Assembly: GCA_003566675.1 (NCBI GenBank) | Contig: PXCI01000214.1 | Span: forward strand, 1 to 38,450 | Reading direction: 5' to 3' | DNA from: Clostridia bacterium | Lineage (GTDB): Bacteria; Bacillota; Sulfobacillia; SLMV01 | DNA length: 38,450 nucleotides | Part shown: piece by piece, positions 1 through 38,450 of the stretch | Layout: each line of letters opens with the position of its first letter | Position numbering within the stretch: the stretch's first letter is position 1 | The notes under the pieces: generated by a model | Told to the model about the DNA's origin: nothing | Databases searched by the model: none | Seen by the model: only the letters and a program-made list of their open reading frames with translations | Position numbers and translations under genes: made by a program

Positions 1-111
1 ACCCTGACCAACAGCCTCGAGGCAGGGGACCCTCAACAGATGGAGCACACCTTCAAGACGGAACTCGATGGAGCTGAAGTAGAAATCGGCTTGAGTGCCG
101 TCGAACACTGA
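1..111 (+). CDS. C-terminal end of an unidentified protein (truncated by window start)
   Basis: Frame 1 is open from base 1 to TGA at 109-111 (TLTNSLEAGDPQQMEHTFKTELDGAEVEIGLSAVEH*), followed directly by a strong hairpin. Confidence 0.5.
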   Translation, partial: TLTNSLEAGDPQQMEHTFKTELDGAEVEIGLSAVEH

Positions 112-123
112 GACTAGGCATAA

Positions 124-162
124 CCTCGGCATCGGGCAGCTAACGGCTGCCCGATGCCGAGG
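124..162 (+). terminator. Terminator-like hairpin, 17 bp perfect stem
   Basis: CCTCGGCATCGGGCAGC-TAACG-GCTGCCCGATGCCGAGG just after the stop at 111; no obvious U-tract. Confidence 0.6.
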
Positions 163-429
163 AACACATCGAAAGGGAATTACTTATGGGTCGAGGCAGA
201 CATTTCAGACCCTAACCCCAGGACTCCCTTAAGCAACATCATCAACCGAAAGATACGTCTCTGATGAGGGTGTAGTCAAACCTTCGATCGGGGAACATAC
301 CATACACACCCATGATTCACGCAGTTAGGTTGCGAGGAGACTCGAGGTACGAAGTAGCGAAGGGCGCACTTCATCTCCCTGGATGGGAAGACGTTGCGCT
401 CCGTTGTTTGAGAAGGGAGACGACATCCA

Positions 430-1062
430 ATGCTGTCCACATGCAGACTGCTTCGTCGCTGTGTTTTGATTGCGGCCCTGGTGCTTCTCGTCATCCTCTC
501 CGGATGCCAGGTGGCAGGCGAGGCTGACAACGGTGAGTCCGAGGCGCTACGCAATGAGATCGAAGAGCTCCAATCTCGAGAGGCCAGCCTTCAAGCCCGA
601 CTGGAACGTCTCGAATCATCATCCCTGGCAGATGGGGCGGGAGACATCAAGGTCGTGGTCTACATGGGTCTCACCACGGCCACCGAAGTGTTCACCGTAC
701 CTGTGATCCGCACACCTGAGGGGTCCGACGATCTCAAGGAAGCTGCGCTGGCCGAGCTGATCCGGGGGCCCGATCCGGGGGGACCCCTATCACCCATCCT
801 TCCGCAGGAGACAGAGGTTCTGTCTCTGCAAGTCGACGATGAGGGCCTGGCCACCGTAGATTTCAGCGATCACATTCGCGAATACGCATCGGGCTCAACC
901 GGTGAGACCCTGGTCATCGCGGGCATCGTCCATACACTCACCGAGTTCCCCGATGTGAATCGGGTCCAGATCCTGGTGGAAGGCGTAGTTGGGGTCAGCC
1001 TTGGGGGACATTTCACACTGGAAGAGCCTATTGAGCGGATGCCAGACTTGATCCCCAACTAG
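430..1062 (+). CDS. GerMN-domain lipoprotein
   Basis: Signal peptide with lipobox (VILSGC), short coiled coil, then a GerMN-type domain (VVYMGL...LIRGP...LPQETEVLSLQVDDEGLATVDFS...LTEFPDVNRVQILVEG). Confidence 0.8.
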   Translation: MLSTCRLLRRCVLIAALVLLVILSGCQVAGEADNGESEALRNEIEELQSREASLQARLERLESSSLADGAGDIKVVVYMGLTTATEVFTVPVIRTPEGSDDLKEAALAELIRGPDPGGPLSPILPQETEVLSLQVDDEGLATVDFSDHIREYASGSTGETLVIAGIVHTLTEFPDVNRVQILVEGVVGVSLGGHFTLEEPIERMPDLIPN

Positions 1063-1075
1063 CAGGGTCGATTTA

Positions 1076-1097
1076 TTTATCTCCGTGGGGAGATAAA
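1076..1097. terminator. Bidirectional terminator-like hairpin between convergent genes
   Basis: TTTATCTCC-GTGG-GGAGATAAA, 9 bp stem with A/T-rich flanks between the GerMN gene (+) and rnfB (-). Confidence 0.6.
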
Positions 1098-1269
1098 ATC
1101 GGCTTCTCTGTCAACCCTCAATCCTGACTGTGAAGTCCGATCTCGCGTTACCGACTCGAAAAGAAACGTGGTCACCTGCCACGGGGCCGGCGCCAGGCAC
1201 AAAAAAGGTGAGGCCAAGATGTCGGCCCCACCGAATTGTCAGTAAAGCATTCAAACCGGATGGCCCCAA

Positions 1270-2094
1270 TCAATCGGCCTTATCTTCCGGACAGGATGGC
1301 CCCAGCAGGCAGTCTACTGGGCAAGCCTGCACACATATGCCGCAGGCATCGCACTTATCAAAGTCAACCACCGGAAGGTAGTTCTCCATCACAATGGCAT
1401 CCTGGGGACAACGTCTCGCACAAAGCCCGCATCCCAGGCACGCATGGGTACAGATCCCCCTGGCATCCCTTGGACCAAGCTTCGCCTGGCATAGAAGGAG
1501 TACAGGACAACCCTCGGGTACCATATCGATGAGGCCCCTGGGGCAGGCCGCAACACACTTGCCGCATGCCGTGCATCGACTGGCATCCACGACGGGAATG
1601 CCATCGTCCCCCATGTGGATGGCATCAAAGGGACAGGCATCCACACAGCTGCCACCCCCCAGGCAGCCAAATTCACACTCCTTGTGCCCTCCTCCTATGG
1701 CGCCTATCGCGGCGCAGTCCTTCACACCAGCATAGTTGAACCGCATCTTGGCTGCGTCTACGGTCCCACGGCATCGCACCGTAGCTACCTTTCTCGCCGC
1801 CGACCTGTCATTCCCCTCACCGTCACCGACCATCTCTGCCACCTTGGCCAATACCTCACTATTAGCCACAATGCACCCCGTGGTGGGTGCCTCGCCACCA
1901 ACCACGGCTTCACTGAAAGAACCACAACTAGCAAATCCACAGGCACCGCAGTTGGCCCCGGGAAGCATCGCCTCAATGGCCTCGATCCGTTCATCCCGTT
2001 TCACCGAAAGCACGCGAGAAGCAAAAGCAAGGCCGGCCCCAAACAGAAGGCCCAGTACCATCAAAGTTAGAACGGGTGCTAGCACCATCATCAC
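1270..2094 (-). CDS. rnfB: Rnf electron transport complex subunit B (Fe-S ferredoxin)
   Basis: N-terminal TM, CGACGFASC...GC cluster motif, and several CxxCxxCxxxCP ferredoxin motifs; last gene of the rnf operon. Confidence 0.95.
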   Translation of the reverse strand: MMMVLAPVLTLMVLGLLFGAGLAFASRVLSVKRDERIEAIEAMLPGANCGACGFASCGSFSEAVVGGEAPTTGCIVANSEVLAKVAEMVGDGEGNDRSAARKVATVRCRGTVDAAKMRFNYAGVKDCAAIGAIGGGHKECEFGCLGGGSCVDACPFDAIHMGDDGIPVVDASRCTACGKCVAACPRGLIDMVPEGCPVLLLCQAKLGPRDARGICTHACLGCGLCARRCPQDAIVMENYLPVVDFDKCDACGICVQACPVDCLLGPSCPEDKAD

Positions 2095-2130
2095 CTCACA
2101 TTCGAATCTGAGAACACGACTTCCCCAGAA

Positions 2131-2727
2131 TCAGAAACCAAATAAGCCCGAAATGTTGAAGCCACTGAAGCCCATAAACGCCATGGACAACAGGGCTGCA
2201 ACGACCAGGGCAATGGGTGTGCCCTGAAAGGCATCGGGAACATCAGCACGGTCCAACCTCTCTCGTATGCCGGCGAAAAGCACAATGGCGATTACAAATC
2301 CTGTGCCCGCTCCGATTGCATGAAATATCGTCTGCACAAAACCATATCCACCCGTGATATTCAGCAGGGCGATACCCATGATGGCACAGTTGGTTGTTAT
2401 GAGGGGCAGGTAGACGCCCAGGGCCCGATATAAGGCCGGACTGTACCTGAGCATGACCATTTCGACGAACTGCACCAGCGTCGCAATCACCAGGATGAAG
2501 GCGACGGTCTGCAGGTACTCAATGCCCTGAGGAATCAACACATAGTGCTGCAAAAGCCAGGTGACCACCGATGAAATGGTCATGACGAAGACCACCGCGG
2601 CCCCCATGCCCTTGGCCATCGACAGGGTCTTGGACACCCCCAGGTAGGGGCAAATCCCGAGAAAACGGATCAGGACCACGTTATTGATCAGCGCGGCACT
2701 AATGAATATGATGATGAGTTCCGCCAT
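2131..2727 (-). CDS. rnfA: Rnf complex subunit A (membrane)
   Basis: MAELIIIFISAALINNVVLIRFLGICPYLGVSK is a characteristic RnfA N-terminus; polytopic protein. Confidence 0.95.
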   Translation of the reverse strand: MAELIIIFISAALINNVVLIRFLGICPYLGVSKTLSMAKGMGAAVVFVMTISSVVTWLLQHYVLIPQGIEYLQTVAFILVIATLVQFVEMVMLRYSPALYRALGVYLPLITTNCAIMGIALLNITGGYGFVQTIFHAIGAGTGFVIAIVLFAGIRERLDRADVPDAFQGTPIALVVAALLSMAFMGFSGFNISGLFGF

Positions 2728-3367
2728 CGGTCGCCACCCCGTTCCGCGCCACGCCTGTGATCTTCTGCTGCCTCGCGTCCCACCAATTCATAAATCCAAT
2801 CAACAAGCCCATGGTCAGAAAAGCCCCCGGCGGCAGAATCATGATCAGGGCTGGCTGAAAAGTAGACCCCATGACCCCTAAGCCAAACAGCGTCCCGGCG
2901 CCCAAGATCTCCCGGATCGAGCCCAATAATGTCAGGCCGAGGGTGAAACCGAGTCCCATGCCCAGACCATCCGCCACGGAATTGACAACCGGGTTGCGCG
3001 AAGCAAAGGCCTCGGCGCGCCCAAGTATGAGGCAATTCACGACAATCAGGGGTATAAAGATGCCCAGTGCCCGGTGCAGATCCGGCACATAGGCTTCCAT
3101 GTAAAGATCAACGATGGTGACAAAGCTGGCGATCACCACGATGAAACAGGGGATCCTGATTTTCTGCGGTATCAGGTTTCGCAGCACAGCAATGAAGAAG
3201 TTTGACATGACCAGAACGACGGTACTAGCCAGCCCCATGCCCAACCCGTATACTGCCGCGGTGGTCACCGCTAGTGCGGGACACATGCCCAACACCAGCC
3301 GCAGTATAGCATTTTCTTTGAGTATTCCTCGGGAAAAATCTCGCCACAGTCGGTCCACCGCTCTCAC
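2699..3367 (-). CDS. rnfE: Rnf complex subunit E (membrane)
   Basis: RDFSRGILKENAILRLVLGMCPALAVT is a typical RnfE N-terminus; overlaps rnfA. Confidence 0.95.
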   Translation of the reverse strand: MRAVDRLWRDFSRGILKENAILRLVLGMCPALAVTTAAVYGLGMGLASTVVLVMSNFFIAVLRNLIPQKIRIPCFIVVIASFVTIVDLYMEAYVPDLHRALGIFIPLIVVNCLILGRAEAFASRNPVVNSVADGLGMGLGFTLGLTLLGSIREILGAGTLFGLGVMGSTFQPALIMILPPGAFLTMGLLIGFMNWWDARQQKITGVARNGVATDGGTHHHIH

Positions 3368-3930
3368 CTCTCTCCCCTGATTTCGGCGTGCAGTTTCCTC
3401 GCCTGTTCCACGCCGCCGACCACAGCCCTGGACGATACCGTCGCTCCTGCCACGGCATCAACCTTTCCCCCGTCACGGGTCAGAGCCACAGGCTCGCCAG
3501 TAGGCAGCCTCTCAAACTGATCCAGGAAGCGATGACCGGCAACCAACGCTCCGAGGCCGGGAGTCTCCGTCTGCCGCAAAATCTGTATGCCAAGGATCTG
3601 GTCATCGGAAACGCCCACCAGCATCACAATATCGGCCACATATCCCGTCGGAGAGACCGAGAACACGTGACCAACGGGACCTGCAGCGCCAGCCTGCCCA
3701 ATACTGACCTCATTCACATCGGGATATCTGGCCAAAAGACCCTCAAACTCGCCCGTGACCTCCTCAAAGGTACTGGCTCCAGGCAAGACCTCCGCCATCG
3801 CTGCAGCACGGGTGGCAGCCCTGTAATCCTCAATCAGGGGATGGGTCACCCTGTTGGTAGCCGCCAGGGCACCGGCACTAACGGAGCATATAAGCATCAG
3901 AACTACTCCGAGGTAAACCACATTGCGCAC
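3364..3930 (-). CDS. rnfG: Rnf complex subunit G (FMN-binding)
   Basis: N-terminal TM; FMN-binding domain with DAVAGATVSSRAV (covalent flavin motif). Confidence 0.93.
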   Translation of the reverse strand: MRNVVYLGVVLMLICSVSAGALAATNRVTHPLIEDYRAATRAAAMAEVLPGASTFEEVTGEFEGLLARYPDVNEVSIGQAGAAGPVGHVFSVSPTGYVADIVMLVGVSDDQILGIQILRQTETPGLGALVAGHRFLDQFERLPTGEPVALTRDGGKVDAVAGATVSSRAVVGGVEQARKLHAEIRGER

Positions 3931-3934
3931 GGGG

Positions 3935-4915
3935 TCACACCTCCATTTTCTTCAATCCGAAGATTCTCGGAAAGGTGTATCGCTCAATCAACGGCACCGT
4001 CGCGTTCATCAGCAAGATCGCGTAGGTCACGCCCTCCGGAAAGCCCCCGTATCCCCGAATCAACATGGTCATGACACCGCACCCCGCCCCGAAGACCAGT
4101 TTGCCCTTGGGCGTGATGGGACCAGAAACATAATCCGTTGCCATGTAGAAAGCACCCAGGATCAGGCCTCCAGCAAACAGATGGAAAGTCGGGTCAAAAC
4201 CCATGATGCCGGCGAGACTCATGACTGTAGCTATGTATGAAATGGGAATTCGCCAGTCAATCACTCCCCTGGCCAGAAGATAGGCGGCACCGACCAATAG
4301 GGCGAGAACAGACGTCTCTCCCACGCAACCGGCAACCCGTCCGACAAATAGATCTCCCAGGGGAGTGGCCACTCCCTGTAGGCGCATCAGATCAAGGGGT
4401 GTGGCGGTAGACAGAGCATCGAAGCCACTGGTCATCCATTCTCCGGAGGCAACAGGCCAGCGCCATGACGTCATGGAAACAGGAAATGAAGCCACAAGAA
4501 AAACGCGGCCTACGAGAGCAGGATTGAAAACGTTCAAACCCAATCCCCCGAAGAGGGATTTTCCGACGATGATGCCGAAGGCACCTCCGGTGAGAGGCAT
4601 CCACAGCGGAACCCCCGGGGGAAGGGTGAGGGCCAGTAAAAGGCCAGTGACCAGGGCGCTTCCATCATACAGTGGAATCGCCCTGCCCCGGATCCTGGCA
4701 ACAAGGGCCTCAGCGCCTGTGGCACCGAGCACGGCGCTGGCGATGACAAACACTGCATCAAGTCCGAAAAAATACACACCGGCCGCAGCGGCCGGGAGTA
4801 GGGCAATGACCACATCGGACATGATCCTTCGCACTGTGACGTCCGTATGTAGGTGAGGTGATGAAGCTAACGTCAATTCCGATGTCTGTAGATCATCCTT
4901 GATGCTCACGGTCAT
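3935..4915 (-). CDS. rnfD: Rnf complex subunit D (membrane, FMN-binding)
   Basis: NQR2/RnfD family polytopic protein (DALSTATPLDLM; FNPALVGRVFL). Start placed at MTVSIKDDLQ, just after rnfC; the listed ORF start lies inside rnfC. Confidence 0.93.
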   Translation of the reverse strand: MTVSIKDDLQTSELTLASSPHLHTDVTVRRIMSDVVIALLPAAAAGVYFFGLDAVFVIASAVLGATGAEALVARIRGRAIPLYDGSALVTGLLLALTLPPGVPLWMPLTGGAFGIIVGKSLFGGLGLNVFNPALVGRVFLVASFPVSMTSWRWPVASGEWMTSGFDALSTATPLDLMRLQGVATPLGDLFVGRVAGCVGETSVLALLVGAAYLLARGVIDWRIPISYIATVMSLAGIMGFDPTFHLFAGGLILGAFYMATDYVSGPITPKGKLVFGAGCGVMTMLIRGYGGFPEGVTYAILLMNATVPLIERYTFPRIFGLKKMEV

Positions 4916-4934
4916 TCCTCCAATTCCGCCGGGG

Positions 4935-6320
4935 TCACGACTCCCCTCGCTGTCTCGCCGCTGCCTCCGCTTTGGCCAACCGGATCCGCTGTAGCAGGTG
5001 TCTGTTCGCAGGACAGATGTATGAACAGGCACCGCACTCTATACAATCCAGCGGCCGGAACTCCATCGCAGACTCATCCGGATAAGTCGCCAGGTAAAGA
5101 GGCATCAGAAAAGCCGGACATGCCTCCACACAACGACCGCACCTGATGCAGGGCTCCTCGTTGAGGACAGGAGCAATCCCCTCACTGAGAGCAATCACTC
5201 CAGACGTTCCCTTTGTCACTGGCATATCGAGATCATAGATCGCCAGTCCCATCATTGGGCCACCAGATATCAGTCTGGCCGGAGCCTTGGTGAAACCGCC
5301 ACAGGCCTCCAACAACACCTCGATGGAAGTGCCCAGTCTCACCCTCAAGTTCTTGGGCTGGGCAACCACATCTCCGCTGACGGTTACGACTCGCTCAATG
5401 AGGGGGACCCCGGTCTTGAAAGCCCTGGAAATGGCCACAGCTGTTGAAACATTGTTAACGACGACTCCTATGTGCAGGGGTAGACCTCCGGACGGCACTT
5501 CACGATCCGTTATGGCGCTGATCAGCTGCTTCTCTGCCCCTTCAGGGTACTTGGTCTGCAGGCTCACGACCTCGTAGGGTCGATCCCCAATGGCCTGTCG
5601 CAATGCCTCGGCTGCATCGGGTTTGTTGTCCTCCACCCCAATCACACCGCGCTCAGCATCGCAGGCCTTCATGATGACCTCGAGCCCGAAGACAATCTCC
5701 TCCGCCTCCTCGATCATCACCCGGTGATCACAGGTTAGAAAGGGCTCACACTCGCAACCATTCAGGATAATGGTATCTACGTTACCATCGGGAGGTGGTG
5801 AATACTTGACGTGAGCTGGGAATGCTGCCCCACCCATACCCACGATTCCCGCCTTCCGCACTAAATGTCTAATGTCATCCGACGTGAGTTCTGCCAGATC
5901 CCCGGCCGGTGCGATGTCTTCACTCAGACGATCCTCGCCGTCGGACTCAACGATCACGGCCGGAACCTTTCGGCCATCCGCCAGCGTACACTGGCCCACA
6001 GCCTCCACAACACCTGATACACTGGCGTGAATGGGCGCACTGACGAAAGCTTCTGTATCGCCAATCACCTGACCCATGGCAACGGCATCGCCTTTCCTGA
6101 CGGTCGCCTCGCAAGGCGCACCCATATGCTGCACCATAGGTATAACAACTCGCGCCGGAGCGGGCAGTGTTTCCACCGGACGCGAACAGGCGAGATCTTT
6201 GAACTCGGGCGGATGTACTCCGCCTCGAAACGTGTAACGTGGCACTCGTTCTCTCACCTCCACATGATCAGCTCTACAGGACGATAAATCCGCAGAAATC
6301 GAGTCCAATACATTCCCCAA
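4935..6320 (-). CDS. rnfC: Rnf complex subunit C (NADH-binding, Fe-S)
   Basis: RnfC N-terminus (FRGGVHPPEFKDL), IVGMGGAAFPAHVK, and two CxxCxxCxxxCP motifs. TTG start preceded by AGAGGTG. Confidence 0.95.
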   Translation of the reverse strand: MGNVLDSISADLSSCRADHVEVRERVPRYTFRGGVHPPEFKDLACSRPVETLPAPARVVIPMVQHMGAPCEATVRKGDAVAMGQVIGDTEAFVSAPIHASVSGVVEAVGQCTLADGRKVPAVIVESDGEDRLSEDIAPAGDLAELTSDDIRHLVRKAGIVGMGGAAFPAHVKYSPPPDGNVDTIILNGCECEPFLTCDHRVMIEEAEEIVFGLEVIMKACDAERGVIGVEDNKPDAAEALRQAIGDRPYEVVSLQTKYPEGAEKQLISAITDREVPSGGLPLHIGVVVNNVSTAVAISRAFKTGVPLIERVVTVSGDVVAQPKNLRVRLGTSIEVLLEACGGFTKAPARLISGGPMMGLAIYDLDMPVTKGTSGVIALSEGIAPVLNEEPCIRCGRCVEACPAFLMPLYLATYPDESAMEFRPLDCIECGACSYICPANRHLLQRIRLAKAEAAARQRGES

Positions 6321-6334
6321 TTACACCTCTTGAT

Positions 6335-6363
6335 ATGATAACATCAGGGTAAGGCGGTCACAA
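6335..6363 (-). promoter_or_regulatory. Putative sigma-A promoter of rnfCDGEAB
   Basis: Minus strand TTGTGA-N17-TATCAT directly upstream of the rnfC SD/TTG start. Confidence 0.55.
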
Positions 6364-6722
6364 GTGTAATGCCATGACACGATATTCACAAGGGTCGACT
6401 ATGCCGCCGTAGCTAGTGAATATTTCTGCCTCTATGTGCAGTGCCCACCAACCTAAGGGCAGGTAATTCGGTGAATCCAGGCAGGATATAGATCTTTAAG
6501 AGAGGGCTTGGAACTGGAAATCTACCTGCATGGCCCCCTGAAAGTGCCATGGGTTGGCTGCAGATCCTTTCTCATGGAAAATACCTCAAGTTGATGCGGG
6601 ATCGTGAAACGAACCATTACCTGAGCTGCGAGGCCAGTCATGCGCAGCTTGGTCATCGACTCGGTCAAATGGCGCCGACTTGCCGCAACCTACGATAACT
6701 CCAGACAGCAACTGCCGACCCT

Positions 6723-7604
6723 TCACACGGTGAGGTGGATCTCTCCTCGCTTCACCCTCGTATCGGTGAGCAGTGGGACATTGTCCACGGGGGGCAGTTC
6801 CTGCCTACTGGTGACCAATTTCCGCAAATTCACCGGCGACCCTGTCTCCTCTACGGCCTTCTCCGCCCGATGGCGGAGGAGCTTCAGACTCATCTCGCGG
6901 GTACCCTCGGTTGCTACCAGGATGAAGTTGTTGCCGCCACTTCCCAGGAACCTTCCGAGTAACGGCTGCTGAACCTCAAAGAGGTAAACCGAGGGGAAGA
7001 CCGACTGAAGGGTCCTCATGATCACTCTGAGGGTACGACTTCTCTGTCCACGCACCCAACCCACAACATTTATGACAAGGGCTCCAGGATGTACGGTGCC
7101 CCCCTGCAAACTGGCGCGAAGCCGGTCGGCCATGAGTCGAAAGCACTCGCGCGTATACATCCGCGCCGGATAACCATCCTGGTTGTACACATCCAGAATG
7201 ATCTGATCACAGGGTTCCTCGTTCACGGCAAGAAAATGGCGGGCATCGTCCACGACAACGGACAGTCTTTTATCTTCCTCCAAGAAAAAATACTTCCTGG
7301 CCACCTCCACCACGTTGGGATCGATGTCCACGGCCGTGATGTTCATCTCGGGGTAGCTGCTGTGAAAGGACCGGATAGCTGCACCTCCGCCGAGGCCCAG
7401 GAACAACACTTTCTTACTGTCGGGGCGAAAGACCATACCAAGATGCAGGTAAGATATGTACCTGCCTACCAGGCGGTCCGGGTCCTTGAGGTCAATTGTG
7501 GTCTGGGCCATACTCCCCAGGAAAAGGGTTCTCCTGCCAGCGCGATCCACCACCTGCAGCCGACCGGAACTCCCCATCTCATCGTGTTGAATCTGCGACA
7601 ACAT
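6723..7604 (-). CDS. Spermidine synthase-like (aminopropyltransferase/Rossmann methyltransferase fold) protein
   Basis: VLFLGLGGGAAIRSFHSSYPEMNITAVDIDPNVVEVARKYF...LSVVVDDARHFL; spermine/spermidine synthase-like. Confidence 0.75.
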   Translation of the reverse strand: MLSQIQHDEMGSSGRLQVVDRAGRRTLFLGSMAQTTIDLKDPDRLVGRYISYLHLGMVFRPDSKKVLFLGLGGGAAIRSFHSSYPEMNITAVDIDPNVVEVARKYFFLEEDKRLSVVVDDARHFLAVNEEPCDQIILDVYNQDGYPARMYTRECFRLMADRLRASLQGGTVHPGALVINVVGWVRGQRSRTLRVIMRTLQSVFPSVYLFEVQQPLLGRFLGSGGNNFILVATEGTREMSLKLLRHRAEKAVEETGSPVNLRKLVTSRQELPPVDNVPLLTDTRVKRGEIHLTV

Positions 7605-8103
7605 CTACGCCTCCCTTTGCAGACCGTCATCTCATAGGCCACTTGCTCATACCCTGAAGACTCTGCAGCCGTCAGAACGCATCCATCTCCAGCAAATCTG
7701 ACTACTGGGCGATCCAGAAATGAATGACACAGCCTTTCTCGTTCCTCCCCGCAAACACCCGAGCGTTTACGGAACACAATACTAGATAGTATGAAAGGTG
7801 AAACCCTGTTGTTCCCATGGGCTGTACCACACCGGTTCCCTATCTCTGGCTCTTCCGATAAACGCCCGACCGCACCAGGGTAATTCCAGCCGATACAGAC
7901 ACGTGGGGGCCACATCATCCGCACCAGAGGCAGATTCCCAGTCTGCGTCAAGACAGGCCAGGGGGAATAAACGGACACACCCAAAAAGATGTGTTGACGT
8001 ACCCGGCCGCATCAAAATCCCCGGTCAATGGCAGAGCGTATGAGGCAAGATGTGGCCCTGCATACACAAGATTCTCGCCCATCCCACCCCGGCCACCTGT
8101 TGC

Positions 8104-8109
8104 TATAAT
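8104..8109 (+). promoter_or_regulatory. Extended -10 promoter element
   Basis: TGCTATAAT (TGN-TATAAT) in an 890-bp non-coding region; weak -35. Confidence 0.4.
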
Positions 8110-8134
8110 TCCCCACTAACACCCGTTTCCCTCT

Positions 8135-8281
8135 ATGCGCAGGTACAGGTGTCCCAGTGAAGACAGGAACCGGACAAGGCAATAATGAGGAGATCTGCGA
8201 GCGGGGTGAGGCTACTGAGGAAGCACAAGTGGACTCATGGACCGGCTAAGGCCCAGCGACGGCACCTGGTCACCTGTGCAT
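8135..8281 (+). ncRNA. Candidate structured RNA closed by a long-range helix
   Basis: ATGCGCAGGT-A-CAGGTGTC (8135-8153) pairs with GGCACCTG-GTC-ACCTGTGCAT (8261-8281): 10+8 bp (two G-U pairs) with a 1x3 internal loop, about 25 nt downstream of an extended -10; no plausible ORF. Confidence 0.35.
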
Positions 8282-8492
8282 TTAAGCGAAGCGTCTCATC
8301 CCGTTAGGATCCAGCCTTAAAATCCATCACGTAAACTCCCACAAACATCGCGCATCCTGCGGATCGGCAGATCCTGAGTGCTGGCCCACTAAGTCCTCGG
8401 CATTGCCTCCCGTCTTGCCTAACCTGTATCATGACGGTTGTAATGTGGTCACACAACAGCTGCCTCAACAGCTGTCAGCAAGAGGAGAGCCT

Positions 8493-9281
8493 ATGCGTCT
8501 TCAGGGGGAGGTTCTAGCTTTGAGACTCGGCAGACGACTCTTTGACAACCTGCAGCGAACCCTCTTCGGCCCTGAGGGGGTTGACCTGTCAGGACGTGTG
8601 CTGTATTCACAGAACGCCTGGCCCCTCGGTTCCGTGATCCTGGTGTTTCTAGCGGGTGAGCTCCTGCCGTCACTGGTTCTAGCGTGGATTCATACCTCCA
8701 CCCAGGTCGACGTACCCCTTGCAGTATTCATCCTTGCACAGCCGGCCGCAGTGCTGGCTGTTATCTGGCTGGTCAATCCCTTCCGGGGAAGATCCCCCGC
8801 CAGCATCCTCCCGATGAACATCAGCGGAAGAAGGCTGTTAGAATACGCCATTGTCTGGGGCATCTTCCTGCGCATCGTCTCCGTGGCGGTGGTGATGATC
8901 CAGGCGCTCGTGGGCGCATGGACCGAAGTCACGAACAATCCCCTACTGCTAGCCGACAGCCCCCTGTCCCCCATCCAGCAGGCCATCATCGTGCTGTCCG
9001 CCGTGTTCCTTGTGCCCGTCGCCGAAGAACTCTTTTACCGGGGCATCCTTTACCGCGCCCTGGGGCGGCACTTCGGACTAGCGGGAGCAGCGGTGATCAG
9101 CACTGCAGTGTGGACGCTGTTGCACGGTTCAGCCATGCTTTTTCCCGCAATCTTCGCCCTGGGCATATTGCTTGTGCTGCTGTATGAGGCCACCGAGAGC
9201 ATCTGGCCCCCGATTGCCGCCCATGTGGGATTCAACCTGACGTCCTTTCTGCTGATCTGGCTGCTTCCCGGCCTGGCGTAG
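8493..9281 (+). CDS. CPBP family intramembrane metalloprotease
   Basis: EELFYRGILYRAL and downstream H/FN motifs of the CPBP/Rce1 family; ATG after AAGAGGAGA. The upstream ATG at 8403 lacks an SD. Confidence 0.85.
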   Translation: MRLQGEVLALRLGRRLFDNLQRTLFGPEGVDLSGRVLYSQNAWPLGSVILVFLAGELLPSLVLAWIHTSTQVDVPLAVFILAQPAAVLAVIWLVNPFRGRSPASILPMNISGRRLLEYAIVWGIFLRIVSVAVVMIQALVGAWTEVTNNPLLLADSPLSPIQQAIIVLSAVFLVPVAEELFYRGILYRALGRHFGLAGAAVISTAVWTLLHGSAMLFPAIFALGILLVLLYEATESIWPPIAAHVGFNLTSFLLIWLLPGLA

Positions 9282-9447
9282 GCACAGGCTGGTACGGTTG
9301 CCACAGTCAAACCCTTGCCACAGGCCAGGGACCGCCCACACCAGCGCACGACCAGAAACCGCCCTCCCAGCTCTACTTCCGAGAACCCTTGTTCGCACTT
9401 ACGACCGGCTGCCGCGGTGCTGGTCCCATGCTGATCCCGAAATGGAC

Positions 9448-10515
9448 TCAGGCTGAGTCTCCGGCCGCAATCCACCGGAACAAATGGTCAAGGCACACTT
9501 TGATGATCGCCGCCACGGGCACACCGAGGAAGAGGCCCCAGAAACCAAAGAGCGCTGCGCCGGCGAGAATCGCGAACACCACTCCGAGCGGGTGCAGGCC
9601 CGTACGATTGGAGAGGATTCGCGGCGTCAGGACAAACCCGTCCACCTGCTGAATCAAGAGATAGGTTATCATCACACGCAAGGTGAGCCCCCAGGACTCC
9701 ATGGCTGCCAGGATGATAGCAGGAATGCTCCCGATGAAGGGGCCGAAGTAAGGTATGAGATTCGTCAGGCCCGCAAAGAGTCCCAGAACCAGGTAGAAAC
9801 GTACGCCCAGAAGGGCAAGGACAACGGTAGCCACCACACCCACAACGAAAGAGACAATCAGCCGTCCGTGGATGAAACCCGAAAGGACGCGGTTCACATC
9901 GGCCAGGAATTCCATAAGGGGTCGCCGGTATGCCACGGGGAGCGAGTTTCTAAATTGATCGTAGAAACGATGCGAGTCCTTCAACAAGTACACAGCCAGG
10001 ACCGAACCAAGCACGAGGTTAAATACCCCTCCGAAAAATCCTCCCAGGCCCGCCATCAAGGCTGTCAGAGATGCATCAATGTCCAGGCGTTCCTCCAGGT
10101 TCTCCAGGTATTTGTCCAGAGCCTGGTTAATGGCATCCCGCACCATGGTAGGCATGGCCGTGGCCTCATAAAATCGTTCAAGCTGCGATATGGTCTTCTG
10201 GGTCTGTTCCACGTACTGGGGAACATTCTCCACGAGGCGATTGATCTCGGCCACAATTCCAGGAACGATGAAAAGGGAGATGATGGTGACGATAATGAGT
10301 AGGGCGACGTAGGTTACAGCAATCGCCTGGATGCGGGACATCCGCCTTCTCTCGCCGAAGTCAACTACCGGGTTCAAGACGTAGGCAATAGTAATGGCGA
10401 TCACGAAGGGAGTGACCGCAGCACGAACTCGATATAGAAAGCCGATTAAGAACAGGGCCACCAGGAAAAGGGCCACGATCTTCAGGATCTTAAACCAGTC
10501 GAGACGTTCTTCCAT
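9448..10515 (-). CDS. AI-2E family transporter (UPF0118/PerM-like permease)
   Basis: Polytopic; LIPYFGPFIGSIPA and PRILSNRTGLHPLGVVFAILAGAALFGFWGLFLGVPVAA motifs. Start at MEERLDW with GGGGGTG SD. Confidence 0.9.
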   Translation of the reverse strand: MEERLDWFKILKIVALFLVALFLIGFLYRVRAAVTPFVIAITIAYVLNPVVDFGERRRMSRIQAIAVTYVALLIIVTIISLFIVPGIVAEINRLVENVPQYVEQTQKTISQLERFYEATAMPTMVRDAINQALDKYLENLEERLDIDASLTALMAGLGGFFGGVFNLVLGSVLAVYLLKDSHRFYDQFRNSLPVAYRRPLMEFLADVNRVLSGFIHGRLIVSFVVGVVATVVLALLGVRFYLVLGLFAGLTNLIPYFGPFIGSIPAIILAAMESWGLTLRVMITYLLIQQVDGFVLTPRILSNRTGLHPLGVVFAILAGAALFGFWGLFLGVPVAAIIKVCLDHLFRWIAAGDSA

Positions 10516-11015
10516 GATATCCACCCCCGTTCTCGTCTTAACGAGCATCTAAAAAGGATATGAAATATTCCCTATATCCTATTATAACGTCAAACACGGT
10601 TTTTCGCCTGCCGTCTCCTTCTGCACCAGCTACCTGTACAGGGATTATGTGAATTGAAAAGAAATAGTTATATCAGTACCGAATGGTGCGCACATCGTAC
10701 GTCGACGTCTCGATCCTCTGGGGCTTTTTCACCTAGACAGGACCGATGACTGTTGGGTACTTGATGAAAGAAAAGTGCCGCTCCACGATGGTCTGTTCCT
10801 TGTAGTTGTGGGTCCTTCACTGTGTACTCATCAGTGATGTCTTTGGAAGGTGGCTTGCTGATCAGTACGAAGTCGTTTGGGGTCATTCGCACATCCCTTG
10901 GGGCAGGCTGATGATGGCCGTTTCAGGGATGGCATAATGTGTGGAAACGGCGATCGAGCCCTGGCTGAACTGTCCCGTGGAGTTCGGTCCGCGGTACACG
11001 GGTGGGAGGATGAAC

Positions 11016-11636
11016 ATGGAGAGACCGTATTGGGAAGATACCTACCGTGATCAAACGAGTCGCACCTTTGGCCTGGTAAGCCAGGAGATCATCGAACTAG
11101 CCGAGACTCTTCTCGGTGAAGGACGCGTCCTGGACATGGGCTGCGGCGAGGGCCGGAATGCGCTCTTTCTCGCGGGAGCTGGCTTCACAGTCGACGCATT
11201 TGACATCTCCGAGCAAGGTATCGACAAGCTGCTGGCGACCGCTGAGCGCATGGAGATCAACGTAAACGCTTGGGTGGAGGACATGAGAGATTTCGAGTTC
11301 TCCCGACCGTATGACCTGATCATATCGCACGGAGTGTTCCATCTGCTGCCGCGGGATGACTGGCAGCGCCTGATCCACCGTGTGAAGGAATACACTGTCC
11401 CGGGAGGTGTCAACGTGGTGGCGGTGTTTGTGGACACGCTGCCTACTCCGGCCGATCTCATCCCCCATGTGAAGGGGCTGTTCCGCGAGGGCGAGCTGGC
11501 GGAACTGTACGCGGGATGGAACGTGGTTTCCTTCGAGTCCTACATCAAGGAGGACGAACACCCCAACGGCGTGAAGCACCGTCACCCCATCAATAAGCTG
11601 GTGGCGCAGAACCCGGAGGTGGGCATGCCGATCTGA
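11016..11636 (+). CDS. Class I SAM-dependent methyltransferase (TehB-like)
   Basis: VLDMGCGEGRNALFLAGAGFTVDAFDIS; start MERPYWEDTY spaced 6 nt from GGGAGG. Confidence 0.8.
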   Translation: MERPYWEDTYRDQTSRTFGLVSQEIIELAETLLGEGRVLDMGCGEGRNALFLAGAGFTVDAFDISEQGIDKLLATAERMEINVNAWVEDMRDFEFSRPYDLIISHGVFHLLPRDDWQRLIHRVKEYTVPGGVNVVAVFVDTLPTPADLIPHVKGLFREGELAELYAGWNVVSFESYIKEDEHPNGVKHRHPINKLVAQNPEVGMPI

Positions 11637-11863
11637 CCGGACCCTCTGCAGGTACATGGAACGGACCGCCTCCGCCCCATCACGGACCGGCCTCGCCGCG
11701 ATGGGCGATGAGTCCATCTTCCCTTGCGCGGCCGTAATGGCTTGCGTTCATCCCCATGGGTCTTGGTGCCAGCGCCATTCTATCTGAACCGGGATTGTCC
11801 AATGAGAGGAATTGGTCAGCCCATTGCGAAAGATGAGTTAACACCGGAACTGGAGGCAAGCCT

Positions 11864-12646
11864 ATGATTGTTGATTCCCACAACCACCTGGGAAGGCGCC
11901 GGACAGACGACGATGAGACCCCCTTTGCCGGCGTGGAACTGGATGATTTTCTCGCCATAATGGACCGCGATGGCATTGACCACGCAGTGATCTTTCCGCT
12001 ATTCGATCGCTATGGAGACTACAACCCGGCTAACGAGACGGTCCGAAGGGCATTTATGGCGCAGCCAGGCCGATTCACCGGGCTCTTCCGGGTCGATCCC
12101 TACCTCGAACACCAGACCCTCGATGATGTTGAAAACGCCCTGGCTCGTGACGGCTTTCGCGGACTGAAGATCCACCCCAGAAGCGACAGAACGTACATCG
12201 ACGATTTCGAAAAAATGGACCCGCTCGTGGAAATCGCCCAGGGACACGACTGGCCCATTCTCATCCACACCGGAGACGATCCCCCATGTCGGCCCTATAT
12301 GCTTTTCGACCTTCTCAAACGACACCCCCAGGCAACCTTCATCATGGGCCATTGTGGACAACGAGCCTACCAGGAGGGACTGTGGGTGGCTGGGCACTGC
12401 CCGAACGTGTACATGGAGACCTCCACCATCGCCCATCCACAGATCATCCAGCTAATCATTGAGACCGTGGGCCCCGAAAGGGTCCTGTTTGGAACCGATG
12501 TGCCCTTTGGTGATCCCCGGGTAGAGCTCTTCAAGTACGAGACTCTCGAGCTGCATCCCAGGATCCGTAACATGGTTATGGCGGAGAACGCCGTGCGCCT
12601 CTGGCACCTGGACCTGTCATGGCAGGAACCAAACCCCCAGGCGTAG
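11864..12646 (+). CDS. Amidohydrolase family (TIM-barrel metal-dependent hydrolase)
   Basis: MIVDSHNHLG (HxH), GLKIHPR, ILIHTGD, GHCG, LFGTDVPFGD motifs. Confidence 0.85.
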   Translation: MIVDSHNHLGRRRTDDDETPFAGVELDDFLAIMDRDGIDHAVIFPLFDRYGDYNPANETVRRAFMAQPGRFTGLFRVDPYLEHQTLDDVENALARDGFRGLKIHPRSDRTYIDDFEKMDPLVEIAQGHDWPILIHTGDDPPCRPYMLFDLLKRHPQATFIMGHCGQRAYQEGLWVAGHCPNVYMETSTIAHPQIIQLIIETVGPERVLFGTDVPFGDPRVELFKYETLELHPRIRNMVMAENAVRLWHLDLSWQEPNPQA

Positions 12647-12709
12647 AACTGAGTCGAATCACCTGAGCAACCGCACGTGTATGCATTAAGTCAAGGGAGG
12701 AGATTTGCT

Positions 12710-13846
12710 ATGCTCAACAGACCTATCGCCGTCCTGGGAGGCGGCAACGGAGCCCAATGCATGGCGGCAGACCTGTCGCTACACGGGCACGACGTGAAGA
12801 TCTATGAACATCCCCAGTTCGCAGAAAATCCGAACATCTCAAGGGTCCTCTGCACCGGGGAGATCACCCTGAGGGGACTCAAAAAGGAGGGGACCGGCAG
12901 GCTGTGTGAGGCGACCACGGATATCCAGGTGGCCCTCTCGGACGTGGACCTCGTGAATGTGGTCATCCCCGCCCTCGGACATGAGCTCTTTTTTGCAACG
13001 ATGATCCCTCATCTGAGAGCCGGACAGACCGTCATCGTCTGGGCCGGGGATTTCGGATCCCTCCGCCTCGCTAAACAGATCAAAGATGCGCGCCCCGAAC
13101 TGAACATAACCATCGCTGAAACCCACACCATACCCTACGGAACCCGAATCAGCGAACCAGGCGTGGTCGATCTACTGCTCACCTCGCCAAGGGTGGGCAT
13201 TGCAGCCCTACCGGCTACGAGGACTGCCCAGCTGATCAGCGACCTGGAGGAGATGTATCCGGAACTGACCCCCATGCAGAACGTCATCGCAGCAGCCGTG
13301 GCCAATCCCAATCCCATCTGCCACCCTCCCGGATCCATCCTCAACACTGGCAGAATTCAATACTCTGGCGGTGACTTCCGCATGTATGGTGAGGGCATAA
13401 CCGAGGCCGTTGCCCGCGTAATACGAGGAGTGTTCGAGGAGACCTCAGCCCTCGCTGACGCGCTGGACATCGAAGTGTTTCAGTACGAGGACCGGGACTT
13501 CCGCACAAACACCAGCATCATGGGCGTATCCTTCGAGGCGCCCTTTGACACCCACGGCATTATCGGGCGAATCGTCGGACCCAAGACCATCCACGACCGC
13601 TACATCACCGAGGACCTGCCGTTCGGCCTGGTTCCAATGTCCCAGCTGGGGGACCGGCTTGGAGTGCCCACCCCCCTGATCGACTCCTTCGTGAACCTGG
13701 GGTCACAGATCTGCGGTGAGAACTACTGGGAGACGGGCAGGACCCTGGAAACCCTCGGGCTGGACGGGCTCACCAAGGAGGAGATCATCGCCCTGGTTGA
13801 ACAGGAACAACACGCTCCTGCAACCCTGGAAGAGGAACGCCCATGA
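12710..13846 (+). CDS. NAD/NADP octopine/nopaline (opine) dehydrogenase family protein
   Basis: IAVLGGGNGAQCMAADLSLHGHDVKIYE Rossmann motif, then a C-terminal octopine-DH-like domain (NPNPICHPPGSILNTGRI...YGEGIT). SD AAGGGAGGAG. Confidence 0.82.
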   Translation: MLNRPIAVLGGGNGAQCMAADLSLHGHDVKIYEHPQFAENPNISRVLCTGEITLRGLKKEGTGRLCEATTDIQVALSDVDLVNVVIPALGHELFFATMIPHLRAGQTVIVWAGDFGSLRLAKQIKDARPELNITIAETHTIPYGTRISEPGVVDLLLTSPRVGIAALPATRTAQLISDLEEMYPELTPMQNVIAAAVANPNPICHPPGSILNTGRIQYSGGDFRMYGEGITEAVARVIRGVFEETSALADALDIEVFQYEDRDFRTNTSIMGVSFEAPFDTHGIIGRIVGPKTIHDRYITEDLPFGLVPMSQLGDRLGVPTPLIDSFVNLGSQICGENYWETGRTLETLGLDGLTKEEIIALVEQEQHAPATLEEERP

Positions 13847-15249
13847 GCAAAGATGCCTGGATCAAGGCCTTTGAGACCCACGCGAAAGAGATCGCATCCA
13901 TGCACCAGATCCCCGGCCTTGCCTACGGAGCTGCAGTAGACGGCGAGACCGTGCACACGGGTGGCATCGGTCATCGGGATGTGGAGAAGGGGCTCCCCAC
14001 GGGACCCGACACCGTCTATGGAATCGGATCGATCACCAAATCCTTCACCTGTGTCGCGATCCTGCAGATGCAGGAACGGGGACTGCTCTCGGTTGAAGAT
14101 CCCCTGGTCAAGTGGCTCCCCGAGTTCAGGCTTCCTGCAGATGCATCGGCTGAGGACATCACCATACGCCACCTGATGACCCACACCAGTGGGCTTCCAC
14201 CCCTTCAATCCCTTTTCAATGCGATGGCCCGCAGCATGAAGGATGATCCCAGCACGGGAGATTTCTCGCTGAAGATGCCCGATCTGGAGCCAATAGACAC
14301 CGTTGAGGAATTGGTCGATCTCATCGCCGAATTGGATTTCAGACCCCTTGGATCGCCTGGTGAGTACTTCAGCTATTCCAACGATGGCTACGCCCTACTT
14401 GGTGCAATCCTGGAGAGGGCGAGCGGCCTATCCTATGAAGCCTACCTTAAGAAGCACCTGCTGGAGCCCATGAAAATGACCTGCACCACCCTGAACACCG
14501 GGGACCTCAAATCCTTTGAAGAGGTAACCGAGCTGTACGCTTCCAGGGAATGTAACGGCAAGGAAATCGCGTACCATGCGCCGGGATGGTGGGAGTTCCC
14601 CTCAATGGAATCCGCGGGGCGCTTGATGTCCAATGTGACAGATCTCCTGCGGTACCTGGAGCTCTACCGCTGCCACGGCCTCGTCAACGGTGAACGAATC
14701 CTCTCCAAGGCGAGCGTTCAGGAGATGATGAAACCCCACGTCGAAGCCTCACCCGGCCAATTCTACGGCTACGGGCTCCTCGTGAAATCCGACTATCACG
14801 GCATCACCTTAGTGGGACACAGCGGAGGCATAAAGGGGGTATCGGCCGATGTACTGCTATCTGTGGAGGATGGGATTACAGCCGTCGCCCTGTCAAACCT
14901 GTCGGGTGCACCCTCGGGAGCGGTATCCCTGGGGATCATCAACGCTCTCAAGCGCCTGCCCCCCGGCACTCCCCGCAACGCATTCCCCGACTTCGATGCC
15001 ACCTCCGATCAGGTGGCGCGGTTTGTCGGCACCTACAGCTCGGGTGAGGGCGCGAACGTGACGGTGTACACCGCAGATGATCGGCTCTTTGCCGACATGG
15101 AAGGAAAGACCTACATCGGACGTCCCACTGCCGAGGACATGGTGGTCTTCAAGGTCAAGGGCATGGAAATACCGGTGCGCTACATCCCGGCAATCAGGGC
15201 AGTCAGCTTCGGTTCGCGAATCATCACCCGCGCCGAAGAAGAAGCGTGA
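13843..15249 (+). CDS. Serine hydrolase, class C beta-lactamase/D-aminopeptidase-like
   Basis: SITK (SxxK), YSNDGY (YxN), HSGG motif; ATGA overlap with the preceding gene. Confidence 0.88.
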   Translation: MSKDAWIKAFETHAKEIASMHQIPGLAYGAAVDGETVHTGGIGHRDVEKGLPTGPDTVYGIGSITKSFTCVAILQMQERGLLSVEDPLVKWLPEFRLPADASAEDITIRHLMTHTSGLPPLQSLFNAMARSMKDDPSTGDFSLKMPDLEPIDTVEELVDLIAELDFRPLGSPGEYFSYSNDGYALLGAILERASGLSYEAYLKKHLLEPMKMTCTTLNTGDLKSFEEVTELYASRECNGKEIAYHAPGWWEFPSMESAGRLMSNVTDLLRYLELYRCHGLVNGERILSKASVQEMMKPHVEASPGQFYGYGLLVKSDYHGITLVGHSGGIKGVSADVLLSVEDGITAVALSNLSGAPSGAVSLGIINALKRLPPGTPRNAFPDFDATSDQVARFVGTYSSGEGANVTVYTADDRLFADMEGKTYIGRPTAEDMVVFKVKGMEIPVRYIPAIRAVSFGSRIITRAEEEA

Positions 15250-15263
15250 TGAGTCGGACGCCC

Positions 15264-15293
15264 CGGGAGGGCTACTCTGCACGGGCCCTCCCG
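15264..15293. terminator. Terminator-like hairpin between convergent genes
   Basis: CGGGAGGGC-N12-GCCCTCCCG. Confidence 0.55.
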
Positions 15294-15324
15294 CTTCACC
15301 TCACAGGCGTCCTCAAAATAATGG

Positions 15325-16785
15325 CTAAAACGGTCGGTCTTTTCCATAGAAGATCCCATCCTCCAGCCGGGCAACATAAGCGTCAAGGCCCCGTCTCCGC
15401 AGAGCCCGCTCCCCCGCCTCGCTGGTGATGATCGTCGTACCGGTGCCCGTCACCGCACCCCTGTACATGATCATCTCCCCGGCATTGAAACTCATCACCG
15501 CCCCACACCGCTCCAGATCAACCACGGTCAGGTCCGCATCCGCACCGACCCCGAGGTGCCCCTTGGAGGGCAGCCCAAGGATCGTCGCCGGTGCCCAGGA
15601 GATCTTCTGAACGAGTTCTGAAAGCGTGAGTCCCTCTGCCCGAACCAGGGCCAACCCATGTTCCACCGCAACGTTTCTTGGGTGTCCTCCGCCATCGGTT
15701 GAAATGGCATCGACAATGAACCGTTCACTCTCATCCCGACTCACGGCACACAGGAACCGGCTCACGGCTGAATTGACGGGGAAATTTACCGAAACATAGG
15801 TATCTTCTGCCAGCCAGGCCTCAACGGCTTCCTCGCCGGTCACGTTGACGTTCTCGGCGCCGTATTCCCTCGTCACCCTGGCGTAGCCATCCCGGATGGC
15901 CTCCTGCAGCCCGCCGGCGGTGGGCTCATATCCCCGCTCCATCAGGCACCGCTGGGTGGCCTGGCTCTCCGGAACCCCTTCAATACACCGTCCGCTGGTC
16001 CCGTTTATGGTCGCCAGATACGATTCTGTGAACAAGTTCGGACGGCCCTGCAGCATCGACAGGGCCTCGGCGGTCTCGGCAAGGGGACTGCCGTGGACGC
16101 CCCGGCAATAGCTGTTTATGTGGGGAATATGAAGACGGAGTTCACCTGCCAGTTCAACGCTCTCAACGAAACCCTCCAGGTCTCCAGGCGTGCGAGTCGT
16201 CCCCGAGTGAAAGGCCACATAGCTCCGTTGCTCGTTGCAGACCTCGATTACCCTCCGGGTCGCCTCGGGCGTCATGGGGTAATGACCGCCCAGCAGTTTC
16301 AGCCCGATGGCCCCCTCCTGTATCGATTGCTCCAGCAGATCACGGATCTCCCCCTCTCCGGGATCGTCACCGGCAACGGTGTGTCCCGGCCGCACCTGCT
16401 GCAAACCTGCCATGTTCAGACCCGCAGAGTTGTGCTTGCTGAACTCCAGGAATTCATCCAACGGTCCACCCATGTCCAGGGCGGTGACGACACCTGCCCT
16501 TGCCATCATCCGGTGGGCATTGTATCCCTTGTGACGCCGTGATGTATGCACGTGCATGTCGATGACACCGGGCATTACAACCAGACCGCTCACATCATGT
16601 ACCACAGCAGACTTGCCGGGGTCCAGTTCGGGCGCTACCCGGGCGACTGAGCCCTCTGCAATGCCGACGTCCGCCGCCCCCTCAAAGCCGTTGGCCGGAT
16701 CGACCACCCAGCCACCTCGCAACACCATGTCAAACTTCACGTTGACCGCTCCCTTCATGAGTCCACGCTTCAGTTTTCCCCACAT
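15325..16785 (-). CDS. Amidohydrolase, D-aminoacylase/dihydroorotase-like
   Basis: GLVVMPGVIDMHVHTS (HxH), GAIGLKLLGGHYPMTPEAT, ISTDGGGHPRNVAVEHGLAL, C-terminal GADADLTVVDLE. N-terminal start uncertain. Confidence 0.8.
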   Translation of the reverse strand: MWGKLKRGLMKGAVNVKFDMVLRGGWVVDPANGFEGAADVGIAEGSVARVAPELDPGKSAVVHDVSGLVVMPGVIDMHVHTSRRHKGYNAHRMMARAGVVTALDMGGPLDEFLEFSKHNSAGLNMAGLQQVRPGHTVAGDDPGEGEIRDLLEQSIQEGAIGLKLLGGHYPMTPEATRRVIEVCNEQRSYVAFHSGTTRTPGDLEGFVESVELAGELRLHIPHINSYCRGVHGSPLAETAEALSMLQGRPNLFTESYLATINGTSGRCIEGVPESQATQRCLMERGYEPTAGGLQEAIRDGYARVTREYGAENVNVTGEEAVEAWLAEDTYVSVNFPVNSAVSRFLCAVSRDESERFIVDAISTDGGGHPRNVAVEHGLALVRAEGLTLSELVQKISWAPATILGLPSKGHLGVGADADLTVVDLERCGAVMSFNAGEMIMYRGAVTGTGTTIITSEAGERALRRRGLDAYVARLEDGIFYGKDRPF

Positions 16786-16888
16786 GATGGCTTCATCCTC
16801 CCCTGCTCCCTCACCGGATTGGTTCAGGCCAAAGGATTAATCGCCCAGACGGCCAAATTGGTAAGCATGAGATAAAAAGCGAGGTGAG

Positions 16889-18964
16889 ATGATGTCAGCA
16901 AAGAATGCTCCCAGAGTCACCGTCCCTCCCGCGCCCGATTCACCTCAACGGCAGGTCACTGAGGTGCTGCACGGCAAAACCATCACCGACCCCTACCGCT
17001 GGCTGGAAGACTCAGACAGCACCGCGACCCTGCAATGGACCGACAAACAGAATTCCCGGACGGAGACCGTGTTGAGCCAGATTCCCTACCATGATACCTA
17101 TCGCGAAGAACTCACCCGGGTTCTAGCCTACGAGGCGATCGGTGCCCCCCAGGCCCGCAATGAGACCCTCTTCTACACCCACCGGCCCGAAGGAGCCGAC
17201 CAGCCCCGCCTCTGCATGAGGAGGGAAGGCACAGACCAGGTCCTACTGGATCCCAATGAACGGGACGAGGCAGGGCTCGTAGCGCTGGACTGGTGGCAAC
17301 CCTCACCGGACGGCAGCCTCGTCGCCTACGGCTGTTCCCGCAGTGGCGACGAATGGAGTACGCTACAGATCCTCGACACAGAGACCCGGAAAATCCTCCC
17401 GGTCAGCATCGAGCGCGCCCGAATGTCCAGCATAGCCTGGGAGCCCGACAATTCCGCCTTCTTCTACACCCGGTACCCCCTTCCCGGCGAAGTACCGGAG
17501 GGTGAGGCATTCTACAACCGAAGGGTCTTCTATCACCGGATGGGCCAAGATCCATCCCAGGATCCCGTCATCTTCGGCGAGGGCAGGCCCAAAGAGGAAA
17601 TGTACCAGGTCAGCCTCTCCCCTGACGGTCAGCACCTCGTGGTGAGCGTCGGCTACTCCCGATCCAGAAATGATCTTTACGTCCGGGATCGGAGCAATCC
17701 TGGTGCGGGTTTTGTCCCCATCATTGCGGGCGAAGACGCCCTCTTCACCGGCAGGATCACAGAAGGGGTGCTGTACCTGCTCACCAATTTCCGGGCGCCC
17801 CGGTATCGCATCGTGGCCGTTGACCTGTCAGACCCTCGCCCCGAGTGTTGGGAAGACATTGTCCCTGAGCAGCCAGACCTGGTCCTCAGGGAGATGAAGA
17901 TCGCCGATGGCCAGCTGGCCATCACCTGTCTGCGAGACGCAACCTCCTGCATGTACCGATGTGAGCTCGATGGATCCCATTTCACGGAGGTCGATCTTCC
18001 CTTCCCAGGCACGGTGTCCGATCTCACCTTGGGAGCGAATGAGGACCTGTTCTTCACCCTACAGTCCTACGTCCGCCCCCCGGGAATCTACCGACTCAAT
18101 ATGCGAGATCGAGCCGTGAGGGAAGTCCGCGCCGGCTCCGGCGCAATCGATCCTGATGACTATGAAGTTCACCAGGTCATGTACACCTCAGGGGACGGGA
18201 CCCGGATCCCCATGTCCATCATCCATCACCGGAAGACGGACCTCGAACAGTCCAACCCAACGGTTCTGACCGGATACGGCGGATTCAACGCCAGTCGCAC
18301 ACCCACCTACCTGGCAGCCCAAATACCCTGGTTGAAAGCCGGTGGAGTTTTTGCGGTGGCAAACCTTCGTGGTGGCAGTGAATACGGGGAACAGTGGCAT
18401 CGCGCAGGGATGCTGGGCAACAAGCAGAACGTCTTCGACGACTTCATCGCCGCTGCAGAGCACCTGGTAAATCAGCGTTACACCACCCCCGAGCAACTGG
18501 GGATCCTCGGTGGGAGCAACGGCGGACTACTGGTCGGAGCAGCGATGACCCAGCGTCCCGATCTGTTCGGCGCCGTCGCCTGTGGTGTTCCCCTCCTGGA
18601 CATGATTCGGTATCACAGATTCCTCATCGCCTCTATATGGATCCCCGAATACGGATCTGCCGAGGACCCTGAGCAATTTGAGTGGCTCCGCGCCTACTCC
18701 CCCTATCACAACGTCAACCCGGAGACACAGTATCCGCCGGTGCTGCTGTATACGGCGACAGCGGACTCGCGCGTTCACCCCCTTCATGCCAGAAAGATGG
18801 CCGCCCTGCTCCAACGAGGCGACAGCTCGGACCGACCGGTCCTTCTATTCGTCGAGGAAGATGCGGGCCACGGAGTTGGCAAGCCGGTAAACAAGATGGT
18901 GGAGGGACAGGCCAGGATCTGGACATTTCTAAGCTGGCAGCTGGACCTGGATATCAGAGGTTGA
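16889..18964 (+). CDS. Prolyl oligopeptidase family serine peptidase (S9A)
   Basis: ITDPYRWLEDSDS N-terminus; beta-propeller; GGSNGGLLVGA nucleophile motif; DAGHGVGKP catalytic His region. Confidence 0.93.
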   Translation: MMSAKNAPRVTVPPAPDSPQRQVTEVLHGKTITDPYRWLEDSDSTATLQWTDKQNSRTETVLSQIPYHDTYREELTRVLAYEAIGAPQARNETLFYTHRPEGADQPRLCMRREGTDQVLLDPNERDEAGLVALDWWQPSPDGSLVAYGCSRSGDEWSTLQILDTETRKILPVSIERARMSSIAWEPDNSAFFYTRYPLPGEVPEGEAFYNRRVFYHRMGQDPSQDPVIFGEGRPKEEMYQVSLSPDGQHLVVSVGYSRSRNDLYVRDRSNPGAGFVPIIAGEDALFTGRITEGVLYLLTNFRAPRYRIVAVDLSDPRPECWEDIVPEQPDLVLREMKIADGQLAITCLRDATSCMYRCELDGSHFTEVDLPFPGTVSDLTLGANEDLFFTLQSYVRPPGIYRLNMRDRAVREVRAGSGAIDPDDYEVHQVMYTSGDGTRIPMSIIHHRKTDLEQSNPTVLTGYGGFNASRTPTYLAAQIPWLKAGGVFAVANLRGGSEYGEQWHRAGMLGNKQNVFDDFIAAAEHLVNQRYTTPEQLGILGGSNGGLLVGAAMTQRPDLFGAVACGVPLLDMIRYHRFLIASIWIPEYGSAEDPEQFEWLRAYSPYHNVNPETQYPPVLLYTATADSRVHPLHARKMAALLQRGDSSDRPVLLFVEEDAGHGVGKPVNKMVEGQARIWTFLSWQLDLDIRG

Positions 18965-18971
18965 TCCCAGC

Positions 18972-18997
18972 GGTGAGTCCGGGTAGCCGGACTCACC
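18972..18997 (+). terminator. Terminator-like hairpin
   Basis: GGTGAGTCCGG-GTAG-CCGGACTCACC, 11 bp perfect stem just after the prolyl oligopeptidase stop. Confidence 0.6.
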
Positions 18998-19110
18998 CTA
19001 CATCTTCCGTTCAAAGAAACACGGCCGCGGTGGAGTCACCCTGTCTCCAGTTTCATCTTGGACCTGGATTCGACAGGACATAGACTCGTCTTCACACCGT
19101 CGGGTTTCTC

Positions 19111-19512
19111 TCAGATCCGGACGCGCATGCGGACAAACATGCCCACGGCAACACCGGCGAAGAGAAAGATGAAAAGCTGTATGCCCCGACCCAACCCTCT
19201 CTGCAGGGCTACGTAGACAATGACGTCCATCAGACCCGTTGTGCCGAGCAAATAGGCGGTAATCACCGCCGCCATAACGGGGAAGAAGATGGCCATAAAA
19301 AGCAGGGTGCCAGCCCCAACCACGTGATTGGGACCCTCCTCGAACAATAGAACCACGATCACACCACCCAGGAGAGAGCCCGCAACCAGGACCCACTCAG
19401 ACAGTGCAAAGGGCACATAATCATTATAGGGAGTCCACTGCGTCATGGTAAGAAATCCGAGGATCACGCCAACAAAGACGATCACTAACCAGCCCGTTGG
19501 GTTTTCTCGCAT
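19111..19512 (-). CDS. Small polytopic membrane protein of unknown function
   Basis: About four hydrophobic segments; its start overlaps the stop of the upstream ORF in the ABC operon. Confidence 0.65.
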   Translation of the reverse strand: MRENPTGWLVIVFVGVILGFLTMTQWTPYNDYVPFALSEWVLVAGSLLGGVIVVLLFEEGPNHVVGAGTLLFMAIFFPVMAAVITAYLLGTTGLMDVIVYVALQRGLGRGIQLFIFLFAGVAVGMFVRMRVRI

Positions 19513-19997
19513 TAGTTTCGCCCCACTCCATGCAGCCTGAATTCCTTGTCAACAGTTGCTCTACTGTTGAGCGGCTGCACCACCATTGATCCGTAAACCA
19601 CCCACTCAGAGGGGTCTACATCGGTGAGACGCTCCAGGGACTGCACATCCTGGAAGCTCGATCCCGGCTCCACCGGGATCTCCAGCAGCGCAGCCTGAGC
19701 CTCTGACACTTCTTCCGTAACAAAGACCTCAGGACGGGCCCCCACGATCGCCTCGCCCCTGCGGACAACAAATCGTATGCTGTGAATGTGGTAGTGTCCT
19801 GAAGTGCTCTCGCTCTGCAAGGTCACCTCCACGGGATTGTCGCCATCGGGTGTCACCCTCACCTCGGCGAGAACGAGATTAACCCCCTGGACCGTCTGAA
19901 CACCCTCCGCATGTCTCACGATGGTCATCCCCATCAGGACCAGACATAAAGCCGCCCCAACCCCCGTGCATAGTAGTAGTATCTGCCGTGCACTCAT
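19512..19997 (-). CDS. Membrane-anchored extracytoplasmic protein of unknown function
   Basis: N-terminal TM, then a beta-rich soluble domain; co-oriented with the dpp-like permeases and overlapping the next ORF. Confidence 0.65.
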   Translation of the reverse strand: MSARQILLLCTGVGAALCLVLMGMTIVRHAEGVQTVQGVNLVLAEVRVTPDGDNPVEVTLQSESTSGHYHIHSIRFVVRRGEAIVGARPEVFVTEEVSEAQAALLEIPVEPGSSFQDVQSLERLTDVDPSEWVVYGSMVVQPLNSRATVDKEFRLHGVGRN

Positions 19998-20076
19998 CTA
20001 TGCCACCCCAAATCAACCTGACAAGCCTTCACCTGTACACATCATATCAAAAGTATCTACCAGCAGTCCCCGCATC

Positions 20077-20985
20077 CTAGGCCTTGAGCCTGGGATCCAA
20101 AATATCACGTAGGGCATCACCAAGCACGTTTATGGATAGCACGGTGAAAAATATCGCCATTCCCGGGAAGATGATGAGGTGGGGCGCATCGCGAACGTGA
20201 TGTCTTGCCGTACTGGCCATGGCTCCCCATTCCGGTGTGGGCGGCTGAACACCCAGGCCCAGAAAACCCATCCCGGCCGCAGTCAGGATGGCTGTGGCCA
20301 CTGACAATGTGGTCAGAACAATGATGGGTGATAGAGAGTTGATCACCAGGTGACGGATAATGATCCTCCAACCCGAAGCACCAAGGGAGCGAGCTGCCTC
20401 TACGTAATCCATCTCCTTCACCGACAGGACACTTCCGCGACTGATCCGTGCAAAACTCGGTATGCCCCAGATTGTGAGGGCCACAATGAGGTTGAAAAGG
20501 TTCGGACCGAGAATGCTCACGATTAAAATGGCGAGCAAGATGCCCGGGAAAGCCATCATGACATCCACAACCCGCATGACAAGGTTGTCAAACCTGCCCC
20601 CGTAGTAGCCGGCAAGAACCCCAAGGGTCACCCCAAGTACCATGCCGCCGAAGGCACCGAGCAACCCGATCATCAAGGACACGCGCGTACCGTAGGCAAT
20701 TCTGGTCAGGACATCACGACCGATCTCATCAGTACCCAGCCAGTGATCGCTGGTAGGTGACTGCAACCGCCGCAGAAGGTTCTGGTGCTGAGGCTCATAG
20801 GGAGTCAGGTAAGGCGCCCCTAGTCCCATCATCACCACCAGCAGCAAAAAGACAAGCGCAGCCGCGACGAGGCGATTCTTCTTGAGGCGGATCTTGAACC
20901 GCTGGCCAAAAGTCAGGCCCTGAGGATCCTCAGCAGAGGTTCCTGCGGACAATCCGTCACTCGTAGATTCCATCTGCCTTGACAC
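20077..20985 (-). CDS. Peptide/opine-type ABC transporter permease (DppC-like)
   Basis: HWLGTDEIGRDVLTRIAYGTRVSL; EAARSLGASGWRIIIRHLVINSLSPIIV; C-terminal DALRDILDPRLK. Confidence 0.95.
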   Translation of the reverse strand: MSRQMESTSDGLSAGTSAEDPQGLTFGQRFKIRLKKNRLVAAALVFLLLVVMMGLGAPYLTPYEPQHQNLLRRLQSPTSDHWLGTDEIGRDVLTRIAYGTRVSLMIGLLGAFGGMVLGVTLGVLAGYYGGRFDNLVMRVVDVMMAFPGILLAILIVSILGPNLFNLIVALTIWGIPSFARISRGSVLSVKEMDYVEAARSLGASGWRIIIRHLVINSLSPIIVLTTLSVATAILTAAGMGFLGLGVQPPTPEWGAMASTARHHVRDAPHLIIFPGMAIFFTVLSINVLGDALRDILDPRLKA

Positions 20986-21007
20986 ACATTCTCACCCTCT
21001 CAGCCGA

Positions 21008-21967
21008 TCAGTCGTAACGAATGCGGGGATCAATGATTGCATAGGTCAAATCGGTAGCAAAATTCGCCGACACGAAGGCAACCGCCACCAGGAGCACCGT
21101 CGCCTGCACCACGGGGAAGTCGCGGCTGTTGATCGCACCGATCATGTAGCGGCCCACTCCAGGCCAGGCAAACACGGACTCCGTAATGACCGATCCACTA
21201 AGCATGGCGCCAACCGACATCCCCAGCAGCGTCACTACGGGAATCAGGGCATTTCTCAGGGCATGGCGAAAAATGACGATCCGTTGTGAGAGTCCCTTAG
21301 CCCGGGCAGTGCGTACATAGTCCTGGTTGATCACATCCAGCATGCTCGAACGTGTGAACCGGGCGAGAACGGCTGCTGAACTGGTGCCCAGGGTCACCGC
21401 CGGCATGATCGCATAGCGCAGACCCTCCCAGCTGAAGATCGACCCTCCGAACCCTGAAGGCGGAAGCACTCTCCAGTACAACCCGAAAAGGAGCATGAGG
21501 ACGTAACCAAAAAAGAAGTTCGGGATTGAAACACCGAATAAGGCCCCCACCATGGTGGCATTGTCCACAATGGTATCTCGCCTGACAGCAGAGACAATAC
21601 CAAAACCAACACCCAACACCACAGATATAATCATGGCGAACAAACCTAGCTGCAAGGTGGCAGGAATCCGGCCAGCCAGGTCTTCCGAAATGGGCGTCCT
21701 GTGCCGGATCGACCGGCCGAGATCACCCCGCAAAGTCCTGGAGAGATAGGCCAGGTACTGAATGTGGAGAGGGCGATCAAAGCCCATCTGGGCCCTGAGT
21801 CGTTCCACCATCTCTTCCCGGGCTTCACCCTCAAGGTCAGGAGGAATCATCATTGTGACAGGATCTCCTGGAGCAAAATAGAGGGAGAAAAACACCACGG
21901 TCATCACGGCGAGAACCGTGGGCACTGCCAACATGAGCCGTTTGGCGATGAATGTCTGCACAATCAA
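21008..21967 (-). CDS. Peptide/opine-type ABC transporter permease (DppB-like)
   Basis: FFSLYFAPGDP; DYVRTARAKGLSQRIVIFRHALRNALIPVVTLLGM; VFAWPGVGRYMIGAINSRDFPVVQ. Confidence 0.95.
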   Translation of the reverse strand: MIVQTFIAKRLMLAVPTVLAVMTVVFFSLYFAPGDPVTMMIPPDLEGEAREEMVERLRAQMGFDRPLHIQYLAYLSRTLRGDLGRSIRHRTPISEDLAGRIPATLQLGLFAMIISVVLGVGFGIVSAVRRDTIVDNATMVGALFGVSIPNFFFGYVLMLLFGLYWRVLPPSGFGGSIFSWEGLRYAIMPAVTLGTSSAAVLARFTRSSMLDVINQDYVRTARAKGLSQRIVIFRHALRNALIPVVTLLGMSVGAMLSGSVITESVFAWPGVGRYMIGAINSRDFPVVQATVLLVAVAFVSANFATDLTYAIIDPRIRYD

Positions 21968-21994
21968 ACCTCCTCACACAAAACTCATCGAGGA

Positions 21995-22023
21995 GGGGAA
22001 GGGGTATGACCTACCCCTTCCCC
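21995..22023 (-). terminator. Intercistronic attenuator-like hairpin
   Basis: GGGGAAGGGGTA-TGACC-TACCCCTTCCCC, 12 bp perfect stem between the substrate-binding protein gene and the permeases. Confidence 0.55.
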
Positions 22024-22037
22024 GAATCGCGAGAGAC

Positions 22038-23687
22038 CTACTTATCCAGCCAGGCGTCTTCCAGCCAGAAGATGTTGTAGTTGTACAGGTGGTACCCCTG
22101 CACCCACGGCTGAACGGGATTGTGACTGATTCCGTGCCACAGCCAGAACTTGAGCTGATGATCGTAGGCGATCTGCTGGAACTCGCCAATCAACTCGACT
22201 CGCTTGCTGTAGTCAACGGTCTCGAGGACGGTGTCGATGATGTCATCCACCTGCTGGGAGACCTCGGCCAGAGCAGGCTGCCGGGCGATCTGGGAGACAT
22301 TCCAGTAGGTGTCCGAGTGCAGGTTGCCGGTACCGGTTCCGATTCTGTGGGCAAACCCACCCAGGCTCCACCACGAAACATGGTACTCGCCTGCCCGGAT
22401 TGCATCCAGGTACGTACCCCATTCCAGGGACACGATCTCGGCGTCAAAGCCAATGCGGTTCAGCTGCTCCTGTATAATCTGGCTGTACAGGACCCGGAGC
22501 TCTGAGTCGGAGGTCAGGATGATGATCTCCAGGGGCTCGCCATCCTTGTGACGGATCCCATCATCGCCCATGACCCAGCCGGCCCCGTCCAAAATCTGTT
22601 CGGCCTCGGCGACATCGAACTCGGGCATGGGGACGTCAGCATGGTAAAAGGGCGATGCGCTGGGTACGCCCGCCCGGCTCACTTCAGCCGCACCGAGGAG
22701 AACCTCGTCGATGATCAGCTGCACGTCGATGGCCCGGGCGATGGCCCTGCGCACCTCGAGCTCTGCCGTGGGACCGTCGGCCAGGTTCAATGCCACCATC
22801 TGGTAACTGGGGGTGACTCGGTCCTCGATCAGCACGCCGGCATCTTCGAGACGTGGGATATCCTTGGGCTCGACACCATACACCATGTCCAAATTGCCTG
22901 CCTCGGTCTCAATGACCCGAGTACTGGCCTCGGGGATGATCCTGACCTTGAGGCCATCCAGGTAAGGAGTCCCACCCCAGTAATCATCGAATCGGACGTA
23001 GTCAATGTGACTCCCCGGCACATACTCCTTGAACATGAAGGGCCCCGCTCCAACCGGATTGCGGGCAAAATCCTCGCCGGCAGCCTCCACGGCCGTCGGG
23101 CTCAGGATTCCACTGCTCCAGGTCATCTGCTCGAGGAAATCGACGTAGATGTCAAAGAGGTTGAACTTCACCGTGAAGTCATCGAGTACCTCTATGCTCT
23201 CGATGTGCTCGTCCCAACGAGACAGGTGAAGGGAACCCACTTCCGGATCCAAAATGCGCTCGAAGTTGAACTTGACGGCCTCGGCATCAAACCGGGTGCC
23301 GTCGTGGAAGGTTACGTCATCACGAAGGTGAAAGACGTAGGCGAGACCGTCATCGACGGCCTCCCATGATGTCGCCAGGATCGGTTGCAGCTCCTCGTCC
23401 TGATCGAGCCGCAACAGTGGATCGTACATGTACTGGATTGCCTGACGGCTTGGCCAACAACTCATCAGATGGTAGTCCATCGATACCGTATCGGCTCCTA
23501 GGCCAATGACGAGAACGCCGCCCTCCTTGGGGCCCTCATCCTCCTCGGCCTCGTCGACGGGATCAGCAGGCGTCTCGGGCTCGTCCGGGTCCTCGACTTC
23601 AGCCTCCTGCCCGCAGGCAGCTAAGAAAACCATCGCGGCGAGCATCATCACAACAAGTAAGCTCAACCATACAGACTTAAGACGCAA
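22038..23687 (-). CDS. ABC transporter substrate-binding protein, family 5 (peptide-type) lipoprotein
   Basis: Lipobox LAACGQ; SBP_bac_5 signature (DGTRFDAEAVKFNFERI...). TTG start with GGAGGGGG SD; the listed ORF start lies upstream of that SD. Confidence 0.93.
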   Translation of the reverse strand: MRLKSVWLSLLVVMMLAAMVFLAACGQEAEVEDPDEPETPADPVDEAEEDEGPKEGGVLVIGLGADTVSMDYHLMSCWPSRQAIQYMYDPLLRLDQDEELQPILATSWEAVDDGLAYVFHLRDDVTFHDGTRFDAEAVKFNFERILDPEVGSLHLSRWDEHIESIEVLDDFTVKFNLFDIYVDFLEQMTWSSGILSPTAVEAAGEDFARNPVGAGPFMFKEYVPGSHIDYVRFDDYWGGTPYLDGLKVRIIPEASTRVIETEAGNLDMVYGVEPKDIPRLEDAGVLIEDRVTPSYQMVALNLADGPTAELEVRRAIARAIDVQLIIDEVLLGAAEVSRAGVPSASPFYHADVPMPEFDVAEAEQILDGAGWVMGDDGIRHKDGEPLEIIILTSDSELRVLYSQIIQEQLNRIGFDAEIVSLEWGTYLDAIRAGEYHVSWWSLGGFAHRIGTGTGNLHSDTYWNVSQIARQPALAEVSQQVDDIIDTVLETVDYSKRVELIGEFQQIAYDHQLKFWLWHGISHNPVQPWVQGYHLYNYNIFWLEDAWLDK

Positions 23688-23781
23688 AGCACATACCCCC
23701 TCCAAAAACATTGTGTTCTGCAAACTCATTAACCTGACGTCTTGGATGCCTCCTCACAGGCTAACGGTCTTCACACTGCAA

Positions 23782-23860
23782 CCCGAGGCACGAAGCCGGG
23801 GACAGATTGGATATGGATCATCAACCCTTCCACACCTGTTCGCTCGGTTCGTGCCTCGGG
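23782..23860 (-). promoter_or_regulatory. Structured 5' leader element of the ABC transporter operon
   Basis: CCCGAGGCACGAA (23782-23794) and TTCGTGCCTCGGG (23848-23860): 13 bp perfect inverted repeat with a 53-nt intervening region. Confidence 0.4.
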
Positions 23861-23904
23861 ACGCAGTGTCGATGTCGATCGCCTGGTCAAAAACAGTGCG
23901 ACCG

Positions 23905-23934
23905 ATTGTACTCTGTCGCTGTATGTTTCTACAA
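23905..23934 (-). promoter_or_regulatory. Possible promoter of the ABC transporter operon
   Basis: Minus strand TTGTAG-N18-TACAAT upstream of the structured leader. Confidence 0.3.
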
Positions 23935-24208
23935 TCACAAGCAATATTCCTGCCAGTCTACTTCTTGCGCAATAGCGACCTGATGGATCGGAAAGGGTAT
24001 CCTGGAAACCATGGCTACGGGGGCAGGCGGGGCCAAACCCCCCTGCCGTAACCGTGTCTCTCCTGGCAATTCACCTTTACGCCCAAAAAGCCAGTGGCTC
24101 CCGGCGTATGCAGAATGGCGCTCGATAGGGAACGATCGATGCATTCCTCACGACACCCAAGGAGAGAGTACAGATGTAGGGCCAAACTCTGTACGGAGGT
24201 GACTCGCC

Positions 24209-24418
24209 GTGAGCCAGAATGATCTTACCCGGCGCGAGCTGCTTGAACTCCAGGACGCTTTGCAAAGAGAGATACTCGAGATCGAAACCTACGGAAATTA
24301 CATCGGCCAGACCGAGGATCCAAAGCTGAAGCAGGTCCTGGAGAGCATCCAGAAGACCCATCAAAACCACTATGATCAGCTCGTTAACCAGATCAATCCA
24401 GGGAATAGGGGGGGCTAA
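24209..24418 (+). CDS. Small helical spore-coat/ferritin-like protein
   Basis: GTG start after GGAGGTGA; helical MSQNDLTRRELLELQDALQREILEIETYGNYIGQTEDPKLKQVLESIQKTHQNHYDQLVNQI; directly precedes a CotF-like gene. Confidence 0.6.
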   Translation: MSQNDLTRRELLELQDALQREILEIETYGNYIGQTEDPKLKQVLESIQKTHQNHYDQLVNQINPGNRGG

Positions 24419-24419
24419 G

Positions 24420-24689
24420 GTGCCCGACAAGCTCGCCACAGATCAGATCATCGTCACCGACTGTCTGAATCGGCAGAAGTTCCTCAGCGACAGTTACAAT
24501 AGGGCGACCCTTGAAAGCTCAAGCTCCGGGCTCAGAAATGCCTTTAGCAAGATTCATCGGGAGGAGGTCGAGGCAGCAGAAACACTTTACCGAGAGATGA
24601 GCCGTCGCGGATGGTATAAGCCGGAGATGGCAACGCCCGAGGAAATAAGCAAGGCACAACAGGCCCTTCGTGTCCGGAAAACCCACTGA
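24420..24689 (+). CDS. CotF-like spore coat protein
   Basis: GTG start (VPDKLATDQIIVTDCLNRQKFLSDSYNRATLESSSSGLRNAFSKIHREEVEAAETLYREMSRRGWYKPEMA); resembles the Coat_F family. Confidence 0.65.
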   Translation: MPDKLATDQIIVTDCLNRQKFLSDSYNRATLESSSSGLRNAFSKIHREEVEAAETLYREMSRRGWYKPEMATPEEISKAQQALRVRKTH

Positions 24690-24696
24690 AACAGAC

Positions 24697-24716
24697 GCCC
24701 GGCCTCCCGGCCGGGC
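24697..24716. terminator. Terminator-like hairpin
   Basis: GCCCGGCC-TCCC-GGCCGGGC followed by TCATTT, between convergent genes. Confidence 0.6.
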
Positions 24717-24727
24717 TCATTTCCGTC

Positions 24728-25399
24728 TCATCCTCCCAGGGTAACGTCCTGATCCTGGTACCACGTCAGAGCCTCCCACAGATGCTGTGGCTCGAAATCA
24801 GGCCACATCGCTTCGTGCACGTATATGTCAGCATAAACGCTCTGAACCGGAAGGAAACCGCTCAGCCTCCTTCTACCTCCCCAACGAATGATCAAATCCA
24901 TCCGGGAAATGTCGGCAGAGGCGATCTCCTGGGGGATCTCACGTCTGACCGATGAAAACCCATCTCCGCTTTGGTATGCATGACCAAGATCCCAGGCCCA
25001 ATCGTAATTGACCAGGAAGTTGACCCTTATGTCCGCTTTGCCGAATTCCTTGCGCTCGGTAAATGCGCGCAGATCCTCGGGAAACATCGGCGAGCGATGA
25101 TCGCCAATCACCTGGAGGGCGGCATCCTCCCCAGCCAGGCGCATGACCGCTTCCACGCATGCGCGGCGAAACTCCTCGCGCTGGCCAACCGGTCGCTTGG
25201 TATTGTCCCGGGTGAACCCATACAGGGTCAGCTCGTCGACTCCAAGATCACGGCACAGCCGATACATCTGGAATCCGGCATCCACCCCAAAGCGATATCC
25301 CTCTTTCTTCGACATGCCCCGGTCTACTGCCCACCGCCGATTTCCGTCCGGGATCACCCCTATATGTCTGGGAAGCCGTCTGAAGCTGTTGGCGTTCAT
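24728..25399 (-). CDS. Isoprenyl transferase (cis-prenyltransferase, undecaprenyl-PP synthase family)
   Basis: RHIGVIPDGNRRWA, LTLYGFTRDNTKRP, DLIIRWGGRRRLSGFLPVQSVYADIYVHEAMWPDF motifs. Confidence 0.88.
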   Translation of the reverse strand: MNANSFRRLPRHIGVIPDGNRRWAVDRGMSKKEGYRFGVDAGFQMYRLCRDLGVDELTLYGFTRDNTKRPVGQREEFRRACVEAVMRLAGEDAALQVIGDHRSPMFPEDLRAFTERKEFGKADIRVNFLVNYDWAWDLGHAYQSGDGFSSVRREIPQEIASADISRMDLIIRWGGRRRLSGFLPVQSVYADIYVHEAMWPDFEPQHLWEALTWYQDQDVTLGG

Positions 25400-25545
25400 C
25401 CATGCATCCCTCCCCCTTCAGAAGTCTTACATGTTACATCTAGTATGGCAATGGCCCCCGGGTAAAATTCCCACCAATACGTCTTGCCGTTGCGTAGGCA
25501 CGCCACGCACACCCAATCAGGCACAGGAGGACCCCATGGATCCAT
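25396..25545 (-). CDS. Small ORF overlapping (ATGA) the cis-prenyltransferase start
   Basis: MDPWGPPVPDWVCVACLRNGKTYWWEFYPGAIAILDVTCKTSEGGGMHG*; its TGA overlaps the ATG of the next gene. Start uncertain (ORF extends to 25665). Confidence 0.35.
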   Translation of the reverse strand: MDPWGPPVPDWVCVACLRNGKTYWWEFYPGAIAILDVTCKTSEGGGMHG

Positions 25546-25792
25546 TTCCAGTCTCTCTTGGACAAGACTGTGCACCCTGACCTGTGTGTATGGATAATCA
25601 CAGTGAATCAACCTGGGGGGGTTTGTGTCACCGGCTCTTCCTATGGGCAGGGGCAGATCACCCACTCACTGATACCACACGGCTGCACTTGTAGGGGAAA
25701 ACTCCCCAGGGAAGGGTTCTGAGACTGCTCTGCGGGAAGGAAACAGGACAGGTTGACGGACGACCTTCGTTCCACGTGGTAGCCCGTTGTGA

Positions 25793-26788
25793 CTACAGAG
25801 CAAGGTCTCCGAGAAATTCAACCGTGTGCTGGGCTCTCTGAAGCGTCTCCAGTCTCATCTCAGGGCTCTCTGCCAGGATAAAGCCCGGATAAAACACCAG
25901 GCTGATCACCTTCAGCTCCAGCATCGATCCCAGCAGCGGCCTCGAAGCGACCAGGCCTGATTCATCTTCATAAATCCGAAGAAACGCTCTCCCCGCCCTC
26001 CAGTCAATTCCGCTCCCTGGGTCCAGGCCCCAGAACTCATCCGCCGATGAACGATAGATCATCGACGCGTAAAGACCTTCGGCCAGGTCGATGAGGTATG
26101 AGCCGGTCAGGCAAAAATCGAAGTCAATTACCCCCACGAGTTCAGAGCCCGTAGTCAGAAGATTGTCTCCGTAGAAATCATTGTGGTTGACAACCTGCCG
26201 TGAAAGATCCAGAGCCGGCAACAGCGAGTGCAGGTTGCTGAGCCTGGCCTTTAGACGCTCCACAGATGCCCGAAGCTCTCTGCCGGCTCCCCGCTCGTAA
26301 CGAGGCGCTCCCCGGTCCAGGGGGCCGCGGAAATACTTGCTTTCGGGAGTAATGGGGATGCGTCCAACGTAGTCCGGTTTTCCAATCACGTGGGGATACC
26401 GTCGGGTCAAACGGTGAAACCGCCCAAGAAGAGAAGCCACCTGATCCAGCACGGGGAAGCCGTCGCTCAGCGTGCCATCATGGGGGATGTACTCCAGCAT
26501 CTCGCAGAGGCGACCATCGGGGGCCACCACATGCCGATCACCACCCGGGGTGGATACCACGGATGGTGAGGGGAAACCTTGACTCGAAAGGTACTCCAGA
26601 AGCGCGTGGTCTGCCTGAAGATGCTCCCTGCAGAACACCTCCGGCCTCACCCGCAGGATGAGATGCCCGTCGGACAGATCCACCCGGTACACCTCGGACA
26701 AGTGCCCACCGGACAGGGGATGTATCGTGCAGGTACGACCGGGTACGTATTGACTGACAATCGCATTCACATCTGGTAATTCTTCCAC
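25793..26788 (-). CDS. Aminoglycoside phosphotransferase/CotS-like kinase-fold protein
   Basis: VVNHNDFYGDNLLTTGSELVGVIDFDFCLTGSYLIDLAEGLY (HxDxxxxN...IDFD). Confidence 0.8.
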   Translation of the reverse strand: MEELPDVNAIVSQYVPGRTCTIHPLSGGHLSEVYRVDLSDGHLILRVRPEVFCREHLQADHALLEYLSSQGFPSPSVVSTPGGDRHVVAPDGRLCEMLEYIPHDGTLSDGFPVLDQVASLLGRFHRLTRRYPHVIGKPDYVGRIPITPESKYFRGPLDRGAPRYERGAGRELRASVERLKARLSNLHSLLPALDLSRQVVNHNDFYGDNLLTTGSELVGVIDFDFCLTGSYLIDLAEGLYASMIYRSSADEFWGLDPGSGIDWRAGRAFLRIYEDESGLVASRPLLGSMLELKVISLVFYPGFILAESPEMRLETLQRAQHTVEFLGDLAL

Positions 26789-26806
26789 GGCTCTGAGAAC
26801 GCCACC

Positions 26807-28933
26807 CTACGGTCCCTCAACCTCAATATGAGCCACATCGCCCGCATCATCCCTGTAGATCCACACCTTCTGCCCGATCTTCAACGACTCCACTCCGACG
26901 TATTTTCCATCGGAAGTATACACGGCCGCATCCACCGCCACCAGGACATCCTCACCCGAGTCTGGTTGATCCGAAGAGGAGTGCAGGACAGAGGCAGAGG
27001 TACGACGGACCATCACAAAACTCTCGGCCGCGTCCACAAAGACCACCACAAAGGTGCCCGAAAGGGGCTCCTCTTCCACCCAGGAAAGTACATCCTCGCA
27101 CCTGCCCGCATCATTCACCTCGATCTGCACCAGTCGATCCCGCCTGAGCTCCAGCGAATCATCCACAAACAGTGCCCACAGGGCAGGAAAAGCCAGTTGA
27201 TAGGCTACTGCCTCGCCCGCCTCGTCCACAACGAGGAGCGATTCGCGGATGTAACCGTCCTCGGTCACATGCTCAACCGTCAGGAGCTTCACATACTTGG
27301 ACTTCGTGCCCTCTACTCTCGCCTCGAGGGCTCTTCGAGCATATCCGTCAAAGCCCAGGGCAAAGGTGACCCAGCTGGCGTGGTAAAGGTCATTGAGGCT
27401 CATGTCGAACTCGGCGCCGAGGAACCCGCCGCGCCTTAGCCTCACCTCGGTCCCATCTTCGAGCTCAAATATGAAAAGGAGATCACCCTCCTCGTGGAGA
27501 ACACTCACCTGCTCGACGGTGCCAGACACGACATTGCGACGGGCCTGGATCCGGTACAGCCTGCTGGCGGAGACCGGATCATCAGAAGCCATCCCAAAGG
27601 CCCCGCCCGTGGCCGCTCGTATGACGTCGCCCTTCTGCAAGTCATCAACCCGCGCAATCTCCCCGTCCCCGTCCAGCGCGACGGGCAGCACCTGAAAACC
27701 GAACAAGATCTCTCGCCGGATCACCTCGCGGCGGGGCGACATGTACTCAATCGGAAGGAGCCATCCTCCGGGCGTCTCCTCCGCTTCACCTGCAACCGTC
27801 ACCTCGGGAACATCCCACACGAGGGCCTCGATCTCCTCTGCCCATTCTTCCCTGGCGGAAACCCTGACCTCGACCGCATCGGCAGCTGCCGAGAGCTTGC
27901 GCAGCGCATCGGCCTGGGACAACATCCTTCCGTTGATCACCCACCGGGTCTGTTCCAGGTCAGCATCCTCGGGGATCCATTTCATCCAACGCCCCTCAAC
28001 CAGAAGGCGCATGTTCACGGCGTCAATGTCGCCCAGCACCCCGCTGAACTCGGTCGGTGCCGCCGCCGTTTCAATGTAGCCGACTTCGCCGGTCGGTCTT
28101 TTGTAGGCTGAGACCCACTGCCCCGGAAGAGCTTGCAGCTGATCCACATCGAAAAGGTAGATTGAAGGACCAAGGGGGTAGATCTTGCCGTCTATCTTCA
28201 ACCCATCCTCGCTCACAGCTGAAACAAGTCCCGCGATCCGCTCATCCCTACGATCCAGCAAACTGGGGCGGTAACCGGACAGCCGATCATCAGCCGGGGA
28301 ACCCGTTGAGTCGGGCGGGTTCAACTCCAAGGCATTGACAGCCATGGCCGCCATTTCCGCCCGGGTCACAGGCAGATAGGGCGCCAGGTCCACTCCACGG
28401 GTAAGGCCAAGCCGCTCTGCCATGGCAACGTATCCGTGGGGATAACTCAGATCATCCAGGAAATCCTCGTATCCGGTGGCCCGAAGGAGCACCGTGGTCA
28501 CCTCGGCGAGGGTAATATTGGCTCGAGGACGAAAGGTGTTGTCCTCATAGCCCCTGAGAAGTCCCAGGGAATGGGCCACGTTGATCCACCCCCACCACTC
28601 TGGCGCAATCTGATCCCCATCCCTGAAGTCAGGGTGGTCCCGTGCATTGACGGCCTCAACCTGGTCCTGCTTGTTGAGGAGGGTCACTGCCACCTTGGCA
28701 AACTCCGAACGCCACAGGGGACGGTCCGGGCGAACCGTGCCGTCACCGTACCCTTCGAAAATGCCCAGGATCTGCAACAGGGCAAAGTCGCGGGCATTTG
28801 GATGATCCCCTGGAACATCGCTGAAAGATGAGGTGGCAATACCAGGGAGCCCTTCAGCCCACGAAGTGCCACTGGCAAATACGACAATGAGCATGACTGC
28901 TGTTAACGATACTGCGATGACGTGGCGACTCAC
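26807..28933 (-). CDS. S-layer homology (SLH) domain protein
   Basis: Signal peptide and N-terminal SLH repeats (FSDVPGDHPNARDFALLQILGIFEGYGDGTVRPDRPLWRSEFAKV; NTFRPRANITLAEVTTVLLRA). GTG start after GGGGGG. Confidence 0.88.
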   Translation of the reverse strand: MSRHVIAVSLTAVMLIVVFASGTSWAEGLPGIATSSFSDVPGDHPNARDFALLQILGIFEGYGDGTVRPDRPLWRSEFAKVAVTLLNKQDQVEAVNARDHPDFRDGDQIAPEWWGWINVAHSLGLLRGYEDNTFRPRANITLAEVTTVLLRATGYEDFLDDLSYPHGYVAMAERLGLTRGVDLAPYLPVTRAEMAAMAVNALELNPPDSTGSPADDRLSGYRPSLLDRRDERIAGLVSAVSEDGLKIDGKIYPLGPSIYLFDVDQLQALPGQWVSAYKRPTGEVGYIETAAAPTEFSGVLGDIDAVNMRLLVEGRWMKWIPEDADLEQTRWVINGRMLSQADALRKLSAAADAVEVRVSAREEWAEEIEALVWDVPEVTVAGEAEETPGGWLLPIEYMSPRREVIRREILFGFQVLPVALDGDGEIARVDDLQKGDVIRAATGGAFGMASDDPVSASRLYRIQARRNVVSGTVEQVSVLHEEGDLLFIFELEDGTEVRLRRGGFLGAEFDMSLNDLYHASWVTFALGFDGYARRALEARVEGTKSKYVKLLTVEHVTEDGYIRESLLVVDEAGEAVAYQLAFPALWALFVDDSLELRRDRLVQIEVNDAGRCEDVLSWVEEEPLSGTFVVVFVDAAESFVMVRRTSASVLHSSSDQPDSGEDVLVAVDAAVYTSDGKYVGVESLKIGQKVWIYRDDAGDVAHIEVEGP

Positions 28934-28981
28934 GGCATGTCCCCCCACTCCATGTCAGATAGTCTTTCTGTTTGCACCTTG

Positions 28982-29010
28982 ATTATAGCTGCAAACTGTG
29001 CAACCCACAA
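28982..29010 (-). promoter_or_regulatory. Putative sigma-A promoter of the SLH-protein gene
   Basis: Minus strand TTGTGG-N17-TATAAT about 50 nt upstream of the start. Confidence 0.6.
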
Positions 29011-29056
29011 CGCCCAGGGGGGACTGTCAAGGGAATTTAATGAGAGTGTTGGCAAA

Positions 29057-29701
29057 CTAACCAAGTGTGCTCAGCATCACCCGCACTGCCTCGTTGATCA
29101 GATCCTGGCTCATACTGGGTTTGCCACGCCCCTTGCCTGTCACAACTTGCCTCGGCAGCGAGGGTACATGCACGAATCCCGCCGCCAGGGTATCGCTACC
29201 GGCCTCCCTCAGGTAATGCAGCAAACCGTACATCACGTAGTTGCACAGATAGGTGCCCGCGCTGTTGGAGATCTCGGCCGGGATGCCCGCCCTGTTCACT
29301 GCATCCTTGAGACATCCCAGTGGGAGCTGGCTGAAAAGGCCATCGGGCGCACCACAGATCGCCGGGCGACCACTGCCCTCCACCCCCTCATTATCCGGGC
29401 CCTCACAGCAGTTGATCGCTATGCGCTCAAGGGCGATGAACCCGCGACCGCTCTGTCCCAGGCACAGAATCACGTCGGGCTTCACGTCTTCAATTGCGCG
29501 ATACAGCTCCCCATGAGAATCCGCCCAACTGACCGGTAAGACGACACCAAGGGCGCGGTCCCCGTTCACCACAGAGCCATCCAGGGCCCGGGCAGCCTCG
29601 CCTGAAGGGTTGATTGCACTGCCTCCAAAGGGTTCAAATCCTGTCACAAGAATCTCTGCCACCGGCACCATTCCTCTCGCAAATTGGAGTACTCGTCTCA
29701 A
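29057..29701 (-). CDS. pcp: Pyroglutamyl-peptidase I (C15)
   Basis: ILVTGFEPFGGSAINPSGEAARAL; YLCNYVMYGLLHYL (Cys nucleophile); FVHVPSLPRQV. True start probably at MVPVAEILVTG. Confidence 0.92.
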   Translation of the reverse strand: MRRVLQFARGMVPVAEILVTGFEPFGGSAINPSGEAARALDGSVVNGDRALGVVLPVSWADSHGELYRAIEDVKPDVILCLGQSGRGFIALERIAINCCEGPDNEGVEGSGRPAICGAPDGLFSQLPLGCLKDAVNRAGIPAEISNSAGTYLCNYVMYGLLHYLREAGSDTLAAGFVHVPSLPRQVVTGKGRGKPSMSQDLINEAVRVMLSTLG

Positions 29702-29865
29702 TCCACATCTCCCACAAATTCAGTGCATATCACCTTCACAGACAGACCGCGCTCCTTCGGAGGTACCGGAATGGACCTGGAACAACCCCCTGTACGCACA
29801 GTGCTCTCTTCGGAAGGGTTTTATGCTCCCAGGGCGTACCTGTTCACCAAAAGGAGGCGAGCACT

Positions 29866-30753
29866 TTGCCTGATTCAAACCTTCCCCAGCTGGAGCAATT
29901 GGATGTCACGGTCATCATCACCAATAGAACACGGCACGGCAGCCCGTTGTGGTCTGAACACGGCCTGGCCCTGCTTCTGGACTGCCACTGGACGGATCGC
30001 AGATCCCGGCGGATCCTCTTTGACACCGGAGCGAGCGGCGACCTGCTGCAACACAACCTGGAAACGCTGCAGGTAAGCCCCGGGGACCTCGACGCCGTGT
30101 TTCTGTCACACGGTCACCTCGATCACACGGGCGGACTATCATCAGTCCTCGACTACCATGAAGCCGAATTCATGGTGGTGGCCCACCCTGAGATCACCCG
30201 GGAGGCGGTAACGACCAGAGATAGCCTGCAACGGATCAGCCCTGGCCACGAAACCTGGGATCGAATCCCGTCCTCCCGCCTGATCCTGTTGCGGGAACCG
30301 GCCCAGATCTTCCCCGGGGTCTGGGTGAGCGGCTCCATCCCCAGGAAAACCCCCTTCGAAAAACCGAGAGAGGGCCAGTTCACCCTCGAAGACGGCTGCC
30401 TGCTCCCCGACAATGACCCCGATGATATGGCCATGCTGTTCGACATCGGGCCTGCGGGTCCCGTGGTGATCACAGGTTGCAGTCATGCAGGGGCCGTGAA
30501 TACGCTGCTGCACGCCCGTACCGTCATCGATACAGGACAGAGACCGACACTCGTGGGGGGGCTGCATCTGATCGGGGCAGACGAGAACCGACTGGAATCA
30601 ACGGTGCAGGGACTGCACGAACTCAACCCGGCCCAGATCCGCCCGGGACACTGCACGGGAGAAACAGCAGAGGGGGCCCTGGAGGAACGGTTCGCTGACC
30701 GCCACCATCCCTTCAGCACAGGAGACCGCTTCACTTATCACCGAATCCGGTGA
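29866..30753 (+). CDS. MBL-fold metallohydrolase (dihydropterin/RFA-P synthase-like)
   Basis: FDTGASGDLLQHNL; VFLSHGHLDHTGGL (HxHxDH); GCSHAGAVNTLLHA. TTG start after AAAGGAGG. Confidence 0.85.
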   Translation: MPDSNLPQLEQLDVTVIITNRTRHGSPLWSEHGLALLLDCHWTDRRSRRILFDTGASGDLLQHNLETLQVSPGDLDAVFLSHGHLDHTGGLSSVLDYHEAEFMVVAHPEITREAVTTRDSLQRISPGHETWDRIPSSRLILLREPAQIFPGVWVSGSIPRKTPFEKPREGQFTLEDGCLLPDNDPDDMAMLFDIGPAGPVVITGCSHAGAVNTLLHARTVIDTGQRPTLVGGLHLIGADENRLESTVQGLHELNPAQIRPGHCTGETAEGALEERFADRHHPFSTGDRFTYHRIR

Positions 30754-30761
30754 CCCACATG

Positions 30762-30789
30762 CCATCTCCGCTCCCACGGGCGGAGATGG
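30762..30789. terminator. Terminator between convergent genes
   Basis: CCATCTCCGC-N8-GCGGAGATGG followed by TCATTTTCT. Confidence 0.65.
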
Positions 30790-30954
30790 TCATTTTCTCT
30801 TGACAAGGTCGACGAGAAGCGTGGACTGCTCAACACCAAGCCGCCTCCCGGGCCTGATCCACACCTTGCATTGGGGACACATGACCCGTGCCCGCGGGAT
30901 CACATGGGCCAGGAAGCGGCTGCATTTTGGACATCTTATGGGAACAAGCGACAT
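30790..30954 (-). CDS. Small zinc-ribbon protein (Com-like two-CxxC fold)
   Basis: MSLVPIRCPKCSRFLAHVIPRARVMCPQCKVWIRPGRRLG...; GGGGGAG SD before ATG at 30954. Confidence 0.6.
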   Translation of the reverse strand: MSLVPIRCPKCSRFLAHVIPRARVMCPQCKVWIRPGRRLGVEQSTLLVDLVKRK

Positions 30955-30979
30955 GTCGGCTCCCCCGTCTCTTGTCATG

Positions 30980-31231
30980 TCAATCAACCTCCAGCCCCGC
31001 TACCCCCCTGGGGTCAGAGCCTCCGGAAAAGGAACCATCCTGCTGGAACATCACGGCTGTGGCCCTGCCCATACCTGGGTCGAAGCTGGCATTGATCATG
31101 GTGACGACATCACCGTTCACGCAGGCTGCAGCCACCGCCGGATCGAAGGCATTGACTCCCTCTCGTAGGATCTTCGCCCCGATGTGGGCATCATAAGCTT
31201 GGGGAGCAGCAACCATTCCTCGCATGATCAT
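30980..31231 (-). pseudogene. Internally deleted gamma-glutamyltransferase remnant
   Basis: N-terminal GGT-like MVAAPQAYDAHIGAKILREGVNAFDPAVAAACVNGDV joined directly to C-terminal-like FDPGMGRATAVMFQQDGSFSGGSDPRGVAGLEVD*; catalytic core missing. SD AGAAAGGG intact. Confidence 0.6.
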
Positions 31232-31487
31232 CCCTTTCTCACCGTGTATTGCAGGTGTGTAGAGGCAAGAAGGCGGATCCGCGCAGCCCGGATGCTGACC
31301 CCATGACAAGCAGTTCAAACCAGGGAAAACCCGTCGATGCCACACCAGACCCGATCCAGGCTGGAGTTCGAGCTCACGACAGCCCATCGCCTCACACAGA
31401 GGCCTTCCCCTGCATGATCGCCGGATCATCACAGAGTGCCTCAAGGGTAGACTTCGTTGTTGTTAAGGAAAAACCTCCCGCGCAACT

Positions 31488-32396
31488 TCAAATCCGCAAG
31501 ACCCCGTCGATGACGACTCGGGCTTCACCACCGACCCGGATCCCGATGGGCTGCCCTTCTTCGATATCAGCCTCAGCATAAATGGTGCTTGGCCGGTCGA
31601 GGATGTGCCCCTGTTCCAGGGTCATTGCAACAAGATCGGCTCCCCCTGGGTCCACCAGCCCGTGACGGACCAGGTAGGCCGCAGTGGCACCGCTGGCGGT
31701 TCCCGTGGCAGCCTCCTCGGGGACGCCTACGGCGGGCGAAAAGTCACGACAGTGAGCCGTGCTGCCCTCATTCAGGGTATCGAGGGTGAAGCAGTGAACG
31801 CTGATGATACCTCTTTTTCGGCAGAAATCTGCCAGAGCCGGCAGGTCAGGGGAAAGGGACCACAAACTCTGGCGGTTGGGAAAAGGTACAATGAGATCGG
31901 GCAGTCCCGTCGAGATCACCTCGGGCAGGGGCATGTGGGAGAATCCATCGCGGCCGAGCAGCCCCAGAGCGTCCTCGAGCTCTGGTCCCCATCCCCCACC
32001 CCCCATGAATCGAGGTGGAACCTGGGTCATCATCACCCTCGTCGGATGGTCGCCCCGGTAATGGATGTCCACTTGCAGCTGGCCTGCCCTGGTACGCTGG
32101 TGGACCGTCGATCGATCGCCCCTTCTCTTCACCCTGCGCTCCAGGGCCAGGAGCCAAAATGCCGCAATGGTGGCATGGCCGCACAGGTCGACCTCTTCGG
32201 TGGGTGTGAAAAAACGAACGTCAAAACAGTCCTCCTCGTACTCCATCACGAAGGCTGTCTCAGAGACGTTCATCTCCCGGGCGACCTGCTGCATCTGGTC
32301 GTCGGGCAATCCCTCGGCTTCAGGAACCACCCCGGCAGGATTGCCCCCGAAAACCTGATCCGTGAACGCATCAACCTGCAGAATCCGATAGGTCAT
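31488..32396 (-). CDS. PhzF family phenazine biosynthesis-like isomerase
   Basis: MTYRILQVDAFTDQVFGGNPAGVVPEA; EEVDLCGHATIAAFWLL; VGVPEEAATGTASGATAAYL. Confidence 0.9.
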   Translation of the reverse strand: MTYRILQVDAFTDQVFGGNPAGVVPEAEGLPDDQMQQVAREMNVSETAFVMEYEEDCFDVRFFTPTEEVDLCGHATIAAFWLLALERRVKRRGDRSTVHQRTRAGQLQVDIHYRGDHPTRVMMTQVPPRFMGGGGWGPELEDALGLLGRDGFSHMPLPEVISTGLPDLIVPFPNRQSLWSLSPDLPALADFCRKRGIISVHCFTLDTLNEGSTAHCRDFSPAVGVPEEAATGTASGATAAYLVRHGLVDPGGADLVAMTLEQGHILDRPSTIYAEADIEEGQPIGIRVGGEARVVIDGVLRI

Positions 32397-32420
32397 CACT
32401 GATTTCTCTCCCTCCAAGCA

Positions 32421-33740
32421 TCAGTGCCGCTGGGCTCCACCGGGGGAATCATCCTGGAAAGTGGCAGCCACTTCGGCTTCAGCAAGAGTGTCTCCCTCAT
32501 TGACAGAAGTATCCTCGGAGACATGGCCAAAGACCGTCCGCATTCCAACCGCACCCCCTTCTTTGACATACAGCCTGGGCACTCGACGGTTGATCAGGGG
32601 GGAACGGCAGTGCAGATAGGCAACGGTGCCCGGCTTCGCCCCGGCAACGTCGGAGACGTCCACCAGGGCCTGTCCCATGGCCACGCGCCCGAGTATGCGG
32701 CACACCTGATCCTCAATCTGAACCGCACCGTTAGGAGCACGGAAGAAGCGCCGATCCAGCCCCAGGCGCTCTGCCACTTTTCGCAATATCTCCTTGAGAA
32801 GAATGCCCCTGCGATACGCAGCGGTGCGCGGTTCAACACCCCATCCATCGCCGAAACCAGCAGGAATCACCGCAGCCCGCGTCGGCCGCCGAGCAGTAAA
32901 TTCGGCACCATACCCCCCGGTCTCCCCCGGGCTCATATCTCTTACGGCCGTGATGCGCCCAAAAAGGCGAAAAGCCGGCCGAACCGCCGCCAAGTCCTCC
33001 CGGGAACCCGCCAGGGGCTCCTGCCCATAAATCAGGTTCCCAATCCGCACCATGTCCATCTCCAGCTCAGGGTAGGAAACCAGCGCAGCACTGTTGGCGA
33101 TATGCTTACAGGAGAAATGATAGCCAGCCGCCTCCAATCCGCGGATGGCAAACCGGAATCGTTCTGCCTGCACCTGGGTCATCCTGTCATTCGGGACAAA
33201 GGATCGGGCGAGATGTGTGCATACTCCCTCCCACACCAGGCCCTCCAGGGATGCACTGCGGTCCATAAAGTCCACTGCATCGCCCACGGCAACTCCATAC
33301 CGGGACAGCCCGGTGTCAATCTTCAGGTGCACCCTCACCTGTGTATCCATCTGCAGGGCGGCCTCAGACAGTGCAACCGCGGTCTCATCGGTGAAGACAA
33401 TTGGTGACAGATCCTTGCTGACCACCAGGTCGGCCTGTCCGGGACTCACAGCCCCCATGACCAGGACGGGGCCTTCGAGACCCTGCAACCTGAGTTCCAC
33501 GCCCTCCATAACGGTCGATACAACGGTATCCGTTGCGCCGTTTCTCTGTGCCTCTCGGGCAACCGCAAAGGAACCATGGCCATAACCGTCGCCCTTTACC
33601 ACTGCGGCGAGACGGGTACCCTCATTTAAAACCGAGCGCACCGCCCGGGTGTTTTGACCGATGATCCCCAGGTCGACTTCTGCCCAAAGATCACCCACAT
33701 CAGGTGAAATCTCGACGACAGGCGTCGTATTGTTCTTCAT
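32421..33740 (-). CDS. alr: Alanine racemase
   Basis: WAEVDLGIIGQNTRAVRS; VVKGDGYGHG (PLP Lys); HLKIDTGLSRYG; CKHIANSAAL; VRIGNLIYG. Confidence 0.9.
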   Translation of the reverse strand: MKNNTTPVVEISPDVGDLWAEVDLGIIGQNTRAVRSVLNEGTRLAAVVKGDGYGHGSFAVAREAQRNGATDTVVSTVMEGVELRLQGLEGPVLVMGAVSPGQADLVVSKDLSPIVFTDETAVALSEAALQMDTQVRVHLKIDTGLSRYGVAVGDAVDFMDRSASLEGLVWEGVCTHLARSFVPNDRMTQVQAERFRFAIRGLEAAGYHFSCKHIANSAALVSYPELEMDMVRIGNLIYGQEPLAGSREDLAAVRPAFRLFGRITAVRDMSPGETGGYGAEFTARRPTRAAVIPAGFGDGWGVEPRTAAYRRGILLKEILRKVAERLGLDRRFFRAPNGAVQIEDQVCRILGRVAMGQALVDVSDVAGAKPGTVAYLHCRSPLINRRVPRLYVKEGGAVGMRTVFGHVSEDTSVNEGDTLAEAEVAATFQDDSPGGAQRH

Positions 33741-33854
33741 GGCAACTGGCCTCCGCATCTACCCTCTGGCTGGGTCCGTGACGTCATCTTTCGAAAGCCC
33801 CATTAATAAGTCTATCGTCCCCAGTATAGTTGAAGACGCAACCTGTGAAAACGG

Positions 33855-34355
33855 CTAACGATCGGCCGACTGTCTCTTCCACTCCTCCCGCAGGTACACC
33901 GGGTTCTCGCCGTGCGCACGATCAAGGATCAATCTGCCGTCGAGATGATCCATCTCATGCTGCAGGAGCTCCGACAGGTCTGCCTCGGCCTGCAAGGTCC
34001 TCTGCTCTCCCTCAAGATCCGTGAAGCCGATCGAAATCCGGCAGTGCCTGCGCACCCGGACAAGAAGAGAAGGCAGACTCAGACAATCATCCCAGAGCTC
34101 GAAGGTTTCGTCCGACCGCGATAAGATCGTCGGATTGATCAGGGTCATGGGCTCCCCGGCATCCACGAAAATCACCTGGAGATCACTGCCCACCTGGGGC
34201 GCCGCGATCCCACGACCAAAACCCAGCTTCTCTCGCACATCATACAGCGTGCACTGCAACCTGCTCACGAGAGCGTGCAACTCCTCATCTTCAATGTTGG
34301 CAACCGGCCGACAGCGCTGGCGTAAAATCGGATCTCCCAGTAAGGCTACCCTCAT
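33855..34355 (-). CDS. def: Peptide deformylase
   Basis: GRGIAAPQVG, DDCLSLP, LLQHEMDHLDG motifs; start MRVALLGDPILRQRC. Confidence 0.9.
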   Translation of the reverse strand: MRVALLGDPILRQRCRPVANIEDEELHALVSRLQCTLYDVREKLGFGRGIAAPQVGSDLQVIFVDAGEPMTLINPTILSRSDETFELWDDCLSLPSLLVRVRRHCRISIGFTDLEGEQRTLQAEADLSELLQHEMDHLDGRLILDRAHGENPVYLREEWKRQSADR

Positions 34356-34470
34356 GTGCACCACCCCTCCCAATACTTCCTCCATCCTAAAATGTATACC
34401 AAGCAGATCTGTTGAGGAAGGAAGCACGCCTGAAGTGGAGAAGATTCCCTCCAGGGAGAGGATGATCGAG

Positions 34471-35988
34471 ATGAAGACAGCGCCTCCTGAATACCAAGAT
34501 CTCACAGACCGAATGGCTGAAATCAGGAACCTGTCAAAACTGGCCGCCCTGGCTCACTGGGACATGCAGTGCAACATGCCCTCAGCGGGGGCTGAAGCGC
34601 GGAAGGAACAGCTGGTGACCCTCACCGGGCTCATCCACCGGCACATGACCGCCCCTCATATCGGAGATCTTCTGCACAGACTGAGGAGCTTCCAAGATTC
34701 CCTCCCCCATGCATCCGACGAGGCCGCCACATTGAGAACGGTCGCCCGGGAATACGAAAAGGCCACCCGGATACCCGAAAGCCTTGCCCGTGAGAGGGTC
34801 ACAGCCTCATCCGAGGGCCTGCAAGCCTGGCTCAGAGCGCGGGAGACGCGTGATTTCTCGCGCTTCCTTCCCGCACTGGAGCGAAATTTCGACATGAGCC
34901 TGCGCATTGCCGAGGCCCTTAACCCCAGTTCACCTCCCCTGGATGTTCTCATCGACCAGCGCGAACCTGGCTTCGATGTTGAAGGAGTCGAATCCGTCTT
35001 CTCCGACCTCAAGGAGGTCCTGATCCCGCTCATCCTTCGGGTCGCCGAAAAGCCAGACGCCGTCGACGATGCGGTCCTGCGCCAGCATTATGATCCTGAC
35101 ACCCAATGGGAGCTGACGCTGAAAGCCGTGCGGGACATCGGCTTCGACCTCCAACAGAGGGGAAGGCAGGACATCTCCGTCCACCCCTTCACCACCTCCT
35201 TTTCTATCGATGACGTCCGGATCACCACGCGCATCCGGGCCAACGAGTTTTCAGCTGCCTTCTTTGCCTCCCTACATGAAGCCGGCCACGGTACGTATGA
35301 GCAGGGATTCCCCAAGGAATGGGAGCGATCGATCCTTGCCACATCAGCCTCGGGAGGGATGCACGAGTCCCAGTCTCGACTCTGGGAGAACATCGTCGGG
35401 CGCTCCCCGGAGTTTTGGGAATTCTTCTATCCTGAAGTGCAGAGGCATTTCCCAGAGCAGACAGAAGGGACCTCCCACGGCGACTTTTACCGGGCCGTCA
35501 ACCGCATTCAACCCTCCTTCATCCGCGTCGAGGCGGACGAGGTCACGTACAATCTGCACATCATCATCCGCTTCGAGCTCGAAAAGGCAGCCTTTGAAGG
35601 TGAGCTATCCCTCGAAGACATGCCCGAGGCGTGGAACGAGAAATACGAAAAGTACCTGGGTATCACTCCGGAGGATCCTGTAGAGGGTGTCCTGCAGGAC
35701 ATACACTGGTCGGGTGGCTTCGGTTCATCCTTCATTAGCTACACCCTGGGGAACGTGATTTCCGCCCAGCTGTTCGGGGCTGCTCTCCGGGAACACCCTG
35801 ATATGAAGGAGAAATTCCGACAGGGTGACTTCTCCCGACTGCTCTCATGGATGCAGCAGAACGTTCATGCCCACGGGCAGAAATTCCCGCCGAGGGAGCT
35901 CGTCCGGCAGGCCACCGGGGAAGAGTTCAATACCGGACCCTTCCTCGACTACATCAAGAGCAAGACGGAAACCCTGTATGGTCCCTGA
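34471..35988 (+). CDS. Carboxypeptidase M32 (Taq carboxypeptidase family)
   Basis: SLHEAGHGTYEQG (HEXXH), HESQSRLWEN; start MKTAPPEYQDLTDR after GGGAGAGG. The longer ORF overlaps def antisense. Confidence 0.93.
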   Translation: MKTAPPEYQDLTDRMAEIRNLSKLAALAHWDMQCNMPSAGAEARKEQLVTLTGLIHRHMTAPHIGDLLHRLRSFQDSLPHASDEAATLRTVAREYEKATRIPESLARERVTASSEGLQAWLRARETRDFSRFLPALERNFDMSLRIAEALNPSSPPLDVLIDQREPGFDVEGVESVFSDLKEVLIPLILRVAEKPDAVDDAVLRQHYDPDTQWELTLKAVRDIGFDLQQRGRQDISVHPFTTSFSIDDVRITTRIRANEFSAAFFASLHEAGHGTYEQGFPKEWERSILATSASGGMHESQSRLWENIVGRSPEFWEFFYPEVQRHFPEQTEGTSHGDFYRAVNRIQPSFIRVEADEVTYNLHIIIRFELEKAAFEGELSLEDMPEAWNEKYEKYLGITPEDPVEGVLQDIHWSGGFGSSFISYTLGNVISAQLFGAALREHPDMKEKFRQGDFSRLLSWMQQNVHAHGQKFPPRELVRQATGEEFNTGPFLDYIKSKTETLYGP

Positions 35989-35996
35989 TCCTCCAT

Positions 35997-36024
35997 CCCT
36001 GGGGCGGCTGCGCCTGCCCCAGGG
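35997..36024 (+). terminator. Terminator-like hairpin
   Basis: CCCTGGGGC-N10-GCCCCAGGG after the M32 carboxypeptidase stop. Confidence 0.5.
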
Positions 36025-36300
36025 AACCCATCGTGCACTGTCCACCGGCAGTGCCCACCCGTCGATAACTGTCCCGCGCGACCTCATAAAAAGCATCCGG
36101 AGATTCTCCTACACGTTCCATCGTCGCCGCGTTGGCCGATCATCTCACCTTTTCGAAGTCGTTCTCAACGTGCAAGTAAGGTCCAACTTCCTTGTCCTTA
36201 CGGTGATAAACAGCGGATGGCCGACAATAACATGGGGGAACCATAGGAAAAGTGTTGCGCAAATGTGATAAGATTAAAAAGAAGGGATAGGTGATTTTCA

Positions 36301-36534
36301 ATGACAGACGTACTGATCGTATACACCCAGCCGGGCTGACCGCCCTGCGGCGCCGAGGTAGAGTTTCTATCTCAGAACAACGTGCAGTTTGAGGAACGTG
36401 ACATCACGCAAAACCCCGAATTCATCGCTGAATTGAGAGAGCTTGGGTCCATGAGCACCCCGACCACGGTTGTCGGCGACGAGGTTCTTGTCGGATTCGA
36501 TCGGGCAAAGATCACCGAACTGCTCGACCTGTGA
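36301..36534 (+). CDS. Selenocysteine-containing glutaredoxin (YruB/NrdH-like), UGA-recoded; missed by standard ORF calling
   Basis: ATG at 36301, in-frame TGA at 36337-36339, open to TGA at 36532-36534: MTDVLIVYTQPG-U-PPCGAEVEFLSQNNVQFEERDITQNPEFIAELRELGSMSTPTTVVGDEVLVGFDRAKITELLDL. The full thioredoxin-fold pattern (UxxC, cis-Pro in STPTTVVGDEVLVGFD) continues through the TGA. Confidence 0.9.
36355..36373 (+). promoter_or_regulatory. Candidate bacterial SECIS element
   Basis: GAGGUAGA-GUU-UCUAUCUC: 8 bp stem (one G-U), loop begins with G, 23 nt between the UGA and the apical loop. Confidence 0.8.
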
Positions 36535-36541
36535 TCAGAGG

Positions 36542-36568
36542 GGGAGAACGGGTCACCCCCGTTCTCCC
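36542..36568. terminator. Terminator-like hairpin between convergent genes
   Basis: GGGAGAACGGG-TCACC-CCCGTTCTCCC followed by TT. Confidence 0.65.
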
Positions 36569-36569
36569 T

Positions 36570-37283
36570 TCAGTCCATTGCATCGAGTTCCATAGGGGAA
36601 TCCCAGTCTTCAGCCTCCAGAATGTACCGCCCTCTCTGCAGCGGATACAGGGCTTGAGCCTTCAGCACCTCCGCATACATCTTCATGCGGGCGTAAAATC
36701 CCATCACCGGTCCGAACTTCTCCTCCTTGGTGTAGTGGGTAACAGCGGGCCACATAACCTGTGTCCCAGGTACTCCCAGGTCCCTGGCGAAGCGCGTCAT
36801 CAGAACTTCCACCCCAAATCGGGACCAGGCAAGATTCGGCAGGCGCCGTATGAGCTCGCGGCTCAAGGCTCTCTGGCCGTTCAGAATCGCAAACCACTTC
36901 TGTTGAAGGTCCACGGCGTACCTACCCTCAATGAACCTTGCCACGGTCATTCCCAGGCTCGGTGCATCGCAAAGGGGCTTGATGAGCGATTCAAGGTGCC
37001 CCGCCGTAACCCCCACAAGGTCCGCGTCGAGAAGAAGGACGATGTCCTGATCCTCAAGATAGTCGAAACCTGTCTGAAGAGCCGCTCCCTTACCAAAATT
37101 CCTTGGGTGTTGTATCGTGTGCACCGGGTACTCCCTTGCAACCTCCAGGGTCTGGTCGCGCGATCCATCATCCACCACTGCAATTTTGGAGAACAAACCC
37201 GAATCCACGGCACATCGGACAACGGGATCCATTCTGGGCTCTTCCTCAAACGCAGGAATTATTAGACCTACATTTTTGCTCAT
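36570..37283 (-). CDS. Glycosyltransferase family 2
   Basis: VGLIIPAFEEEPRMDPVVRCAV...KIAVVDDGSRDQTLEVARE...NFGKGAALQTGFDYLEDQDIVLLLDADL. Confidence 0.9.
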   Translation of the reverse strand: MSKNVGLIIPAFEEEPRMDPVVRCAVDSGLFSKIAVVDDGSRDQTLEVAREYPVHTIQHPRNFGKGAALQTGFDYLEDQDIVLLLDADLVGVTAGHLESLIKPLCDAPSLGMTVARFIEGRYAVDLQQKWFAILNGQRALSRELIRRLPNLAWSRFGVEVLMTRFARDLGVPGTQVMWPAVTHYTKEEKFGPVMGFYARMKMYAEVLKAQALYPLQRGRYILEAEDWDSPMELDAMD

Positions 37284-37461
37284 GATACTCTCCCTCCAAC
37301 TCTAATGGTGTGATTTTTGTGTTATTACTAACATAAATCGGTATGGGCATTATCTCACAGGTGCTAATACCCGTCTACGATGCATCGCTGGAATAAGTGA
37401 CTGGAATTGGTGTTGACGGTTTGGAATGGGAAAGGTACTGTTGGACTCAGAACAGTTCGAT

Positions 37462-37516
37462 ACTTGTTCAAGTGTTTGTATTATTTTCAGTATGTCGAAA
37501 ATCTGACAATTTGTCA
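37462..37516. promoter_or_regulatory. Possible operator palindromes upstream of the metal ATPase gene
   Basis: ACTTGTTCAAGT (37462-37473) and TGACAATTTGTCA (37504-37516), both dyad-symmetric. Confidence 0.3.
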
Positions 37517-37578
37517 AGAACCTGGCGACCCCGGGACCATCTCTGGCCCGACGATACATACAGGGGGTGAAGAATCTC

Positions 37579-38450
37579 GTGCGCTACATCCTGGAAGGGC
37601 TTGACTGTCCCCATTGCGCATCACAGATCGAAGAAGAACTGCAGAAAGTCTCAGGACTCGAAAACTCCGTGGTGAGTTTTGCCACCCGGACCGTTGACGT
37701 GGATCCTCATCAGCTCGATGAGGCCCAAAGCGCCATAAACCGGGTCAAACCGGACATTCGGCTGGTGACTGCCGACATCGCCTCCGACGACGGCAAGGCC
37801 CTCAGCCACCAGGCGCTGATCCTTGTCGTAGGCATGGCCCTGTTCATCCCTGGACTGCTTCTGCATCACTTCCGACCGGGGATTGCAGAATACCTGCTGC
37901 TGCTCACAGCCTACGTCCTCGTCGGACAATCGGTGATCAGAAAAGCAATCCGCAACCTCCTCGGGGGAGGCAGGATCTTTGACGAGAATTTCCTGATGAG
38001 CATAGCAACCTTTGGAGCGATAGCCCTTGGAGAAATCCCCGAGGCCGTCGCCGTCATGATGTTCTATCGCACCGGCGAATACCTGCAAAACCTGGCGGTG
38101 GGACGATCCCGCCGCTCCGTGCAGGCACTGATGGAGCTCCGCCCCGATCACGCCCGCGTCCGCGACGACCAGGGGATTCACCTGGTCGCTCCGGATACGG
38201 TGCAGCCCGGTGCCATCATCATCGTCAACCCCGGCGAGCGTATTCCCCTGGACGGTGAGGTCACCGCCGGTGACTCCTCCCTCAATACCTCGGCCCTCAC
38301 GGGGGAATCAGTACCCCGACCGGTGACAACCGGAGAAGAGGTGCTGGCGGGCATGTTGAACGAAGACGGAGTCCTGGAAATCCGGGTTCAGCGGGAATAC
38401 GAACGATCCGCGGTTGCCAGGATCATGGAACTGGTCGAAAATGCGGCAAC
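37579..38450 (+). CDS. Heavy-metal translocating P-type ATPase (Cd/Zn/Pb type), 5' part only, truncated by window end
   Basis: GTG start after AGGGGGTGA; YILEGLDCPHCASQIEEEL heavy-metal-associated domain; FDENFLMSIATFGAIALGE; NPGERIPLDGEV; SSLNTSALTGESVP (TGES). Open to the window end. Confidence 0.9.
   Translation, partial: MRYILEGLDCPHCASQIEEELQKVSGLENSVVSFATRTVDVDPHQLDEAQSAINRVKPDIRLVTADIASDDGKALSHQALILVVGMALFIPGLLLHHFRPGIAEYLLLLTAYVLVGQSVIRKAIRNLLGGGRIFDENFLMSIATFGAIALGEIPEAVAVMMFYRTGEYLQNLAVGRSRRSVQALMELRPDHARVRDDQGIHLVAPDTVQPGAIIIVNPGERIPLDGEVTAGDSSLNTSALTGESVPRPVTTGEEVLAGMLNEDGVLEIRVQREYERSAVARIMELVENAA

Follow-up and report, generated by a model that had tools for sequence, protein, structure and literature searches.

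A small gene on the plus strand of the DNA analyzed here (36301–36534 of a 38,450-nucleotide stretch, hereafter the window) almost certainly encodes a selenocysteine (Sec) glutaredoxin. The predicted product is a dithiol-type glutaredoxin-like redoxin with Sec13 as its nucleophile (Sec13-Pro-Pro-Cys16), the UGA being decoded via SelB and a bacterial SECIS element (bSECIS). The gene is a genuine new case of a known kind of selenoprotein, of which gene finders split or miss the genes; it is invisible to standard ORF calling, and the (seleno)protein models of NCBIfam that were scanned all score it under their cut-offs. It is also one of many such genes across a bacterial class, and the family illustrates how a SECIS within an ORF may shape the encoded protein.

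Reading frame, fold and neighboring genes

The ORF started at ATG 36301 and ended with a terminal TGA (36532–36534), giving a product of 77 amino acids plus the stop, which, with TGA translated as U, is MTDVLIVYTQPGUPPCGAEVEFLSQNNVQFEERDITQNPEFIAELRELGSMSTPTTVVGDEVLVGFDRAKITELLDL. An AGGTGA at 36289–36294 (plus strand), 5′ of the start codon, resembles a Shine-Dalgarno sequence and may act as one. The frame contained a single internal TGA (36337–36339, plus strand), codon 13, in the context TQPG-U-PPC, which the aligned homologs identify as the Sec codon of a UPPC motif. The TGC at 36346–36348 (plus strand) encodes the resolving Cys16, a column invariant in the alignments, and Thr53-Pro54 (36457–36462, plus strand) corresponds to the presumed cis-Pro loop, with Pro54 invariant and the cis geometry taken from the glutaredoxin fold. 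The earlier note on this DNA had described a complete glutaredoxin frame from ATG 36301 with TGA at the nucleophilic Cys codon, a further 64 residues before a second stop, and a cis-Pro loop; all three can be read in the translation, the loop with the reservation on geometry just given.

The Pfam Glutaredoxin model (PF00462) matched across the TGA with 52.6 bits (cut-off 22.9), and the thioredoxin fold, the UxxC motif and the Pro54 loop agree with this assignment. The AlphaFold2 model of the read-through product, for which an alignment of 22 homologs was the input, had a glutaredoxin fold with the expected order of strands and helices and a mean pLDDT of 93.7. By sequence and by fold, the top PDB match was 7c10, “Dithiol cGrx1” (TM 0.88–0.89). 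Positions C13/U, C16, P54, G65 and F66 were invariant in the family alignment. Among the NCBIfam models, TIGR02196 (GlrX_YruB) led with 72.5 bits over residues 7–76, under its curated cut-off of 88.55, and NF041212 (Uxx-star) gave 54.9 bits against a curated cut-off of 66, placing the protein outside both families as curated. Because it scores under the cut-offs of these nearest models, the window protein is, to judge from its sequence, a divergent new member of the established Sec-glutaredoxin family, and not a new kind.

The upstream neighbor encodes an M32 carboxypeptidase (34021–35988, plus strand; PF02074, 559 bits), with a true start that probably lies downstream of the GTG at 34021. The downstream neighbor is a convergent gene for a family 2 glycosyltransferase (36570–37283, minus strand; PF00535, 71.6 bits). 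Between the glutaredoxin and glycosyltransferase genes lies a 13-bp hairpin (36540–36570, plus strand; MFE −23.7 kcal/mol, z −4.1), probably a two-way terminator common to both; having no T-run, it was missing from the terminator scan list. Rfam yielded no match within the window at the gathering threshold.

Selenocysteine and cysteine forms among homologs

Homologs were found in 32 of 61 related genomes and in 110 of 154 genomes of the class. At the codon-13 column, 65 distinct sequences (window included) carried TGA and 36 carried Cys (TGC/TGT), so that Cys-containing homologs do align across the TGA, a check proposed in the earlier note. The TGA forms kept Cys16 and the Pro54 loop, and their TGA aligned at the nucleophilic Cys codon; an in-frame TGA facing a functional Cys of homologs is the pattern by which bacterial selenoproteins are recognized. 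All internal stops among the matches listed in the 61-genome and class searches were TGA, with neither TAA nor TAG. The viral contigs contained no relative, and the plasmid collection provided no UGA precedent, since its top match (44%), in Acetoanaerobium noterae, has Cys.

A 100-row, 78-column tree, in which many forks are open and the window row is not firmly placed, implied 13 Sec/Cys changes versus about 30 with shuffled labels. The nearest homologs, from the same family, have Cys. From these comparisons, Sec glutaredoxin appears to be widespread in the class and to have often switched between Sec and Cys.

The bSECIS, GAGGUAGA-GUU-UCUAUCUC (36355–36373, plus strand), was delineated by folding and by covariation over the UGA forms. 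It has an 8 bp stem and a GUU loop (36363–36365), lies 23 nt past the UGA, and satisfies the published bSECIS model, in which the stem has 4–16 bp, the loop has 3–9 nt and a G near its start, and the spacing is 16–37 nt (PMC13188914). A 60-nt stretch folded alone had an unremarkable energy (z −0.79), and the hairpin was moderately unusual by itself: 8 pairs at register +23 were obtained in 135 of 20,000 synonymous recodings of the window sequence, and an equally long stem, when allowed anywhere, in 171 of 3,000. The window element is clear only from homolog comparison, which points to it in several ways.

Pairs at register +23 after the UGA averaged 6.4 of 8 in UGA forms versus 3.39 of 8 in Cys forms, while other registers never exceeded a mean of 4.4. 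Under a synonymous-recoding null the UGA set gave 4.55 ± 0.11 pairs and the Cys set 3.29 ± 0.14; the value observed for Cys forms was within its null range, and that of the UGA forms was above theirs, indicating that the signal does not come from the amino acids alone. Over 42 UGA forms picked for a common local protein motif, 93.2% of cells were paired (79.7% in shuffles) with a covariation score of 0.348 (0.126 in shuffles), and sliding the partner strand by 1–3 columns reduced pairing to 34–63%. Changes on both sides were found in four of the eight stem pairs, and the window itself has U-A at pair 5 and A-U at pair 8, both sides being changed relative to the commonest A-U and C-G, respectively. 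The hairpin was absent from Cys forms, and in roughly one quarter to one third of the UGA homologs, e.g., the KKFLQ group, it did not form at this register. The search for a bSECIS, also advised in the earlier note, thus ended in a GUU-loop hairpin after the UGA that covaries across UGA forms.

Two further copies are of note. An uncultured Rubrobacteraceae MAG (Actinomycetota; L059:4001-4219) carried a Sec-glutaredoxin with a stem-loop letter-identical to that of the window, GAGGTAGAGTTTCTATCTCA, for which transfer between phyla or mis-binning is possible. Another glutaredoxin copy (L107; G123:C2:119300-119800) retained an AWLS SECIS-like region but was not homologous in frame over its N-terminal portion, where the UGA codon belongs; it is perhaps decaying or frameshifted.

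The RNA element may also have left its mark on the protein. Ser24, the residue following (F/W)L of the helix, was found in 44 of 65 UGA forms versus 1 of 36 Cys forms, an association in which the count is inflated by related sequences. The SECIS inside the ORF appears, from this distribution, to impose Ser24 on the protein.

These observations bear on two other readings of the stop codon. If TGA were a sequencing or assembly error, with TGC or TGT misread within an ordinary Cys glutaredoxin, the Cys of the nearest same-family homologs would be expected and the metagenomic source of the assembly would offer an occasion for it. This is nevertheless very improbable, given that TGA occurs at the identical codon in 64 other distinct homologs, that the window has a hairpin with compensatory stem changes that is missing from its Cys sisters, that the protein carries the Ser24 typical of UGA forms, and that the assembly contains all sel genes (see below). 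Inactivation of a Cys glutaredoxin by a nonsense mutation, to which a premature stop at codon 13 might point, is even harder to credit: the sequence past the TGA is intact and keeps every invariant residue, the position of the stop and the identity of its codon are conserved over many families, and the downstream hairpin is conserved as well.

Among same-family genomes, two Clostridia bacterium MAGs (isolates B1Sed10 and T1Sed10; loci L054 and L055) encode the glutaredoxin as CPPC, within a conserved series of peptide deformylase, M32 carboxypeptidase, glutaredoxin and glycosyltransferase genes. Their Cys genes had no 8-bp hairpin, and neither tRNA-Sec nor SelB scored over the cut-off in the corresponding genomes (G006 and G004). 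Two more genomes of the family (G005 and G007) combine tRNA-Sec with a Cys glutaredoxin; any loss of Sec in the family would therefore not always have come after loss of the trait. The syntenic CPPC sisters, devoid of detectable Sec machinery, offer a clean comparison at an orthologous gene for judging the contribution of Sec to a redoxin. A Sec glutaredoxin that is common in the class, has switched repeatedly between Sec and Cys (in one case at a syntenic ortholog) and has a SECIS helix dictating Ser24 is a picture that we moderately favor. If true, the family is a natural experiment on an RNA element constraining a protein and on the consequences of Sec loss.

Decoding machinery and predicted redox chemistry

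The window corresponds to contig C61 in an assembly of 3.39 Mb and 365 contigs, a fragmented metagenome bin that is 90.6% complete with 6.3% contamination, and the sel genes stand on contigs other than that of the window. Its source is an uncultured, Clostridia-like bacterium, probably of the broad Sulfobacillus-like part of Bacillota; the nearest kin are MAGs labeled Clostridia that bear isolate names of a sediment type. The machinery of bacterial selenoprotein synthesis, i.e., tRNA-Sec, SelA, SelB and SelD, was found in the genome. The tRNA-Sec had anticodon UCA and scored 73 bits, and SelB reached 333 bits with neighboring pieces. SelA was split across the ends of two overlapping contigs (G000:C174 and C126; L015 and L016), and the few differences along their overlap of about 57 residues suggest strain variants in the assembly. 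SelD (375 bits; G000:C126:7537-8472, L019) had its own in-frame UGA (KAGUGCK), followed 33 nt further on by a hairpin, GGUGCAG-GUU-CUGCACC, whose GUU loop matches that of the glutaredoxin hairpin. The tRNA-Sec shared 86–87% identity with its counterparts in genomes of the family, and SelB was nearest that of the same-family genome G005 (43%, the best of those compared), which makes stray contamination an unlikely source of either. Immediately 5′ of selB, in the same orientation, was a trxB gene that scored over its cut-off (contig C155; L009 and L166).

In the set of 61 genomes, tRNA-Sec exceeded 65 bits in 39, and a TGA-form glutaredoxin occurred in 16 of these but in no genome among the other 22 (Fisher p = 2e-4, uncorrected for kinship). 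The earlier note had supposed that this organism decodes UGA as Sec and had suggested a genome search for selA, selB, selC (tRNA-Sec) and selD; all four were recovered, and together with the Cys alignment and the bSECIS they support that supposition. Reassignment of UGA to Trp, Gly or Cys in place of SelB recoding deserves next to no credence: nothing was found that speaks for it, TGA terminates 12 of the 19 long window ORFs examined, plus the glutaredoxin gene itself, and tRNA-Sec and SelB are present in the genome.

With Sec decoding as the preferred reading, SelB and Sec-tRNA-Sec would decode the UGA at 36337–36339 under the guidance of the bSECIS at 36355–36373, and the terminal UGA would end translation. 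The Sec13 selenolate may attack a disulfide, sulfenic acid or oxidized selenol substrate, and Cys16 would resolve the mixed selenenylsulfide. The oxidized protein would be re-reduced, most likely via the thioredoxin-reductase system, judging from the genes present: thioredoxin reductase is encoded in the genome, and a glutamate-cysteine ligase of PF04262 type was not found there. The sequences themselves show the Sec codon, the conserved bSECIS, the decoding genes, the fold with its UxxC motif and an exchange of Sec and Cys at one orthologous locus, from which we infer decoding in the cell, the electron donor and the substrates.

A different function, mainly as a ligand or delivery protein for selenium or metal and not as a dithiol reductant, seems unlikely, if less so than the readings weighed above. 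The weak similarity to the Uxx-star models (below the cut-off, as given above) speaks for it, as does the metal binding proposed for UXX-star proteins in a review (PMC13188914). Against it, the resolving Cys16 is retained and the fold is the glutaredoxin one seen in cGrx1, a dithiol redoxin, and among the neighbors examined no metal-resistance gene adjoins the Sec-glutaredoxin gene.

Comparison with known selenoproteins

The closest known relative is cGrx1 (PDB 7c10 and 7c12), which, going by its name and by literature cited in a review, is presumably the glutaredoxin 1 of Clostridium (Alkaliphilus) oremlandii, with Sec in its native form. The two proteins are alike in length and fold, with 47–48% identity, have Sec or Cys at residue 13 and Cys at residue 16 in equivalent positions, and share an EFLS motif past the active site. 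They differ in lineage and in that the window protein has UPPC and cGrx1 UPHC. A Sec-containing glutaredoxin of C. oremlandii was reportedly the subject of work by Kim et al. in 2011, and in that species it is said to be paired with a Sec-MsrA, MsrA being its known partner. A Sec-MsrA partner was considered for the window glutaredoxin as well and rejected: this genome has two MsrA genes, each with Cys, and the pairing is therefore not seen here. The novelty implied by the earlier note was too high, the Sec-glutaredoxin family being established and the nearest relative having a crystal structure.

The protein that TIGR02196 describes has Cys or is left unspecified, whereas the window protein has Sec; NF041212 Uxx-star proteins and the window protein have Sec at an equivalent place of a Grx-like domain. 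Sec glutaredoxins of Geobacter sulfurreducens, Moorella thermoacetica and Alkaliphilus metalliredigenes are included in a survey (PMC1794560), and in the accessible part of its table glutaredoxin was not among the Symbiobacterium selenoproteins. The three are, like the window protein, Sec forms in Sec-decoding bacteria, but of other lineages. Glutaredoxin is counted among the characterized selenoproteins (PMC13188914).
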